Shown: one piece after another, positions 1 through 64,000 of the stretch
Layout: each line of letters begins with the position of its first letter
How positions within the stretch are numbered: position 1 is the first letter of the stretch
Assembly: GCF_017094525.1 (NCBI RefSeq)
Contig: NZ_CP064788.1
Span: 1,597,030-1,661,029 of the forward strand
DNA length: 64,000 nucleotides
Reading direction: 5' to 3'
Source of the DNA: Halapricum desulfuricans
GTDB taxonomy: Archaea > Halobacteriota > Halobacteria > Halobacteriales > Haloarculaceae
Translations under genes and position numbers: made by a program
The notes under the pieces: generated by a model
Databases searched by the model: none
Told to the model about the DNA's origin: nothing
What the model saw: only the letters and a program-made list of their open reading frames with translations

Positions 1-119
1 TGTACGAACGTATAGCCATCAGTATGATGTGATGGAGTCGTACTGCCCGCTGTTCTCCCGAGTCTCGTCGCAGAAACACCTTTATATTAGGATATCGTAA
101 TATACTAATGGGAGGCGCC

Positions 120-680
120 ATGGCACCATCCAACACGCCCGACTTCGACTCGGAGGTCGTCTATCAGGGTCAGATAGCGGGCACGCGGCAGTGCGGGGAA
201 CCGGATACGACCGTCGCCGTCACGGAGCGTGGCGTCCACGCGCGGCCGATCAAGGAGGGGGGACTCGAGTTCTCGCTTCCCTACGAGACGATCACGGGAT
301 TGCAGTGTCACGGAGCGTTGAATCGGTCGATCACGATCGAGACCGCTGAGGCGTCCTATGAGATCCCGACGACGATGCTAGAGGAACGACGCTTCAGAGA
401 GGCTATCGTCGACCACGGGAATCTCACGAACCCCTGTACGCGGCTGCCGTTCGATCGACTGGGGGTGTGTCCGTGTGCGGTCGGCTCCTCGCTCGGCTGT
501 TTGCTCGTCGTGGCCGGGATCGGCCTCGTCCTGACGGTCTTCGGCGCGCTGCTCGGAGCCGGGTTCATCGCCGCCGGAGTCACGTTACTCGCGCTCGCGT
601 ACCTGTCACGAAAGGTCGCGGCGTGGCGGGGATCGAACCGCTGGGAGCGCACGAACGGCCCGGGAGAGTCAGCAGTCTGA
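120..680 (+). CDS. Hypothetical membrane protein with PH-like N-terminal region
   Basis: The 186-residue product is not a family I recognise with confidence. Its first ~100 residues alternate beta-rich stretches, like small PH/GRAM-type domains. A Cys-rich linker (about residues 105-125, with closely spaced Cys including CPC) follows. Two hydrophobic segments at about 118-140 and 142-165 form a probable membrane hairpin with a basic cytoplasmic tail. I chose ATG 120 because GGAGG lies five bases upstream at 111-115. An in-frame ATG at 108 is also possible as a leaderless start, since a TATA-like TTTATA lies at 81-86. The gene converges on pyrI with about 35 bases between them. Confidence 0.75.
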   Translation: MAPSNTPDFDSEVVYQGQIAGTRQCGEPDTTVAVTERGVHARPIKEGGLEFSLPYETITGLQCHGALNRSITIETAEASYEIPTTMLEERRFREAIVDHGNLTNPCTRLPFDRLGVCPCAVGSSLGCLLVVAGIGLVLTVFGALLGAGFIAAGVTLLALAYLSRKVAAWRGSNRWERTNGPGESAV

Positions 681-714
681 TTCTTCCGGCCCGATTCGAC
701 GGTATCGACTGCCG

Positions 715-1179
715 TCACCCGGCGAGGATGTGTGCCGCCAGGTCCTCGCGGATGATCGTATCGCAGTAGACACATCGTACGCCCTCGTCGAGGACCTCGA
801 ATCGGGACTCGATCGGTTCGTTTTCGGTGGTGATGCAGTGCTGGTTGGGACATTCGAGCACACCGACGACCGTCTCCGGGCGGCTCACGCGGTGTTTCTC
901 GACGACATCGTAGTCGCGGATGATGTTGATCGTCGCGGCGGGCGCGATCAGCGAGAGGACATCGACTTCCGCCTCGCTGAGCTCACGGCCCTCAATCTTG
1001 ACGATGTCTTTGGTCCCCAGGCGGTCGCTGGGCACGTTCATGACGATGCTGAGCGGTTCGCCGTCGGTCCCGTCGATGCCGAGGATCGCGAGGACGTTCA
1101 GCGCCTGTCCACCGGCGATGTGGTCGATGACGGTCCCGTTGTGGATCTTGCTGACGCGGAGTTTCTGGTTGTCGCTCAT
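715..1179 (-). CDS. pyrI: Aspartate carbamoyltransferase regulatory chain
   Basis: The 154-residue protein matches the usual length of the ATCase regulatory subunit. This subunit binds nucleotide effectors and tunes the PyrB catalytic trimer in the first committed step of pyrimidine synthesis. The N-terminal allosteric domain is followed by the C-terminal zinc domain, whose four cysteines are visible as CPNQHC and CVYC. Its ATG shares one base with the pyrB stop codon (TAATG arrangement), so the two chains should be translationally coupled. Confidence 0.97.
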   Translation of the reverse strand: MSDNQKLRVSKIHNGTVIDHIAGGQALNVLAILGIDGTDGEPLSIVMNVPSDRLGTKDIVKIEGRELSEAEVDVLSLIAPAATINIIRDYDVVEKHRVSRPETVVGVLECPNQHCITTENEPIESRFEVLDEGVRCVYCDTIIREDLAAHILAG

Positions 1180-2090
1180 TATTGTCCCTCCAGCAGGAGA
1201 TCGAGTAACGCCATCCGGACCGGGACACCGTTGTGTGCCTGCTCGAAGAAGGTCGCGTACTCGGTGTCGTCGACGTCGTGGTCGATCTCGTCGACCCGCG
1301 GGAGCGGGTGCATGACGGTCAGGTCGTCGCTCGCGGCCTCGAGTGTCCCGGCGTCGATCTGGTACTCGCCGGCGACCTCGCGGTACTCGTTTTCGTCCGG
1401 GAACCGTTCCTCCTGGATTCGCGTGACGTACAGCACGTCGAGCGACGACAGGACCTCCTCAAGGGCGGTGTGTTCCCGGATGGTGGCACCTTCCTCGTGG
1501 AGGTCGTACCGGACCGATCGCGGGAGCTGCAGGCTCTCGGGACTGATGAAGTGCTGGTGGACGTCGAAGTTCGTCAGCGCATGCGCGAGCGAGTGGACCG
1601 TCCGGCCGTACTTCAGATCCCCCATGATCCCGATCGTCAGATCGTCCAGCCCCGCGTTCTCCCGGATCGTGTACAGGTCCAGCAGGGTCTGCGTCGGGTG
1701 CTGGCCGGCCCCGTCGCCGCCGTTGAGCAGCGGGACGTCGACGAACTCCGAAGCCATCTGTGCCGATCCCTCGCTGGGATGGCGCATGACCAGTGCGTCG
1801 GCATACCCCTCGACGACCCGCACCGTGTCGGCGAGGCTCTCGCCTTTCTTGACGCTGGAATACTCCACCGGCCCCATGTCGACGATATCGCCGCCGAGTC
1901 GCTTGATCGCCGCAGTGAAACTCATCTTCGTCCGCGTGCTCGGTTCGAAAAAGAGCAGGCCGAGCAGCTTCCCGGCGTGGCGATCCGCATAGGCCTCCGG
2001 ATCGGCCGCGATCTCGGCAGCGTGGTCCAGCACCTCCTCGATGTCCGCTCTGGAGAGCTGTTTCGCGCTGATGATGTGCTCGTGACGCAT
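1179..2090 (-). CDS. pyrB: Aspartate carbamoyltransferase catalytic chain
   Basis: The 303-residue enzyme condenses carbamoyl phosphate with L-aspartate to N-carbamoyl-aspartate. The carbamoyl-phosphate binding motif STRT is at residues 51-54 and the HPLPR motif is at about 258-262. Length is normal for the family. It is the first gene of a pyrB-pyrI operon. The 180-bp upstream gap is shared with the divergent CBS/HPF-like gene. Confidence 0.98.
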
Positions 2091-2268
2091 CGAGCGTATC
2101 CCCGACGCCGACGCTCTTGAGAGTGACGATTGTTCGGGTCGTGGTTGTCAGCCGACCACGGAATCACAGTTCGAAGGGGCTGGATCGGCATCGCGTCGCG
2201 TGGATGATGGCCGATTGAGACGTTGGGTTAACTTTGATTACCCTTGGCAACCTATCTCTAGGTGTACG

Positions 2269-3411
2269 ATGGATATTGCTGATATTGCTACCAGCGAATA
2301 CGTCGCAGTCGACGCCGACGAACGCCTCGGAAAAGTCCGTTCGATCTTCGAGCGGGACAATCCCAAGGGGATCATCGTTACTAACGACGGCGACTACGAG
2401 GGCGTTATCACCCAGAAACAGCTGGTACAGTCGCACGTCGAGGACCAGACCAAAGCGAGCGCGATGACCCAGCACGCCCCGAAGATCGAGCGGACGGCCG
2501 ACGTCCGCGAGACCGCCCGCGTCCTCGTCGAGGGCGGGATCAAGGTCGCGCCGGTGTTCGAGGCCGGAAGTCTGTGGGGCGTCGTGACCGACGACGCGAT
2601 CCTCGAGGCCGTCCTTGAGAACCTCGACGCGCTGACCGTCGAGCAGATCTACACCGACAGCGTCACCTCGATTGACGAAGACGCGCAGGTCGGACAGGCG
2701 ATCAACAAGCTCCGGGAGAACGGCATCTCCCGGCTGCCGGTCATCGACGAGGACGGCCGCCTCTCCGGGATGGTCACCCGCCACGACATCGTCGACGTCG
2801 TCGTCCGGGACATGGACAAATCGACGGTCGGCGAGCGTGCGGGCGACGTCGACCGCATGCTTGATCTCCCGATCTACGACGTGATGAACAGTCCCGTCGA
2901 GACGACGACGCTTGAGGCATCCGTCAAAGACGCCGTCGAGACGATGTTCGAGTACGACTACGCGGGACTTGTCGTCACGCCCGAGGAGGACGAGTCGCTG
3001 GTGGCTGGCATCATCACCAAAACTGACGTCCTCCGTGCGCTGACGTTCACCGAACAGAACCACATGGACGTCCAAATCACTAACATCAACCTCCTCGATA
3101 CGATCTCCCGCGAGGACATCCGGATCGGCATCGAGGACGTCGCCGACAAGTACCAGGACATGCAGGTCCATCACGCGCACGTCAGGTTCCACGAACACAA
3201 GGAGAAACTCCGCGGGACGCCGCTGATCCAGTGTCAGATCCGGCTCCGGACCAACAAGGGACAGCTGGCCGGGTCCGGTGAGGGGTACGGCGCACAGACC
3301 GCCTTCAACGTCGCCCTCGATAAGCTCCAGCGGAACGTCCTCGAACAGAAGGGCATCGAGAGCGACGAGGAGTACCGCGGACAGGTCCTCCGGAAACTGG
3401 GCGAGTTGTAA
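2269..3411 (+). CDS. Four-CBS-domain protein with C-terminal HPF/S30AE-like domain
   Basis: The 380-residue cytoplasmic protein carries four CBS modules at about residues 1-55, 62-115, 125-182 and 200-265. CBS pairs normally bind adenine nucleotides. The last ~100 residues look different. A helix (ADKYQDM) is followed by two beta strands with [11 protein letters not shown] and a long helix ([18 protein letters not shown]), the order and spacing seen in HPF/YfiA ribosome-hibernation proteins. I infer a nucleotide-sensing ribosome-associated factor; the biochemical role is not proven by sequence. I chose ATG 2269 rather than an in-frame start at 2200, because the first CBS strand begins directly after it and haloarchaeal CBS proteins usually start this way. 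Confidence 0.85.
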
Positions 3412-3485
3412 CCGGATCGGGCTCCGACCTCTCGATCGCGTCCGAGGTCGAAACACTTACCAACTCGAACAACGGAACAGCGGGT

Positions 3486-3641
3486 ATGAGCTCCAGCGAC
3501 AGCGGCGGACTGATGTCCAGTGCCGGCCTCGTCCGGTACTTCGACGCCGAGGACCGAAACGCGATCACGATGGACCCCCGTTCGGTGGTCGCGTTCGGCG
3601 CGATGTTCGGCGTGCTTGTGCTCGTTCTGAACGCCCTGTGA
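3486..3641 (+). CDS. secG: Preprotein translocase subunit Sec61-beta (archaeal SecG)
   Basis: A 51-residue tail-anchored membrane protein. The short Ser/Gly-rich N-terminus ([15 protein letters not shown]) is followed by RYFDAED, the conserved TMDPRSVV motif and a single C-terminal hydrophobic helix ending LVLVLNAL. This is the Sec61-beta signature, and the protein is the small third subunit of the SecYE translocon. It lies 74 bp after the CBS/HPF-like gene on the same strand. Confidence 0.93.
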
Positions 3642-3729
3642 TCGCAACCGCAGCGTTTTCAACGACGGGTGGCGAACGACCCGTCGATGAATCGGACTCG
3701 GAGTGGCGGTTCTACGAGACCATCGACCA

Positions 3730-5115
3730 ATGAGTGACACGACTCGCCTGAAGGTCCGGGGGATCTACACCACTGCACTGACTCGCCTGTTCGCGACGAG
3801 CGACGGGTTCGAGGTCGTCCAGCCCTCGCCGCCCATCGACGATCGGTTCGATCGGGCGTTCGATCTCGCGCCGGCGGCAGCGACGCTGTTCACGAGCGAC
3901 GACCGACAGGGCGTCGGCGTCGTCGGGCCGGCCGCTCCCGACGTGCGTGAGCGACTGGCGGCGGTCGGCGTTGATACGCTCACGTGGCGCGACCCGGCGG
4001 CCCGCGGTTCGGTCTGGGACGCGACGATCACCGAGACGAACAGCGGCGGGGCGATCGTCGACCTCGACGAGCGGTCGGCCTTTCTGCCGTTCTCGAACGT
4101 CGACGACCGCGTCGAGACGGGCAACACCGTCCGAGTGCAGGTGACAGAACCCCGGCCCCCCTGGGACGACGGCCGGCCGGTCGTTGACTCGACCGTGCGC
4201 GTCCAGCGCCCGCTGGTCACGCTCGTCCGAGACGGCGCGGACGGCGGGCACGGCGGTCCGGAGCTCGCGGATCTGCTCCCGACCGAGCCACCGGGCGGTT
4301 GGCGCGCGACGTGGAGTCACGCGGCCGACGACGCCGGACTCGACGCGCTCGGCGACGCGCTGGAAACCGCCGTCGAACGCGCCGAGGAACTCGACGACGC
4401 CCTCGATGAAACTGAAATGGGGGGGACACCCCGGACCGTCTGTGAGGGACAACCGACAGCCTGGGCGTGGTTCGGGCGCGAGTCGCGCTTCGAACTGGAT
4501 GATCTCCGAGCGTCGGTGACGACGACGATGCCCGGCCACCACCGGATCAAGGCCGGCGACGAGCGCGCGAGCGCCGCCGTCGACTTCGCCGAGGCCGTCG
4601 GTGCCAGCGACGGCGGGTTCCCCTTCGAGGCCGTCTCTCGGCAGTTCGGCCCCACAGAGGGGGACACGGTCGCCATCGACCACGGCAAGCCCGCGGGTCA
4701 CTGTATCCGGCTGGGCCGGGGTGAGGTGACAGAGTACGACCCCTCGGGGACGGTGTGGGTCGAACGCGAGATGTCCCCCGGCGGGACCTACGACGGACTC
4801 GGGATCGAGCGACGGGCCGGCGACGTCGCCCGGACGAAGTTCACCGAGGGCAAGTGGTGGTATCCGACGATCTACGAGAGTGAGGACGGCGAGACGCGCG
4901 GCACCTACGTCAACGTCTGCACGCCGGTCGAGATCTTCCCCGGGAGCGTCAGGTACGTCGATCTGCACGTCGACGTCCTCAAACACGCCGACGGCACGGT
5001 CGAACGGGTCGACGACGACGAACTCGACGCGGCCGTCGAAGCGGGCGACGTCTCCGAGCAACTGGCGGCGAAGACGCGCTCGATCGCCAGTGCCGTCGAG
5101 AACGCGCTATCGTGA
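3730..5115 (+). CDS. FAU-1 family RNA-binding protein / putative RNase (DUF402)
   Basis: The 461-residue protein has an S1-like beta-barrel at about residues 80-140 (RGSVWDATI, GGAIVDL, AFLPFS, the pattern of RNase E/G-type S1 domains). A middle helical part and a C-terminal DUF402 domain (about 310-440, with GHCIRLGRGEVTEYD and GKWWYPTIY) follow. This is the FAU-1 layout, reported to bind AU-rich RNA and to have RNase E/G-like activity. The likely role is RNA processing or decay. I chose ATG 3730 because the family N-terminus (DTTRLKVRGIYTTALT) begins there. The window also has an in-frame ATG at 3703. Confidence 0.9.
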   Translation: MSDTTRLKVRGIYTTALTRLFATSDGFEVVQPSPPIDDRFDRAFDLAPAAATLFTSDDRQGVGVVGPAAPDVRERLAAVGVDTLTWRDPAARGSVWDATITETNSGGAIVDLDERSAFLPFSNVDDRVETGNTVRVQVTEPRPPWDDGRPVVDSTVRVQRPLVTLVRDGADGGHGGPELADLLPTEPPGGWRATWSHAADDAGLDALGDALETAVERAEELDDALDETEMGGTPRTVCEGQPTAWAWFGRESRFELDDLRASVTTTMPGHHRIKAGDERASAAVDFAEAVGASDGGFPFEAVSRQFGPTEGDTVAIDHGKPAGHCIRLGRGEVTEYDPSGTVWVEREMSPGGTYDGLGIERRAGDVARTKFTEGKWWYPTIYESEDGETRGTYVNVCTPVEIFPGSVRYVDLHVDVLKHADGTVERVDDDELDAAVEAGDVSEQLAAKTRSIASAVENALS

Positions 5116-5180
5116 CACCGCTGACGACGGCTCGAAGCAGCGCTGCGGCGCTATTTTACGGACCTAGACGTGCCCCATGG

Positions 5181-5354
5181 CTACTCGTTCCGGTTCACCG
5201 GGGTCACGTCCTCCCACGACGACTCTCCGAAGAACGACTGGAGTGCCATGAGGACGCCGACGTACGTGCCGATCGCCACGAGCACGATCGAAACGACGAC
5301 GGCGAGTACCAACTCTCCCAGTGGATTGATGCCGTACAGCTGGAGGGCGAGCAT
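5181..5354 (-). CDS. Small single-span membrane protein (57 aa)
   Basis: This is a short unrecognised gene. The translation has a ~20-residue N-terminal part, one hydrophobic helix (about residues 14-38, VLAVVVSIVLVAIGTYVGVL) and an acidic, aromatic-containing tail ending TPVNRNE. Codon use matches neighbouring genes, with C or G in most third positions. It lies between convergent FAU-1 and the AIM24-like gene, about 75 bp downstream of the latter on the same strand. No function can be assigned. Confidence 0.7.
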   Translation of the reverse strand: MLALQLYGINPLGELVLAVVVSIVLVAIGTYVGVLMALQSFFGESSWEDVTPVNRNE

Positions 5355-5428
5355 GCCCTCTGGTTCAGGGTCGCGATTGAAAAATCGCTCGCCTATACCG
5401 TCTACGGGTCGGCTGGCTCCCTCTCGTG

Positions 5429-6136
5429 CTAGAAGTCGATACTGAATCCGCCGTCACGACCCCCGCCGTCGCCGCTCGGCAGGTTCGGGACGAGCCACGA
5501 GAGGAACGCGTCCGGACTGCGGGTCTGCAACCAGACGGTCCCCGGGCCGGAAAACTCACAGACGAGTCCCTCGCCGCTGAACAGCGTCGACTTCAGCCCG
5601 CCGACCTTCCGGACCGAGAAGTCCGTGGACCCCTCGAACGCGACGATGTGGCCCGTATCGACGGTGTAGGACTCGTCGGGATCGAGTTCGCGTGACTCGA
5701 TCGCGCCGTAACTGGAGAGAAACGCCGGACCGGACCCGTCCAGTTCGAGCAGGAACAGCCCTTCCCCGCCGAAGAAGGTCTTGCCGCCGCCGAACTCGGT
5801 ATCGATGTCGACGTCGGGGTGGGCGGCGACGAACGACCCCGACTGCACGTACAGCGACTCGTGATCCAGCCGGTAGTGGACCATGTCACCCGGCAAGGGC
5901 GGCGCGAGCGTCACGTGGCCCGGTCGGCCGGCGGTGAAGGTGTTCATGAAGAACGATTCGCCGCCGAACGCCTTTCGCTTGATCGAGTCCAGGACTCCGC
6001 CGCTCGCGCTGGTCTCGATCTCGATGCCGTCGGTGTGGCTGACCATCGCTCCGGCCTCGGCCTGCAGCTGTTCTCCCTGGTTCAATTCGGCCGTCAGGAG
6101 CGCGTAGGACGGTCGATGTTCGATATCGTACTCCAT
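5429..6136 (-). CDS. TIGR00266 / AIM24 family protein
   Basis: The 235-residue protein has the all-beta, glycine-rich pattern of the AIM24/TIGR00266 family. This shows in YALLTAELNQGEQLQAEAGA near the N-terminus, the SFFMNTF segment, and repeated GGEGLFLLEL / FSGEGLVCEF strands. Family members are widespread but biochemically uncharacterised; a mitochondrial relative (Aim24) affects inner-membrane organisation. There is no signal peptide or membrane helix. The start ATG 6136 gives the standard family N-terminus. Confidence 0.92.
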   Translation of the reverse strand: MEYDIEHRPSYALLTAELNQGEQLQAEAGAMVSHTDGIEIETSASGGVLDSIKRKAFGGESFFMNTFTAGRPGHVTLAPPLPGDMVHYRLDHESLYVQSGSFVAAHPDVDIDTEFGGGKTFFGGEGLFLLELDGSGPAFLSSYGAIESRELDPDESYTVDTGHIVAFEGSTDFSVRKVGGLKSTLFSGEGLVCEFSGPGTVWLQTRSPDAFLSWLVPNLPSGDGGGRDGGFSIDF

Positions 6137-6174
6137 ACCGCCCTATCTCACAACGCGCCTATAACTCTTGTCCG

Positions 6175-7017
6175 CTAGCGCGCCGGCGGGACGAGCAGGA
6201 CGTTGCTGTCCGCCCTGGCCGTGACGTCTTCGGAGGTGCTCCCCAGCAGGAGTCGACGGAGGCGGCTGCGTCCCCGGCCGCCGAGGAGGATCGTCGTCGG
6301 ATCGATCTCGTTTTCGGCGGCCAGGATCTCCTCGACGGCTTCCCCTTCGCGGATCATCGTCGTCGTCTCGATCCCCTTCTCATCCAGGGACTCGGCCATC
6401 GATTCGAGGCGCTCCTCGGCGTCTTCGATCTTCTCGTCGCCGGCACGGCGCTCCGGCGGGGCGACGTGCAACAGCGTCGCCTCGTGGGTCGCCGTTCTCG
6501 TCCGCTTGAACTGTTCGAAGGCTCGTTCGGCGTTCTCCGAGAAGTCGGTTGCATACAGCATCCGCTGGAAGAGGTGCTTGTTCGCGACCGCCGGCGATCC
6601 GTCGCGCCTGACGATCCGCTGCACCAGCAGCGGGCTGACCGTCGTCCGGGCGAGGTTTTTGACCGTGCCCCCGATGAATCGTTGCTTGAGCGGGCTCTGA
6701 CCCCGGGAACCCGCGATGATGAGATCGGCGTGCACCTGCTCCGCGAGTCCGTTGATCCGCCGATGTGGCGTCCCACGGACGACGTGGGTGTTGACTGTGA
6801 ACCCCTCCGATTCGAGCTGTGTCTTCTGGCGCTCGAGGCCTTTCTTCGTTCGACTCCCGATGTCGCTGCCGGGCATCCCCGTCGTGACGTTGGGGCTGGT
6901 CACCGTGATGAGGTCGATCTCCTTGATCCCGTATCGGCCGAGACACTTCAGACACACCCGCGAGTCGATCGCCGTGTCGATCGCCGATGACAGGTCCGTC
7001 GCGTATACTGCGCGCAT
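6175..7017 (-). CDS. Tandem universal stress protein (UspA family)
   Basis: The 280-residue protein contains two Usp domains (about residues 1-142 and 148-280). Each ends with a nucleotide-binding loop of the G-x2-G-x9-G type, GSRGQSPLKQRFIGG in the first and GGRGRSRLRRLLLGS in the second. ATP binding is therefore likely in both halves. A TATA-like AATACTATTAG lies about 25 bases upstream of ATG 7017, consistent with a leaderless transcript. Only a general stress-response role can be inferred. Confidence 0.95.
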   Translation of the reverse strand: MRAVYATDLSSAIDTAIDSRVCLKCLGRYGIKEIDLITVTSPNVTTGMPGSDIGSRTKKGLERQKTQLESEGFTVNTHVVRGTPHRRINGLAEQVHADLIIAGSRGQSPLKQRFIGGTVKNLARTTVSPLLVQRIVRRDGSPAVANKHLFQRMLYATDFSENAERAFEQFKRTRTATHEATLLHVAPPERRAGDEKIEDAEERLESMAESLDEKGIETTTMIREGEAVEEILAAENEIDPTTILLGGRGRSRLRRLLLGSTSEDVTARADSNVLLVPPAR

Positions 7018-7185
7018 ACCTGCCGTACTATCCCGACGCTAATAGTATTGTTGGTAGATTCCAATATTACACAATTCTACTGGCAGCCGCTACGAACGAC
7101 GAGGGGTTCCCGCGTCGTCACAGCGATTGTCGTCGGGGCCAACCGCACGAATCCGTGCGATCGCACCAGTCAAGCGCTACCGCGG

Positions 7186-7644
7186 TCAGTCGGCGGGCGA
7201 GACGGTCGCGTCGGTCCGCTGGCGGTAGGAGCGCCAGTAGCCCTGGGCGTAGGCACCGATGAACATCCCGCCGATCGCGACCAGGATGGGGTAGTTACCG
7301 ATCCCGACGCTCGCGTAGGCGGCGCCGGGGCAGATCCCCGAGAGGCCCCAGCCGACGCCGAAGACCGACCCGCCGATGACGACGTTACGGTCGAAGGACT
7401 TGAGCCGCCTGGTGAAGGTATCACCCGTGAGAGGCGCTCGATCGAACAGCCGCGGGACGACGGCGAAGGAGACCGCCGTGACGACCGCGCCGCCGCCCAT
7501 CACGAACAGCAGGCCGAAGTCCTCGAACTGCAGGAAATCGAGCACGACCTCCGGGCGGGCCATCTGACTCAGCCCGAGCCCGAAGCCGAAGATCAGCCCG
7601 CCGAGGAGGACGACGCCGTAAAACGCCGGCGAACGGTCGCTCAT
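7186..7644 (-). CDS. YeeE/YedE family transporter, C-terminal-type half (DUF6691)
   Basis: The 152-residue membrane protein has four hydrophobic helices and the conserved GLSGICPGAA motif, which carries one of the cysteines used by YeeE/YedE (TsuA-type) sulfur-compound transporters. It is the second half of a split transporter. Its ATG overlaps the stop of the upstream half by four bases (ATGA). Together the two halves should make one membrane unit for thiosulfate-like sulfur import, judged from the bacterial family and from the TusA/DsrE2 genes next door. ATG 7644 gives the usual short N-terminus; longer ORF versions run into the partner gene. Confidence 0.92.
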   Translation of the reverse strand: MSDRSPAFYGVVLLGGLIFGFGLGLSQMARPEVVLDFLQFEDFGLLFVMGGGAVVTAVSFAVVPRLFDRAPLTGDTFTRRLKSFDRNVVIGGSVFGVGWGLSGICPGAAYASVGIGNYPILVAIGGMFIGAYAQGYWRSYRQRTDATVSPAD

Positions 7645-8135
7645 GGGCTCACCCCCAGTGCGGCGACCAGCTGTGCGGTGCCGATCGCGAACGCCAGGAA
7701 CGTCGCGACGTTCACGAAGGAGGTGTTCGACCCCGAGCCGACGCCACAGACGCCGTGTCCCGACGTACAGCCCTTGCCGACGCGAGTCCCGACGCCGACC
7801 AGAACCCCGCCGACGAACAGCCGCCACAACTGGACGTCAGTCGTCCAGCCGCCGGCCCCGAGCGTCAGCGCGTAGGCGGCCGCGCCGGCGACGATCCCGA
7901 CGGTGAAGACGACCCGCCAGTCGCGCGAGGTCAGGTACTTCGGCGTATTAAATCGCGAGACCGACGAGACGTACGACCACGTCGACTCGAGGAACGTGCT
8001 CGCGCCCGCGATGATGCCCGTGGCCGCGTAGATCACTGTGACGCCGAGCCCGATCAACAGCCCGCCGGCGGCGTAGTGTGCGATACCGTTGGGAAACAGC
8101 GTTTCGACCGTGATCTGGAGTGGTTCAATCGTCAT
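7641..8135 (-). CDS. YeeE/YedE family transporter, N-terminal-type half
   Basis: The 164-residue protein has about four membrane helices and the hallmark GKGCTSGHGVCG motif, whose cysteines are thought to relay the sulfur substrate through the membrane. It pairs with the four-base-overlapping downstream half. I chose ATG 8135 because it begins a plausible cytoplasmic N-terminus (MTIEPLQI). The extension upstream of it is Arg/Ser-rich and overlaps another small ORF. It belongs to the minus-strand arm of a divergent sulfur locus. Confidence 0.93.
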   Translation of the reverse strand: MTIEPLQITVETLFPNGIAHYAAGGLLIGLGVTVIYAATGIIAGASTFLESTWSYVSSVSRFNTPKYLTSRDWRVVFTVGIVAGAAAYALTLGAGGWTTDVQLWRLFVGGVLVGVGTRVGKGCTSGHGVCGVGSGSNTSFVNVATFLAFAIGTAQLVAALGVSP

Positions 8136-8262
8136 TTGCGTCGCCCGTGTCCGCGTCCGTTTCGGCACTGCTGTCCGCGGGCTCGTCCAGGAACCGCTCG
8201 AGCCCCGGCGGACCGACGATGCTGACGCCACCGTCCTCGTCGATCACGAATGGCTTGATCAT
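8125..8262 (-). CDS. Small acidic protein leading the YeeE operon (45 aa)
   Basis: This is an unrecognised small ORF. It starts MIKPFVIDEDGGVSIVGPPG and ends in a very acidic tail. The stop overlaps the start of the YeeE half by 11 bases, which suggests translational coupling. Its ATG is the first start after a TATA-like CTTTAGTA about 27 bases upstream (about 8289-8296), so it would be the leaderless first gene of the operon. Codon use is haloarchaeal, with G/C at third positions. It could be an accessory protein or a translated leader for the transporter. Confidence 0.6.
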   Translation of the reverse strand: MIKPFVIDEDGGVSIVGPPGLERFLDEPADSSAETDADTGDANDD

Positions 8263-8489
8263 AGTCACCCGTTTGTACCCTTCCGTCCTACTAAAGCGTT
8301 TGGATAGTAATGTATATTTGTGGCAATATTATGTGCTGAACTGTGCGCAGGCCGTGGATTCCTGTTTACTTAAAGCACCCAAACTATCTGGTTTTGAGTT
8401 GAATACAGTCACCCGAACTTGTGCAGTTTTCACCAATCAATACTCTTTTGTACCCGGCCACAATATTGCAGAGTACGCCCAAGATAACC
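8263..8489. promoter_or_regulatory. Divergent promoter region of the sulfur locus
   Basis: This 227-bp AT-rich gap separates the YeeE arm (minus) from tusA-dsrE2 (plus). On the plus side ACAATATTGC at 8459-8468 sits about 27 bases before the tusA ATG, as a TATA element should. The motif GCAATATT occurs twice in inverted orientation, near 8322-8330 and near 8461-8468. A shared regulator binding at both ends is therefore possible. No gene is visible in the gap. Confidence 0.55.
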
Positions 8490-8744
8490 ATGACACAGGA
8501 GTTCACCACGACCGAGACGCTCGACGTGCGAGGCGAGAACTGTCCGATGCCGGTCGTCAAGACCAGGCAGGCCGTCGACGACCTCGACAGCGGCGAGGTG
8601 CTCGAGGTGCTGGCGACCGACCCGGGCAGCGAGAGCGACCTCGGCGGCTGGGCCGACTCGACAGACGGTGTCGCGCTGCTGGAGCAGGACCAGACCGAGA
8701 TGGACGGCGAGACCGTCTACACTCACTACGTGCGCACCGAGTGA
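8490..8744 (+). CDS. tusA: TusA family sulfurtransferase
   Basis: The 84-residue protein has the TusA fold signature DVRGENCPMP with catalytic Cys18 in the CPxP motif. TusA-like proteins carry persulfide sulfur between donors and acceptors in the cytoplasm. The position beside DsrE2 and opposite a YeeE/YedE transporter suggests it receives imported sulfane sulfur. ATG 8490 is the only start that gives the normal family length. Confidence 0.95.
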   Translation: MTQEFTTTETLDVRGENCPMPVVKTRQAVDDLDSGEVLEVLATDPGSESDLGGWADSTDGVALLEQDQTEMDGETVYTHYVRTE

Positions 8745-8748
8745 TACG

Positions 8749-9318
8749 ATGAGCACGGACAGTCAGTCCGCTGACGACGGAGCACCACCGTCGCGTGAGG
8801 CGCTACAGGAGCGCATCGAACAGCTCGAAGCACAGATAGCCGACCTCGAGAGCGACGACAGCAAGCAGATGTCGATCATCGCGACGAAGGGATCGCTGGA
8901 CATGGCTTACCCACCGTTGATTCTGGCGAGCACGGCCGCGGCGTTCGGCTGGGAGGTGACGGTCTTTCACACGTTCTGGGGGTTGGATATCCTCCACGAA
9001 GACCGTTCCAAGGACCTGAAAGTCAGCGCCGTCGGCAACCCCAGCATGCCGATGCCCAACGCGATCGGTGCGTTCCCCGGCGGCGACCGGCTCGCGACGT
9101 GGTACATGAACCGCGAGATCGAGGACAACGGAACGGCGACGATCGAGGAACTGATCGACACGAGCCTCGAGATGGGCGTCGAGCTACAGGCGTGTCAGAT
9201 GACCGCCGACCTGTTCGGCTACGACACCGCCGAGTTCTACGACGGCGTCACGACCGACGTCGGTGCCGCGACGGCGCTGCAGGATATGGCCGACGCTGAC
9301 ATCCAGTTGCTGGTGTGA
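8749..9318 (+). CDS. DsrE/DsrF/DsrH-like protein (DsrE2 type)
   Basis: The 189-residue protein starts with a ~35-residue acidic coiled-coil (REALQERIEQLEAQIADLES). A DsrE2-type domain follows, with ATKGSLDMAYPPLILAS, the VFHTFWGLDIL strand-helix and a conserved Cys in LQACQMTADLFG. DsrE2 proteins form persulfide relays with TusA in sulfur oxidisers. It starts four bases after the tusA stop, so the two are co-transcribed. The stop codon lies inside a repeated inverted-repeat element (9315-9395). Confidence 0.93.
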   Translation: MSTDSQSADDGAPPSREALQERIEQLEAQIADLESDDSKQMSIIATKGSLDMAYPPLILASTAAAFGWEVTVFHTFWGLDILHEDRSKDLKVSAVGNPSMPMPNAIGAFPGGDRLATWYMNREIEDNGTATIEELIDTSLEMGVELQACQMTADLFGYDTAEFYDGVTTDVGAATALQDMADADIQLLV

Positions 9319-9395
9319 CCGTTGTACCGATTTACCGATGCGACCGCACGACGGCGTGCGGACGATCCGGAACTGACGTACAACGGGCACTATCA
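9315..9395. repeat. Inverted-repeat element family A, copy 1
   Basis: This ~80-bp imperfect palindrome has outer arms GTGACCGTTGTAC (9315-9327) and GTACAACGGGCAC (9378-9390), complementary at 12 of 13 positions. The inner hairpin has arms CCGCAC / GTGCGG. It fills the whole gap between convergent dsrE2 and the DtxR-type gene and supplies both of their stop codons. A second copy at 11323-11403 shares the arms and the inner stem with compensating changes. Confidence 0.85.
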
Positions 9396-10070
9396 GTCGT
9401 TGGTAGCTGACGTGGCCCCGGTCACTCTGATCGTCGCGGCCACGTGTTCCGGCAGCGAGACCCGCGTCTCGCTCTCGAGTTCGACCTCGATCAATCCGAT
9501 CGGCGGGGTGTCGACGACAGCCAGCGTCGTGCCGGGCTCGATCCCGACCTCGGAGAGGTATTCGAGTTCGTCCGGGTCGCGGTCCCGGACGCGGGTCACC
9601 TCGACCGTGTCACCCTCGCCACATTCGCTGAGGGCCGTCCCGCTGCATTCCTCGAGCGGCTCCAGCGCGTCGCTGGGGATCGGATCGCCGTGGGGATCGA
9701 CGTCGGGATCGTCAAGCTGTGCGGCGACGCGGCGCTCGAACTCCTCGGAGATGTGGTGTTCGAGCCGGTCGGCCTCCTCGTGGACCGCCGCCCAGTCGAA
9801 GCCGAGCTTGTCGGTGAGATACGTCTCCAGCAGGCGGTGATGGCGGATCACCTCGGTCGCGATCGTCTCGCCCTCGTCGGTGAGCCGGACGCCCTTGTAC
9901 TTCTCGCGCTCGACCAGCCCGCGTTCCTCGAGTTTCTCCATCATGCTCGTGGCCGTCGGCGGGGTCACGTCCATGCTCTCGGCGATCGTCGATGTCGACA
10001 CCGGCCCCGTCGTCTCGCGCTGGTGTTCGTGGATCGCCTTGAGGTAATCCTCCATCTCGGGGCTGAGCAT
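9393..10070 (-). CDS. DtxR/MntR-family metal-dependent transcriptional regulator
   Basis: The 225-residue protein has an N-terminal winged helix (about residues 1-70, VSTSTIAESMDVTPPTATSM). The helical dimerisation/metal domain (about 71-140, HHRLLETYLTDKLG and HEEADRLEHHIS with metal-ligand His and Glu) and a C-terminal SH3/FeoA-like domain (about 150-225) follow. It should repress iron- or manganese-responsive genes when metal-bound (SirR/IdeR class). A TATA-like GTTTATTTT lies about 30 bases upstream of ATG 10070. Confidence 0.95.
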   Translation of the reverse strand: MLSPEMEDYLKAIHEHQRETTGPVSTSTIAESMDVTPPTATSMMEKLEERGLVEREKYKGVRLTDEGETIATEVIRHHRLLETYLTDKLGFDWAAVHEEADRLEHHISEEFERRVAAQLDDPDVDPHGDPIPSDALEPLEECSGTALSECGEGDTVEVTRVRDRDPDELEYLSEVGIEPGTTLAVVDTPPIGLIEVELESETRVSLPEHVAATIRVTGATSATND

Positions 10071-10119
10071 CTACTCGAATCTCGGGCGACCGGCAAAATA
10101 AACCTGGCTCTCCGGGCGG

Positions 10120-10371
10120 CTACAGCAGGTCCTGGTCGTCGAGTTGGGCCATCACGTCGTCGACGAACGACTCTACGTCGTCGTAGGGAAAATTCCCGCT
10201 GCCGAGTTTCGTGTTCAACTCCATCGCCGTCATCGAGAACTCGCCCGACTCGAAGGTCGTCCCCGGTCCGTCCGGCAGTGCCGGTACCAGGTCCATTGGA
10301 CTTGCAATCGGGTAGTCCGCGCCCTCGAAGGCGTCGATGAACTGTTCGCGCAAGTCGTCAGTATCTACCAT
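10120..10371 (-). CDS. MTH865-like family protein
   Basis: The 83-residue acidic protein matches the small archaeal MTH865 family. It has an N-terminal helix (DLREQFIDAFEGADYPI), a central MDLVPALPDG..T.F.SGEFSMTA segment and a C-terminal FPYDDVESFVDDVM helix. Family structures are small helical bundles of unknown function. ATG 10371 follows a TATA-like ATTTCTAAG about 20-25 bases upstream. Confidence 0.9.
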   Translation of the reverse strand: MVDTDDLREQFIDAFEGADYPIASPMDLVPALPDGPGTTFESGEFSMTAMELNTKLGSGNFPYDDVESFVDDVMAQLDDQDLL

Positions 10372-10690
10372 GGCGTGTGGTAACTTAGAAATCAGCCCGC
10401 AAAAACCATTTGGGTTCCGGAAGGCCGAATAAAGGGCGATGTAACGGTACAACCGCCGTGACCAATTGCCCCGGTGCGTATCGCTCGGGCGCATTCCGAG
10501 TGGCTGCCGGCGCTCAGACGCGTGACGCGACGAATTGTTCGTCGTCCTCGGAAGCGGATCGAACTCTCGGCTCCGACGACAGCGAAAACCGAACGGATCG
10601 GACGGTCTTCCCGTCCGGGATCGACCACGCCGAAACATTCCGGTGTAGCGGAGCGAACAATATTTATCCGGGACAGGCTTTCACGTTCGT
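10372..10690. other. Intergenic region without a convincing gene
   Basis: This 319-bp stretch separates divergent promoters: the MTH865-like gene on the left, and the ArsR-type gene on the right with a TATA-like ATATTTATCC at about 10658-10667. ORFs that cross it are Arg/Ser-rich or continue into the flanking genes in the wrong frame. GGTACAACC at about 10450 faintly resembles an arm of repeat family A, but too little matches to call a copy. I see no RNA gene. Confidence 0.5.
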
Positions 10691-10999
10691 ATGCCCGAAC
10701 TCGAAGACGAGCGCTTCTACGAGGCACACGCGGATTTCTGCAGCGTCTGCGCCAACGCGAATCGACTGAAGATACTCGATCTGCTGAAGAACGGCGAGCA
10801 GTATTCCGTCTCCGATATCGAGCGCCACACCGGAATCTCCCAGTCGACGGTTTCCCAGCACCTCAAACTCATGCGCGATCGAGGCATCGTTACCCGCGAA
10901 CGCGACGGTGTGAACAACTACTACGCTGTCGCCGACGACCGCATCGTCGAGGGCGTCGAGACGATTCGCGAAGTCGTCAAAGAACAGGTCGAAAACTGA
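10691..10999 (+). CDS. ArsR-family winged-helix regulator
   Basis: The 102-residue protein is a single ArsR-type winged helix. ADFCSVCANANRLKILDLL forms the first helices, followed by the recognition helix region SQSTVSQHLKLMRDRGIV and the wing RERDGVNNYYAV. The two Cys of FCSVC could bind metal or act as a redox switch, which is inference. The TATA-like element 25-30 bases upstream of ATG 10691 suggests a leaderless mRNA. Its stop codon lies within the left end of an inverted-repeat element. Confidence 0.93.
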   Translation: MPELEDERFYEAHADFCSVCANANRLKILDLLKNGEQYSVSDIERHTGISQSTVSQHLKLMRDRGIVTRERDGVNNYYAVADDRIVEGVETIREVVKEQVEN

Positions 11000-11077
11000 T
11001 ACTGCCGACTGTGAGTTCGTAAAGCTATTCGCCACCTCGGGCTAGCGGATTCCATCAGTTTGTTGCAGCCGGCAGTA
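10995..11077. repeat. Inverted-repeat element family B, copy 1
   Basis: The left 26 bases (10995-11020) match 62399-62424 at 23 positions, all three differences being transitions. The arms TACTGCCGACTGTG (from 11000) and TTGCAGCCGGCAGTA (11063-11077) are largely complementary. The element overlaps the stop codon of the ArsR-type gene. Confidence 0.65.
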
Positions 11078-11188
11078 CGACGCTCGCGAGTCAGACAGCG
11101 ATTCCGGATCACATTCGGCTGACACAACCGCCGGATCGCGGGGCCAGCGTGCTTGTTCAGCACGCCTCGTGTTCACTCGGCGGCTTCA

Positions 11189-11263
11189 CGGGCACGGTGG
11201 GATTCGAACCCACGACCGTCGGATTAGAAGTCCGACGCTCTATCCGGACTGAGCTACGTGCCC
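11189..11263 (-). tRNA. tRNA-Arg (anticodon TCT)
   Basis: A 75-nt cloverleaf reads on the minus strand. It has acceptor GGGCACG / CGTGCCC, D-arm GCTC..GAGC, anticodon arm TCGGA-CTTCTAA-TCCGA with anticodon TCT, and T-arm GTGGG-TTCGAAT-CCCAC. All stems pair without mismatch and there is no intron. It decodes AGA. Confidence 0.97.
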
Positions 11264-11322
11264 TCAGTCATTGATTGCACTCTCATTTTAAAAACAGTAG
11301 TGATTGCCGATTGAGCCACATG

Positions 11323-11403
11323 TCATAGTGACCGTTGTACCGATTTACCGGTGCGACCGCACCGTGCGGTCGATCCGGAAAGGACGTACAACGGCCACTA
11401 TCA
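11323..11403. repeat. Inverted-repeat element family A, copy 2
   Basis: The 18-base outer arms at 11323-11340 and 11386-11403 pair at 16 of 18 positions. Inside, GACCGCAC and GTGCGGTC form a perfect 8-bp stem with one loop base. The left half is nearly identical to the copy at 9315. It lies between tRNA-Arg and the 3' end of the DUF373 gene, 14 bp beyond that gene's stop. There is no T-run, so a plain terminator role is not obvious. Confidence 0.87.
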
Positions 11404-11416
11404 GCTGCTACGTCTC

Positions 11417-12514
11417 TCACGTGGGATCGGTTCGCTTGCCGAACCGCGATTCGGCGACCGCGAACGCGAGCGTGCTTGTCAACCCGAGTAGCGTCCCGCC
11501 GGTGAGTATCAGTGCCAGATACGACAGGGTGGCGTAATCGTACTCCAGGAAGTACACCGAGACGGCGTGCAAGATTGCCGCGATCGAGACGATGTAAAAC
11601 GGCGCGTTGAGATAGCGCCACTCGAACGTCCCCGAGAGGTATTCGTCGGTGACACGCCCGAGACTGCTGGTCACGCCGGCGGCGGCGAACCACTGGATCG
11701 CACCCGCGATGACTGCTGCGACGACCTCGATAACGCCGAGCGGATCGCCGTCGGCCTGCACGGTCTGGAGCGTCTGATACCCGCTGGCGCTTCCGATCAA
11801 CAGGAGCACGCCCGCGACGAGATACGTCACCAGCGTCACGCGGCCGGCGTACAGTCCCGAGAGGAGGCGATCGACGACGCCGTCGAGACGCTCCCCGAGT
11901 CCGAACCCACGCGAGAGCAGATACAGCCCGAGCAGTCCTGAGACGAGTCCGAACACGTCCCCCTGCATCCCCAGCAAATCCGCTAGCACTGCGAGCGGAT
12001 AGATCAACAGCACGATCCCCAGCGGAACCAGGATCGTCCCGCGAGTCTCGGGGTCGTCAAGCACCTGCTTGATGGTGTAGTACATCGACTCCAGATCCTG
12101 TGCCTGTCTGACGACGACCCGCCGGACGCCGTCGATCTCGACCCGCGATCGGATCACTGGCACGACGCTCTCGTCCTGTGCGCCGTCGGTGACCAGCAGC
12201 ACGCGAACGTCCTCGCCCGTGGAAAGCCGCGCCAGCACCTCGTCGAGTTCCTCGCCAACCGCGCGGTTGGCCGCGACGTCGCTGCCCTCGAGCCCGGTGA
12301 CTGCCGCGATCTCGATGCTCTCGTCCTCTTCGGCGCTGAGATCGTCGTAGATGTGCAACCCCTCGAAGAGGACGTTGAGGTCGCTGTCCTCGGGGTCCGC
12401 GGTGGCGAACTCGACGGCTGCGTCCTCGACGGCGTCGCGGCCGACGACCGGCGTCTCGATGCCGGTCTTGCGGCCCACGTCGTCGTCGAGGTCGATGCAC
12501 AGCACCAGCAGCAT
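11417..12514 (-). CDS. DUF373 family membrane protein
   Basis: The 365-residue protein begins with the DUF373 N-terminal domain (about residues 1-145, with CIDLDDDVGRKTGIETPVVG, an Asp-rich first strand). About six C-terminal hydrophobic helices follow (about 155-350). The family is archaeal and uncharacterised. The Asp-rich N-terminus suggests a cytoplasmic ligand- or metal-binding domain on a membrane anchor. No partner gene is evident; trpB lies downstream of neither operon end. Confidence 0.9.
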   Translation of the reverse strand: MLLVLCIDLDDDVGRKTGIETPVVGRDAVEDAAVEFATADPEDSDLNVLFEGLHIYDDLSAEEDESIEIAAVTGLEGSDVAANRAVGEELDEVLARLSTGEDVRVLLVTDGAQDESVVPVIRSRVEIDGVRRVVVRQAQDLESMYYTIKQVLDDPETRGTILVPLGIVLLIYPLAVLADLLGMQGDVFGLVSGLLGLYLLSRGFGLGERLDGVVDRLLSGLYAGRVTLVTYLVAGVLLLIGSASGYQTLQTVQADGDPLGVIEVVAAVIAGAIQWFAAAGVTSSLGRVTDEYLSGTFEWRYLNAPFYIVSIAAILHAVSVYFLEYDYATLSYLALILTGGTLLGLTSTLAFAVAESRFGKRTDPT

Positions 12515-12567
12515 CAGGCGTCGATAGGCGATCCCACCATATGGGTTTTCGGCATCGCGACGCCGTG

Positions 12568-13728
12568 CTAGCCGAGATCGAAGTGCTCGGCGGCGGTCTC
12601 CATGTCCTTGTCACCCCGGCCGCTGAGGTTGACGACGATCGTCTCGTGGTCGGTCTCTTCGAGGACTCGCCTGGCCATCGCGAGGCCGTGGCTGGTCTCC
12701 AGTGCGGGGATGATCCCCTCTTCCTCGCTGAGCGTCCGGAACGCTTCCAGCGCCTCGTCGTCGGTAATGGCGCGGTACTGAGCGCGACCCGTCTCGCGGA
12801 ACATCGCGTGCTCGGGACCGACGCCCGGGTAGTCGAGACCGGCCGACACGGAGTGTACTTCGGTGTCGTCGTCGATGACCCGAGTCTTCATCCCGTGGAT
12901 CACGTCGTCGGTCCCCTCGTCCAGCGGGGCGGCGTGGCGCTTCGAGCCCGCCCCTTCGCCGCCGCCCTCGCCGCCGTAGAAGGCGACGTCGTCGTCACGG
13001 AACGCGTGGAAGAGCCCGATCGCGTTCGAGCCACCACCGACGCAGGCGACCGCGGCGTCGGGCAGGCGTCCGATCTGTTCGAGGCTCTGCTCGCGCGCCT
13101 CCTTCCCGATGACCGACTGGAACTCCCTGACCATCCGCGGGAACGGGTCGGGTCCGACGACGCTGCCGACCAGATAATGCGTGTCCTCGATGTGCTGTGC
13201 GAAGTCCTCCAGCGCCGCGTCGACCGCGTCGGCGAGTCCCTCCCCGCCACGGGTGACCTCCGTGACGGTCGCGCCCATCAGTCGCATGCGGAAGACGTTC
13301 ATCCGCTGGCGCTGGATGTCCTTGCGGCCCATATAGATCTCGGTGTCCATGTCGAACAGGGCGCCGGCCATCGCCGTCGCGGTGCCGTGCTGGCCGGCCC
13401 CGGTCTCGGCGATCAGCCGTTCCTTGCCGGCCTCTCTGGCCAGCAGCGCCTGTCCGACGGCGTTGTTGATCTTGTGTGCCCCGCCGTGCAGCAGGTCCTC
13501 GCGTTTCAGGTAGATCTCGCCGCCCCACCGCTCGGAGAGGTTCTCGGCGTGATACAGCGGTGTCGGCCGTCCGGCGTACTGTCGCAGGATCGTCCGGAAC
13601 TCCTCCTGAAACGCCTCGCTTTGCACGATCTCGTCGAACGCCGCCGCGAGATGTTCCAGCGGTTCCTCCAGCATTTCGGGAACGTGTCTGCCCCCGTAAC
13701 CCTCGAAATTACCGGTGTCTTCTGACAT
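12568..13728 (-). CDS. trpB: Tryptophan synthase beta chain
   Basis: The 386-residue PLP enzyme joins indole and serine to tryptophan. The PLP lysine is K86 in GGAHKINN. The phosphate-binding GGGSNAIG and the C-terminal SGRGDKD motif are present. Length fits the TrpB1 type that normally works with TrpA. No trpA or other trp gene is adjacent here, so it stands alone in this window, between the DUF373 gene and an SRPBCC gene. Confidence 0.96.
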   Translation of the reverse strand: MSEDTGNFEGYGGRHVPEMLEEPLEHLAAAFDEIVQSEAFQEEFRTILRQYAGRPTPLYHAENLSERWGGEIYLKREDLLHGGAHKINNAVGQALLAREAGKERLIAETGAGQHGTATAMAGALFDMDTEIYMGRKDIQRQRMNVFRMRLMGATVTEVTRGGEGLADAVDAALEDFAQHIEDTHYLVGSVVGPDPFPRMVREFQSVIGKEAREQSLEQIGRLPDAAVACVGGGSNAIGLFHAFRDDDVAFYGGEGGGEGAGSKRHAAPLDEGTDDVIHGMKTRVIDDDTEVHSVSAGLDYPGVGPEHAMFRETGRAQYRAITDDEALEAFRTLSEEEGIIPALETSHGLAMARRVLEETDHETIVVNLSGRGDKDMETAAEHFDLG

Positions 13729-13811
13729 CGCCTGAACAATCGAGACTGATGCCCATAACTGTGGCTCTTGGAGGGGCGAGTCCTTTTGTTTCCCGAAGCC
13801 GCAGCGACGGT

Positions 13812-14360
13812 GTGGACACGATCGAAGTCAGCACCGTCGTCTACCGATCGAAAGCCGACGTCTACGGATTTCTCGTGGACTTCCCGCGGTACGCGTCTCT
13901 CTCGAAGTATCTCCGGGACGTCCGACAGGACGGGGACGGTTCAGCCGGAACGAACTACCGACTGCGATTCGCCTGGTGGAAACTCTCCTATACGGCCCAC
14001 TCGACAGTCACCGGTCTCGACCCGCCGGACCGGATCGACTGGCGACTCACGAAGGATCTCGACGCTCGCGGCGCCTGGGTGCTTGAATCTGCACGTCCGC
14101 CGGACGATCGGGACGCCGCGACGCGAATCCGGTTTCTCGCACACTACGATCCTCATTCCGCCGGCAAGGGGACGATCGATCTCCCCCGGTTCGTCTCACT
14201 GAACTGGGTTATCGAGAAGGCCAGGCCGCTCGTTCGCAAGGAGGCCGAACGGATCGTCGAACGCCTCGTGACCGAACTCGAAGGCGAGTCCAGGCAAGCC
14301 GAACTCGAGATACGGACGGGCACAGACCACCAGGGTTCGGGGCCGTTGGAGTCCTCGTAG
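13812..14360 (+). CDS. SRPBCC (START/COQ10-like) family protein
   Basis: The 182-residue protein has the N-terminal strand IEVSTVVYRSKADVYGFLVDFPRY and the WWKLSYTAHSTVTGL and IDWRLTK strands of SRPBCC ligand-binding domains. A long C-terminal helix with RKEAERIVERLV closes the pocket. It should bind a hydrophobic ligand; quinone-binding COQ10-like proteins are the nearest named relatives. I chose GTG 13812 because it starts just before the first strand. An upstream in-frame ATG at 13749 gives an untypical extension. Confidence 0.85.
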   Translation: MDTIEVSTVVYRSKADVYGFLVDFPRYASLSKYLRDVRQDGDGSAGTNYRLRFAWWKLSYTAHSTVTGLDPPDRIDWRLTKDLDARGAWVLESARPPDDRDAATRIRFLAHYDPHSAGKGTIDLPRFVSLNWVIEKARPLVRKEAERIVERLVTELEGESRQAELEIRTGTDHQGSGPLESS

Positions 14361-14969
14361 TCAGGTATCGAGGTCGTCGTAGTCACCGCCGTACTTCATG
14401 AAGAAGTACGCCAGACCGAGCGTCGAGACCATCGCGACGCCCGAGGCGACGCCGAGCGCCTTCGCATCGCCCGACACCGACGGTCCGGTCTCGCCGCCGA
14501 CCTCGACGGTTGGGATGTCATCGCCGACGGCGACGGCGCCGAGCATGCCGAGGTTCTCGTGTGGGCTGCAGTAGTAGGTGACGACGGCGGACTCCGCGAA
14601 GGTCTGCTCGTAGGTGTAGCCTTCCTCGCCGACGGGATCGCCGGAGGTGAACTCAACGCTCTCGCCGACGACGTTGTGGTCGCCGCCCGCCCCGGTCCAC
14701 TCCCAGACGATGGTCGTCCCGGGATCGACCCACACGGCCGCGGGATCGAACGCGTAGCCGTCGCTGCCGGCCCCGACGGCGATCGTGACCTCCTCCTGGC
14801 CCCGGAGGTCGGTCGTCGATCCGCCGAACCCGTTCGCGCTGTCCAGATACCCGCCGTAATCCGGCTGCTCGGCGGCCTGGGCGGTCGCCGACCCGCTGGC
14901 CGCGAGCGCGCCCGCCCCGCCGGCTGTCGCTCGCAGAAAGCCCCGTCGAGACGTCGCTGGTTCGGTCAT
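14361..14969 (-). CDS. Halocyanin-type blue copper protein, Tat-exported and membrane-anchored
   Basis: The 202-residue protein starts with a Tat signal (SRRGFLRA at residues 7-14, then an Ala-rich stretch). It contains one plastocyanin-like domain (about 55-150). Copper ligands are visible as H98, C134, H137 and M142. A C-terminal hydrophobic helix (about 171-191) would anchor it on the outside of the cell membrane. It likely carries electrons in the respiratory chain. Its stop is adjacent to the convergent SRPBCC stop. Confidence 0.95.
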   Translation of the reverse strand: MTEPATSRRGFLRATAGGAGALAASGSATAQAAEQPDYGGYLDSANGFGGSTTDLRGQEEVTIAVGAGSDGYAFDPAAVWVDPGTTIVWEWTGAGGDHNVVGESVEFTSGDPVGEEGYTYEQTFAESAVVTYYCSPHENLGMLGAVAVGDDIPTVEVGGETGPSVSGDAKALGVASGVAMVSTLGLAYFFMKYGGDYDDLDT

Positions 14970-15120
14970 AGCCGTCGCTTTCAGGTGGCGACTACTGAAG
15001 ATAGCGGAACCAGCGGTTCTTGCTTGTAGGGATTCGCGTCGAACTCCTAGATTTCACTTGGGACATCGAATCCACTGGTTCGATCGGAGTCGCGCGTGCT
15101 CCGATCGGCGACGCTCATCC

Positions 15121-16185
15121 CTACTGTTCGCGTTCGATGACGAACCGCGTGAACGCGGCCAGCCGCTCGGCGATCTCGCGATCGAGCTGTTCCCGGGGGA
15201 GACTTTCTCTGGCCTGTCGGGCGAGGTCCTCGGCACGCTCGCGCGCGTACTCGATGCTGCCCGCCGACTGGTAGATCTCGATCGCCTCCATGATCTCCCC
15301 GTCGGTGTTGTCCTCGGCCCAGAGGATTTCCTCGAGACGGGCCACCTCGTCCGGGGGCGCGTGCTCGGCGGCGTGGATCGCCATCAGCGTCTTCTTGCCC
15401 TCGCGGATGTCGTTGCCGAACTCCTTGCCGAACTCGCCGGCCTGATCGAGCGTGTGCTCGATGTCGAGGATGTCGTCGCCGATCTGGAACGCGATGCTCA
15501 TCCGTTCGGCGTACTCGGCGACGCGTCGTTCGGTTTCTTCGGACTGGCCGGTGATGATGGCGGGCAGGCGGGCGACGATCCGGCCGATACAGCCGGTCTT
15601 GCACGCGCCCATCTCGCAGTATTCGGCCTCGGTGGCCTGGATTTCCCGCTTGTTGTGCCACCAGATGTCCATCCCCTGGCCGAGATGTGTCCGGTTCAGT
15701 TCGTACATGAGCATCTCGTAGACGTCAAGGCGTGTCTCGGCGTCGAGATCCCCCGAGTTCCGGGTGACGATCTTCAGCGGCAGGAAGTACATCGCGTTGC
15801 CCGCGTTCAGCGCGACGTCGACGCCGTATTCGAGGTGCAGGGCGGGTTCGCCGCGGCGCTTGCTCGCCCCGTCTTCGACGTCGTCGACGATGATCGTCCC
15901 ATTGTGCAGGATCTCGGGAATGATCGCGTAGCGAAGGTACTCCGTCGGATCCGCGCCAAATCCCTCGAACAACTGCACCGCAAGGACGGCGCGCCACCGC
16001 TTGCCGCCGCGATCGAGCAGGTCCCAGATCGGGTCCGAAAGCGCGCCCTGAATCGCCTCCGGATCGTACGAGTAGGTCGGCGCGCCGAAAAAGTCCGTCA
16101 GATACTGCTCGTCGATCTCCCGGGGAAGGACCTCAGCGATCGCCTCATCGATGACTGGCTGCCAGTCAGCAAGTACGTCCCGCAT
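15121..16185 (-). CDS. Polyprenyl (GGPP-type) synthase
   Basis: The 354-residue protein is a trans-prenyltransferase. The first Asp-rich motif is DDVED in TIIVDDVEDGASKRRG and the second is GDDILD, followed by GNDIREGKKT. These bind Mg-diphosphate of allylic and homoallylic substrates. It likely makes C20 or longer isoprenoid chains for archaeal lipids or quinones. The central MGACKTGC segment places two Cys near helix G. Chain length cannot be read safely from sequence. ATG 16185 gives the normal start. Confidence 0.94.
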   Translation of the reverse strand: MRDVLADWQPVIDEAIAEVLPREIDEQYLTDFFGAPTYSYDPEAIQGALSDPIWDLLDRGGKRWRAVLAVQLFEGFGADPTEYLRYAIIPEILHNGTIIVDDVEDGASKRRGEPALHLEYGVDVALNAGNAMYFLPLKIVTRNSGDLDAETRLDVYEMLMYELNRTHLGQGMDIWWHNKREIQATEAEYCEMGACKTGCIGRIVARLPAIITGQSEETERRVAEYAERMSIAFQIGDDILDIEHTLDQAGEFGKEFGNDIREGKKTLMAIHAAEHAPPDEVARLEEILWAEDNTDGEIMEAIEIYQSAGSIEYARERAEDLARQARESLPREQLDREIAERLAAFTRFVIEREQ

Positions 16186-16251
16186 ACCCCGTTCCTCGCT
16201 CCGGTATTACTAAAAGTCTACCTCATCGGCACGGATCGGATAGCGGCTTGC

Positions 16252-17568
16252 TCACGGTTCGAGTGTCGCTTCGAGCTGGCTGGCCTTCGCGCGCGCCTGC
16301 TCGACGGTCTCGGGGCGCCCCTCGAACGCGATCACGATCTGGTCGCCGTACTCGACGTCCTCAACGTGGGCGTGGTCGTGGATCCAGGACACCAGGCTCA
16401 TCGCGTCGTCGGTCATCGGGAGGACGAGCCGCTCGCGCCGCAACGCCGGTAGCGCCTCGTCGATGCGCGCCCGGAGCGTGTCGACGTTGCGCCCCTCGCT
16501 GGCGCTGACAGCTACCGGATTCGGCGCGAGTGCCGACAGTGCCTCGCGCTTGCGTTGCAGTTCGTCGTCGTCGACGGCGTCGATCTTGTTCAGGACGGTG
16601 AGGATCGGGGCCTCGTTGCGCTCGTAGAGCGTGTCGTGGCTCGTGACCAACTTCTCGCGGATCTCCTCGACTGGTTCGCTCACGTCGACAACGAGCAACA
16701 CGAGGTCGGCCCGATAGACCGAATCCAGCGTCGACTTGAACGACTCGACCAGCCAGTGGGGGAGATCGGAGATGAACCCGACGGTGTCGGTCACGAGCGC
16801 CTCCCGGCGATCGAGTTCGGCCTTGCGGGTCGTCGTCCCGAGCGTCGTGAACAGTCGATCCTCACTCTCGGCGGTCGAATCGAGGTCCGGGTGGAGGTCC
16901 TCGTTGTCGTCGACGTCCAGATCGTCCGCGAGCCGTCGCAACAGCGTCGATTTGCCGGCGTTAGTGTAGCCAGCCAGCGCCACCAGATCGAACCCCGACT
17001 CGCGGCGCTGTTCGCGGCGGTGTTGCTCGGTCTCCTCGATAGATTCCAGTTCCTCGCGGATGTTGGCGATCTGGTTTTTGATGTCCTGTTCGCGGCTCTC
17101 GTCGTATTCCCCCAGCCCCATGAACCCGGGACGTTCGTCGCGCTTGGCGAGGCTGGCCTTGGCCTCCGCCCGCGGGAGTTCGTAGCGCAACTCCGCGAGT
17201 TCGACCTGCAGTTGTGCTTTGCGGGTCTGGGCCCGCTGACCGAAAATCTCCAGAATGAGCCGGAATCGATCCAGAATCCGGACGCCATCCGGCAACTGGT
17301 TGCCGAGGTTGTACGTCTGGTAGGGACCGAGCTGGTTGTCGAAAATCACCACCGAAGCCCCAGCTCGGGCGACGAGTTCCGACAGCTGGCCGGCTTTGCC
17401 TTTCCCGATGTGATAGGCGGGATCCTCCGTCCTGGTCTGGGTCAGTTCGTCGGCGACCTCGTAGCCGGCCGCACGGGCCAGTTCGCGGATCTCGGCGGTC
17501 TCGGGGCTCCCCGAGTCGACCCGCTTGGCGATGACCGCGGTTTCCGTGTGCGCTCGTGTCTCCGTCAC
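16252..17568 (-). CDS. hflX: GTPase HflX
   Basis: The 438-residue protein has an N-terminal HflX domain with coiled region (VVIFDNQLGPYQTYNL, then ELRYELPRA). A G domain follows with G1 GYTNAGKST, G3 DTVGF and G4 NKID. HflX binds ribosomes and splits or rescues stalled ones, especially under stress. I chose GTG 17568 because a TATA element (AGTTATATG, 17593-17601) sits about 29 bases upstream, predicting a leaderless mRNA starting at this GTG. The in-frame ATG 17595 would overlap the TATA box itself. Confidence 0.93.
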   Translation of the reverse strand: MTETRAHTETAVIAKRVDSGSPETAEIRELARAAGYEVADELTQTRTEDPAYHIGKGKAGQLSELVARAGASVVIFDNQLGPYQTYNLGNQLPDGVRILDRFRLILEIFGQRAQTRKAQLQVELAELRYELPRAEAKASLAKRDERPGFMGLGEYDESREQDIKNQIANIREELESIEETEQHRREQRRESGFDLVALAGYTNAGKSTLLRRLADDLDVDDNEDLHPDLDSTAESEDRLFTTLGTTTRKAELDRREALVTDTVGFISDLPHWLVESFKSTLDSVYRADLVLLVVDVSEPVEEIREKLVTSHDTLYERNEAPILTVLNKIDAVDDDELQRKREALSALAPNPVAVSASEGRNVDTLRARIDEALPALRRERLVLPMTDDAMSLVSWIHDHAHVEDVEYGDQIVIAFEGRPETVEQARAKASQLEATLEP

Positions 17569-17592
17569 TCGTCTGCGCGTAGGAGACGAGGC

Positions 17593-17601
17593 CATATAAC
17601 T
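17593..17601 (-). promoter_or_regulatory. TATA element of hflX
   Basis: AGTTATATG on the minus strand is placed 25-33 bases before GTG 17568, the normal haloarchaeal distance for a leaderless transcript. The spacing is what decides the hflX start. Confidence 0.6.
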
Positions 17602-17639
17602 TTGTTTTGACCTCCCGCAGTGGAGTAGCACCCGTCTGC

Positions 17640-17857
17640 GAGGGGGAGCGACGCGTCTACAAGACGAGCTCAGCGTCCGCGAAAGCGAACGAAACCCCGA
17701 CAGAATAGCTATCGCGTTCGCAAAGGGGGACGCGGGAGTGGTACTCCCGCGCGTGTGACACTACGGAGCCGTCCGGCTCCATTCACGGTTACGGGATCCA
17801 GCCGCATAAGCCTCTAGCGTCGTTCACACGGAAGGCAACGGTGTTTTCCGCGAATCG
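17640..17857. ncRNA. Structured intergenic block, possible small RNA
   Basis: The gap between the hflX promoter and the purM stop is rich in foldable sequence. CGCGGGAGT-GGT-ACTCCCGCG makes a 9-bp stem, and close after it GGAGCCG-TC-CGGCTCC makes a 7-bp stem. AGCTATCGCGTTCGC and GCGAAAGCGAAC lie on the left side, and GTGTTTT ends the right side. It could be a plus-strand small RNA ending at the T-run, or minus-strand 3'-end structure of purM. I do not recognise a known RNA family. Confidence 0.35.
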
Positions 17858-18835
17858 TCAGGCCAGTTCGAGCCCACGGATCGCTACGCACTCCTCGCCG
17901 TCTTCGACGCGACCGATGATGCGCGCATCGTCGCTGTCTTCGACGACGGCTTCGGCGTCGTCCCGGTCGAGCGCAGCCACGAAGCCGGTCCCCATGTTGA
18001 ACGTCCGGTGCATCTCCTCGCTGTCGACGTTGCCGACGTCCTCAACGAACTCGAAGATCGGCTGTGGCGCGAAGGGGTCATCGATCTCGTAACGATACGA
18101 TCCCATCCGGGTGAGGTTTGTCCAGCCGCCGCCGGTCACGTGTGCGGCGGCGTGAGCGTCATGCTCTCGAAGCGGGGTGAGCACCTCGCTGTAGATGCGC
18201 GTGGGCGTCAGCAGTTCCTCGGCGATCGTGCGGTCGGGTTCAGGTGGGAAGGGGTCGGTGTACTCGTGGTCGCGCGTGACGGCTTCGCGAGCCAGCGTCA
18301 GCCCGTTCGAGTGGATCCCGGATGACGGCCAGCCGACGACCGCGTCGCCCGGTTCGGCCTCGCCCGGGAAGACGGCGTCTTTCGGCGCGAGCCCGGCGCA
18401 GGTTCCGGCGATGTCCAGTCCCCTGATCACGTCCGGCATGACGGCGGTCTCGCCCCCGACCAGCGCGACGCCGGCACGTTCGGCCCCCTCGCGCAACCCA
18501 GCGCCGATCTCCTCGCTCGTCTCTTCGTCCGGCGTCTCGACGGCCAGGTAATCGACGAACGCCACCGGCTCGACTCCCGCCGCGATCAGGTCGTTCGCGT
18601 TCATCGCCATGCAGTCGATGCCGACCGTCGAGTAATCGTCGACCGCCTCCGCGACCAGCAGTTTCGTCCCGACGCCGTCGGTGGCCAGCGCCAGATACTG
18701 CTGGCCGATATCGACCAGTCCGGCGTAATCGCCCTCGAACTCCCCGGCAGCGCCGATGAGTGCCTCGGTCGCGGCCTCGCTGGCGTCGATGTCCACCCCT
18801 GCCTCTGCGTACGTAAGCTCCTCGTCCTCGGCCAT
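17858..18835 (-). CDS. purM: Phosphoribosylformylglycinamidine cyclo-ligase
   Basis: The 325-residue enzyme makes AIR from FGAM with ATP in purine synthesis. Family motifs are visible: YAEAGVDI at the N-terminus, TDGVGTKLLVAEA, DCMAMNANDLIAAGVEP and GGETAVMPD. ATG 18835 is preceded by a short GC-rich leader. An in-frame start further upstream adds non-family residues. No other pur gene is adjacent. Confidence 0.96.
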   Translation of the reverse strand: MAEDEELTYAEAGVDIDASEAATEALIGAAGEFEGDYAGLVDIGQQYLALATDGVGTKLLVAEAVDDYSTVGIDCMAMNANDLIAAGVEPVAFVDYLAVETPDEETSEEIGAGLREGAERAGVALVGGETAVMPDVIRGLDIAGTCAGLAPKDAVFPGEAEPGDAVVGWPSSGIHSNGLTLAREAVTRDHEYTDPFPPEPDRTIAEELLTPTRIYSEVLTPLREHDAHAAAHVTGGGWTNLTRMGSYRYEIDDPFAPQPIFEFVEDVGNVDSEEMHRTFNMGTGFVAALDRDDAEAVVEDSDDARIIGRVEDGEECVAIRGLELA

Positions 18836-19044
18836 ACCCGAGTGAGCGCCCGGCCCGGGCAAAAGCACACCGGAACGAACTCGATACGGTGACGATACGA
18901 CTGCTTGAACCGATAGCGCCTTTCACGACCACAAACGTAGCAAGTCCCCCTCTCGACGTAGGAGACGTTTACATCGCGTGAAAACACCGTAAACAGTCCG
19001 AACGATTGTCGTCTCTTATGCGGATCGCCCTCGTGTTGTCTACT

Positions 19045-19164
19045 ATGAGCGTAGCCCGAACGCGGTGTCCGAACTGTGGGTTCGAGGTACAGGGGGAACA
19101 GGAGTGTCCGCTCTGTGGGGCGGAACTGGCCGGCGAAGTCGACGAACAGACAGAGAACGGGTGA
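19045..19164 (+). CDS. Tiny double zinc-ribbon-like protein (39 aa)
   Basis: The translation shows two knuckles, CPNCG at about residue 8 and CPLCG at about 22, followed by an acidic tail. Short proteins of this CxxC...CxxC form bind one zinc and are common in haloarchaea, but functions are mostly unknown. ATG 19045 is preferred; an in-frame ATG at 19018 would add nine residues (MRIALVLST). It lies 142 bp upstream of the DnaJ-ferredoxin gene on the same strand. Confidence 0.7.
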   Translation: MSVARTRCPNCGFEVQGEQECPLCGAELAGEVDEQTENG

Positions 19165-19306
19165 TCGCCCGCGCCGCAGACCTTGATTGCCCTCGGTACC
19201 AGTCGCCCGGCCAGGTGCGTCGTCGATATGACCGGCTACGCCAGCCGCCACGAGCAGTTCTTGCGGCCTGCCGAGCGGTTTTACGGCGTCGAAACCTACC
19301 GCATCT

Positions 19307-19987
19307 GTGACCTCGCCGTACGAGGTGCTCGGAGTCGACCCGGACGCCAACGAGGCCGAACTGCTCGAGGCATACAGACAGCGGGTCAAAGAGACCCATC
19401 CGGATCAGGGCGGCTCGGTCGAGCAGTTTCAGGCCGTCAGAGATGCCTACGAACAGCTCCGTTCCGGTGCGGTCTCCGACGACGGAACGTCGACCGACGA
19501 ACCCCGCGCATCCAGCGGTGCCGAGACACCGAGCGAACCGGACAGTCGCCCGAAAACAGTCACCGTCGAGTATCTCGATTACGAGGTGCTCGACGACCAC
19601 GGCTGGTCGCTCGGCGACGACGACCTCTTCGAGCGCGCCCGACGTGCCGACCTCGACGCCGAGACCCACGGCCGGTTCGCGGTCGAACCGGGCGAGACGC
19701 TGCTTGAAGCCGCCGAGAACAACGGCTTCGCCTGGCCGTTCGCCTGTCGGGGCGGGGCCTGCACGAACTGCGCCGTCGCGATCGTCGATGGGGAGATGCC
19801 CCCGCCGGTCGGCCACATCCTCCCCGAAGAGTTGATCCGCCGTGGGATTCGGCTGTCGTGTCTGGCCGCGCCGATCACGAGGGACGCGAAGGTCGTCTAC
19901 AACGTCAAGCATATGCCCGACGTCGCGGAGTTTCTCCTGCCGGCGAGCCGCTTCGAGAAGACGTACTCGCGCCAACGAGATCGGTAG
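19307..19987 (+). CDS. J-domain / [2Fe-2S] ferredoxin fusion protein
   Basis: The 226-residue protein fuses an N-terminal J-domain (residues 3-60, with the Hsp70-stimulating HPD at 31-33) to a halophilic plant-type ferredoxin (about 84-215). A flexible Ser/Thr/Asp linker joins them. Cluster ligands C147, C152, C155 and C185 are all present, and the haloarchaeal acidic insert (DDHGWSLGDDDLFERA) is kept. It could deliver Hsp70 to redox or Fe-S clients, or be an electron carrier tethered to chaperones. GTG 19307 starts exactly at the J-domain. Confidence 0.92.
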   Translation: MTSPYEVLGVDPDANEAELLEAYRQRVKETHPDQGGSVEQFQAVRDAYEQLRSGAVSDDGTSTDEPRASSGAETPSEPDSRPKTVTVEYLDYEVLDDHGWSLGDDDLFERARRADLDAETHGRFAVEPGETLLEAAENNGFAWPFACRGGACTNCAVAIVDGEMPPPVGHILPEELIRRGIRLSCLAAPITRDAKVVYNVKHMPDVAEFLLPASRFEKTYSRQRDR

Positions 19988-20022
19988 CGTTATCCGGATC
20001 GATCGACTATGCCTGCGGCGGC

Positions 20023-21087
20023 ATGAACAACATTCGAACTGGACTCTCGTACGGGGACGCGCTGCTCGTCCCACAGCGATCGCCGGTCGACAGCCGCAAC
20101 GACGCCGATCTCTCGACGCAGCTCACACCGGGGATCGAACTGGAAACGCCACTGCTCTCTGCGCCGATGGACACTGTCACCGAGGCCGAGACGGCGATTT
20201 CGCTCTCTCGCGCCGGCGGTCTCGGGACGATCCACCGATTCATGACGGTCGACGAGCAGGTCGAGGCCGTCGAGCGGGTCGTCGAGGCCGGCGAGCGCTG
20301 TGGCGCGGCAGTCGGCATCGCCGAAGACACGATCGCTCGCGCCGATGCCGTACTTGGTGCCGGCGCGTCGCTGGTGATGGTCGACGTCGCACACGGCCAC
20401 CTCGAGAAGACGCTCGACGCGGTCGCGGACCTGCGGGACGCGTTCCCCGACGCCGAGATCGTCGCGGGCAACGTCGCGACGAAACAGGGGGTTCGCGATC
20501 TGGCTACGGCCGGTGCCGACGCGGTCAAAGTCGGGATCGGGCCGGGCAGTCACTGTACGACCCGCCGCGTGGCGGGGGCCGGCGTCCCGCAGTTGACGGC
20601 CGTCGACGACTGTGCCGACGCGGCCGCACCGCTCGACGTCTCGATCATCGCAGACGGCGGCATCCGCACGTCCGGTGACGCGGTCAAAGCGCTGATGGCC
20701 GGCGCTGACACGGTCATGATGGGCAGTCTCTTCGCCGGGACCGACGAAGCGCCCTCGGAAATCGTCGAGATCGACGGGACGAAGTACAAGCGGTCCCGCG
20801 GGATGGCAACGACCGCCGCCAACGAGAAACGCTCGGACAAAGACACCGACGCGGTTGCACCGGACGCCGACGAGGGCGTCGAGGGGCTGACCGAATACAA
20901 GGGTCCGCTGGCCGACGTCGTCAAGGAGTTCGCCGCCGGGATACGGTCGGGGCTCTCCTACGTCGGCGGTCACACGATCGAAGACGCGCGCGAACGCGCC
21001 GAGTTCATCCGAGTCGCACCCAGCGCGCAGGACCGCGAGGGCGCGCACGGCGATCACGACTGGGAAACCGTCTCCGCCGACGACTGA
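20023..21087 (+). CDS. IMP dehydrogenase / GMP reductase family protein without CBS domains
   Basis: The 354-residue TIM-barrel enzyme has the catalytic loop [11 protein letters not shown] with the thioimidate Cys, the [11 protein letters not shown]-terminal motif and [11 protein letters not shown] for phosphate binding. The CBS pair usually inserted after strand 2 is absent, and the sequence passes straight from GTIHRFM to QVEAVERVV. Both IMPDH and GMP reductase lack or have CBS in different lineages, so the reaction direction is uncertain. It starts 36 bp after the DnaJ-ferredoxin gene. Confidence 0.9.
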
Positions 21088-21149
21088 CGTCGCTGTCCCT
21101 CTCCATCCGTGTTGCTGTCACCGATGTACCGCTCTGAGGACGGTCTCGT

Positions 21150-22655
21150 TCACATGAAATCAGATAGTCCGGTCTGTCCGTCGTCCTCCGACTGCTGATC
21201 GTCACCGTCGGCCCCGCTTTGTTCGGACGGCTTCCCCTCGTCGGTCGCTGCGGACGCACTCCGGTCCGTCGATCCGGGTTCGCCGGCGATCGACTGCTGG
21301 CCGTCCGTGTCGCCCGACGCCGTGGCGCTGTCACCGTCGTCGCTGGCGCGTCCGGCGAACGCCTCGCCGCCGGCCTCGGCCGTCCGCTCCTCGCGGAGTT
21401 GCTGGGCGTCTTCGACGATCGACTGGACCTTGTTGGTGTCCTCGCCGCTTCCGGTGACGAAGGAGACGTGGCTGGCGTCGAGGTCGTAGGCGGCGGCCAT
21501 CGCGACGGTCAGTTCGCGGTTCTTGCAGTGGTGGGTCATCGTCGCCAGAAACGGCACGATCTCCCGGCGTGCCGTCGCGATGCTGGTCCCGTTCCTGGTC
21601 GCGATCTGTCGGGCGACGTAATCGCGGGTCTTGCGCGCCCCTTTCGTGCGGCCGAGCTTCGACCAGTACGACGGCGGCCCGTACCGTGTCCATCCGCCTT
21701 TCTGTCCGCCGCGTGCGGCCGCGACGCCCGCGGTCATGTTGTCGCCGGCGTACTTCCAGAAACTGTAGTTCTGGGTGGCCCGGACCCGGCCGAGCCACTG
21801 GTCCGCGCGAGCGAGCGCGTCGTACGCGCGAGTCAGCTCCGCCCCCTCGAAGTCCTTCGGAACGTTATCCGCGATCCAGTTGATCAGGTCGTCGGGTGTC
21901 TCGTCGACATCGTAGGATGACTTGAGAGCGGTTTCGGCGTCGCCTTCCTTGATCACCACGTCGAGGTACTCGAAGATTCCTTGTGTCGTGTCCCGCTCGC
22001 CGGTGATCACGTCCTCGGCCCCGATCGAATCTCGCCCCTCGGTCAGCGCCTGCAGGTCCTTGATCGCCCCGCGGAGGTCGCCGCTGTTCATCTCGGCGAT
22101 CCGCTCGAGCGCCGCGTCCTCGAACTCGATATCCTCCTTGCGACAGACGTCCCTGAGCACGGGCACGATCGAGCGCTTGCTTACCTCGCGGAACTCGATC
22201 TCCCGGCAGGCGTTGCGCAGGCCCTTGGACATCTCGTAGAAGTCGTTGGCGATGAGAATTACCGGCTGGTCGGCCTCTTTGACCAGTGACGTGACTGCCC
22301 GCGTGCCGCCGCGGTCGGCGTTGCCGTGGATGCTGTCGGCCTCGTCCATGACCACCAGCCGCCGGCCAGCGCCACCCTGTGCGAGCGTCCCCGAGCGGGC
22401 CGCCTCGCCGGCGACGCGTTCGATTACGTCCTTCGTGCGCGCGTCGCTCGCGTTGAGTTCGATGGTCGGCCAGCCCTTGTCGCTTGCCAGCGCGTGCGCG
22501 GCCGAAGTCTTTCCGACCCCCGGGGAGCCGTGCAGGACGACAGCCTCGCGGTGGTCTTCCCAGGTGTCGGCCCACTTCTCGAGGGCATCGCGGGCCTTGT
22601 CGTTACCCCGGACTTCCGCGAGCGTCGACGGCCGGTACTTCTCCGTCCAGTCCAT
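21150..22655 (-). CDS. rfcL: Replication factor C large subunit
   Basis: The 501-residue clamp loader subunit has an N-terminal AAA+ domain with Walker A GSPGVGKT (43-50) and Walker B MDEADSI, then the RFC collar domain. A ~80-residue low-complexity Gly/Asp/Ser tail ends in QTGLSDFM, which resembles a PCNA-interacting PIP-like peptide. It loads PCNA onto primed DNA with RfcS. ATG 22655 starts the standard MDWTEKYRPS. Confidence 0.96.
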   Translation of the reverse strand: MDWTEKYRPSTLAEVRGNDKARDALEKWADTWEDHREAVVLHGSPGVGKTSAAHALASDKGWPTIELNASDARTKDVIERVAGEAARSGTLAQGGAGRRLVVMDEADSIHGNADRGGTRAVTSLVKEADQPVILIANDFYEMSKGLRNACREIEFREVSKRSIVPVLRDVCRKEDIEFEDAALERIAEMNSGDLRGAIKDLQALTEGRDSIGAEDVITGERDTTQGIFEYLDVVIKEGDAETALKSSYDVDETPDDLINWIADNVPKDFEGAELTRAYDALARADQWLGRVRATQNYSFWKYAGDNMTAGVAAARGGQKGGWTRYGPPSYWSKLGRTKGARKTRDYVARQIATRNGTSIATARREIVPFLATMTHHCKNRELTVAMAAAYDLDASHVSFVTGSGEDTNKVQSIVEDAQQLREERTAEAGGEAFAGRASDDGDSATASGDTDGQQSIAGEPGSTDRSASAATDEGKPSEQSGADGDDQQSEDDGQTGLSDFM

Positions 22656-22778
22656 TAGAAGGCGAAAGGCGGGTGACGGGGTTAGTGGTTTCGGAGCGTG
22701 GGCCGAGACCGGCGCGGACGCCACGCCCGAGGACGGTATCGGGGCGATGGAATCACCCCCGTCCGCAGACATCCTGTC

Positions 22779-22895
22779 CTACTCGCCGTCATCGACGTCG
22801 GGATTTTCGAGTTCGGCTTCGAGTCGCTCGACGCGCTCTTCGAGTTCCGCCAGACCCTCGCTGTCGTTAAGTCCCGACCCGTGCAACGATCGCAT
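22779..22895 (-). CDS. Possible small coiled-coil protein (38 aa)
   Basis: A short ORF begins MRSLHGSGLNDSEG. It continues with a Glu-rich amphipathic helix (LAELEERVERLEAELE) and an acidic end. Codon choice is typical of haloarchaeal genes. Its ATG abuts the start of the divergent bat-type gene (CAT-ATG at 22893-22898), which is unusual. It would lie upstream of rfcL. I have no homology evidence, so it may be chance. Confidence 0.4.
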   Translation of the reverse strand: MRSLHGSGLNDSEGLAELEERVERLEAELENPDVDDGE

Positions 22896-23540
22896 ATGAG
22901 CGTCGTCTGTGAGTTCGAACTCCTGTCGACCGAGTTGCCGCTGACCGGCGTTGCAGCGGCCCTCGAGACGATCCTCACGATCGACGACGTGGTCTCGGGG
23001 ACGGCAGGCGCGCCCGCCGTCGTGTTCTCGACGACCGGTGTCGACCCGAGCCGCCTCGAGGAAGCGATGGACGACGCCGGCCCGGTCCTGGAGCACGTGC
23101 CCCTCGAGTCGACCGTCGTCGAGTCGCGCTACCGGGTCACTCTCGATACGGCACACGCCGACGTCTACACGCGGCTCGTCGACCTGCGGACCCATCCCAT
23201 GGGCGCGGTCGTGACCGGTCGCGGCTGGAAAGTCAGCGCGCAGTTCGCCGACCGGGAGGCGCTGGACGCGTTCCGGACCGCGTGTGGAAACACCGGCGTC
23301 GAGTTCCGGCCACGTCGCGTTTTCGAGGCCGAGATTGACCGGACCGACGACTACGGCCTCACTGCTGCCCAGCACGAGGCGCTGCTCACCGCCCACGAGA
23401 TGGGATACTTCGACGTGCCCCGGGAAGCCGACCTGTCCGACGTCGCCGCGGCACTCGAGACGACGACCTCGGCGCTGTCCGAACGGCTCCGGCGCGGCCA
23501 GCGCCGACTCGTCGGTCACACGGTCGCCAGCGCGGAGTGA
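22896..23540 (+). CDS. Bat-type helix-turn-helix regulator (HTH_10)
   Basis: The 214-residue protein has an N-terminal alpha/beta sensor-like region. A C-terminal bacterio-opsin-activator HTH follows at about residues 152-205, with LTAAQHEALLTAHEMGYFDV followed by LSDVAAALETTTSALSERLRRG. Such regulators are numerous in haloarchaea and usually control neighbouring genes. The oleate hydratase downstream, after a 180-bp gap, is a candidate target. ATG 22896 starts the family N-terminus. Confidence 0.93.
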   Translation: MSVVCEFELLSTELPLTGVAAALETILTIDDVVSGTAGAPAVVFSTTGVDPSRLEEAMDDAGPVLEHVPLESTVVESRYRVTLDTAHADVYTRLVDLRTHPMGAVVTGRGWKVSAQFADREALDAFRTACGNTGVEFRPRRVFEAEIDRTDDYGLTAAQHEALLTAHEMGYFDVPREADLSDVAAALETTTSALSERLRRGQRRLVGHTVASAE

Positions 23541-23615
23541 TTCGCACTGCAAGATTGGACGAGCCTGAACTGCAACACCGGGAGAGTCTGCATGGCCGTG
23601 CGGGTGAGTTTGAAC

Positions 23616-23633
23616 TGCAGGATATATCCTGCA
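23616..23633. promoter_or_regulatory. 18-bp perfect palindrome upstream of oleate hydratase
   Basis: TGCAGGATATATCCTGCA is a perfect inverted repeat with a TATA core. The word TGAACTGCA occurs directly before it and again about 43 bases upstream. It lies in the gap between the bat-type regulator and the hydratase, so it is a reasonable operator candidate. No binding data are implied. Confidence 0.4.
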
Positions 23634-23717
23634 AAGCGTTAGCGCTGCGGCCGGCCTACGTTCCTCTGTGGCGAGACGTCGGGCATACCGTCTGGTCGGC
23701 ACAGAACTGGAGGATCC

Positions 23718-23816
23718 ATGACCACGCTACCACCACCGCAGGCGAGCACAGACCGCGGATCGGAACGCGAGCGCGTCCGGACGACCGCGACGCCGGAGGG
23801 GTCGTATGCCCGTTGA
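23718..23816 (+). CDS. 32-codon ORF overlapping oleate hydratase start (small gene or frameshifted N-terminus)
   Basis: ATG 23718 is preceded by GGAGG at 23709-23713, a good Shine-Dalgarno site. The ORF ends GSYAR then TGA, overlapping the hydratase ATG (23806) by 11 bases. In oleate hydratases the stretch just before the FAD motif often has an aromatic-Ala-Arg-Pro pattern. The ORF's SYAR followed in the other frame by a Pro would fit a broken N-terminus. It may also be an independent leader peptide. Confidence 0.5.
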   Translation: MTTLPPPQASTDRGSERERVRTTATPEGSYAR

Positions 23817-25395
23817 ACAGACGCCGCACGTCGCCGACCGGGAGGCGCACGTCGTCGGCGGCGGAATCGCCGGGCTGGCGGCCGCGGCGTTTCTGATCCG
23901 TGACGGCAACGTGCCCGGCGAGAACGTCCACGTCTACGAGAAACTCGACGTCGTCGGCGGGGCGATGGACGGCGCGGGCGACCCCGAGGAGGGGTACGTC
24001 ATCCGGGGCGGGCGGATGTTCAACTTCCCCGCTTACGAGTGTACCTGGGACCTCTTTCGGACGATCCCCGCCCTGGAGGACGACAGCATCTCGGTCAAAG
24101 AGGAGATGAACCGGTTCAACGAGAAACACCCGTCCTACGCGGAGGCGCGACTGATCGAGGACGGCAGGCATCTCGACGCCTCCCAGTTCCAGCTGGAGAC
24201 CCGCCACCGGATCTCGTTGCTCCGGTTGCTGCTCACGCCCGAGGAGCGACTCGGGGACACCCGGATCGAGGAGTGGTTCGGCGACGACTTCTTCGAGACG
24301 AATTTCTGGTACGTGTGGGCGACGATCTTCGCCTTCCAGCCCTGGCACAGCGTCGCCGAGGTCCGGCGGTACATGTACCGGTTCCTCCACGAGTTCCCCC
24401 GACTGCACACGATGGAGGGGATCGACCGGACCAAGTACAACCAGTACGACTCGATGATCCTGCCGTTGCGACGGTGGCTCGAGGACCGTGGCGTCGACTT
24501 CCAGTACGACTGTCGCGTCACCGACATGGATATCGTGACCTCGCGAGCGGGCCGGACCGTCGAACGACTCCATTGCGAGATCGACGGCGGAACCGAGCGC
24601 ATCGGGGTCGAGCCCACGGATATGGTCTTTTTCACCAACGGCTCGATGACCGACGGGTCGGACCTCGGCGCGTGGGACGAGGCTCCCGAGACGAACGAGA
24701 CCGGCGCGTCCTGGGAGCTGTGGCGGGAAATCGCCGCGGACAACCCCGGATTCGGCGACCCCGAGGTTTTCGCCGGCAACGTTCAGGAGACCAAATGGGA
24801 GTCGTTCACCGTCACGTTGCACAACACGGACCTGTTCGAACACATCGTCGAGTTCACCGACGAGGAGCCCGGCAACGGGCTGGTGACCTACGTCGACTCG
24901 TCCTGGCTCATGTCAACGGTCGTCGCTGCGCAACCGCACTTCGCGAACCAGCCCGACGACGTGAAGATCTTCTGGGGGTACGCCCTGTTCCCGGACCGGG
25001 AGGGCGACTACGTCGAGAAGAAGATGTCCGAGTGCACCGGCCGGGAGATCCTCGAAGAGCTGTGCTATCACCTCCAGTGCGCGGACCGATTGCCGGAGAT
25101 TCTGGAGGGCGTCGACTGCGTGCCGTGCATGATGCCGTTCATCACGGCTCATTTCCAGCCCCGGACATCTGGCGACCGACCGGCAGTCGTCCCCGACAGC
25201 TCGCGCAACCTGGCGTTCCTCGGACAGTACGCCGACCTCCCGCGCGATGTCGTGTTCACCGTCGAGTACTCCATCCGGACGGCGATGACCGCGGTCTACG
25301 AGTTACTCGACCTCGATCAAGAGATTCCGCCGGTGAGCAAACACTACCGCAAGCCGGGGGTCCTCGCCGACGCGGTCTCGGCGTCGTTCGAGTAG
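23806..25395 (+). CDS. ohyA: Oleate hydratase / myosin-cross-reactive antigen family
   Basis: The 529-residue FAD protein has the dinucleotide motif VVGGGIAGLAAA at about residues 16-27. Other family blocks are FLIRDGNVPGEN, DGAGDPEEGYVIRGGR, FAFQPWHS, KYNQYD and CHLxxxDRLPEI-like segments. Oleate hydratases add water to the cis-9 double bond of unsaturated fatty acids. Many members have Glu after RGGR; here it is Met (M71), as I recall for a monomeric Rhodococcus-type subgroup. The tyrosine of the KYNQYD block is kept. GGAGGGG lies just upstream of ATG 23806. Fatty acids are not the bulk lipids of archaea, so the substrate is uncertain. Confidence 0.9.
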   Translation: MPVEQTPHVADREAHVVGGGIAGLAAAAFLIRDGNVPGENVHVYEKLDVVGGAMDGAGDPEEGYVIRGGRMFNFPAYECTWDLFRTIPALEDDSISVKEEMNRFNEKHPSYAEARLIEDGRHLDASQFQLETRHRISLLRLLLTPEERLGDTRIEEWFGDDFFETNFWYVWATIFAFQPWHSVAEVRRYMYRFLHEFPRLHTMEGIDRTKYNQYDSMILPLRRWLEDRGVDFQYDCRVTDMDIVTSRAGRTVERLHCEIDGGTERIGVEPTDMVFFTNGSMTDGSDLGAWDEAPETNETGASWELWREIAADNPGFGDPEVFAGNVQETKWESFTVTLHNTDLFEHIVEFTDEEPGNGLVTYVDSSWLMSTVVAAQPHFANQPDDVKIFWGYALFPDREGDYVEKKMSECTGREILEELCYHLQCADRLPEILEGVDCVPCMMPFITAHFQPRTSGDRPAVVPDSSRNLAFLGQYADLPRDVVFTVEYSIRTAMTAVYELLDLDQEIPPVSKHYRKPGVLADAVSASFE

Positions 25396-25647
25396 CCCCA
25401 ACATCGACAAGGGCGTATTAATCCCCGACCACCGGATGTCGAACACCGCTCGTGGGCCATAGCGAACGAGAGCCGCCCCCGAAGTGATGTCTCGCCCCAC
25501 AGTGAACAACCCCGCCACGGCAACGGCGGAGTCTCGGCCGGCCAGAACACCCCTGCGAGGAACCCGAAAAGTCAAATGCAGTACTATAAACCAAGAATGA
25601 TAATTCCGTCACAGAGCCGTGGTCTCGCGTCTCACACGGCCGACCTC
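25396..25647. other. Intergenic region upstream of rRNA operon
   Basis: There is no convincing gene between the hydratase stop and the main rRNA promoter. CAGTACTATAAACC at about 25578-25591 looks like a TATA element and may be an additional upstream rRNA promoter. ORFs here are Arg-rich and out of context. Confidence 0.5.
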
Positions 25648-25670
25648 TTCGACGGGTTTTTGTATACCCC
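25648..25670 (+). promoter_or_regulatory. rRNA operon promoter
   Basis: TTCGACGG followed by GTTTTTGTATACCCC matches the TTCGA-plus-TATA layout known for haloarchaeal rRNA promoters. Transcription would start about 25 bases further on, near 25685-25690, leaving a ~290-nt leader before 16S. Confidence 0.75.
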
Positions 25671-25739
25671 TCTCCTTGGATGGAATGCACACGGCAGGTG
25701 GCGGACGGCGGCCTCGGTCGCCACGCCACCGGAACTCTA

Positions 25740-25817
25740 GACGGGGTTTCTCCCGTCGATGATGACGATGTCGGGGGCGTTGCTCTGCAACGCCCTGGAT
25801 CGCCGCAGTGGCGATCC
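25740..25817 (+). other. Three tandem hairpins in the pre-rRNA leader
   Basis: GACGGG/CCCGTC (25740-25757), GGGCGTTGC/GCAACGCCC (25775-25795) and GGATCGCC/GGCGATCC (25797-25817) form three back-to-back perfect stems of 6, 9 and 8 bp. They lie between the promoter and the 16S processing stem. They may shield the leader or act in rRNA antitermination or processing; this is inference. Confidence 0.6.
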
Positions 25818-25871
25818 CCGAAAGATGAGGAGTCCACACCTGCGGGTCGCACCGTACAGATGGGTTCTGAT

Positions 25872-25885
25872 GTGAGCCCTGACAG
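25872..25885 (+). other. 16S processing stem, 5' arm
   Basis: GTGAGCCCTGACAG is the exact complement of 27539-27552 downstream of 16S. Pairing continues inward with G-U wobbles. Such long stems with a bulge-helix-bulge are cut by the archaeal splicing endonuclease to release pre-16S. Confidence 0.8.
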
Positions 25886-25979
25886 TTCGGTGATGAATCG
25901 TCGATCGTATCGACGTCGCATCATCGAATGACGGACAGAGACATAGCGTGTCTCCGCCAGACCCAACCGATTGGGAAAC

Positions 25980-27448
<1,469 letters not shown>

Positions 27449-27538
27449 AACGATCGGGACTGGGACGACGTCCCAGCCCACATTTCCTGCCACCGCGGCA
27501 GGACCTGGTGATCGGCGGCCGTTTCGGTCGCCGCCGAG

Positions 27539-27552
27539 CTGTCAGGGCTCAC
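27539..27552 (+). other. 16S processing stem, 3' arm
   Basis: CTGTCAGGGCTCAC pairs perfectly with 25872-25885. It lies about 90 bases after the 16S 3' end and 18 bases before the tRNA-like sequence. Confidence 0.8.
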
Positions 27553-27569
27553 GCCCCTCGTGAGAGGGA

Positions 27570-27634
27570 GACCGGTAGCTCAGTGGCAGAGCACCACCTC
27601 GTGTGGTTACCCCGGTTCGATTCCGGGTCGGTCA
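27570..27634 (+). pseudogene. tRNA-like sequence in the 16S-23S spacer lacking a normal anticodon arm
   Basis: At the place where archaeal rRNA operons usually carry tRNA-Ala, a 65-nt sequence has a tRNA acceptor pairing (GACCGG with TCGGTC), a D-arm GCTC-AGTGGCA-GAGC and a perfect T-arm CCCGG-TTCGATT-CCGGG. Only 18 nt separate the D-arm and T-arm, where about 23 are needed. They fold as ACCAC-CTCGT-GTGGT, so no 7-nt anticodon loop forms. It looks like a tRNA that lost ~5 nt of its anticodon arm, or a sequence error, or a tRNA-like processing signal. Confidence 0.6.
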
Positions 27635-27736
27635 CTCCCGCGGGCGATCGCGCCCGCACCAACCGATGCACCACCCCGCGGCAAGCGCGGGTGGGAAGGG
27701 TTGATACACGCACCGCTCACCCCGGGCGTGTAGATG

Positions 27737-27780
27737 ACACCGCGTGTACGTGCAATCCAGACGTCAACTGGACCCGTTTC
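27737..27780 (+). other. 23S processing stem, 5' arm
   Basis: Two blocks pair with the region after 23S. 27737-27760 (24 nt, starting ACACCGCGTG) is the exact complement of 30811-30834. 27768-27780 (CTGGACCCGTTTC) is the exact complement of 30791-30803. The unpaired bases between the blocks give the bulged motif needed for splicing-endonuclease cleavage. Confidence 0.85.
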
Positions 27781-27835
27781 ATCAGAAACGTGTGTCCGAC
27801 TATCCGGAGCTGAGCTTCGCTCAGCTTCGTATCGA

Positions 27836-30765
<2,930 letters not shown>

Positions 30766-30790
30766 CCATTCATACTGGACGCACGATCCG

Positions 30791-30834
30791 GAAACGGGTC
30801 CAGGCGGAAACTGGATTGCACGTACACGCGGTGT
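30791..30834 (+). other. 23S processing stem, 3' arm
   Basis: GAAACGGGTCCAG (30791-30803) and the 24-nt block at 30811-30834 pair perfectly with the upstream arm at 27737-27780. Confidence 0.85.
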
Positions 30835-30840
30835 CCACCA

Positions 30841-30882
30841 CCGACGATTGGCATGACGACGGTTCGATTCCGTCGGTCGGCG
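30841..30882 (+). other. T-arm/acceptor-like minihelix in the 23S-5S spacer
   Basis: CCGAC ... GACGG-TTCGATT-CCGTC-GGTCGG reproduces a tRNA T-arm with its 7-base TTCGATT loop and a partly paired acceptor-like stem. The rest of a tRNA is missing. It may be the remnant of a spacer tRNA or a processing signal recognised by tRNA enzymes. Confidence 0.5.
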
Positions 30883-31005
30883 TTAAGGCGGCCACAGCGG
30901 CGGGGCAACTCCCGTACCCATCCCGAACACGGCAGATAAGCCCGCCTGCGTTCCGGCGAGTACTGGAGTGCGCGAGCCTCTGGGAAAGCCGGTTCGCCGC
31001 CTCCC
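30883..31005 (+). rRNA. rrf: 5S ribosomal RNA
   Basis: TTAAGGCGGCCACAGCGG to GGTTCGCCGCCTCCC gives 123 nt. The terminal helix GGCGG/CCGCC, the CCCATCCCGAACACGG loop and the GTACTGGAGTGCGCGAGCC block are all present. Confidence 0.97.
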
Positions 31006-31021
31006 ATTCATATCCAACCCT

Positions 31022-31051
31022 CACACAGCAACGGCTGTGTGGGGGTTTTCG
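31022..31051 (+). terminator. rRNA operon terminator
   Basis: CACACAGC-AACG-GCTGTGTG is a perfect 8-bp stem followed by GGGGGTTTTCG. It lies 16 bases after 5S and before the convergent RimK-like gene. Confidence 0.7.
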
Positions 31052-31086
31052 TCATTATACGCAGCGATCAAATAACGCCAGTCGTC

Positions 31087-31953
31087 CTATTCGGCCGCAG
31101 TGTCCCGGAGCAACGCGGTCAGATCGTCCCAGAACCCGTCTTCGTATTTCGTCGCGCTGTCGATCGTCGGTCGCGCATTCGTTTCGTTGACTACTGCTCG
31201 ATCCTCAGTCACCAGTAGATCCACGCCCAGATAGTCGATCTCGAGTACGTCAGCCGCCCGCTCGGCCAACTCGCGGAGCTCGGGATCGAGATCGACGCCC
31301 TTCGCTTCGGCGCCGCGGTGGACGTTGTGCTTCCACTGGCCGCGCTCGCGCGCGTCGGTCGGCAGGCGACGCTCGACCGCGCCGACGTACTCGCCGTCGA
31401 GGACCATCACACGGTAGTCTCGGGCGTCGGGCAGGTACTCCTGCAGGAGATACGAGCGGTCGCCGGTCGCCCGGTAGTCCTGCACGAGATCGAGATAGTC
31501 GGTCACGCCGAGCAGCGAGTCGAGATCGGACACCTTCGCAACGCCGGTCCCGCGCGTCGTGGAGTTGGGTTTGACGACAACCGGCGGGTCGAACCGTTCG
31601 GCGGCGGCCGCGACGGCCTCGTCGTCGAGCGGGTTCGAGACCATTGTCGTCTCCGGGACCGGGACGCCGGCCTGCGAGAGCCGGGCGAGCACGGCGGCCT
31701 TGTTGCGCGAACGCAGGATCGCCTCGCGTCCGTTAACCCAGGGGATCGAGAGCGCGGCGTCGACGACGCCGCCTTCCATGAGTCGCGACGGGTAGACAAA
31801 ACCCACGTCGACCTCGGGGAGTGCGGGATCGGACAGGTCGAACGTCCGCTCGCTCGGCTGGAGTGGGGTGACCTCGATCCCGCGTTCGGCAAGCGGGTCG
31901 AGCAGTCGCTCGTATGTCTCTGCCTGCGTGGTGACGGCGAGCCAGAGCGCCAT
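31087..31953 (-). CDS. RimK/LysX-type ATP-grasp ligase
   Basis: The 288-residue protein has an N-terminal Rossmann-like part, the SRNKAAVLARL and VVVKPNSTTRGTGV ATP-grasp elements (about residues 80-145), and the metal-binding NETNARPTIDSA near the C-terminus. RimK-type enzymes join amino acids to protein C-termini or carrier proteins through acyl-phosphates. The gene starts 6 bp after SAMP1, so the two are almost certainly co-transcribed. The substrate is unknown. Confidence 0.92.
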   Translation of the reverse strand: MALWLAVTTQAETYERLLDPLAERGIEVTPLQPSERTFDLSDPALPEVDVGFVYPSRLMEGGVVDAALSIPWVNGREAILRSRNKAAVLARLSQAGVPVPETTMVSNPLDDEAVAAAAERFDPPVVVKPNSTTRGTGVAKVSDLDSLLGVTDYLDLVQDYRATGDRSYLLQEYLPDARDYRVMVLDGEYVGAVERRLPTDARERGQWKHNVHRGAEAKGVDLDPELRELAERAADVLEIDYLGVDLLVTEDRAVVNETNARPTIDSATKYEDGFWDDLTALLRDTAAE

Positions 31954-31959
31954 TCCGAT

Positions 31960-32235
31960 TCACCCGCCGCTGACCGGCGGGAACAGCGCGAGTTCGGCGT
32001 CGCGCTCCAGCGTCGTCTCGTAGCCGTCGGCCGTCTCGAATGGGTCTTCGCCGTCGACGAGCAGGCGGATGTGCTCGGCCAGCTCGCCGTCTTCGTGTAC
32101 TTCCGCTTTCAGCTCGGGATGGCGATCGAACAGCACTGCCAGCGCGTCATCGACGGTTGCGCCGCCGTCGAGATCGATCTCGACCTCTTTTTGTCCGGCG
32201 GCTTCGGCGAGGTTGGCGAACAGCTTCCACTCCAT
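31960..32235 (-). CDS. samp1: Small archaeal ubiquitin-like modifier (SAMP1/MoaD type)
   Basis: The 91-residue beta-grasp protein ends in the diglycine needed for adenylation (FPPVSGG). It begins MEWKLFANLAEAAG and has the length of SAMP1. SAMP proteins are attached to lysines by UbaA in Haloferax, and some serve as sulfur carriers. It leads a two-gene unit with the RimK-like ligase. Whether it is a modifier, a molybdopterin-synthase carrier or both cannot be decided here. Confidence 0.93.
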   Translation of the reverse strand: MEWKLFANLAEAAGQKEVEIDLDGGATVDDALAVLFDRHPELKAEVHEDGELAEHIRLLVDGEDPFETADGYETTLERDAELALFPPVSGG

Positions 32236-32306
32236 GTCCGGTTAGGGGGGAGCCGACGCAATGATACTGACGGTCGGGGCTGCGAGGCGGGAAACCGAAA
32301 GGAGTG

Positions 32307-33467
32307 TCACGACGACCCGGAATCCGGCGTCGATCGGGCAGCAGCCGCGGTCTCAACGGTTCGGAGTTCGTCGGGCGCGGCGATGACGTAGATAGATTCG
32401 CCGCCGGAGAGCGCTCGCTCGCCTGCGGGAAGTGTCTCGATCCCGCTGTCGGGGTCGGCCGACACCACGGCGACGACCGTCACATCGAGCGCGCCAACCG
32501 ACGTTCCCGCCAACGCGCTTTCGGGGTTGATGTCGACGACGCCCATCGTCTCGTCGGCCGCCCGCAGCAGCGAGACGAACTCCCGGTCCGGGCGGCCGTC
32601 GGTCGCGAGCGTGACAAGTCGGTAGCGCTCGTCGGGGTCGAGCTTCGTTGCGTCGGCGGCGTCGATCGCGACAGTCACGACCTCGCCAGCGGTCGCCCGG
32701 AGTTCTGCGTTACAGCGGTGCTGTTGTCCGTCCCCGGACCAGATCTGGACGAGGTCGCCGGGCCCGGCCGCATATGACGGGTCCGCACGGATCGCCATCG
32801 CGACGCTCTCGGGTGGCAACGTCGGACCGAGGCCCGCGATACGCCGGCCGACGGCGAGGTGCGTGACCGTTCCGTCGGCGTCGAGTTCGAGATCCACGTG
32901 GCCGACGCCGTAATCGTCTCTGAGACGGGAACCCAGCCGCTCGCGGAGTTGCGCGACCGTGAGCCCGCGCGGGAACAGCAGCGACTGTCCCGCGAGCGCA
33001 TCCTTCGTCTCCGGATCGACCGGATCGTAGCCGACGACGTCGTCGATCTCGCCCGGGAGTTCGACCCTGATGACACGACCGCCCGCTAGAACGACACGCG
33101 TCAGGTCGTCGAACGCGTCCATCCCGCTTCTGGAGAGCAGTGTCACCCCCACGTGATCGCCCGTTCGATGGCCGACGACACTGGCTCCCGCGCCGGCGAG
33201 GACGGAGCCGATGTTGAACGCCGCGGCCTCGAGGCTGACCGTCGCTGCACCTTCGATCACCTGACCGAGTGCCGTCTGCGTGTTGAGATACGCCGCGACG
33301 ACGCCGAGGCCCACAAGGACGATCGCTCCTATCGGGGCGCGCTGGGTCGCGTACCACCGATACACGAGTGCGGAGATCGCAGCAACTAGCCCGGCAGCGA
33401 CCGCGACCCCCGCGATCCTTCCCAGCGGCCCGGTCGCTTCGGCGACCCCGAGCTGGAGTCCGATCAC
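32307..33467 (-). CDS. Membrane protein with TrkA-C-like domains (A)
   Basis: The 386-residue protein has about three N-terminal hydrophobic helices (residues 5-100) and a soluble region with two TrkA-C/RCK_C-like modules. Examples are VTHLAVGRRIAGLGP and SLLRAADETMGVVDIN ... GESIYVIAAPDEL. TrkA-C modules often bind ligands that gate K+ transporters. No pore or Trk membrane subunit is next to it. I chose GTG 33467, which overlaps the stop of the upstream paralogue by four bases. Confidence 0.85.
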   Translation of the reverse strand: MIGLQLGVAEATGPLGRIAGVAVAAGLVAAISALVYRWYATQRAPIGAIVLVGLGVVAAYLNTQTALGQVIEGAATVSLEAAAFNIGSVLAGAGASVVGHRTGDHVGVTLLSRSGMDAFDDLTRVVLAGGRVIRVELPGEIDDVVGYDPVDPETKDALAGQSLLFPRGLTVAQLRERLGSRLRDDYGVGHVDLELDADGTVTHLAVGRRIAGLGPTLPPESVAMAIRADPSYAAGPGDLVQIWSGDGQQHRCNAELRATAGEVVTVAIDAADATKLDPDERYRLVTLATDGRPDREFVSLLRAADETMGVVDINPESALAGTSVGALDVTVVAVVSADPDSGIETLPAGERALSGGESIYVIAAPDELRTVETAAAARSTPDSGSS

Positions 33468-34681
33468 GCGATCACCTCCTCGAATCCGTCGAGTGCGTCT
33501 CTCGAACCCACGGCGAACAGTTCGTTCCCGGCCGCGATTCGAGACGTGCCCTTCGGCGCGAACTGCCACCCTTCGCCCGTTCGAACAGCGAGTATGGCGA
33601 CTCCGTGGCGGTCCCTGACGTCGGCTTCCCCGAGCGTGACGCCGTCGAGGTCGCTGTCGGCACGGACCGTCAGCCGGCGGAACCGCCTGCCGGCCCGTCG
33701 AAGCAGCGAGAGGACCTCGTACTCCCGGCGGACGCCGCGCGATTCGACGATTAGCGTCGCCTCCTCGACACCCAGGAGCGTCCCCACGTCCGAGCGGGCG
33801 ACCGCGAGGGTCACCTGTCCGTCCCCGCCGCCGGTCGTCGGCGCATGCGCCGGTATCGCCTCGGTTGACGCCGCTGTGTCGGTCGAGTCTCCGTCCGTCG
33901 GTACCGTTCCGGGTCGTGTGGACCTGGCGCTGGCGACCTCGGCGCGAACCCGTCCGTCCGCCGTCACTGCCACTACCCTGTCGCCACGAGCCAGCCCGGT
34001 CGGCACGAGCGCGTTCACCGAGACCGCCCGCCGACGGCCGTCTAGTCGTCGGGACAGCCCCGAGAACGGCGGGGCGGCCGCGACGCGCGCCTCGCCGCCT
34101 TCGCTGATCGAAACCGACACGTCACCCAGTTCGAATTCGGACCGGAGGCGTTCGGCCAGCCGGGTCTCCAGTTGCGAGACCTGCAGGTCCGCGGGCAATC
34201 GCCACTCGCTGTCCCGGATCGCCGCCCGGAGCTGGTCTGGCAGCGGCGGATAGCCCTCGATGTCGTCGACGTCGCCGGTCACGCGGATCCGGACTTCGTT
34301 TCGCCCGCCGACGACCTCGATCAGATCTGCCGAAAGCGTCCGTTCGCCGAGCGCCCGCAGCGAGGGCCGTCGGGGGACCGACGCCCCGAGCTGGTCGCCC
34401 TTGGCGTGAGCGTACAGTGACATCATCATCACGATCAGCAGTCCGGTCGTGATCGTCGGCGCGTTCGTGGAGTCGAGGATCGTCGGGTCCGCAAGCGCGA
34501 GCAGGCCGCCGTTGATCCCCGCGAGCGCGACCGCCAGCGCGACGACGCCGAATCCCGGTAGCGTCACGCCGGTCACGTACTTGAACAGGAAGCCGAGCAC
34601 GCCCGAAATCAGTGCCGGGATGATCCCCGTCAACACCCCCAGATAGAGTCCGTAGACGACTGCGATCGGGAGCGATTCCAT
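33464..34681 (-). CDS. Membrane protein with TrkA-C-like domains (B)
   Basis: The 405-residue protein has three N-terminal hydrophobic helices and a soluble part with two RCK_C-like modules (a central VSISEGGEARVAAAPPFSGL and a C-terminal GEGWQFAPKGTSRIAAGNELFAVGS). A low-complexity Thr/Asp/Pro linker separates them. It has the same plan as protein A, so the two are paralogues forming a likely hetero-complex. The operon order is B, A, SAMP1, RimK-like. Function is unknown beyond possible ion-linked regulation. Confidence 0.85.
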   Translation of the reverse strand: MESLPIAVVYGLYLGVLTGIIPALISGVLGFLFKYVTGVTLPGFGVVALAVALAGINGGLLALADPTILDSTNAPTITTGLLIVMMMSLYAHAKGDQLGASVPRRPSLRALGERTLSADLIEVVGGRNEVRIRVTGDVDDIEGYPPLPDQLRAAIRDSEWRLPADLQVSQLETRLAERLRSEFELGDVSVSISEGGEARVAAAPPFSGLSRRLDGRRRAVSVNALVPTGLARGDRVVAVTADGRVRAEVASARSTRPGTVPTDGDSTDTAASTEAIPAHAPTTGGGDGQVTLAVARSDVGTLLGVEEATLIVESRGVRREYEVLSLLRRAGRRFRRLTVRADSDLDGVTLGEADVRDRHGVAILAVRTGEGWQFAPKGTSRIAAGNELFAVGSRDALDGFEEVIA

Positions 34682-34811
34682 ACGCAGTAGGGACGCGCCC
34701 GCAAGTTAGTGCTAACGGCGCTCTCGACAGACGCGGTCCTGGTTCTCGGAACAGGACCAAAACTACCATGCCGTCCCACGACGAGTGGACGCATACCGAA
34801 GGTGGTTTCCG

Positions 34812-35921
34812 GTGACGGAAAAACGAGAATACACTGACGATTACCCCGAGAAGACGCTGTATCTGCCCGGCCCGACCGAAGTGCGCGAGGACGTCATCGA
34901 GGCGATGGCCGAGCCGATGTTCGGTCACCGCATGGACCGGATGACCGACCTCTACACGACGATCGTCGAGGACACGAAGGAGTTCCTCGATACCGACCAG
35001 GACGTGATCGTGCTCACGGCCTCGGGCACGGAGTTCTGGGAGGCGACGACGCTGAACCTCGTCGACGATCGCATGCTCGTCCCGACGTCCGGCGCGTTCA
35101 GCGAGCGCCAGGCCAACGTCGCCGAGCGCCTGGGCAAGACCGTCGACCGTCTCGAGTACGAGTGGGGCAACGCGGTCAAACCCGAGGACGTCCGCGAGGC
35201 CCTCGAAGCGAGCGACGAGGGCTACGACGCTGTCGGCATGGTGATGAACGAGACCTCGACCGGGGTGCGCAACCCCGTTGAAGAGGTCGGCGACCTGCTG
35301 GGCGAGTACCCCGACACGTACTTCGTCGTCGACGCGATCTCCTGTCTCGGCGGCGATTACATCGTCCCCGAGGAGCACAACATCGACGCGCTGTTCACCT
35401 CCTCCCAGAAGGCCTTCGCCATGCCGCCGGGGCTTGCGATCACGACCGTCAGCGACGACGCCTACGAGCGCGAGCTCGAGAAGGACTCTGCGTCGTGGTA
35501 CGGCGGCTTCCAGCGGTGTCTGGACTACTACGACCGCAAGGGCCAGACTCACTCGACGCCCGCCATCCCGCTCATGCTGGCCTACCGCAAGCAGATGAAA
35601 CACATGCTCGAGGAGGGCCACGAGGCCCGCGACCAGCGCCACCGCGAGATGGCCGAGTACACCCGCGAGTGGGCGCGCGAACACTTCGGCCTCTACGCCG
35701 AGGAAGGGTATCGCTCCCAGACGGTCACGGCCGTCGAGAACACGCAGGGCATCGACGTCGCCGCGACTATCGAGGACGTCTCCGAGCAGTACGATCTGGT
35801 CTTCTCGAACGGCTACGGGTCGATCGGCGAGGAGACGTTCCGCATCGGCCACATGGGCGAACACACCGTCGAGACCGTCAAGGAACTGACCGACGCCATC
35901 GAGGACGTCGCCGGTCTGTAG
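34812..35921 (+). CDS. PLP-dependent class V aminotransferase (alanine-glyoxylate / serine-pyruvate type)
   Basis: The 369-residue enzyme has the class V signature with the PLP-lysine in FTSSQKAFAMPPG. The acidic PLP contact is in VVDAISCLGG, and the N-terminal LPGPTEV substrate loop is present. It likely transaminates alanine/serine with glyoxylate or pyruvate. I chose GTG 34812 (VTEKREYTDDYPEKTL) as the family-like start; GTG 34785 is also in frame. It diverges from the TrkA-C operon with ~130 bp between. Confidence 0.92.
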   Translation: MTEKREYTDDYPEKTLYLPGPTEVREDVIEAMAEPMFGHRMDRMTDLYTTIVEDTKEFLDTDQDVIVLTASGTEFWEATTLNLVDDRMLVPTSGAFSERQANVAERLGKTVDRLEYEWGNAVKPEDVREALEASDEGYDAVGMVMNETSTGVRNPVEEVGDLLGEYPDTYFVVDAISCLGGDYIVPEEHNIDALFTSSQKAFAMPPGLAITTVSDDAYERELEKDSASWYGGFQRCLDYYDRKGQTHSTPAIPLMLAYRKQMKHMLEEGHEARDQRHREMAEYTREWAREHFGLYAEEGYRSQTVTAVENTQGIDVAATIEDVSEQYDLVFSNGYGSIGEETFRIGHMGEHTVETVKELTDAIEDVAGL

Positions 35922-35947
35922 GTCGGTAGACGGGGTTCGTCGCCGAA

Positions 35948-35956
35948 TTTTATATA
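35948..35956 (+). promoter_or_regulatory. TATA element of vapBC
   Basis: TTTATATAC lies about 30 bases before ATG 35985, with an A-rich stretch between, giving a very short leader. Confidence 0.65.
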
Positions 35957-35984
35957 CGCAGACCGCAAATACACAGATACACAG

Positions 35985-36220
35985 ATGTCCAGCAAGACGA
36001 TCAGCCTCAAAGAGGAAACCTACGAGCGATTGCGGAGGGCCAAAGGCGAGGGCGAGAGTTTCAGCGACGTCATCGATCGGCTCCTCGGGAACGACGAGCA
36101 TCCGCTGTACGGGCTCGTCGGGTTGCTTGCGGAAGACGAGGCCGACCGACTGCGGGAGCGCTCGCGAGCGTTTCGTGAAGAGGTGGACTCGCGGATGGAC
36201 TCCGAAGGTCGGGCCGAACA

Positions 36221-36224
<4 letters not shown>
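35985..36224 (+). CDS. vapB: VapB-type antitoxin
   Basis: The 79-residue protein starts with a ribbon-helix-helix-like SKTISLKEETYERLRRAKGEGESFSDVIDRLL, the DUF217/VapB pattern for DNA binding. An acidic C-terminal part that would wrap the toxin follows. Its stop overlaps the GTG start of the PIN gene by four bases (GTGA), the usual toxin-antitoxin arrangement. Confidence 0.92.
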
Positions 36225-39563
<3,339 letters not shown>

Positions 39564-39564
<1 letters not shown>

Positions 39565-40469
39565 CAGTTCCCACCCCCCGTGTAGGAGACGAACAGGTCT
39601 TCCAGCGAGGGCTCGCTGGTTTCGACGTTCTCGACGGTCCCGGCCCCGTGGCAGTCACTGACGACAGCGCTTTTGACGGCGTTCTCACAGCCGACGAGGA
39701 GCGTCGTCTGCTCGACGGTGACACTGGTGACGCCGTCCCGTTCCCGGACCGTCTCGACGAGTCCATCGGGAATCGACGCCATCGTCACGCGGAGCTGGCC
39801 GGTCGCGCCGGTCGCCTCGCGCAAGCCGTCGATCGTGTCGACGGCGACCAGCTGCCCCTGGTTGAGGATGCCGACCCGGTCACAGACCGCCTCGACCTGT
39901 TCGAGGATGTGACTGGAGAAAAACACCGTCGTCCCGCGGTCGGCCTCGGTCTGCACGATCTGTCTGATCCGCCGTGCGCCGTTGGGATCGAGGCCGGTCG
40001 TCGGCTCGTCGAGGATCAACAGGTCGGGATCGCCGGCCAAAGCGATCGCGAGCATGAGCCGCTGTTTCATCCCCTTCGAGTAGGCTTCGGCCCGGCGGTC
40101 GCCCGCCCCGGCGATCCCGACTCGATCGAGCACGGCGTCGGGGTCGCCGTTCACGCCCTTGGCTTCGAGCGCGAACTCGACGTGCTTGCGGCCGGTCATC
40201 CGCCCGAGCGTCCCGTAGCCTTCCGGGAGCACGCCCGTTCGTTCGCGGACGGGCACGGACTCGGCCTGTGTATCGTAACCGAACACCCGTGCCGATCCCG
40301 CGGTGGGTCGGACGTGATCTAGCAGAATGTCGATTGTCGTGGACTTTCCCGCACCGTTCGGGCCGAGAAAGCCGAACACTTCGCCTTCTTCGACCGTGAG
40401 GTCGAGGTTCTGGAGGGCTGTGACGTCGCCGAACCGCTTGGCGACGCCACTGATTTCAATTGCGGCCAT
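39564..40469 (-). CDS. ABC transporter ATP-binding protein (pair 1)
   Basis: The 301-residue ATPase has Walker [10 protein letters not shown], signature [10 protein letters not shown], Walker B LLILDEPTTGLDP and the H-loop [10 protein letters not shown]-terminal extension follows, as in CcmA/NosF-type exporters. It is 37 bp downstream of the second pair's permease. An 84-base stretch (39864-39947) is 81/84 identical to 41657-41740 in the paralogous ATPase. Confidence 0.96.
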
Positions 40470-40505
40470 ACGCCCGATTCTGACGGGTGAGTAAAGTAAA
40501 TTCCC

Positions 40506-41357
40506 CTATAGGTCGGCGTTCGAGAACCGCCAGTAGCCGATTGCGACCGGAACCACGATCCACAGCAGGAGGATCACCGCTGCGACCCAGGGACTCGCGT
40601 AGGCGGCGTCGTAGCCCTGACCGATCGCCCCCGTTTGTTCGGCCGTCTGCTCGGCTTCCGCGAGCACGGAAAGCACTTCGCCGAGGATGGTGTTGAACGC
40701 GCTTCCCGGAGGAACGTTCTGGTAGAGGAAATACCAGTTCGGCGGATCGAGCGGGTTGTAGTCACGGACGAGCAGGATCACCTGTCCGATCGTTCCCCAC
40801 AGGAGCTCGAAGACGACGAAGTAGCCGACAGCACCGGCGGTAGCCAGCGACGTCGAGCTGGTCATCGACGACAGGCCGACCATCAGACTCACGTACGTCA
40901 CGATCAGGACGACCATTGCACCGAGCAACGCGAGCAGCGGAAGCGGCGCGAGGTCTCCGATGAGCGCCGCGCCGACGCCCACGCCGACGACAAGCGACAG
41001 GAGCGCCGGCACCGCCAGGACGAGCGATCGACCGACGATCTTCCCGATGATGACGTCGAGTCGGGTATGCGGGAGCGAGAGCAGTATCTTGAGACTCCCG
41101 TTGGCCCGCTCGCCGACGACCGCCTTGTGGGCGATGATGACGGCCGTCAGCGTCACGAAAAGCGACACCGGCGTCGCGACGAACGACACGAGAATCAACC
41201 CTTGGTTCGCCGCGCCGGCGTCACGGAACACGTCGAAATACCCGTACACGCCGCCGATAGCGACAGCGAACAGGCCGAAGACGACCGCCAGTGCGAGGAA
41301 CATCCGCGATCGGATCGCGTCCCGGAAGTCCTTGCGCGCGACGGCGATCCAGCTCAT
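40506..41357 (-). CDS. ABC-2 type transporter permease (pair 2)
   Basis: The 283-residue protein has six hydrophobic helices and begins WIAVARKDFRDAIRSRMFLA, like the pair 1 permease. Its start overlaps the end of its ATPase by four bases. The pair is a tandem duplicate of pair 1. Substrate is unknown. Confidence 0.93.
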   Translation of the reverse strand: MSWIAVARKDFRDAIRSRMFLALAVVFGLFAVAIGGVYGYFDVFRDAGAANQGLILVSFVATPVSLFVTLTAVIIAHKAVVGERANGSLKILLSLPHTRLDVIIGKIVGRSLVLAVPALLSLVVGVGVGAALIGDLAPLPLLALLGAMVVLIVTYVSLMVGLSSMTSSTSLATAGAVGYFVVFELLWGTIGQVILLVRDYNPLDPPNWYFLYQNVPPGSAFNTILGEVLSVLAEAEQTAEQTGAIGQGYDAAYASPWVAAVILLLWIVVPVAIGYWRFSNADL

Positions 41358-42265
41358 CGTTCGCCTCCCGTGTAGGACATGAACAGCTCCTCGAGCGACG
41401 CTTCCTCCGTCTCGAAGTCCGAGACGTTCGCGCCGTGGTCTTCGAGCGTCGTCACGACCTCCATCTTCGCGCCGTCGTCGACAGACGCCGTGAGCGTGCC
41501 GTCAGTCTCGTTCACACTCGAGACGCCCGACAGCGATCGAACCGCCTCGATCGCGTCGTCGGTGATCCCGTCGGCTGTCACCTGCAGCGTCGCCTGTGTT
41601 CCCGCGGCCTCGCGCAGCCCCTCGATCGTGTCGACGGCGACCAGTTCCCCCTCCCGGAGGATGCCGACCCGGTCACAGACCGCCTCGACCTGACTGAGGA
41701 TGTGACTGGAGAAAAACACCGTCGTCCCGCGGTCGGCCTCCTCGTTGACGATCTGGCGAACGTCCTGCACGCCCGAAGGGTCCAGCCCCGTCGAGGGCTC
41801 GTCGAGGATCAGCAGGTCTGGATCGCCGACCAGCGCCATCCCGAGCGTGAGTCGCTGTTTCATCCCCTTCGAGAAGCCGCCCGCCTTCCGGTCGATCGCA
41901 TCGGCCAGTCCGACGCGCTCGAGGATCACCCCGGGGTCGTCGCTCGTCCCCTTGGACTCGACGACGAACTCGACGTGATGACGTGCGGTCAACCGATCGT
42001 AGACCTTGTAGCCTTCGGGGAGCACGCCGGTGCGGCGGCGCACGTCCTGTGAATCCCGCTGTGCGTCCATCCCGAGCACCCGGGCCGTCCCCGAGGTCGG
42101 ACGGACGAAATCCAGCAGGATGTTGATCGTCGTTGACTTCCCCGCGCCGTTCGGTCCGAGAAAGCCGAACACTTCTCCCTCGTCCACCCGCAAATCCACT
42201 CCGCGGAGGGCCGTCACGGACTCACCGAATCGCTTGGTGAGGCCGCTCAGTTCGATAGCGGTCAT
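41354..42265 (-). CDS. ABC transporter ATP-binding protein (pair 2)
   Basis: The 303-residue ATPase has [35 protein letters not shown] and [21 protein letters not shown]. It is a close paralogue of the pair 1 ATPase. It is the promoter-proximal gene of a four-gene minus-strand block, upstream of which lies the divergent MacB-type operon. Confidence 0.96.
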
Positions 42266-42409
42266 ACTCGGATAATCCCTCTCCTTCGATATATAAAAAA
42301 GATTGGATATCGGCCAGACGTGACCGTTCCGGTCGACTACCTCCGTCGCTCGTCACCCACCTGTCGGATTGTGCAACGTGTTTTTGCGAGTCGCGCACCG
42401 AGGTTGGGT

Positions 42410-43120
42410 ATGGGAACGGAAGGCACGACGCCGGCCGTATCGCTCGACGGCGTCGCCAAGACGTATCAACTCGGGGAGCCCGTTCACGCGCTGAAGGGGA
42501 TTTCCCTGGAGATTCCCCGCGGCTCCTATACCGCGGTGATGGGACCGAGCGGGTCGGGGAAGTCGACGCTGATGAACCTGATCGGCTGTCTGGATACGCC
42601 GACCGAGGGCGGGATCTTTCTCGACGGGCAGGACGTGACGTCGGTCACCGACCGCGAGCGGACGCGGATCCGCGGCGAGGACGTCGGGTTCGTCTTCCAA
42701 ACGTTCAACCTCATGCCGCGGTTGACCGCCCGCGAGAACGTCGCCCTGCCGATGGTGTTTCGCGGGGTCGGACGCGCGAAGCGTCGCGAGCGGGCGGCCG
42801 ACGTCCTCGAGTCGGTCGGGCTCGGCGATCGCCTCGACCACCGGCCGAACGAACTCTCCGGGGGCCAGCGCCAGCGAGTCGCCATCGCCCGCGCGCTGGT
42901 CAACGATCCTGCGCTTCTGCTGGCCGACGAACCGACCGGGAACCTCGACACCGAGACGGGCGAGCAGATAATGGATCTGTTCGAAGAGCTCTACGACCGG
43001 GGGAACACGATCCTGATGGTCACCCACGAGCGGCCGATCGCCGAACACGCCGAACGGATCGTCCACCTGCTCGACGGCGAGATCGAGCGGATCGAGGAGC
43101 TGTCGGGGGTCGGCCGATGA
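42410..43120 (+). CDS. MacB/LolD-type ABC transporter ATP-binding protein
   Basis: The 236-residue ATPase has [24 protein letters not shown] and [11 protein letters not shown], all diagnostic of the MacB/LolD/FtsE branch. ATG 42410 starts the family N-terminus; an upstream ORF extension is not family-like. It overlaps the permease start by four bases. Confidence 0.96.
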
Positions 43121-44379
43121 ACCTCCTCGAGAGCCTCCGGATCTCCTGGCGGTCGATCCGCGGTCACAAGTTGCGGTCGACGCTGACGACGCTCGGCGTG
43201 ATCATCGGCGTCGCCGCCGTGATCACGTTCGTCACGCTCGGAACGGGTCTGGAAGCGGGGATCATCGGCGACATCAGCCCGGACGACCAGCGCAACGTCT
43301 ACACCTGGGCCGCCTCGCCCGAGAACAGCGGTCAGGGCCCGCTCGCCGGCGCACAGCCGGTGTTCACCCAGCGCGACGCCAGCGAAGTCGCGAACCTCTC
43401 GGGGGTGGAAGACGCCTACGTCTACACGCAGGTACCGGGCCAGTCAGTCACCTATGGCAACGAGACGGTCGCCAGACAGGGCGGCTTTATCGCGACCGGG
43501 GCCGGCTATCTCGACGACGACGAGATCGCCGAGGGACGGCGATTCTCGGGCGGGTCCACGTCGCTCGAGAACGGCTCCATCGAGGCCGTCCTCAACCCGG
43601 CGATGGCCGGACTGTTCGACCGGAACGTCTCCGTCGGCGACACGCTCACGATCGGCGCATTCCAGGGGCTACAGGTCGACGTCGCTGTCGTCGGCATCCT
43701 CGAGAACTCCGACAGCCGGAGCGCGTTCGAAGGGTTTGGCCCGTCGCCGCGGCTGTACATCCCCGCGGACTTCCAGCTGATCGCCAACGCCGGCGAACAG
43801 CCGCGCTACATCGCGCTGATCGCGGAAGCCCCGACCAGAAGCGACGCCGACATCGAGCAGGTCAAGACCGTCACGAGGGAATATCTCACAGGCCCCGAGT
43901 CCGACGCGGGCGAGCGCGCGACGAATCAGGACCTCGAGTTCGAGCTCCAGACCAGCACGGAACTGATCGGCCAGCTAGAGGACGTCCTCAACCTCTTGCA
44001 GAACTTCATCGTGGGGATCGCGGGGATTTCACTGCTGGTCGGGTCGATCGGCATCGCCAACATCATGCTCGTCTCGGTCACCGAACGCACCCGCGAGATC
44101 GGGATCATGAAGGCCGTCGGCGCACAGCGCCGTGACATCCTGGGGCTGTTTATCGTCGAGGCGATCATCCTCGGCGTGCTCGGCGCGATACTCGGGACCG
44201 CGCTGGGTCTGCTCGCCGGATACGTCGTCGCGGGCTACATCGGCATCCCGTGGGTATTCCCGGTTCGCTGGACGGCGATCGCGATCGTCGTCGGCATCGC
44301 CGTCGGCGTGCTCGCCGGCCTCTATCCCGCCTGGAGCGCCTCCAGGACCGACCCGATCGACGCGCTGCGATATGAGTAG
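43117..44379 (+). CDS. MacB-type ABC transporter permease
   Basis: The 420-residue protein has an N-terminal helix ([18 protein letters not shown]) and a large extracytoplasmic MacB-PCD domain (about 40-275). The three C-terminal FtsX helices contain [22 protein letters not shown]. Such mechanotransmission transporters move lipids, peptides or drugs outward. ATGA overlap with the ATPase shows co-translation. Confidence 0.95.
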
Positions 44380-44454
44380 CCACGAGGTCGGACTGCGTTC
44401 GACGACGCCGCCGCTTTCGTAGCAGATTTCCCCCACCGGGTCCTGATCCGGCGT

Positions 44455-44778
44455 ATGGATGGTGAGATCACCGCGTCGGCACTCGCGGACCTTCTGGACG
44501 CCGACGCAAGCGTCGAGATCGTTGACATCCGGCGACCCCCTGCGTTCGAGCGCGGGCACATCCCGGGTAGCCGGAACCTGCCGCTCGGTCGACTCGTCGA
44601 TCGGATCGACGAACTGGACGGCGACGCCGACCGGATCGTCACGGTCTGTCCCCACGGCGAATCCAGCGTCCAGGCCGCCCGGCTGATCGCCTCCTACGAG
44701 GGGATCGAAGAGACGCCGGTGGTGAGTCTCGCGGACGGACTCGAGGGGTGGGACGGTCCGGTCGAGAACGGCGAGTGA
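44455..44778 (+). CDS. Rhodanese-like sulfurtransferase
   Basis: The 107-residue single rhodanese domain has the active-site loop VCPHGESS with Cys65. IVDIRRPPAFERGHIPGSRNLP is the typical N-terminal half. It may move sulfane sulfur or act as a redox protein. It lies between ABC operons with no clear partner. Confidence 0.94.
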   Translation: MDGEITASALADLLDADASVEIVDIRRPPAFERGHIPGSRNLPLGRLVDRIDELDGDADRIVTVCPHGESSVQAARLIASYEGIEETPVVSLADGLEGWDGPVENGE

Positions 44779-44993
44779 TCGTGTCACTCGCGGGGCGAGT
44801 GGAGATCGACCGACAACGCCGTTGTGATGCATAAACAACTCGTTTCTGCCCCGTAGTCGACGAGAGCGTTGATCTCGAGAGCCATCGATCCCCGATAGTT
44901 CGACCACCGATCCCGGGGCAATGTGGGTGGACGCAACCGCGACAAACCGCCAATACTTTTCACCCTCCCCCAGTCACTCCCGGACGAGTCGTC

Positions 44994-46061
44994 GTGAGCC
45001 TCCGAGCCCTGTTGCGCAAGGAACTGCGCTGGAGCAAGCACAACGTGGCCGCGCTGGTCGTGTTGTTGCTGATACTGCCCGCGACCGCCGGGTACGCCAG
45101 CGTCACGTTCCAGCACGTCATCCCCCAGGAAGCCCCTGTTGCGGTCGTCCCGGCCGACGAGACGACCGACGACGGGAGTCTCGAACTCGTCGACGCCGCG
45201 GCCGTCACGTTCGCCCAGCCGGTCAGATACGACTCGAAAGCGCCGGCGATGGACGCGCTCCACCGCGAGCAGGTCTATGCCGTGATCACCGTCCCACCCG
45301 GGGTGTTAAACGACTCTCGCGAGTCACAACTCACCCTCACCGTCGAGGGGAGTATGGTCCTGTTCGAGCACCCCTCGAACGCGATGGTGAACATACTCAA
45401 CTACCGCTTGCAGTCGAGTACGTCAACGTCAATCACTGTCCAGCGGGAAGTCGTCGGCGAATCGCGCTCGCTCTCGGAATATCTGATCCCGATCCTGCTG
45501 GTCGCGACGCTGACTTTGTTCGCGTTCACGTACGTCCCCTACAATCTGGCCAGCGAGTCGCGGGCGATCCGGCGCATCCGGACCGACTCCTCGCTGGAAT
45601 CGGTCGTTACGGCGAAGTTGCTCTACTTCACGCTGTTGATGCTGCTCCCGATCGTGACCTTCGGGTTCGTCACGTGGGCGCTCGGATACGCGATCACGCC
45701 GATATCGGCCGGGATCGTCGTCGCGCTGTTGCTGTCGTTTCTCTCGATGGCAGCCGTCGCGATGGCGATCATGTTCGTCACTCGATTCGGGACGACCGGC
45801 CGGTTCCTCTCGGTGACTGTCCTGTTCGGGCTGGTCGCGTTCGGCGGGCTGATCTATCCGGCCGGCTTCTTCTCGCCGGTTCGCAAGGAGATCGTCAGGT
45901 CCATCCCGTTACACTACACGACGATCATCGTCCGCAGCGAGATGCTCAAGGACGTTCCGCTTCGGCTGTACGCCGATTACTTCGCGCTGCTCGGTGCGAC
46001 CGCGCTCGCGTCGCTGGTCGTGCTGGAGGCGGCGATCGTGTTCTACCGGAGGGGTGACTGA
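44994..46061 (+). CDS. ABC-2 type transporter permease (third pair)
   Basis: The 355-residue membrane protein has one N-terminal helix, a ~150-residue extracytoplasmic domain and five C-terminal helices (about 165-350), the layout of ABC-2/CcmB-type exporters. GTG 44994 begins a good N-terminus (MSLRALLRKELRWSKHN). The ATPase gene starts 3 bp after its stop. Confidence 0.9.
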   Translation: MSLRALLRKELRWSKHNVAALVVLLLILPATAGYASVTFQHVIPQEAPVAVVPADETTDDGSLELVDAAAVTFAQPVRYDSKAPAMDALHREQVYAVITVPPGVLNDSRESQLTLTVEGSMVLFEHPSNAMVNILNYRLQSSTSTSITVQREVVGESRSLSEYLIPILLVATLTLFAFTYVPYNLASESRAIRRIRTDSSLESVVTAKLLYFTLLMLLPIVTFGFVTWALGYAITPISAGIVVALLLSFLSMAAVAMAIMFVTRFGTTGRFLSVTVLFGLVAFGGLIYPAGFFSPVRKEIVRSIPLHYTTIIVRSEMLKDVPLRLYADYFALLGATALASLVVLEAAIVFYRRGD

Positions 46062-46063
46062 CC

Positions 46064-46756
46064 GTGACCGACCGATTCCGCGTCGAGAATCTGACAAAAG
46101 ATTACGGCCCGGTTGTCGCCGTCGACGGCGTCGACCTGTCGATCGAACCCGGCGTCGTCCACTGTCTGGCCGGGCCGAACGGGTCGGGCAAATCGACGCT
46201 TCTGGGCGTCTTGCTCGGACTCGTCCGGCCGACCGAGGGGACCGTCGTCCGGCCCGCGAGTGATCGAGTCGGCGCGAGCTTCCAGGAACCGGCCTTCTAC
46301 GACGACCTCACCGTCCGGGAGAACCTCGACGTGTTCCGCGCGCTGGCCGGCGATCCGGCCTTCGAGTGGGTGCAGGAGGTCATCGGGGTATTCAACCTGT
46401 CGCGCGTGCTCCACCGCCGGGCCGCCGAGTTGTCGGGCGGGTACAGCAAGCAACTCGATCTGGCGCTCGCGCTGTTGAACGAACCCGATTTCCTGCTGCT
46501 TGACGAACCGCTTGCGGATCTCGACGATGTCACCCGTGAATCGCTCGTCGCGTTCCTCGAACGGTACGCGGCCGAGGGCAACGCCGTCGTCGTTTCGAGC
46601 CACCGAATCGACGCGTTCGCGCCCGTCCTCGACCGCCTGACCGTCATGTACGAGGGGGAGATCGTTCTCGACGGCCAGCGCGAGGAGATCGACGGGACCG
46701 AGACGATCAGGCGCGTCTATCGCGAGGCCATCGCGGAGAACGACAAAGAGAGATAG
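46064..46756 (+). CDS. ABC transporter ATP-binding protein (third pair)
   Basis: The 230-residue ATPase has GPNGSGKST, ELSGGYSKQLDLALALL and LLLDEPLADLDDVT. It forms a transporter with the adjacent permease. The GTG start is confirmed by the normal VENLTKDYG beginning ten residues later. Confidence 0.95.
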   Translation: MTDRFRVENLTKDYGPVVAVDGVDLSIEPGVVHCLAGPNGSGKSTLLGVLLGLVRPTEGTVVRPASDRVGASFQEPAFYDDLTVRENLDVFRALAGDPAFEWVQEVIGVFNLSRVLHRRAAELSGGYSKQLDLALALLNEPDFLLLDEPLADLDDVTRESLVAFLERYAAEGNAVVVSSHRIDAFAPVLDRLTVMYEGEIVLDGQREEIDGTETIRRVYREAIAENDKER

Positions 46757-46762
46757 CGGAGA

Positions 46763-46954
46763 TCAGGCCTCGACGGGCCGGTTCTGCTTTCGCGTGACGT
46801 AGCCCGCGATCCGGTTGCGAACGCCCTTCGACTCGATGTTGGTCAGTTCCGCGACGAGTTCCTTGTTGTGCTCGAAGTCCGAGCCGAAGGCGTCGGGATA
46901 CTTCTCCATCAGGATCGTTGCCGTCTTCTTGACGTAGGCCGGTTTGATCGCCAT
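46763..46954 (-). CDS. rps17e: 30S ribosomal protein S17e
   Basis: The 63-residue archaeal/eukaryotic ribosomal protein begins [20 protein letters not shown] and ends AGYVTRKQ...PVEA. ATG 46954 gives the exact family length; the longer ORF version is not conserved-looking. Confidence 0.97.
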
Positions 46955-47044
46955 GTGGGCCCACGTAGCCGGACAGTGCTCAAAAAGGATTCGAAGCGAC
47001 ACTGGTCTGACGGGGACTACCATTCGGCTGTTCGCACAGAGGAA

Positions 47045-47620
47045 CTACCATTCGGCGTTCGCGCGCACGACCTCGAACGCCTCGTTCTCCGGTTCGCCGC
47101 CGCAGGTCTCGACGACGCCCTCGAAGTAGTCGAGTCGCTGTCGAAGTCGGTCCTGATCGTAGGCATCGACGCCGAGCCGCGAGGCCGCGACCGTCGCCTC
47201 GATGACGGCGTAGTAGCCGCGGTTCGTCGTCCGGACACCCCGGTGCTCGATCCGACTCTCGACCGGGTGCAGCGCCCAGTCGACCCACTCCGTGCCGCCG
47301 TCGGTCCCGCTCGCTCGTCGCTCGGGTTCGACCTCGACCCAGGCGTCCGCGCTCGGCAGGATCGGATCGCGCTCCTCGCGGACCGTCAGCGCCGCCTCGG
47401 CGAACGCGACCGGATCGGGCGCGAACTGAACGTACCCCCGGCCGCGCTCCTTGAAGTTCCGCCGCGTCCGAGTCGCGCCCCAGGTGCGAGCCGTCACCGG
47501 GTCGCCGGCGTGCACGCCCAGCGCGGCGACGTTCCACCGGTCGTTCGGCCCCCGGGTGGTGACGATCGACTCGGTCACGCCCCGGAGGTCGACCGGCCAC
47601 GCCGCCGAATCACCGCTCAT
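47045..47620 (-). CDS. DUF447 family protein
   Basis: The 191-residue protein has the DUF447 flavin-reductase-like pattern. ESIVTTRGPNDRWNVAALGVHAG is near the N-terminus, GYVQFAPDPVAFAEAALTV in the middle, and NRGYYAVIEATVAASRL late. The family is linked to archaeal cofactor operons and may bind FMN. Its ATG overlaps the stop of the CitG-like gene by four bases, making it third in the cofD operon. Confidence 0.92.
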   Translation of the reverse strand: MSGDSAAWPVDLRGVTESIVTTRGPNDRWNVAALGVHAGDPVTARTWGATRTRRNFKERGRGYVQFAPDPVAFAEAALTVREERDPILPSADAWVEVEPERRASGTDGGTEWVDWALHPVESRIEHRGVRTTNRGYYAVIEATVAASRLGVDAYDQDRLRQRLDYFEGVVETCGGEPENEAFEVVRANAEW

Positions 47621-48456
47621 ATCTCCAGTCCCTCCTCGAGGGCGACGAACAGCCCCGCAGCGACGATGTCGGCCGTCGTCCCGGGGTTGATCTCTCGCTC
47701 GATCAACTCCTCGGCCAGCGCGTCCGCGTCTTCCTCGCCCGTCAGGACGGCCCGCGCGCGCTCGCTGACGCGCTCGGCGGTCGCCTCGTCGTGGTTGATC
47801 GCGACGAACGTGTCCGGCTCGTCGGCCAGCAGCTCGAGGAAGACCCGCGCCGCGCGGTCCGCGACCGACCCGTCGCGTTCCTGCAGGCGCTCGGCCGCAC
47901 CGAAACTCCGGGGAAACCCCTCGGTCCACTCGCGGGCGACGCCGTCGCGGTCGGCCGACCGTTCCATCACGCCCCCGAGCGTCAGCCCGCGTGCGTGAAG
48001 CGTTGGCACGGCGTCGCTTCCGCGGCGAACGTCGAGGTCGTCCATGTCGGCCGGCGGGTCGTCGACGGCGACGGCGACGTGCTCGAACGCCCGATAGAAG
48101 CCCGCCGCGTCGGTGACGGTCGTCGATTCGACGACAGCTCGAACACCAGACGGCGAGAGGTTTCCACGACCTGCCGCGCGCGCGAGCGGCGTGAGCAACA
48201 ACAGCGCGCCGAACTGCGTGTTCCCGCCGCGCTGGTCGCTCATTCCCGCGACGGCACGCTCGAAGGCCTCGCCGATCGGCGGTCCGTCGGGATCGGCAGC
48301 CAGTTTGAGGCCGGATCGGGCGCCCACAGCACCGGCGAGGAAGTGTTCGAACCGGAGGTCGGCGTATTCGCGTTCTCGGTCGACGTTGCCCGGTTTGGGC
48401 GTCCCGGCAACTTCGAGCAACAGGGCCAGTTCGGCGTTCTGGGCGATCGATCTCAC
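47617..48456 (-). CDS. Triphosphoribosyl-dephospho-CoA synthase-like protein (CitG/MdcB)
   Basis: The 279-residue all-helical protein has the CitG motifs [34 protein letters not shown] and the C-terminal [20 protein letters not shown]. Citrate lyase, its usual target in bacteria, is not in the window, so another ribosyl/phosphoryl substrate is likely. It shares four bases with both cofD and DUF447. The start codon is GTG. Confidence 0.93.
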
Positions 48457-49457
48457 AGTGACACCCCCGCGAGGTCCGAGAGCGCCCGCTCGACCGCCCG
48501 GGCGACTCGCTCGGCGTCGGCTTCGGTATCCATCGCGGTGTCGGTACGCACGACAGGCCGGTCGAGGTCGGTCCCGTCGTCGCTGTCGAGGACGAACGCG
48601 TCCACGAAAGGATAGGTCTCGGCCGTCCCCGCCGTCGAGGGGTCGCGTCCGGTCGCGGCCATCAGTTTCCCGGCCGGCCCGGAGAACACCCGGTCCTCGA
48701 CGAACGGTGAGACGGCGACGACGGGGGTCGACGCCAGCGCGTCGCGGAACTCGTCCATCGCGAGCATCGGGCCGATGCTCGTGACCGGGTTCGAGGGGCC
48801 GATCACGACCGGCGCTTCGAGCGCCTCGAGCACGGCGTCGGTCGGCGTCGCCTCGTCAGCCCCTCTGAACTCGACGGTCTCGACCGGCGGCTCGCCGTCG
48901 CGGGCGACCCACCACTCCTGAAAGTGTTGGACTCCGTCGGGCGTGTGGACGAGACTCGCCACGGGATCGTCGCTCATCGGGAGGATCGGTCGCTCGACGC
49001 CCAGCGCCTCGGCCAGCGCGGCCGTCGCCTCGGTCAGCGAATGCCCTTCGTCGAGCAGTCCCGTCCGCGTGAGATGGATCGCCCGGTCGCGGTCGCCGAT
49101 GTGCATGAACTCCGCGACCGCCGAGAAGCGCCGCCAGCGAGCGATCTCGCGGCCGGCCGTCTGTCGCTCGTCGGAGAGATACCGCGGGCCGCCCTCGAGA
49201 CCGGCGGCATCGGCGAGCGCGTGCAGTCGCTCGTGAGTCTCGGCCGTGTCACCTTCGATCCCCCACCACGTCTCTCGATCGAGTTCGCCGCCGTCGAGGA
49301 ACAGTACCGTATCTACGTCCGGGCAGACGAGATGGCCGCCGAGTTCGATGTCGTCGCCGGTGTTCGCGACGACTGTCGTCTCCCGGGGGTCGAAGACCGC
49401 GTCGGCCCCCGCGAGCAGCTTGGGCGTGCCCGTCCCGCCCGAAAGAAACGTCACCAT
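48453..49457 (-). CDS. cofD: 2-phospho-L-lactate transferase
   Basis: The 334-residue enzyme joins 2-phospho-L-lactate (or phosphoenolpyruvate-derived) units to Fo in coenzyme F420 synthesis. The Rossmann-like start [11 protein letters not shown] and the [20 protein letters not shown] block are diagnostic. It is the first gene of the cofD-citG-DUF447 operon. ATG 49457 starts the family MVTFLSGG. Confidence 0.96.
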
Positions 49458-49617
49458 GTTCGGGTGAAGGCGAGGCGCGAGAGAAAGGTTTTCGGCCCCG
49501 GTCTCGTGGCCACGGGCGGGCGGTCGCGGTACGCTGTCGCGTCGAACATAGCTATGAGCCTGCAACCGACGGGACGATATCGAGCGGTTTTTCATCGGTG
49601 CCGTCGAACGGCCGAGC

Positions 49618-50304
49618 GTGCTCTCGGTCGAGCTTCACGTCCACTCCTCGCTCTCCTACGACGGGCGCGATCCCGTCGACGACATTCTGGTACGCGCACG
49701 CGAGGCGTCGCTCGACGCGCTCGCGATCACCGATCACGACGAGTTCGACGCGAGCCTCGAGGCCGTCGAGAAGGCATCCGAATACGGTCTCGTCGGCATT
49801 CCCGGGATGGAGGTGACCAGCGCGGCGGGACACGTGCTCGCGCTGGGGATCTCCGAGGCGATCCCGAAGGGACTGCCGTTCACCGAGACGCTCGACCGGA
49901 TCCACGAACAGGGCGGCATCGCCGTCGTTCCCCACCCCTTCCAGGAATCACGGAGCGGCGTGATGGCGGAGATCTCGCGCGTCGATCTCGCGCGGGCCGA
50001 CGCCATCGAGGTCTACAACTCCCGGCTGTTGACCGGCTACGCCAACCGGCAGGCGCGGCGGTTCGCGCTCGAACACGGGATCCCGATGACCGCCGGGAGC
50101 GACGCCCATATCGCGGAGATGGTCGGCCGGGCGACCACCGACGTCGACACCGACGAGCGGTCGGTCGAGGCGATCCTGTCGGCGATCGCCGACGGCCGGA
50201 CCAGCATCGAGGGGCGACGGACGCCGTGGCATATCAGTTTCAAACAGGCCGCCGGCGGGGCGAAACGACGCCTTCGGGCCAGACTCTCGACGCTTTTCGA
50301 ATGA
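49618..50304 (+). CDS. PHP-domain metal-dependent phosphoesterase
   Basis: The 228-residue protein carries the four PHP motifs: [25 protein letters not shown] and [10 protein letters not shown], which bind two or three metals. Similar proteins act on nucleotides or histidinol phosphate. The start is GTG. It overlaps the asparagine-synthase-like gene by four bases. Confidence 0.93.
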
Positions 50305-51368
50305 CGCTTCACGGTGTCTCTCCGTCGGTCGTGCGCGCTGCGATCCAGCGAGGCGACCCGCTCCCCGGCACGCGCGGCTTCGCCGGCGAGGTCGACGGAC
50401 TGCTCGTCCGGGACGTCCTCGGCCGGTACCCGCTCTTTGTCGATGATGAGGCGTGGGCGTTCGACCCGACCGAACTCGACGACCCGCGATCGTTCCCGGC
50501 CGGCCACGTCCGATCCCGGGAGGGGCTGGAACGGTGGGGTTCGCTCCCCGAACCGGCTCTCGCCGAACCCAGCGACGGCGTCGAAGCCGTCCGGTCGGCG
50601 CTCGAACGCGCGTTCTCGACGATCGACACGGACGGCCTCGCCATCGCCTTCTCCGGCGGGCTCGACTCGGCGCTGCTCGCGGCCGTCTTCGACGTCCCGC
50701 TGTACGTCGTCGGGTTCCCGGACAGCCACGACATCGAGGCGGCACGGCGCGGCGCGGACCTGCTCGATGCCGATCTCACCGTCGTCGAGGCCACGCACGC
50801 CGATCTCGAACGCGCCGTCCCCGAGATCGTGGCCGCGACCGGCCGGACCAACGCGATGGACGTCCAGATCGCGCTCCCGCTGTATCTGGTCGCCGAGCGC
50901 GTCGCCGCCGACGGGTTCGATCGGCTCGCGCTGGGCCAGGGGGCGGACGAACTGTTCGGCGGCTACGCCAAGGTCGCGAAGGCCCCCGAGGACCCGCGGG
51001 TCGAGAGCGATACCGTCCGGGGGGCGACTCGCGAGGTCATCGAGACGCTTCCAGACCAGCTCGAACGGGACGTACTGACCGTCCGCGCGGCCGGCGTCGA
51101 ACCGGTCGCGCCGCTGTTGCACGACGCGGTCGTCGAGGCCGCGCTGGGGTTGCCCGGCGAGTTGCTCGTCGAGGGCGAGACGCGGAAGGTCGCGCTCCGG
51201 GAGGCGGCCTGGCGGTGGCTTCCCGAGGAGCTGGCGACCCGCGAGAAGAAGGCCGTCCAGTACGGCAGTCTCGTCGCGCGCGAACTCGATCGGCTGGCCC
51301 GACAGGCCGGCTTCAAGCGCCGGATGGACGATCACGTCACGCAGTACGTCGAGTCGCTGAGCCGCTGA
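50301..51368 (+). CDS. Asparagine-synthase-like protein lacking the glutaminase Cys
   Basis: The 355-residue protein has an ATP-pyrophosphatase domain with SGGLDS (118-123) and GQGADELFGGY. The preceding ~115 residues resemble a shortened Ntn glutaminase domain (DVLGRYPLFVDDEAWAFDP) but lack a Cys at position 2. It should therefore use ammonia or a carrier rather than glutamine, or make another amide or adenylated product. Its pairing with the PHP gene is notable. Confidence 0.88.
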   Translation: MTLHGVSPSVVRAAIQRGDPLPGTRGFAGEVDGLLVRDVLGRYPLFVDDEAWAFDPTELDDPRSFPAGHVRSREGLERWGSLPEPALAEPSDGVEAVRSALERAFSTIDTDGLAIAFSGGLDSALLAAVFDVPLYVVGFPDSHDIEAARRGADLLDADLTVVEATHADLERAVPEIVAATGRTNAMDVQIALPLYLVAERVAADGFDRLALGQGADELFGGYAKVAKAPEDPRVESDTVRGATREVIETLPDQLERDVLTVRAAGVEPVAPLLHDAVVEAALGLPGELLVEGETRKVALREAAWRWLPEELATREKKAVQYGSLVARELDRLARQAGFKRRMDDHVTQYVESLSR

Positions 51369-51425
51369 TCGGCCGTGTCGGCGCGAGCGCGACAGTCAAG
51401 GAACTGGCGGCCGAACCCCTGCTCG

Positions 51426-51884
51426 ATGGAAGTCACGATACGCGACGCCGAACCGGAGGACGCGAGTAGTCTCGATGTCCTTCGGGCACAGGCGCTCAAG
51501 ATGACGTTCGAAGACGAGTACGACCGACAGACGGTCGGTGATCTCGTTGCGACCGTCGACGAGGAACTACCGAACTGGATCGACGACGACCGATACCTCG
51601 TGGCGGTGGCCGAAACCGAAGTCACGCCCGTCTCATATGCCGTCTTCGACCGCAAGAACGGCACGATTCTGTCGATCGTGACGAGTCCCGACTACGAACG
51701 CGAAGGATTCGGGAGCGCGATCCTCGCTCACGTCGAGACCGCCGCGAACGAACACGGACACGAGTCGCTGTCTGCGGTCGCACCTCGCTCCGCACTGGCA
51801 TTTTTCGAGGCGTGCGGGTTCGAAACGGCGGGCACCGCCGAGTGGCACGGCCTGCCCGGGGTCCGACTCGAGAAGTCGATCTGA
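51426..51884 (+). CDS. GNAT-family N-acetyltransferase
   Basis: The 152-residue GNAT protein begins MEVTIRDAEPEDASSLDVLR. The acetyl-CoA loop is YEREGFGSAIL, and CGFETAG near the C-terminus completes the fold. The substrate is unknown. I chose ATG 51426 because it begins the first strand of the fold. Confidence 0.92.
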   Translation: MEVTIRDAEPEDASSLDVLRAQALKMTFEDEYDRQTVGDLVATVDEELPNWIDDDRYLVAVAETEVTPVSYAVFDRKNGTILSIVTSPDYEREGFGSAILAHVETAANEHGHESLSAVAPRSALAFFEACGFETAGTAEWHGLPGVRLEKSI

Positions 51885-51894
51885 TAGGGTCATT

Positions 51895-51936
51895 AAACAA
51901 TATTATTAATACTACGTCTTTCGATAGGTATTGTTT
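51895..51936. promoter_or_regulatory. Inverted repeat in the glt upstream region
   Basis: AAACAATA (51895-51902) and TATTGTTT (51929-51936) are perfect 8-bp arms in the AT-rich region before gltB. A TATA-like TTTATGC lies ~30 bases before ATG 52047. A nitrogen-responsive regulator may bind, but no regulator can be named. Confidence 0.4.
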
Positions 51937-52046
51937 CAGTAGACGATCCTAGGTGTACGCTCGTAATATTTGCCGCCCGAAAATCGGACATCAAATCCGA
52001 TCACCGTGCGATTTATGCATCTATTTCCCACATATGTATCCAGATC

Positions 52047-55000
52047 ATGGACAGCACCGATAGAGAGGAAAACGAGAGGCTATATGATATATCAGATCAA
52101 AAGGCAAACTGCGGCGTCGGCATCACGCTCGATCTGTCGGGCGATCGAAGCCACGGGATCATCGAGGACGGGCTCGACCTGCTGGAGAACCTCGACCACC
52201 GGGGGGCGCGCGGGGCCGAGCCGAACACCGGTGACGGGGCCGGGATCTTGATCCAGAAGCCGCACGACTTCTTCACCGACGAGGTGGACGGGCTGGGCGG
52301 GTTCGACAGCTACGGGGTCGGCGTCGTCTTCCTGCCGAGAGACGCGTCGAGCGAACAGCTCCGGACGCTGATCGAAGACACAGCCGATCAAGAGGGGTTC
52401 GAGGTCGTCGCCTGGCGGTCAGTTCCGACGGACAACACCAGTCTGGGCGAGACGGCCGTGGCGACGGAACCGGACGTCGAGCAGTTCTTCGTCGAACCGC
52501 AGGCCGACCTCGAACCCGAGGAGATCGATTCCGGACTGTACGTCCTGCGACGGGTCATCGAGAACCGCGTCGAAGCCGAGCAGCCGGTCGGGAGCGACCG
52601 CTTTTACGTCTGTTCGCTCGACCGCCGCAAGGTCGTTTACAAGGGGTTGCTCACGAACGCACAGGTGCGGGCGTACTACCCCGACCTCTCGGACGAACGG
52701 GTCGTCTCGCGGCTGGCCTTCGTCCACTCGCGGTTCTCGACGAACACCCTCGGCGCGTGGGAGCTCGCCCACCCCTACCGGAACATCATCCACAACGGCG
52801 AGATCAACACGCTACGCGGGAACCTCAACTGGATGCAGGCCCGCGAATCCGAACTGGAGAGCCCCGAGTTCGAGAGCGCGGAGCCGCGCTCCGCGAACGC
52901 GAGCGGCGACGAGCCGCGAGCGATCGACAAACTCAAACCGATCACCGACGAGGACCAGTCCGACACCGCCGTCGTCGACAACGTCCTCGAGCTGCTGGTC
53001 GAGAGCGGGCGCTCGATGCCGCACGCGCTCCGGATGCTCGTCCCGGAGGCCTGGGAGCAGAACGAGCGTCTCGATCAGGACCGAAAGGAGTGGTATCGCT
53101 ATCACTCGACGATCAACGAGCCCTGGGACGGTCCGGCGCTGATCGCCTACACGGACGGGTTCAGGGTCGGGGCGGTGCTGGACCGCAACGGCCTGCGACC
53201 GTGTCGGTACGTCGTCACCGGGGACGACCGGCTCGTGATGGCCAGCGAGACCGGGGCGCTTGCGGTCGAGGAAGACAACGTCGTCCACAAGGACCGCCTC
53301 CAGCCGGGCCAGCTGTTCTACGCCGACCCCGAGGAAGGCGGCGTCGTCTCCGACGAGGAGATCTTCGACCGGCTCACCGACGAAAAGTACGGCCGCTGGC
53401 TCGAGGCGAACGAGGTCCGCTTCGAGGACCTCGACGGTGGCCCCGAATCGACGCCCACGTACGTCGACGGCGATGTCACGGCCTACCAGCGGGCGTTCGG
53501 CTATACGCTGGATCACGTCGAGCACCTGGTCGAACCGATGGCCGAGGACGGGAAGGACCCGGTCGGCGCAATGGGCAACGACACGCCGCTGTCGGTGTTG
53601 TCGAGCCGGAACAAGACGCTCTTTACGTACTTCAAGCAGCTGTTCGCACAGGTGTCGAACCCGCCGATCGACTACATCCGCGAGGAGACTGTCACGTCGC
53701 TGGAGCAGCACGTCGGCCACCAGCGCAACCTGCTCGGTGAAACGCCCGCACACTGCCGTCAGCTCTATCTGGAATCGCCGGTTCTCACGCGCGAGCAGCA
53801 GGCCAAGGTCGCTGATATCGACGAAAACGGGATCGAGGCGAAGACGATTGACGTCACCTACGAAAAAGGGAAGGACCTCGAAACCGCCGTCGATGAGATT
53901 CGCGAGGAGGCCGTCGCAGCGGTCGAGGACGGCTACGAACTGCTCGTCCTCTCCGATCGAAACACGGGGCCGGATCGAGTCCCGATCCCGAGTCTGCTTG
54001 CGACCGGCGGGATCCACCACCACCTCGTTCGCGAGGGGCTGCGCACGCGCACAGGCCTCGTCGTCGAGAGCGGTCAGCCCTGTGCAGTCCATCACTTCGC
54101 CACGCTCGTCGGGTACGGTGCCGACGCCGTGACTCCCTATTTGGCCTACGAGACCATCGAGGATCTCGTCCACGAGGGGATCGTCGATGCCGACGCCGAG
54201 GAGGCGCTGGCGCAGTATCGCCACGCCATCGAGGACGGCATCCAGAAGGTCATGGCCAAGATGGGCATCTCCACGCTGGAGAGCTACAAGGGTGCCCAGA
54301 TCTTCGAGGCTGTCGGCCTGGATTCGGACTTCGTTTCGGAGTACTTCCGCGGCACCGAGAACCGGACCGAAGGGATCGGCATCGAGGAACTGGAACACGA
54401 CTTGCTCGAACGCCACGAGTACGGCTTCGATACCCGGATCAGCGGTTCCCTCCACCTGGAACAGGGCGGCGAGCTCAACTGGCGACGGGATGGGGAGTTC
54501 CACCAGTGGAACCCCAACACCATCGGCAAGCTTCAGGACGCGGCACAGAACGACGACTACGACGCCTACCGGGAGTTCGCCTCGATGATCAACGATCAGG
54601 AGGAACGTCTGCAGACCCTGCGGGGGCTGCTCGAGTTCGATACTGACGAGCGCGAGTCCATCCCGGTCGAGGAGGTCCAGCCGGTCGAGGAGATCACCCA
54701 GCGCTTCTTCACGGGGTCGATGTCGTTCGGATCGCTGAGCAAGGAGGCCCACGAGACGCTGGCAGCGGGCATGAACCGGGTCGGTGGGTTCGCCGGGACC
54801 GGCGAGGGCGGCGAGCAGGTCGAGCGGTTCGGCACCGAACGGGAGTGTGCTAACAAGCAGGTCGCCTCGGGCCGGTTCGGCGTGACGAGCTACTACCTCG
54901 CCAACGCCGAGATGCTCGAGATCAAGATGGCACAGGGCTCCAAGCCCGGCGAGGGCGGCCACCTCCCGGGCGAGAAGGTCAACGAGATCATCGCCGACAC

Positions 55001-56612
55001 GCGGTCGACGACGCCGGGCGTGCCGCTGATCTCGCCGCCGCCACACCACGACATCTACTCGATCGAGGACCTCGCACAGCTGATCCACGACCTGAAGTGC
55101 TCCAACCCCGAGGCGGGCGTCCACGTCAAGCTCGTCTCCGAGGCCGGCGTCGGTATCATCGCCGCCGGCGTCTCGAAAGGCAAGGCGGACTCGGTGCTCA
55201 TCTCGGGTGCCGCCGGCGGGACCGGTGCCTCTCCGAAGACGTCGATCAAGAACGCGGGCCTGCCCTGGGAACTCGGACTGGCCGAGGCCCAGCAGGTGCT
55301 CGTCGAGAACGGCCTCCGCTCGCGAATCAAGGTTCGCGTCGACGGCGGCATGAAGACCGGCCGCGACGTGCTGGTCGGCGCACTGCTCGGTGCCGAGGAG
55401 TACGGCTTCGGGACCGCACCCCTCATCACGTGCGGCTGTCTGATGCTCCGGCAGTGTCACAACAACACCTGTTCGGTCGGCGTAGCGACCCAGGACGAGG
55501 ACCTGCGCGAGCGCTTCCCCGGCGACCCCGAGTACGTCGCAACTTACATGCGCCACATGGCCCAGGAGGTCCGGGAATATCTGGCCGAACTCGGCTTCGA
55601 GTCCATCGAGGAGGCCATCGGCCGAGTCGACCTGCTCGAACAGAAGGACGTCGAACACCCCAAGGCCAAGCACGTCGACCTCTCGGAGGTGCTCTGGGAG
55701 CCCGAGGGCGACGACCTGCAGAAGACGACCGAGCAGAACCACGGCCTCGAGGCGAAACTCGATCAGGACCTGCTCGAGGCGGCCGAACCGGCCATCGAGG
55801 ACGGCGAGAGCGTCCACGTCGATCTCCGGGCGGGCAACGAGGACCGGACGCTGGGTGCGATGCTCTCCTCGGAGATCTCGAAGCACCACGGCGAGGACGG
55901 CCTGCCCGAGGACACCGTCTCGATCGACGTCGACGGGACCGGCGGACAGAGCTTCGGGGCCTTCCTCACGAACGGGATCACGATGCACCTTGAAGGCGAT
56001 GCCAACGATTACTGCGGGAAGGGGCTCTCCGGCGGGAAACTGATCGTCGAGACGCCCGACGCCGCCAGTTACGAGGCCGACGAGAACATCCTCATCGGCA
56101 ACGTCGCCCTGTACGGCGCGACCGACGGCGAGGCCTACTTCAACGGCCAGGGCGGCGAGCGCTTCGCCGTCCGCAATTCAGGCGTCAAGACCGTCGTCGA
56201 GGGCGTCGGCGACCACGGCTGTGAGTACATGACAGGCGGTATCGCCGTCGTCCTCGGCGAGACGGGCAAGAACTTCGGCGCCGGGATGTCCGGCGGCGAA
56301 GCCTACGTCCTCGACGAGAACGGCGACTTCGCCGAGAACGTCAACAAGGATATGGTCTCACTAGAACCGATCGAAGACGAGCGCGACGTCCAGATGATCA
56401 AACGGATGATCGAGAACCACGTCCGCTACACGGGCAGCGAGAAGGGGCAGGAGATCCTCGAGGACTTCGAGGAGTACCTCGAGACGTTCGTGAAAGTCAT
56501 GCCCGACGCCTACGCGGAAGTCGTCGAGGAACACCTCGAAGCGGGCGAGGACATCCGCGTCTCGCCGCCCGCGCCGACGACTGCGGCGTCTCCAACGGAG
56601 GGTGACGACTGA
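52047..56612 (+). CDS. gltB: Glutamate synthase (NADPH), large subunit
   Basis: The 1521-residue enzyme makes two glutamates from glutamine and 2-oxoglutarate. An N-terminal propeptide of 21 residues precedes catalytic Cys22 (NCGVG). The Ntn amidotransferase, central, FMN-binding TIM-barrel and C-terminal glutamate-synthase beta-helix domains follow in order. The 3Fe-4S cysteines are in TCGCLMLRQCHNNTCSVG. It overlaps gltD by one base. Confidence 0.97.
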   Translation: MDSTDREENERLYDISDQKANCGVGITLDLSGDRSHGIIEDGLDLLENLDHRGARGAEPNTGDGAGILIQKPHDFFTDEVDGLGGFDSYGVGVVFLPRDASSEQLRTLIEDTADQEGFEVVAWRSVPTDNTSLGETAVATEPDVEQFFVEPQADLEPEEIDSGLYVLRRVIENRVEAEQPVGSDRFYVCSLDRRKVVYKGLLTNAQVRAYYPDLSDERVVSRLAFVHSRFSTNTLGAWELAHPYRNIIHNGEINTLRGNLNWMQARESELESPEFESAEPRSANASGDEPRAIDKLKPITDEDQSDTAVVDNVLELLVESGRSMPHALRMLVPEAWEQNERLDQDRKEWYRYHSTINEPWDGPALIAYTDGFRVGAVLDRNGLRPCRYVVTGDDRLVMASETGALAVEEDNVVHKDRLQPGQLFYADPEEGGVVSDEEIFDRLTDEKYGRWLEANEVRFEDLDGGPESTPTYVDGDVTAYQRAFGYTLDHVEHLVEPMAEDGKDPVGAMGNDTPLSVLSSRNKTLFTYFKQLFAQVSNPPIDYIREETVTSLEQHVGHQRNLLGETPAHCRQLYLESPVLTREQQAKVADIDENGIEAKTIDVTYEKGKDLETAVDEIREEAVAAVEDGYELLVLSDRNTGPDRVPIPSLLATGGIHHHLVREGLRTRTGLVVESGQPCAVHHFATLVGYGADAVTPYLAYETIEDLVHEGIVDADAEEALAQYRHAIEDGIQKVMAKMGISTLESYKGAQIFEAVGLDSDFVSEYFRGTENRTEGIGIEELEHDLLERHEYGFDTRISGSLHLEQGGELNWRRDGEFHQWNPNTIGKLQDAAQNDDYDAYREFASMINDQEERLQTLRGLLEFDTDERESIPVEEVQPVEEITQRFFTGSMSFGSLSKEAHETLAAGMNRVGGFAGTGEGGEQVERFGTERECANKQVASGRFGVTSYYLANAEMLEIKMAQGSKPGEGGHLPGEKVNEIIADTRSTTPGVPLISPPPHHDIYSIEDLAQLIHDLKCSNPEAGVHVKLVSEAGVGIIAAGVSKGKADSVLISGAAGGTGASPKTSIKNAGLPWELGLAEAQQVLVENGLRSRIKVRVDGGMKTGRDVLVGALLGAEEYGFGTAPLITCGCLMLRQCHNNTCSVGVATQDEDLRERFPGDPEYVATYMRHMAQEVREYLAELGFESIEEAIGRVDLLEQKDVEHPKAKHVDLSEVLWEPEGDDLQKTTEQNHGLEAKLDQDLLEAAEPAIEDGESVHVDLRAGNEDRTLGAMLSSEISKHHGEDGLPEDTVSIDVDGTGGQSFGAFLTNGITMHLEGDANDYCGKGLSGGKLIVETPDAASYEADENILIGNVALYGATDGEAYFNGQGGERFAVRNSGVKTVVEGVGDHGCEYMTGGIAVVLGETGKNFGAGMSGGEAYVLDENGDFAENVNKDMVSLEPIEDERDVQMIKRMIENHVRYTGSEKGQEILEDFEEYLETFVKVMPDAYAEVVEEHLEAGEDIRVSPPAPTTAASPTEGDD

Positions 56613-58093
56613 TGAGCAAAGACCATCCCGACGGCTACCTGAAACACGGGCGCGAACCGATCCACAAACGCGATCCCGACGAGCGCAAGGGCGACTTCGA
56701 GGAGATCTGGGAACAGAAGTGGGACGAGGATCACCTCAAGTCCCAGGGCGAGCGCTGTATGTCCTGCGGGACGCCGACCTGTATGAGCGGCTGTCCGATC
56801 GGCAACATCATTCCCGACTGGAACGACCTCGTGTATCGAGGCGACTGGAAGCGCGCGCTCGAACGACTGCACGCCACGAACAACTTCCCGGAGTTCACCG
56901 GCTACAACTGTCCGGCCCCCTGTGAGAACACCTGCACGCTCAACTACAACGACGATCCAGTGACCATCAAATCGATCGAGCGCGCGATCGTCGACAGAGG
57001 CTGGGAGGAAGGGTGGATCGAACCCGATCCGCCCGAACAGCGCACCGACTACGAGGTCGCGATCGTCGGGAGCGGCCCCGCGGGGCTGGCCGCCGCCCAG
57101 CAACTCAACCGCGCGGGCCACTACGTCACGGTCTACGAGCGCGACGCGCATCCCGGCGGGCTGATGCGGTACGGGATCCCGGACGCCAAATTCAGCAAGA
57201 AGAAGGTCGAACGCCGACTCGACCAGCTCCGCGAGGAGGGCATCGAGTTCGAGTGCGGCGTCGAGGTCGGCGAGGACGTTCCCCCGGAGACACTTGCGGA
57301 GGAGTACGACGCCGCGTGTATCGCCGTCGGATCCCAGAAGCCGATCGACATTCCGATCGACGGTCGCGACCTCGATGGGATCCACTTCGCCATGGAGTAT
57401 CTGCCGCGGGCCAACCCCGGGCAGAACGACGGCGTGGCCGTGCCCGAAGCGATGGACGCCGAAGACAGGAGCGTCGTCGTGCTGGGCGGCGGCGACACCG
57501 GTGCGGATTGCGTCGGCACGGCCCACCGCCAGGGCGCGACGCAGGTCGTGCAGATCGAATTGCTGCCCAGGCCGCCCGAAGAGCGACCCGAGGGCAACCA
57601 GTGGCCCGACCAGCCCCAGACCTACGAGAAGTCCTACTCGCAGGAGGAAGGCGGCGTCGAGGAATACTGCGTGCAGACCCAGGAGTTCCTCGACACCGAC
57701 GGCGACGGAGCGGTCGACGAACTCCACGCCCACCGCGTCGAATGGGATCAGAACGAGGACGGCGAGTGGGAGAGCACCGTCGTCGAAGAAGACATGCGCG
57801 TCGAAGCCGACATGGTGCTGATCGCCGCCGGATTCGACGGTCCCGAGGAGACGCCGTTCGACCCGCTCGGGCTCGAGATGGCCGACGACGGCACGTTCGA
57901 GACCGACGACTACCAGACGAGCGTCGACGGGATCTTCGCCGCGGGTGACGCCAACTCCGGCCCGTCGCTGATCGTCTGGGCCATCGGGGAGGGCCGTGAC
58001 GCCGCCCGTCACATCGACGAGTATCTCACTGGCGAGACGGACCTGCCCCCGAGCCTGGAGACGGACAACGAAATGGTCGTTTCGCGGCGATAG
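56612..58093 (+). CDS. gltD: Glutamate synthase, small subunit
   Basis: The 493-residue subunit has N-terminal 4Fe-4S cysteines (RCMSCGTPTCMSGCPIGN and CPAPCENTC), an FAD motif VAIVGSGPAGLAAAQQL and an NADPH motif VVVLGGGDTGADCVGTA. It delivers electrons from NADPH to GltB. ATG shares its first base with the gltB stop (TGATG). Confidence 0.97.
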   Translation: MSKDHPDGYLKHGREPIHKRDPDERKGDFEEIWEQKWDEDHLKSQGERCMSCGTPTCMSGCPIGNIIPDWNDLVYRGDWKRALERLHATNNFPEFTGYNCPAPCENTCTLNYNDDPVTIKSIERAIVDRGWEEGWIEPDPPEQRTDYEVAIVGSGPAGLAAAQQLNRAGHYVTVYERDAHPGGLMRYGIPDAKFSKKKVERRLDQLREEGIEFECGVEVGEDVPPETLAEEYDAACIAVGSQKPIDIPIDGRDLDGIHFAMEYLPRANPGQNDGVAVPEAMDAEDRSVVVLGGGDTGADCVGTAHRQGATQVVQIELLPRPPEERPEGNQWPDQPQTYEKSYSQEEGGVEEYCVQTQEFLDTDGDGAVDELHAHRVEWDQNEDGEWESTVVEEDMRVEADMVLIAAGFDGPEETPFDPLGLEMADDGTFETDDYQTSVDGIFAAGDANSGPSLIVWAIGEGRDAARHIDEYLTGETDLPPSLETDNEMVVSRR

Positions 58094-58120
58094 CGGTCGT
58101 CTCGCGCGCGGTTCGCCTCA

Positions 58121-59017
58121 TCACGGGCCCGGAACCGCCTGTCGTCGGGAAAGCGCCGCCACGAGTTCGTCCTCGGTGACGGGATCGGCTTCTTCGACGT
58201 CCAGTTCCCGTGCCATCCGGACGGCCGTCGGCGGCTCGAGGTTCGCGCGCTGCAGCAGCGCGTCGTCGTAGAAGAGCTCGTCGGGCGGTCCGTCACCGAC
58301 GATGTCGCCGTCGGTCATCGCGACGAGTCGATCGGCGACCGCGGCCGCGAAATCGACGTCGTGGGTCGCCACCACGAGGCTGATTCCGTCGGCCTGTAAC
58401 TCCTCGATGACCTCCCGGACGCGCCGTTCGCGGGCCGGATCAAGCCCGGCCAGGGGTTCGTCCATGACGATCACGCTCGGGTCCATCGCGAGCACGCCCG
58501 CGATCGCGACCAGTCGCTTTTCGCCGCCGCTGAGGTGATGGGGGACACGGTCGACGAGATGCCCGGCGTCGAGCCGTTCGAGGGCTTCGTGCGCGCGTTC
58601 GCGCGCCTCTTCGCGGCTCGCACCGTAGTTCAGCGGCCCGAACATCACGTCGTCGAGGACTGTCGGCGCGACGATCTGGGCGTCCGCGTCCTGGAAGACG
58701 AACCCGACTTCCTGGCGGGCGAGTTCGACGTTCTCGTCGGTGATCAACTCGCCGACGACCCTGAGCTCGCCCGCCTGAACCTCTAGCAATCCGTTGAGAT
58801 GTTCCATCAGCGTCGACTTGCCCGCGCCGTTCGCGCCGATCAGTCCGACGGTCTCGTCTTCGAAGACCGCGAAACTCACGTCGTGGACGCTGCGCGTCCC
58901 GTCCGGGTAGGTGTGTGACAGACAGTGAAGCGCGACAAGCGGTTCCTCGTCGAACTCCATCGGATGTTTGTGCGTACACTCGCTGCCGTACTCCGTCGTA
59001 TTGGTGTCGTGGCTCAT
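58121..59017 (-). CDS. cbiO: Cobalt/nickel ECF transporter ATP-binding protein
   Basis: The 298-residue ATPase has GANGAGKST, HLSGGEKRLVAIAGVLAM and VIVMDEPLAGLDP, the CbiO/EcfA pattern. A His/Glu-rich N-terminal stretch (YGSECTHKHPMEFDEE) precedes the domain and might bind metal. It is the last gene of the cbiM-N-Q-O operon and overlaps cbiQ. Confidence 0.95.
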   Translation of the reverse strand: MSHDTNTTEYGSECTHKHPMEFDEEPLVALHCLSHTYPDGTRSVHDVSFAVFEDETVGLIGANGAGKSTLMEHLNGLLEVQAGELRVVGELITDENVELARQEVGFVFQDADAQIVAPTVLDDVMFGPLNYGASREEARERAHEALERLDAGHLVDRVPHHLSGGEKRLVAIAGVLAMDPSVIVMDEPLAGLDPARERRVREVIEELQADGISLVVATHDVDFAAAVADRLVAMTDGDIVGDGPPDELFYDDALLQRANLEPPTAVRMARELDVEEADPVTEDELVAALSRRQAVPGP

Positions 59018-59814
59018 GGCATCACTCCATAGGCGACCGTCACCGCATAGACGGCGATCCCCAGCGCGAACGCGCCGACCGCGAGCAACTCGCGAGCAGG
59101 TGGTCGGTCGACGTGGCCGTACACCGCGAGATCGCCGTGATATCCGCGGGCGTTCATCGACTTCAACAGCGCCTCGGATCGCTCGATCGACCGGATGAAC
59201 GTGTGACCGAAGATCCGCCCGTACAGCGACCGGTTCTCCCAGAAGTCAGACTGGATCCGGCCGCCGCGGGCGTGAATCCCCGCGAGCAGATCCTCGACGA
59301 CCTCGAGGATGACGAACGTGAACCGGTAGGCGAACAGCGCGACCTGGTCGATCGGCGAGGGCAGCGACCGCCCGAGGACGTGTGCGATCGAGGCATACGG
59401 TGTAGACATCCAGATCGCAAGCGAGTATGTCACGACCGTCAGTCCTCGACCGAGCAGGGTCACGAAGGTCGCGGTCCCCTCCCAGGTGATCGAGACGGGG
59501 CCGAGTTCGACCATCGGTCTGCCGCCGATGCCGAACGCCAGCGGCCCGGCGATCGCCGCCACGAAGATCACTGGCAGCGTGTACCACACCAGGAGTTTCC
59601 GAACCGGGAGCCCGGCGTAGGCATAGCCGGCGAGGACAGCCACGTACAGTGCCCATACCGCCGCCAGTCCGTCCGCGATCGTGACGGCGACGACCAGCAA
59701 CGCGAGCACGGCCACCTTCGTCCAGGCGTTGACCCGGTGGAAGGGACTGTCCTCGTGCTCGGCGTAGGTGGTCAGCAGGCGCGGATCGGGAACGTGACTC
59801 GACAGTCCGCTCAT
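59014..59814 (-). CDS. cbiQ: Cobalt/nickel ECF transporter permease CbiQ
   Basis: The 266-residue membrane protein has about five or six helices and the EcfT/CbiQ coupling motifs SEALLKSMNARGYHGD and RSIERSEALL, which contact the ATPase. It overlaps cbiO by four bases. Confidence 0.94.
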   Translation of the reverse strand: MSGLSSHVPDPRLLTTYAEHEDSPFHRVNAWTKVAVLALLVVAVTIADGLAAVWALYVAVLAGYAYAGLPVRKLLVWYTLPVIFVAAIAGPLAFGIGGRPMVELGPVSITWEGTATFVTLLGRGLTVVTYSLAIWMSTPYASIAHVLGRSLPSPIDQVALFAYRFTFVILEVVEDLLAGIHARGGRIQSDFWENRSLYGRIFGHTFIRSIERSEALLKSMNARGYHGDLAVYGHVDRPPARELLAVGAFALGIAVYAVTVAYGVMP

Positions 59815-60129
59815 CTAGTTGTGCCCTCCCGACTCGCCGGTGCGCTTGCTGTACCAGTACAGCCCGGCGCTACCGACGACCAGCAGAGCGACGATCGCAA
59901 CGAAGGGCCCAACGCTGTCCCGGAGTGGGCCGGCGAGCACGAACCCGCCGAGACCGCCGCGGCCGAACTGGAAGATCCCGTCGCCACCGGACGCGCCGCC
60001 CGAGACGACTGCCGCGAAGCGCTTGCCCCACGGGACCGCGCCGCCGCTGGCGCGAAAGCCCAGATACCCGACGGCCAGCGCGGCCGCGATCACGCCGCCC
60101 GTGAGCAGGTACTGACGGGTTCGTTTCAC
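59815..60129 (-). CDS. cbiN: CbiN/PDGLE-like component of the cobalt/nickel transporter
   Basis: The 104-residue protein has two hydrophobic helices flanking a Gly-rich extracytoplasmic loop (GGASGGDGIFQFGRGGLGG). The position between cbiM and cbiQ and the size identify a CbiN/NikN-like helper. It abuts both neighbours. Confidence 0.85.
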   Translation of the reverse strand: MKRTRQYLLTGGVIAAALAVGYLGFRASGGAVPWGKRFAAVVSGGASGGDGIFQFGRGGLGGFVLAGPLRDSVGPFVAIVALLVVGSAGLYWYSKRTGESGGHN

Positions 60130-60800
60130 GAGCCGGTCACCTCCGGGCCAGCGGTAGGCGTTCGATCACCGAGCAGGTCGGGACGGATCGAGGCGATGTA
60201 GGAGACGACCGAGCCCGTGACGACGCCCTCGACGACGGCGACGGCGAGGTTGACCGCGACCAGCGCGAGCATGTAGATTCCCAGGTCGAGCCCGCTGATC
60301 TCGACGCCGGTGATCCCGCTCACCATCGGGATCGCCCCCATCAGGACCGAACCGGCCGCGAGCCCGCCGATCGTCGCTAGCGTCGCCGCCGGGAAGTGAC
60401 TCCAGTCGGAACTCCGCAGCAACTGGAAGACGTAGTACGCGCCAGCGACCTCGACGACGCTGACGAGCGTGTTCGCGCCCAGAAAGCCCCACGCGCCGTG
60501 GCCGAGCATCGCCGAGAGGACGTTCACCACGAACATCACGATCGCGCCCAGCGCCGGGCCGACGAGGATGCCGACGAGCGCGCTCAGCGACAGATGAACG
60601 CCGCCCAGTACGGGGATATTGATCTGAAAGACCGCGAAGCTCGCCGCGGCCACCATCCCGCCGAGCGCGACGTGTCTGGCGTCGAGTCCGTCACGGCGGA
60701 GTCGATACACCGCGACCGCGAGGACGACCGCCGCGAGCGCCGACCACAGGCCGACCGCCCACAGCGGTATCGAACCCTCCGGAAGGTGGATGTGTGCCAT
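60126..60800 (-). CDS. cbiM: Cobalt/nickel ECF transporter S-component CbiM
   Basis: The 224-residue protein has about six membrane helices and a metal-site N-terminus MAHIHLPEG. In CbiM/NikM the N-terminal amine and His2 bind the ion. Here removal of Met1 would leave Ala-His, restoring a His at position 2. A TATA-like TTATTAATA lies upstream, on the reverse complement of the ATTAATAACTC region. Confidence 0.95.
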   Translation of the reverse strand: MAHIHLPEGSIPLWAVGLWSALAAVVLAVAVYRLRRDGLDARHVALGGMVAAASFAVFQINIPVLGGVHLSLSALVGILVGPALGAIVMFVVNVLSAMLGHGAWGFLGANTLVSVVEVAGAYYVFQLLRSSDWSHFPAATLATIGGLAAGSVLMGAIPMVSGITGVEISGLDLGIYMLALVAVNLAVAVVEGVVTGSVVSYIASIRPDLLGDRTPTAGPEVTGS

Positions 60801-61045
60801 GTACGTTACTAAATCCGGTATTGATATTAATAACTCTTGCGCTACTGGCTGGCGGAATTGTAGTGATTAATCACATCCACGGACGACCACTTCGGGGACA
60901 GTCGATTTCGCAGCGTCTCCGGGCCGGGGTGGTTCGGCTGTCGGAGCACCCGTTGCTTCGAGCCGTGTCCGAGTCGTCAACGATCGTTCGAGAACGAGCG
61001 GGCGAGACCGTCGGAGTTTTTTCGCTCAGGCCCGTGGAAGACGGC

Positions 61046-61669
61046 GTGAAGAACGTCACCCACAGGCAGTCGAACCCCTTCGGGATGGATCCCGATTGCC
61101 GCGATCTCGTCCCGGGATACGGCGACGCGAACGCCCACTTCCACGTCATCGGCGATCATCCGGGCGTCCACGGCGGTGCCGAATCCGGGATTCCCTTCAC
61201 AGGTACGACAGCGAGCGAGCGCCTCCAGCGGGCGCTACTCGAGGCGGGGCTACTCGAATCAGCGGGCACACCGCCGACGGTCGAGCGGACGTACTTCTCG
61301 TATCTCTACATGTGCGTCCATCCGGGCGAACCGACCGATTTGGAGTACGCGGATCTGGAGCGGTTTTTCGACTCGGAGTTGCGCGCGATCACCGCTCACG
61401 TCCTCCTGCCGGTCGGCCGGCGGGCGACCGAGTACGTGCTCGCCAACTACTCCGCACGCAACGGCCGGCTCGACATGGACGAACTGCACGCCAGCGAGAT
61501 CCAGGGGGCCGGATGGCTGATCTACCCCATCAAGGATCCTCGGGAGTGGACTGACGACGACGAGCGGGCGCTGATCGACGCGCTGGTCGCACTCCAGCAA
61601 CGGGATTACCGTCAGGAAGTCGATCTCGGTCGATTCATTCCCGGCGGGGACCCGTACCGGGTACGGTGA
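61046..61669 (+). CDS. Uracil-DNA-glycosylase-superfamily-like protein
   Basis: The 207-residue protein has VPGYGDANAHFHVIGDHPGVHGG, like the first motif of UDG-fold proteins, then GIPFTGTTASERLQRAL. It could excise deaminated or other modified bases, but the activating residues are not certain. I chose GTG 61046 (VKNVTHRQSNPFGMDPDC). An ORF extension back to 60794 would run through the cbiM promoter and looks non-coding. Confidence 0.75.
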   Translation: MKNVTHRQSNPFGMDPDCRDLVPGYGDANAHFHVIGDHPGVHGGAESGIPFTGTTASERLQRALLEAGLLESAGTPPTVERTYFSYLYMCVHPGEPTDLEYADLERFFDSELRAITAHVLLPVGRRATEYVLANYSARNGRLDMDELHASEIQGAGWLIYPIKDPREWTDDDERALIDALVALQQRDYRQEVDLGRFIPGGDPYRVR

Positions 61670-61787
61670 GGGATCGGCGCGGTACAACAAGCTACTTGGG
61701 CGGGCCACTCTTCCGTTATCGTATGACTTCTATACGTCGTTCGGGTGCGAACGCAACCCATACCGACGGCCACTATGAGGTGATTGT

Positions 61788-62366
61788 ATGAATCCGAGCC
61801 GCGTCGATTCGCTTATCGATCTGACTTACGGGCTGTTGATCGCGCTCGCAGTGGGGCTCATCCTGCTCGCTGAGGGCCCGATCGGCCTGGCGTTCGGGAT
61901 CGGTGTACTGGTGTCGTACATCGTCCACGTCGTCTGGAAGATGGCCCGGTTTGACCCCGACTGGATGACGACAACCGTCAAAGAGACCGTTCAGGAAACC
62001 GTCGACGAAACGGTCGGTGAAACCGTCGAACAGCAGGTCGACGAGACTGTCAAGGAGACCGTCGGCGAAACCGTCGAGGCAACGGTTGACGAGGCAGTCG
62101 GTGAGAGCGTCGAGGCAACGGTTGACGAGGCAGTCGGCGAAACCGTCGAGAAATCGGTCGAAGCGGCTGTCGACGAAACTGTCGAAAAGAAAGTCGGAGA
62201 GACCGTCGAACGCTCGGTCGAGGAGACTGTCGAAGAGAAAGCCGAGCAGAAGGTCGAGGAGACTGTCGAAGAGAAGGTCGACGAAACGGTCGAAGAGAAA
62301 GTCGACGAAGCAGTCGAAGAGAAGGTCGACGAGAAAACCGAGGACGAAGAAGCGTCAAGCACGTGA
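61788..62366 (+). CDS. Membrane-anchored tetrad-repeat helical protein
   Basis: The 192-residue protein has two N-terminal membrane helices (about 14-30 and 35-52). About 125 residues of near-perfect four-residue repeats of the form V-[DEGK]-E-[TKA] follow. The DNA includes a 36-bp tandem unit near 62064-62135. No known family is recognised. A long, strongly charged helix or right-handed coil projecting from the membrane is likely, which is inference. Confidence 0.75.
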   Translation: MNPSRVDSLIDLTYGLLIALAVGLILLAEGPIGLAFGIGVLVSYIVHVVWKMARFDPDWMTTTVKETVQETVDETVGETVEQQVDETVKETVGETVEATVDEAVGESVEATVDEAVGETVEKSVEAAVDETVEKKVGETVERSVEETVEEKAEQKVEETVEEKVDETVEEKVDEAVEEKVDEKTEDEEASST

Positions 62367-62398
62367 GTCGGCGTTCTGTCTTCTCTTCGCGGTGTCCT

Positions 62399-62481
62399 AC
62401 TGATACTGTCGGCTGTAAGTTCGTGGGGATTTTCGGCACACGGGGTGCCGAAATCCTGCCGAAACGCTACAGCCGACTGTC
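62399..62481. repeat. Inverted-repeat element family B, copy 2
   Basis: The left end (62399-62424) matches 10995-11020 at 23 of 26 bases. Arms around 62404-62417 and 62467-62481 pair at 12 of 14. Inside, TTTCGGCAC and GTGCCGAAA form a strong hairpin. It lies 32 bp after the tetrad-repeat gene. Confidence 0.65.
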
Positions 62482-62550
62482 GCGTTTCGAAAGACGTCGA
62501 CGCCCGGGGTGACGAACGTCTCGCCGGACGTACAGCTGTAGCAGGAGCAA

Positions 62551-62859
62551 TTACCAGCCGACTGTCGTCGCGTGGATCTCGTAGTCTCCGGTTTCGTCGA
62601 TACCCATGATCGCCCAGTCGTACTCCAGGTGCTGGCGTTGCAGTCGCCGTTCGAGTTCACGACAGTTCCCCTCCCGCGTCACGAAACACCTGAACTGCCC
62701 CGATGTGGGCGCATCGTCCGGTTCGGGCATCGGCGTCACGTGAACGACCCGCCACTTGCGCTCGGCCGTGATCTCCTCTCCCTCGTGAGAAACCGTGTAC
62801 CCGAGGTCGTCGAAGATCGATTCCGCCTGCGTGTCGAGACGCGTGGTAACAGTCCCCAT
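62551..62859 (-). CDS. Small uncharacterised haloarchaeal protein (102 aa)
   Basis: The protein has an alpha/beta pattern: RLDTQAESIFDDLGYTV, then AERKWRVVHVTPM, FRCFVTRE and LEYDWAIMGID. I recall similar haloarchaeal proteins annotated only as a DUF. The stop region ends ACGACAGTCGGCTGG, which resembles an arm of repeat family B. No function is assigned. Confidence 0.75.
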   Translation of the reverse strand: MGTVTTRLDTQAESIFDDLGYTVSHEGEEITAERKWRVVHVTPMPEPDDAPTSGQFRCFVTREGNCRELERRLQRQHLEYDWAIMGIDETGDYEIHATTVGW

Positions 62860-62935
62860 TCAAGAAACCGATACTCGTGCCAGTCTATTAAAGATTGATA
62901 CGTGACAGGTTCCGGAGGGAACCGATCGTGACAGC

Positions 62936-63934
62936 TCAGAACGCCTCTCGGGTTTTTAGTTGCTCGACGACGTCGCGCACGCGCTGGACAGCGTCTCTGT
63001 CGGCGACGAGCGTTCGATCGTCGAACGACGCGATGACCAGGTCCTCGACGCCGACGGCGCTGACGTGGCCGTCGCTGGCGATGACGTTGTCCGCGGCCTC
63101 GAGCGCGAGGTAATCACCGAGAGCGGCGTTGCCGTCGGCGTCGGTCTCGAAGACACGCGCAAGGGCGTCCCAGGTTCCCAGGTCGTCCCATTCGTAGTCG
63201 GCGGGGACGACCGCGATGTCGGCGGCCGATTCCATGACGGCGTAGTCGACGCTGATCGACGGGACGGTTTCGTACCCCTGTTCGGGTTCACCGTCGTCGA
63301 GCGCCGCGACGAGCGGCCCGAGTTCGGTGTCGGCCGCCGCGTCCAGAAACGCCTCGGGCGTCCATGCGAACGTGCCGCTGTTCCAGTAGTAGCCGTCGTC
63401 GAGATACCGTTCGGCGCGCTCGCGGCCGGGCTTTTCGGTGAACGACTCGACTTCGAAGTACGCCCCCCGGTCGTCGCCGGGTTCGACGTAGCCATAGCCG
63501 GTCGCTGGCCGGTCGGGCTCGACGCCGATCGTGACCAGCCGTCCCGTGTCGGCTGCGACGCGACACGCCCGTCGTGCCGTCGACGCGAAGTCACCCTCGA
63601 TATGGTGGTCGCTCGGGAGCGCGAGCACGACACACGGCCCCACTTCCTCGCGGACACGGTGGGTGGCGTACGCCAGCGCGGGCCCGGTATCTTTCGGTTC
63701 CGGTTCGGTGAGAACGGCCACGTCGGGCACGAGCGTTTCGACGTCGTCGCGGAACGCCGGCCGCGTGAGAACGTACACTTCGTCGGCGAAGCCGGCGCGC
63801 TCGACGGTCGCCTCAAGCATCGACTGTTCGTCGCCGAACGAGAGGAACTGCTTCGGTCGATCGCTGCGAGTCGCCGGATACAGTCGCGTGCCAGTGCCGC
63901 CGGCCAGCACGACGGCCGCGATCGGACGGTCCAT
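62936..63934 (-). CDS. Mannose-1-phosphate guanylyltransferase / GMP
   Basis: The 332-residue nucleotidyltransferase has the N-terminal LAGGTGTRLYPATRSDRPKQF signature and central PSDHHIEGDF and FTEKPGRERAERYL motifs. The C-terminal part shows a left-handed-beta-helix-like end. It makes GDP-mannose for glycosylation of surface proteins. ATG 63934 starts MDRPIAAVVLAGG. Confidence 0.95.
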   Translation of the reverse strand: MDRPIAAVVLAGGTGTRLYPATRSDRPKQFLSFGDEQSMLEATVERAGFADEVYVLTRPAFRDDVETLVPDVAVLTEPEPKDTGPALAYATHRVREEVGPCVVLALPSDHHIEGDFASTARRACRVAADTGRLVTIGVEPDRPATGYGYVEPGDDRGAYFEVESFTEKPGRERAERYLDDGYYWNSGTFAWTPEAFLDAAADTELGPLVAALDDGEPEQGYETVPSISVDYAVMESAADIAVVPADYEWDDLGTWDALARVFETDADGNAALGDYLALEAADNVIASDGHVSAVGVEDLVIASFDDRTLVADRDAVQRVRDVVEQLKTREAF

Positions 63935-64000
63935 ATCAGCCCGTGCTCGCCCGACGACAAAAACCCACGACAACGCGCGGCAGGTTCCTATTTACGTCTC

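Follow-up and report, generated by a model that had tools for sequence, protein, structure and literature searches.

The hibA locus and its genomic setting

The 64,000-nucleotide stretch of the Halapricum desulfuricans genome analysed here (the window) contains an open reading frame on the forward strand (2269–3411, ATG at 2269 to TAA at 3411, without an internal stop) that encodes a protein of 380 amino acids, which we assign below to the HibA family. The features of the gene, hibA, are given in Table 1. The start at 2269 is backed by the alignment of homologues and by an upstream TATA-like element, TTTGATTA, common to close relatives. A longer reading frame beginning with GTG at 2200 was considered as the hibA start; it is not needed, and the same two lines of evidence favour 2269. 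In most relatives of the same family a T-rich motif (TTTGATTA, TTTGATAA or TTGATAA) stands at approximately the same distance from hibA, and the stretch GGTTAACTTTGATTACCC...GTACG up to the hibA ATG is identical in Halapricum hydrolyticum, which encodes the closest named relative of the protein (92% identity). Because the TATA-like element recurs in close relatives, we suggest that hibA has its own promoter and would be transcribed with a short leader or leaderless.

Table 1. Coordinates of hibA and its parts in the window
Feature	Coordinates	Strand	Evidence
hibA, clade A haloarchaeal HibA, 380 aa	2269..3411	+	ORF; Pfam CBS x4; end-to-end 9sr9_H and 9l96_a matches; orthologues in 115/116 Halobacteria
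TATA-like element TTTGATTA	2233..2240	+	about 29-36 nt before hibA ATG; putative function
CBS1, CBS2 and CBS3, residues 1-180	2269..2808	+	Pfam; motif counts in 60 homologues
CBS3-CBS4 loop, residues 182-199, PTC loop equivalent	2812..2865	+	alignments; residues 180-192 disordered in model
CBS4, residues 200-261, complete motif G247-D253	2866..3051	+	Pfam; motif counts in 60 homologues
HPF-type domain core, residues 263-361	3055..3351	+	AlphaFold2; Foldseek against PDB; profile search
C-terminal tail/helix, residues 362-380	3352..3408	+	alignment; low-confidence model

Upstream of hibA, and divergent from it, lies pyrBI (aspartate carbamoyltransferase). Downstream are a gene for Sec61beta (3486–3641) and one for a DUF402 and S1-domain protein (3730–5115, forward strand) of the FAU-1/RNase W type; these ribonucleases have been linked to the processing of rRNA (PMC11602121). 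We weighed a conserved hibA–Sec61beta–FAU-1/RNase W operon and rejected it: of the loci checked, only that of Halapricum hydrolyticum has this gene order, which was not found in 29 other orthologous loci (1.5-kb flanks) or in seven further named loci. We therefore claim no functional linkage between hibA and its neighbours. Nearby on the reverse strand are genes for an AIM24-family protein (5429–6136) and for a universal stress protein that matches Usp twice (6175–7017). Elsewhere in the genome, in the region C1:470769–471305, lies a gene for a 290-amino acid CBS protein that matches HhpR along almost its entire length (E 6e-47, under the model cut-off) and is probably the CM-3 type regulator.

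Domain architecture and the C-terminal fold

Four stretches of the protein match the Pfam CBS family (PF00571, E 1e-40). The initial annotation had described four CBS modules followed by an HPF/YfiA-like C terminus, and this architecture is borne out by the Pfam matches, by the AlphaFold2 fold and by Foldseek. In the AlphaFold2 model of residues 262–380, the expected order strand-helix-strand-strand-strand-helix was found (mean pLDDT 78.8), and the domain limits first noted, 270–375, are close to the modelled core together with the C-terminal helix. In a Foldseek search of the C-terminal model against the PDB, ranks 1–31 were all HPF, YfiA, RaiA or plastid pY structures, with a top E-value of 3.5e-5; the library ends on 8 April 2026, and entries 9l96 and 9sr9 are absent from the matches, probably as later releases. 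The bacterial HPF/YfiA/RaiA proteins share the fold of the window domain (target TM up to about 0.76), but they are without a CBS module and are only about 11–26% identical to the window domain in the fold matches. The models are of medium confidence, being built on alignments of only 26–27 rows, and in the loop between CBS3 and CBS4 the disordered residues have pLDDT values below 50. The best fold matches of the full-length model were ribosome-bound Methanosarcina CBS proteins, archaeal CBS proteins and AMPK gamma.

Profile searches gave a weaker signal for the protein itself. The Ribosomal_S30AE model (PF02482) scored 17.1–18.6 bits over residues 292–361, under the curated cut-off of 23.7, so that the S30AE relation of the window protein rests on its fold. 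Among homologous C-terminal domains, 22 of 26 match the same model (E up to 1, the best being 1.8e-5), and these matches, taken with the AlphaFold2 fold and the Foldseek result, argue that the likeness to HPF reflects a true domain and is not fortuitous. A PF02482 search of the whole genome returned no match; a search by family would thus have missed all three HibA copies that the genome carries. The net charge per 100 amino acids is −1.7 in the HPF domain and −11.1 in the CBS part, and in a halophile a near-neutral domain beside a strongly acidic one is what rRNA binding would lead one to expect. The C-terminal tail, with its RKLGEL or RKLNEL end, is conserved within clade A (see below) and differs in clade B.

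Relation to HibA and to other hibernation factors

HibA was published in April 2026 (Nat Commun) from Pyrococcus abyssi, using cryo-EM and gene deletion (PMC13324472). The P. abyssi protein consists of an N-terminal CBS module (residues 1–269) and a C-terminal HPF/RaiA domain (270–392). It is abundant on 70S ribosomes, sits on single 70S particles in three positions and inhibits translation, and Thermococcus barophilus deleted for HibA has smaller 70S pools and is slower to recover (PMC13324472). A phmmer search of PDB sequences with the window protein returned 9l96_a (5e-71) and 9sr9_H (1.5e-49, over window residues 3–377). The latter, a chain of 392 residues deposited as "Dehydrogenase", we treat as P. 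abyssi HibA, given that in length, architecture and multi-entry ribosome context it fits the published account; blastp aligns it with the window protein over the full length (31% identity, E 1e-55). The two proteins have in common the four CBS modules, the C-terminal HPF/RaiA domain (as in T. barophilus HibA), an equal CBS3–CBS4 loop length and complete CBS3 and CBS4 motifs; at 31% identity, the window protein differs in its acidic, halophilic composition. A long beta hairpin with conserved H310, E312, R315 and G316 lies at the described place of the second of two archaeal-specific insertions in the HibA HPF domain (PMC13324472), as located by that description.

The PTC loop of P. abyssi HibA (residues 190–207) aligns without gaps to window residues 182–199, with G-E-x-A-G in common, and its length and the pattern G-[ED]-x-x-G are kept in clade A proteins, with one extra residue in 2 of 30. 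In the window protein, CBS3 (G167–D173) and CBS4 each contain the full nucleotide motif G-x-x-[ST]-x-x-D. The T/S and D positions of both motifs are complete in all 60 haloarchaeal proteins compared and also in P. abyssi HibA, where CBS3 and CBS4 are the only modules with complete motifs; the CBS1 motif is without its Asp in nearly all of the 60, and CBS2 is variable. The P. abyssi CBS module has one site, between CBS3 and CBS4, with a higher affinity for AMP (Kd about 12 uM) than for ADP or ATP (PMC13324472). The window protein probably also holds an adenine nucleotide, preferably AMP, between CBS3 and CBS4, and energy sensing by it is plausible, both on the evidence of these motifs. In the same study, AMP and ATP had no clear measurable effect on the binding of P. 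abyssi HibA to ribosomes (PMC13324472).

Several other systems resemble HibA in part. The 406-amino acid CBS protein of PDB entries 9l96, 9l98, 9l9c and 9l9v has the same architecture as the window protein and is 38% identical to it, but it carries a Gly/Ser-rich PTC-loop insert and an FGW-type C terminus and belongs to clade B by the tree. Dri of Pyrobaculum and, by their PDB titles, SriA–SriD of Methanosarcina place a four-CBS module on ribosomes as HibA does; unlike the window protein, Dri has two CBS modules, and the available sources report no HPF domain in Dri or SriA–SriD. HVO_2384 of Haloferax volcanii is a CBS protein of 42.5 kDa with a C-terminal hibernation-factor domain (PMC12607858). 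Its mass falls within that of three clade A proteins (42.0–42.8 kDa) and below that of three clade B proteins (43.4–44.6 kDa), and from mass alone membership in clade A is suggested. Our literature searches found no paper for PDB 9l96, for Haloferax hibernation structures or for SriA, and no ribosome experiment for any proven clade A haloarchaeal protein.

The initial annotation had also proposed an archaeal ribosome-dormancy protein that would bind or dimerise ribosomes. The dormancy part agrees with the experimentally established hibernation role of the CBS-HPF proteins of the HibA family (PMC13324472), and the dimerisation part is not supported. Formation of 100S-like or 30S–30S particles, as by long HPF or aRDF, would have precedents, because other archaeal and bacterial hibernation factors do dimerise ribosomes or subunits (PMC11724365), and aRDF of Pyrococcus furiosus, like HibA, inactivates archaeal ribosomes. 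However, aRDF, set apart here by its description, makes 30S–30S dimers, unlike HibA (PMC11724365), and P. abyssi HibA was described on single 70S particles (PMC13324472). Bacterial long HPF carries its dimerisation domain C-terminal to the HPF domain, whereas the window protein ends in the HPF domain, and a Pfam search of it at E up to 10 returned no dimerisation domain. We consider dimerisation by the window protein highly improbable. Scarcely more credible is that it mainly regulates in response to adenylates, its HPF domain having been put to some other use, such as the binding of other RNAs or of protein partners, while binding to the ribosome is secondary. Pull-downs with HibA of P. abyssi and Thermococcus recovered proteins of DNA replication and recombination (PMC13324472), and HVO_2384 co-purified with an inactive variant of the Pat2 acetyltransferase (PMC12607858), as such a role might predict. 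Against it, HibA is abundant on P. abyssi 70S ribosomes, and within clade A the residue conservation of the HPF domain (0.81) equals or exceeds that of the CBS part (0.68–0.78).

Overall, the results from sequence and predicted fold support well the reading of the window protein as a 70S-plugging hibernation factor. We put the probability at about 0.9 that the gene encodes a clade A HibA acting on the 70S ribosome like Pyrococcus HibA, an action that we infer for the haloarchaeal clade A proteins as a group. The CBS-HPF architecture and the hibernation role are already published for the HibA family, of which the window protein is an expected member. In the mechanism that we propose, the HPF domain of clade A HibA would most likely occupy the mRNA/tRNA channel of the 30S subunit and the four-CBS disc the vacant tRNA sites of the 50S subunit, from where the CBS3–CBS4 loop could reach the peptidyl-transferase centre. 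In cells under stress or in stationary phase, domain, disc and loop would jointly keep the 70S ribosome together, block translation and shield its active sites, and HibA would leave the ribosome upon the return of mRNA and tRNA.

Two haloarchaeal clades of HibA

At least one HibA was found in each of 116 sampled Halobacteria genomes. Of these, 115 have full-length clade A proteins with 61–80% identity to the window protein, and 38 have a second protein of about 401–406 amino acids, clade B (hand-counted matches at E <1e-90, including the one genome without clade A). In a maximum-likelihood tree, the two clades are sister groups apart from the HibA of other Halobacteriota, with support of 100/100 both for clade B and for the split of A and B from these other proteins; given the sister relation, the duplication is no younger than the base of the sampled Halobacteria. 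Clade B also takes in the protein of PDB 9l96. In the genome without clade A, the only HibA branches at the base of B and already has the insert. In a different genome (G058:C1:1012500–1014500), we noted an extra, fast-evolving HibA-like protein of 384 amino acids without the loop insert, on a long branch beside clade A.

The clades differ in the PTC loop. All 30 clade B proteins compared have 14–25 extra residues (43% Gly and 14% Ser) inside it, at a position between window residues 186 and 187, where clade A proteins have 0–1. In addition to the clade A gene of the window, the 2.89-Mb genome of H. desulfuricans encodes one intact clade B protein (401 amino acids; C1:1459833–1461035, reverse strand), with a Gly/Ser-rich insert inside the loop, and one decayed clade B copy (about C1:1233054–1233872, forward strand), which is without the end of CBS1, CBS2 and CBS3, contains a frame change and, in its C-terminal half, shares 70% identity with the 9l96 protein. 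The passages of PMC13324472 consulted mention neither the haloarchaeal duplication nor the PTC-loop insert, and this may be the new part of our findings. We tentatively propose, at less than even odds, a two-factor system in which a near-constant, short-loop HibA-A is joined by an accessory HibA-B, whose Gly/Ser-rich loop would extend deeper into the exit tunnel or the peptidyl-transferase centre; each would be specialised for its own stresses or ribosome states.

In conclusion, the results indicate that the HibA mode of hibernation is near-universal in Halobacteria, a group in which genetics is easy (Haloferax). The near-universal clade A protein and the patchy clade B protein with its enlarged PTC loop would provide a ready pair for probing the role of the loop and of nucleotide binding by the CBS module.

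Follow-up and report, generated by a model that had tools for sequence, protein, structure and literature searches.

We analysed a 64,000-nucleotide stretch of DNA (the window) from Halapricum desulfuricans, whose 2.89 Mb genome is assembled as one contig, and focussed on a gene for an oleate hydratase and the sequence immediately upstream of it. The hydratase gene is preceded on the same strand by the gene for a Bat-like regulator, by a conserved promoter motif that we propose as an operator, and by a 32-codon open reading frame (ORF) that overlaps the hydratase start (Table 1). An earlier sequence-only reading of this DNA had correctly described the 32-codon ORF as carrying its own Shine-Dalgarno sequence. 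Around these features, an antisense ORF (22779-23702), an ORF at 25418-25981 and five more ORFs between 25921 and 29601 showed no family match, and ribosomal RNA is found from 25980 onward.

Table 1. Positions in the window of the genes, sequence elements and compared blocks described in the text.
Feature	Position	Strand	Basis
Block shared with H. hydrolyticum (G002), the regulator-hydratase pair	22868..25457		93.7% identity; different surroundings in G002
Bat-like regulator with C-terminal HTH_10 domain, 214 aa	22896..23540	+	HTH_10 and BAT matches on the longer ORF 22698-23540
Stretch missing in same-genus genome G001	23230..25261		G001 keeps the regulator start and the hydratase end
Promoter motif AGGATATATCCTGCAAAGCGTTAG, proposed operator	23619..23642	+	Unique in the genome; conserved upstream of homologues
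GGAGG before the 32-codon ORF	23709..23713	+	Sequence
32-codon ORF upstream, its last 11 bases shared with the hydratase start	23718..23816	+	Sequence; coding test negative
GGAGG before the hydratase ATG	23795..23799	+	Sequence; 19 of 40 loci, window included, have GGAGG in this range of positions
Oleate hydratase, 529 aa, Met-type (clade II-like), FAD-dependent family	23806..25395	+	Family models, alignments, AlphaFold, Foldseek
Codons of the catalytic loop RGGRM (Arg67-Met71)	24004..24018	+	Alignments; Met71 at the clade I Glu position (E82, S. aureus OhyA)
Codon of Tyr189, aligned to the conserved active-site Tyr	24370..24372	+	Tyr in 30/30 rows, invariant in 33 rows

The proposal that a haloarchaeon encodes an oleate hydratase was confirmed by family models. 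The intact frame of 529 residues matched PF06100 (MCRA) with 699.5 bits over residues 12-498 (cut-off 23) and the NCBIfam equivalog model NF010584 with 742 bits (cut-off 567), that is, full-length matches above the curated cut-offs of the oleate hydratase/MCRA family (EC 4.2.1.53). All of the family motifs were found, namely the FAD-binding glycine motif (GGGIAGL at residue 18), the GGXXXG lid (GGAMDG at 51) and the catalytic loop (RGGRM at 67). Arg70 and Tyr189, the latter equivalent to Y201 in S. aureus numbering as derived from alignment offsets, were present in every row of two alignments of 30 and 33 sequences. The protein is acidic in composition, with 94 Asp and Glu against 46 Lys and Arg residues. 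An AlphaFold model computed from 33 aligned sequences had a mean pLDDT of 91.7 and a pTM of 0.92, and residues 1-4 formed the only segment with a pLDDT below 50. When this model was used as a query in Foldseek, ranks 1-29 were all chains of oleate or fatty-acid hydratases, with TM scores (by query) of 0.90-0.96 apart from one chain at 0.79, and the next match scored 0.42. The solved relatives were oleate hydratases from Elizabethkingia, Staphylococcus, Lactobacillus, Stenotrophomonas and Rhodococcus. Judged by these models and alignments, the gene is a real, intact member of the known oleate hydratase family.

We then analysed the start of the gene, since the sequence-only reading had suggested a possibly frameshifted N-terminus in which the 32-codon ORF continues into the hydratase frame. 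This continuation was a misreading. The last codon of the small ORF (CGT, 23811-23813) lies in another frame and straddles the codons for Pro2 (CCC, 23809-23811) and Val3 (GTT, 23812-23814) of the hydratase, which has an ATG and a GGAGG of its own. The hydratase frame is closed upstream by a stop at 23719-23721, and the stretch from there to the ATG at 23806 contains no ATG, GTG or TTG. The start was compared in 40 loci, that of the window and 39 more drawn from 38 further carrier genomes, using a script that took the ATG nearest the expected start in each locus. An ATG near the equivalent of 23806 was present in all 40, and in 14 of these an in-frame stop was located only two codons from the ATG. 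The sister locus, which encodes a 98% identical protein, has the same two frames with the same stops and no indels, and a gap-free alignment covers the 88 bases that precede the start. The deposited annotation of the Natribaculum luteum protein (88.5% identical) has the same start, and the first Rossmann strand of the predicted structure lies at residues 14-17. Taken together, the identical sister frames, the agreement of starts, the N. luteum annotation and the position of the first strand refute a frameshift. Both a programmed frameshift and a sequencing error are ruled out, and homologues do not carry the upstream frame fused to the hydratase. The idea that the small ORF is the true hydratase start, joined to the rest by frameshifting or cut off from it by a sequencing error near 23800-23820, drew on its overlap with the hydratase start and its Shine-Dalgarno-like motif, and we now give it practically no credence. 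The sequence-only reading had itself named what would tell against it, namely homologues starting at this ATG and a small ORF that is not conserved; the starts agree, but what the nearest relatives preserve is the place of the small ORF and not its peptide.

Of the 40 loci, 35 had an ATG-started ORF that overlaps the start of the hydratase, by 4, 8, 11 or 32 bases, and five had none. Dinucleotide shuffling of the 300 bases upstream in the window generated an overlapping ATG-started ORF of at least 19 codons in 51% of cases and of at least 30 codons in 43%, so that a 32-codon ORF is by itself unremarkable. Shuffles of individual loci gave ORFs of at least 19 codons in 18-65% of cases, and all 16 loci put to this test, which are related and were chosen by us, contained such an ORF against 5.7 expected. 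The 88 small-ORF bases before the hydratase ATG aligned gap-free among the window and loci L066, L085, L078, L080, L083 and L084, with one 3-base gap in L051, and the ATG of the small ORF was kept in six of the eight nearest rows. We used a home-made, RNAcode-like codon-substitution test against column shuffles to look for selection at the amino-acid level, which on such short, related sequences would miss weak selection, and covered three groups of leaders other than the Haloarcula type. No selection was detected in the six nearest sequences (p = 0.45), nor in three of these six (0.31), a longer version of the ORF in four sequences (0.57), the extension alone (0.40), three sequences of the next clade (0.84) or nine Natrinema-type sequences (0.70), and no frame in any of the six subsets gave p < 0.11. 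In four controls, hydratase stretches of similar length taken from these loci each gave 0 of 2000. The codon signature of haloarchaea was also absent from the small ORF, whose G+C content by codon position was 0.66/0.72/0.75 compared to 0.64/0.41/0.90 for the hydratase and 0.73/0.49/0.87 for the regulator. The small ORF is thus probably not a selected peptide, and coupled translation in the sense of a conserved coupled peptide, as proposed earlier, found no support. A structured RNA leader was also considered and rejected: the fold of region 23640-23820 was less stable than those of its shuffles, with a z of 1.39 and with 189 of 200 shuffles equally stable or more so, and no Rfam family was found there at the gathering score.

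The small ORF could nevertheless be translated and couple the hydratase by termination-reinitiation, with the sequence of its peptide irrelevant. The recurrence of an overlapping ORF and the gap-poor alignment with a largely retained ATG are in line with this, as is the report that 13 of 14 tested overlapping gene pairs (nine from Haloferax volcanii and five from E. coli) were strictly coupled (PMC6728339). However, ORFs of this kind arise readily in the shuffles, an ATGA overlap necessarily results whenever the second codon starts with A, and neither coding selection nor the codon signature is present. In addition, the leader ATG of the Haloarcula type, at -56, falls inside the conserved promoter motif and is therefore probably upstream of the transcript. 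Coupling is possible but unneeded, given the separate GGAGG of the hydratase, and we consider it improbable. More probably, the small ORF simply arises from the leader with its Shine-Dalgarno-like motif and at most tunes initiation.

The sequence-only reading had also pointed to a Met replacing the usual Glu after RGGR. Met71 is indeed present, but it is not an oddity. Met follows GGR in all 40 haloarchaeal proteins collected, 39 of which have the complete RGGR, and is found at the Glu position in seven of nine bacterial proteins hand-picked out of 205 plasmid records and in 28 of the 33 rows of a named set, the remaining five having Glu. On these alignments, Met71 is the norm of its branch, a branch common to haloarchaea and bacteria. 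In HyED, the criterion for HFam1 is at least 62% identity among HFam members. Met has also been described in print for other branches. A 2021 review reports Met at this position in ∼30% of database sequences, mostly of HFam1, and a five-fold loss of activity on the M77E change in a Met-bearing Rhodococcus enzyme (PMC8403116). Met is strictly conserved in HFam3 (PMC8994360), and the clade II enzymes of Bacillales have neither the Glu nor the C-terminal membrane domain (PMC11669549). With Met71 and 529 residues, against a length of ∼590 residues in clade I (PMC11669549), the hydratase does not belong with clade I or the Glu-type families HFam2-HFam11. It does not fall in HFam3 proper either, for although Met is present the lid is short with GGXXXG. 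Its loop, its length and its grouping with Paenibacillus apart from the Glu-type rows all agree with clade II of Bacillales. The common Met, the shorter length and the short GGXXXG lid indicate that haloarchaeal hydratases resemble clade II, and not HFam3 proper.

To place the gene among its relatives, we searched 391 genomes of the class. The Pfam cut-off was exceeded in 41; two of these (G043 and G400) passed it only via summed weak pieces and were not counted, leaving 39 carriers with 40 genes. In the genus of the window, two of six genomes have the hydratase and one has a remnant. Haloarchaeal proteins formed one group in a first tree of 21 of the 40 haloarchaeal and nine chosen bacterial proteins (94/94, and 97% of bootstrap trees), and again in a second tree of 39 rows, 18 haloarchaeal and 21 bacterial (100/100). 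In the second tree, a branch with 100/100 support separated the Met-type rows (haloarchaea, Paenibacillus and other bacteria) from the Glu-type rows. The first tree left an open fork between haloarchaea and Met-type bacteria, and the second gave no settled order inside the Met-type set, nor a root or a direction of transfer. The nearest named bacteria, among the best 80 of 173 relatives, were Paenibacillus and Thermoanaerobacterium, at 51-53% identity. Proteins from Natribaculum and Natrinema limicola (Natrialbaceae) grouped with those of Halapricum (Haloarculaceae) at 100/99 in the second tree, which suggests one entry into haloarchaea and later exchange between families. Copies of the hydratase gene are carried on large plasmids in Natribaculum and Natrinema.

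Comparison within the genus showed how the pair of genes has been gained and lost. In H. hydrolyticum (G002) the shared block lies in different surroundings, with neither an rRNA match nor a convincing match to RfcL within the 13.5 kb surrounding the pair; an extra 86-base match (window 22779-22864, 82.6%) is found ∼390 bases further upstream in that genome. In G001, the flanks of the missing stretch are 94-97% identical to the window; read from this alignment, the regulator-hydratase pair is deleted and a scar is left. The hydratase is absent from genomes G003 and G005, in which the regulators are only distantly related to that of the window (at best 37% and 30% identity, respectively). These patterns in the four genomes indicate that regulator and hydratase come and go together in this genus.

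The longer ORF containing the regulator (22698-23540) scored 54.0 bits with HTH_10 (cut-off 23.1) and 28.8 bits with BAT (cut-off 25.8). We placed the regulator start at 22896 because the first residue of that frame is where the match to most homologues begins. A regulator 54-93% identical to that of the window was present upstream of the hydratase, on the same strand, in 22 of the 40 loci, and downstream of it in one further locus. The first part of the promoter motif sits in a 16-base perfect palindrome (23617-23632). The exact palindrome AGGATATATCCT occurs once in the 2.89 Mb genome, and the 24-base pattern AGGATATATCCTGCAAANNGTTAG gave a single match when up to three mismatches were allowed, so that no further targets of the operator pattern, and hence no regulon, were found in this genome. 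In related genera, close copies of the motif precede the hydratase, and in several of these genera the copy comes directly after a TATA-like stretch. Compared to shuffles, the motif reached p ≤ 0.01 in 21 of the 22 loci with an upstream regulator and in four of the 18 others, p values that are optimistic since the consensus was built from some of the scored loci and many of the loci are closely related. In L048, which has the regulator, the motif is weak (p 0.03), and among the 18 loci without an upstream regulator those of the Natrinema type have no motif as well. As far as these alignments go, the pairing of regulator and hydratase with a conserved palindromic promoter motif is a feature of a part of the haloarchaea only and is not universal. 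The pair and its putative operator, absent from the sequence-only reading, represent a modest new observation. Among the matches listed in a literature search aimed at such a regulator, none mentioned oleate hydratase.

We next considered what the enzyme may do in the cell, and scored acyl-CoA dehydrogenases with PF00441, the only model used for this enzyme, on about nine candidates per genome. Matches were found in 373 of the 391 class genomes and in nine of 14 control genomes, Haloferax volcanii among them. At least six matches were present in 32 of the 39 carriers, while three carriers, including the window's genome, had one (compared to eight in a same-genus genome without the hydratase) and four had none, these being all four carriers of genus g2. 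At most one match was seen in seven of 39 carriers and 25 of 352 non-carriers, numbers that were counted by eye and from which no association is claimed. A 3-hydroxyacyl-CoA dehydrogenase domain was found in 13 of 13 genomes checked, including those without PF00441, indicating that parts of a beta-oxidation pathway remain. We also scanned with Pfam the recurrent neighbours of the hydratase, taking nine of the ten recurrent clusters besides the hydratase and regulator, and none of the nine was a beta-oxidation enzyme. The neighbours were a transducer, a CNNM/CorC protein, an acetyltransferase, a glycine betaine binding protein, TmcA, a beta-carotene dioxygenase, an amine-oxidase-like flavoprotein, a histidine kinase and a superoxide dismutase. 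Since the four g2 carriers have no PF00441 match, the hydratase is probably independent of standard beta-oxidation there. By inference, the enzyme most likely serves to detoxify unsaturated fatty acids from the environment. Detoxification is the role described for the Staphylococcus enzyme (PMC11669549). Toxicity to haloarchaea is assumed here, the matches listed for oleic acid toxicity in these organisms containing nothing to the point.

The main competitor is a catabolic role, in which the hydratase would ready scavenged unsaturated fatty acids for beta-oxidation or storage. The near-ubiquity of PF00441 in the class and its abundance in most carriers fit this role, as does the production of wax esters by Natronomonas pharaonis incubated with oleic acid (PMC11948995). 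However, seven carriers with one match or none, and neighbourhoods devoid of beta-oxidation enzymes, argue against catabolism as the general purpose, which we regard as unlikely overall, although the 32 carriers with at least six matches may use the enzyme catabolically. Haloarchaeal membranes are isoprenoid, and the sequence-only reading had taken this to imply another substrate or scavenging of bacterial fatty acids. Action on fatty acids from outside the cell is plausible. The implication of another substrate was not supported, since growth of Natronomonas on long-chain fatty acids is reported together with the oleic acid incubation above (PMC11948995). An isoprenoid or other non-fatty-acid substrate might still be argued from the nature of these membranes and from the lack, according to the 2021 review, of successful expression of archaeal or fungal members (PMC8403116). 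Against this, sequence and model track fatty-acid hydratases over the whole length, the active-site Tyr and the RGGR loop are kept, and the 29 best structural matches are oleate or fatty-acid hydratases throughout, which makes such a substrate highly unlikely. Given the same statement in the review, the archaeal enzyme looks biochemically uncharacterised, and our literature search, of partial coverage, found no biochemical test of an archaeal oleate hydratase after 2021.

Detoxification is thus the role that we carry into an overall model. Building on the family, the intact frame, the FAD-binding and active-site positions, Met71 as the norm, the pair with its motif and the record of gain, loss and changed surroundings, all of them read from sequence, we propose, with a probability of about 0.7, that the locus holds a laterally spread, intact Met-type oleate hydratase beside its own Bat-like HTH_10 regulator, the enzyme serving mainly to blunt foreign fatty acids. 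The regulator would bind the promoter motif and turn the hydratase on upon entry of unsaturated fatty acids into the cell. The FAD enzyme would then add water at the cis-9 double bond, yielding 10-hydroxy fatty acids, with Met71 where clade I has its Glu, an arrangement also seen in HFam3 and clade II enzymes. The reaction would mainly blunt membrane-active fatty acids released by other organisms, rather than supply beta-oxidation. More speculatively, and with the odds somewhat against it, the locus may be a self-contained haloarchaeal fatty-acid response unit, composed of an HTH_10 sensor of unsaturated fatty acids or damage, a single-site palindromic operator and a Met-type hydratase. Such a unit would be spread and lost as one cassette, and would defend against bacterial or algal fatty acids cells that have no fatty acids in their own membrane lipids and in some cases perhaps no acyl-CoA dehydrogenase.

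The analysis closes the leads of a frameshift and of an odd residue, and raises the question of why cells with ether-linked isoprenoid lipids retain a fatty-acid hydratase, some in genomes without detectable PF00441. If the regulator-operator pair is confirmed, it would provide a single-site, fatty-acid-responsive promoter for haloarchaeal genetics.

The same annotated enzyme is already in print for a haloarchaeon, as HVO_B0149 of Haloferax volcanii, whose transcript is down-regulated on endA repression (PMC7714728); its likeness to the window protein is by annotation only. Comparison with the clade I OhyA of Staphylococcus aureus (7KAW) shows a common fold over the whole protein (TM 0.93-0.95) and the same active-site Arg and Tyr, but the haloarchaeal hydratase has Met in place of Glu82, has no C-terminal membrane-binding domain and is only 40-41% identical. 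The HFam3 enzyme ReOhy of Rhodococcus erythropolis (5ODO) has in common with it a Met (M77) at the Glu position and a short C-terminal part (TM 0.91), and differs in its lid, which is described as 25-27 residues with GXXXG (PMC8994360), compared to the short GGXXXG lid seen here. The hydratase also resembles clade II OhyA of Bacillales (Paenibacillus and Listeria), which is reported to have a Met-type loop without Glu, ∼530 residues and no C-terminal membrane-binding domain (PMC11669549), the Paenibacillus proteins being 51-53% identical to the hydratase and on the same side of the 100/100 branch. Unlike these clade II enzymes, the haloarchaeal hydratases form a separate group (100/100), and the hydratase described here has an acidic make-up and comes with a regulator and promoter motif of its own.

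The pairing of the hydratase with its Bat-like regulator varied among genomes. One genome (G248) encoded two hydratases (L051 and L085), with 86% and 84% identity to the hydratase of the window, and the upstream regulator was present at only one of these two loci. At a further locus (L049, in G025), a homologue of the regulator (47% identity) was found downstream of the hydratase rather than upstream, and the partly palindromic promoter motif was still perfect. The hydratase of another genome (L072, G142) showed a shifted C-terminus, giving a protein of 524 residues with an unrelated tail; this may stem from a recent frameshift or from an error.

Two loci from the genus of the window showed further features. 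In G001, the scar of a deletion between the regulator and the hydratase lay at 6931-6944 of the locus (L086), and the 14 bases at the junction did not align to the window. Inspection by eye of the locus from H. hydrolyticum (L066) revealed an inverted repeat, TACTGCCGGCTGTA / TACAGCCGGCAGTA, with its arms approximately 80 bases apart and immediately 5' of the regulator, which resembles a small transposable element.

In the window, the first base of a ribosomal RNA operon lies 585 bases downstream of the stop codon of the hydratase. Small ORFs within the operon were rejected as genes. The 16S-23S spacer, usually occupied by tRNA-Ala in haloarchaea, was searched for tRNA genes and none was found; a single tRNA gene was detected across the 64 kb.

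RNA genes of the window
Feature	Position	Strand
tRNA-Arg (anticodon tct)	11189-11263	-
Ribosomal RNA operon	25980-31005	+
16S rRNA	25980-27448	+
23S rRNA	27831-30771	+
5S rRNA	30884-31005	+

Among bacterial hydratases, two of the Met-type on Paraburkholderia and Variovorax plasmids (L091 and L092) had universal stress protein genes nearby, and a Glu-type hydratase on a Lactococcus plasmid (L096) was adjoined by genes for stress-response membrane proteins. These neighbours are in keeping with a role in stress.
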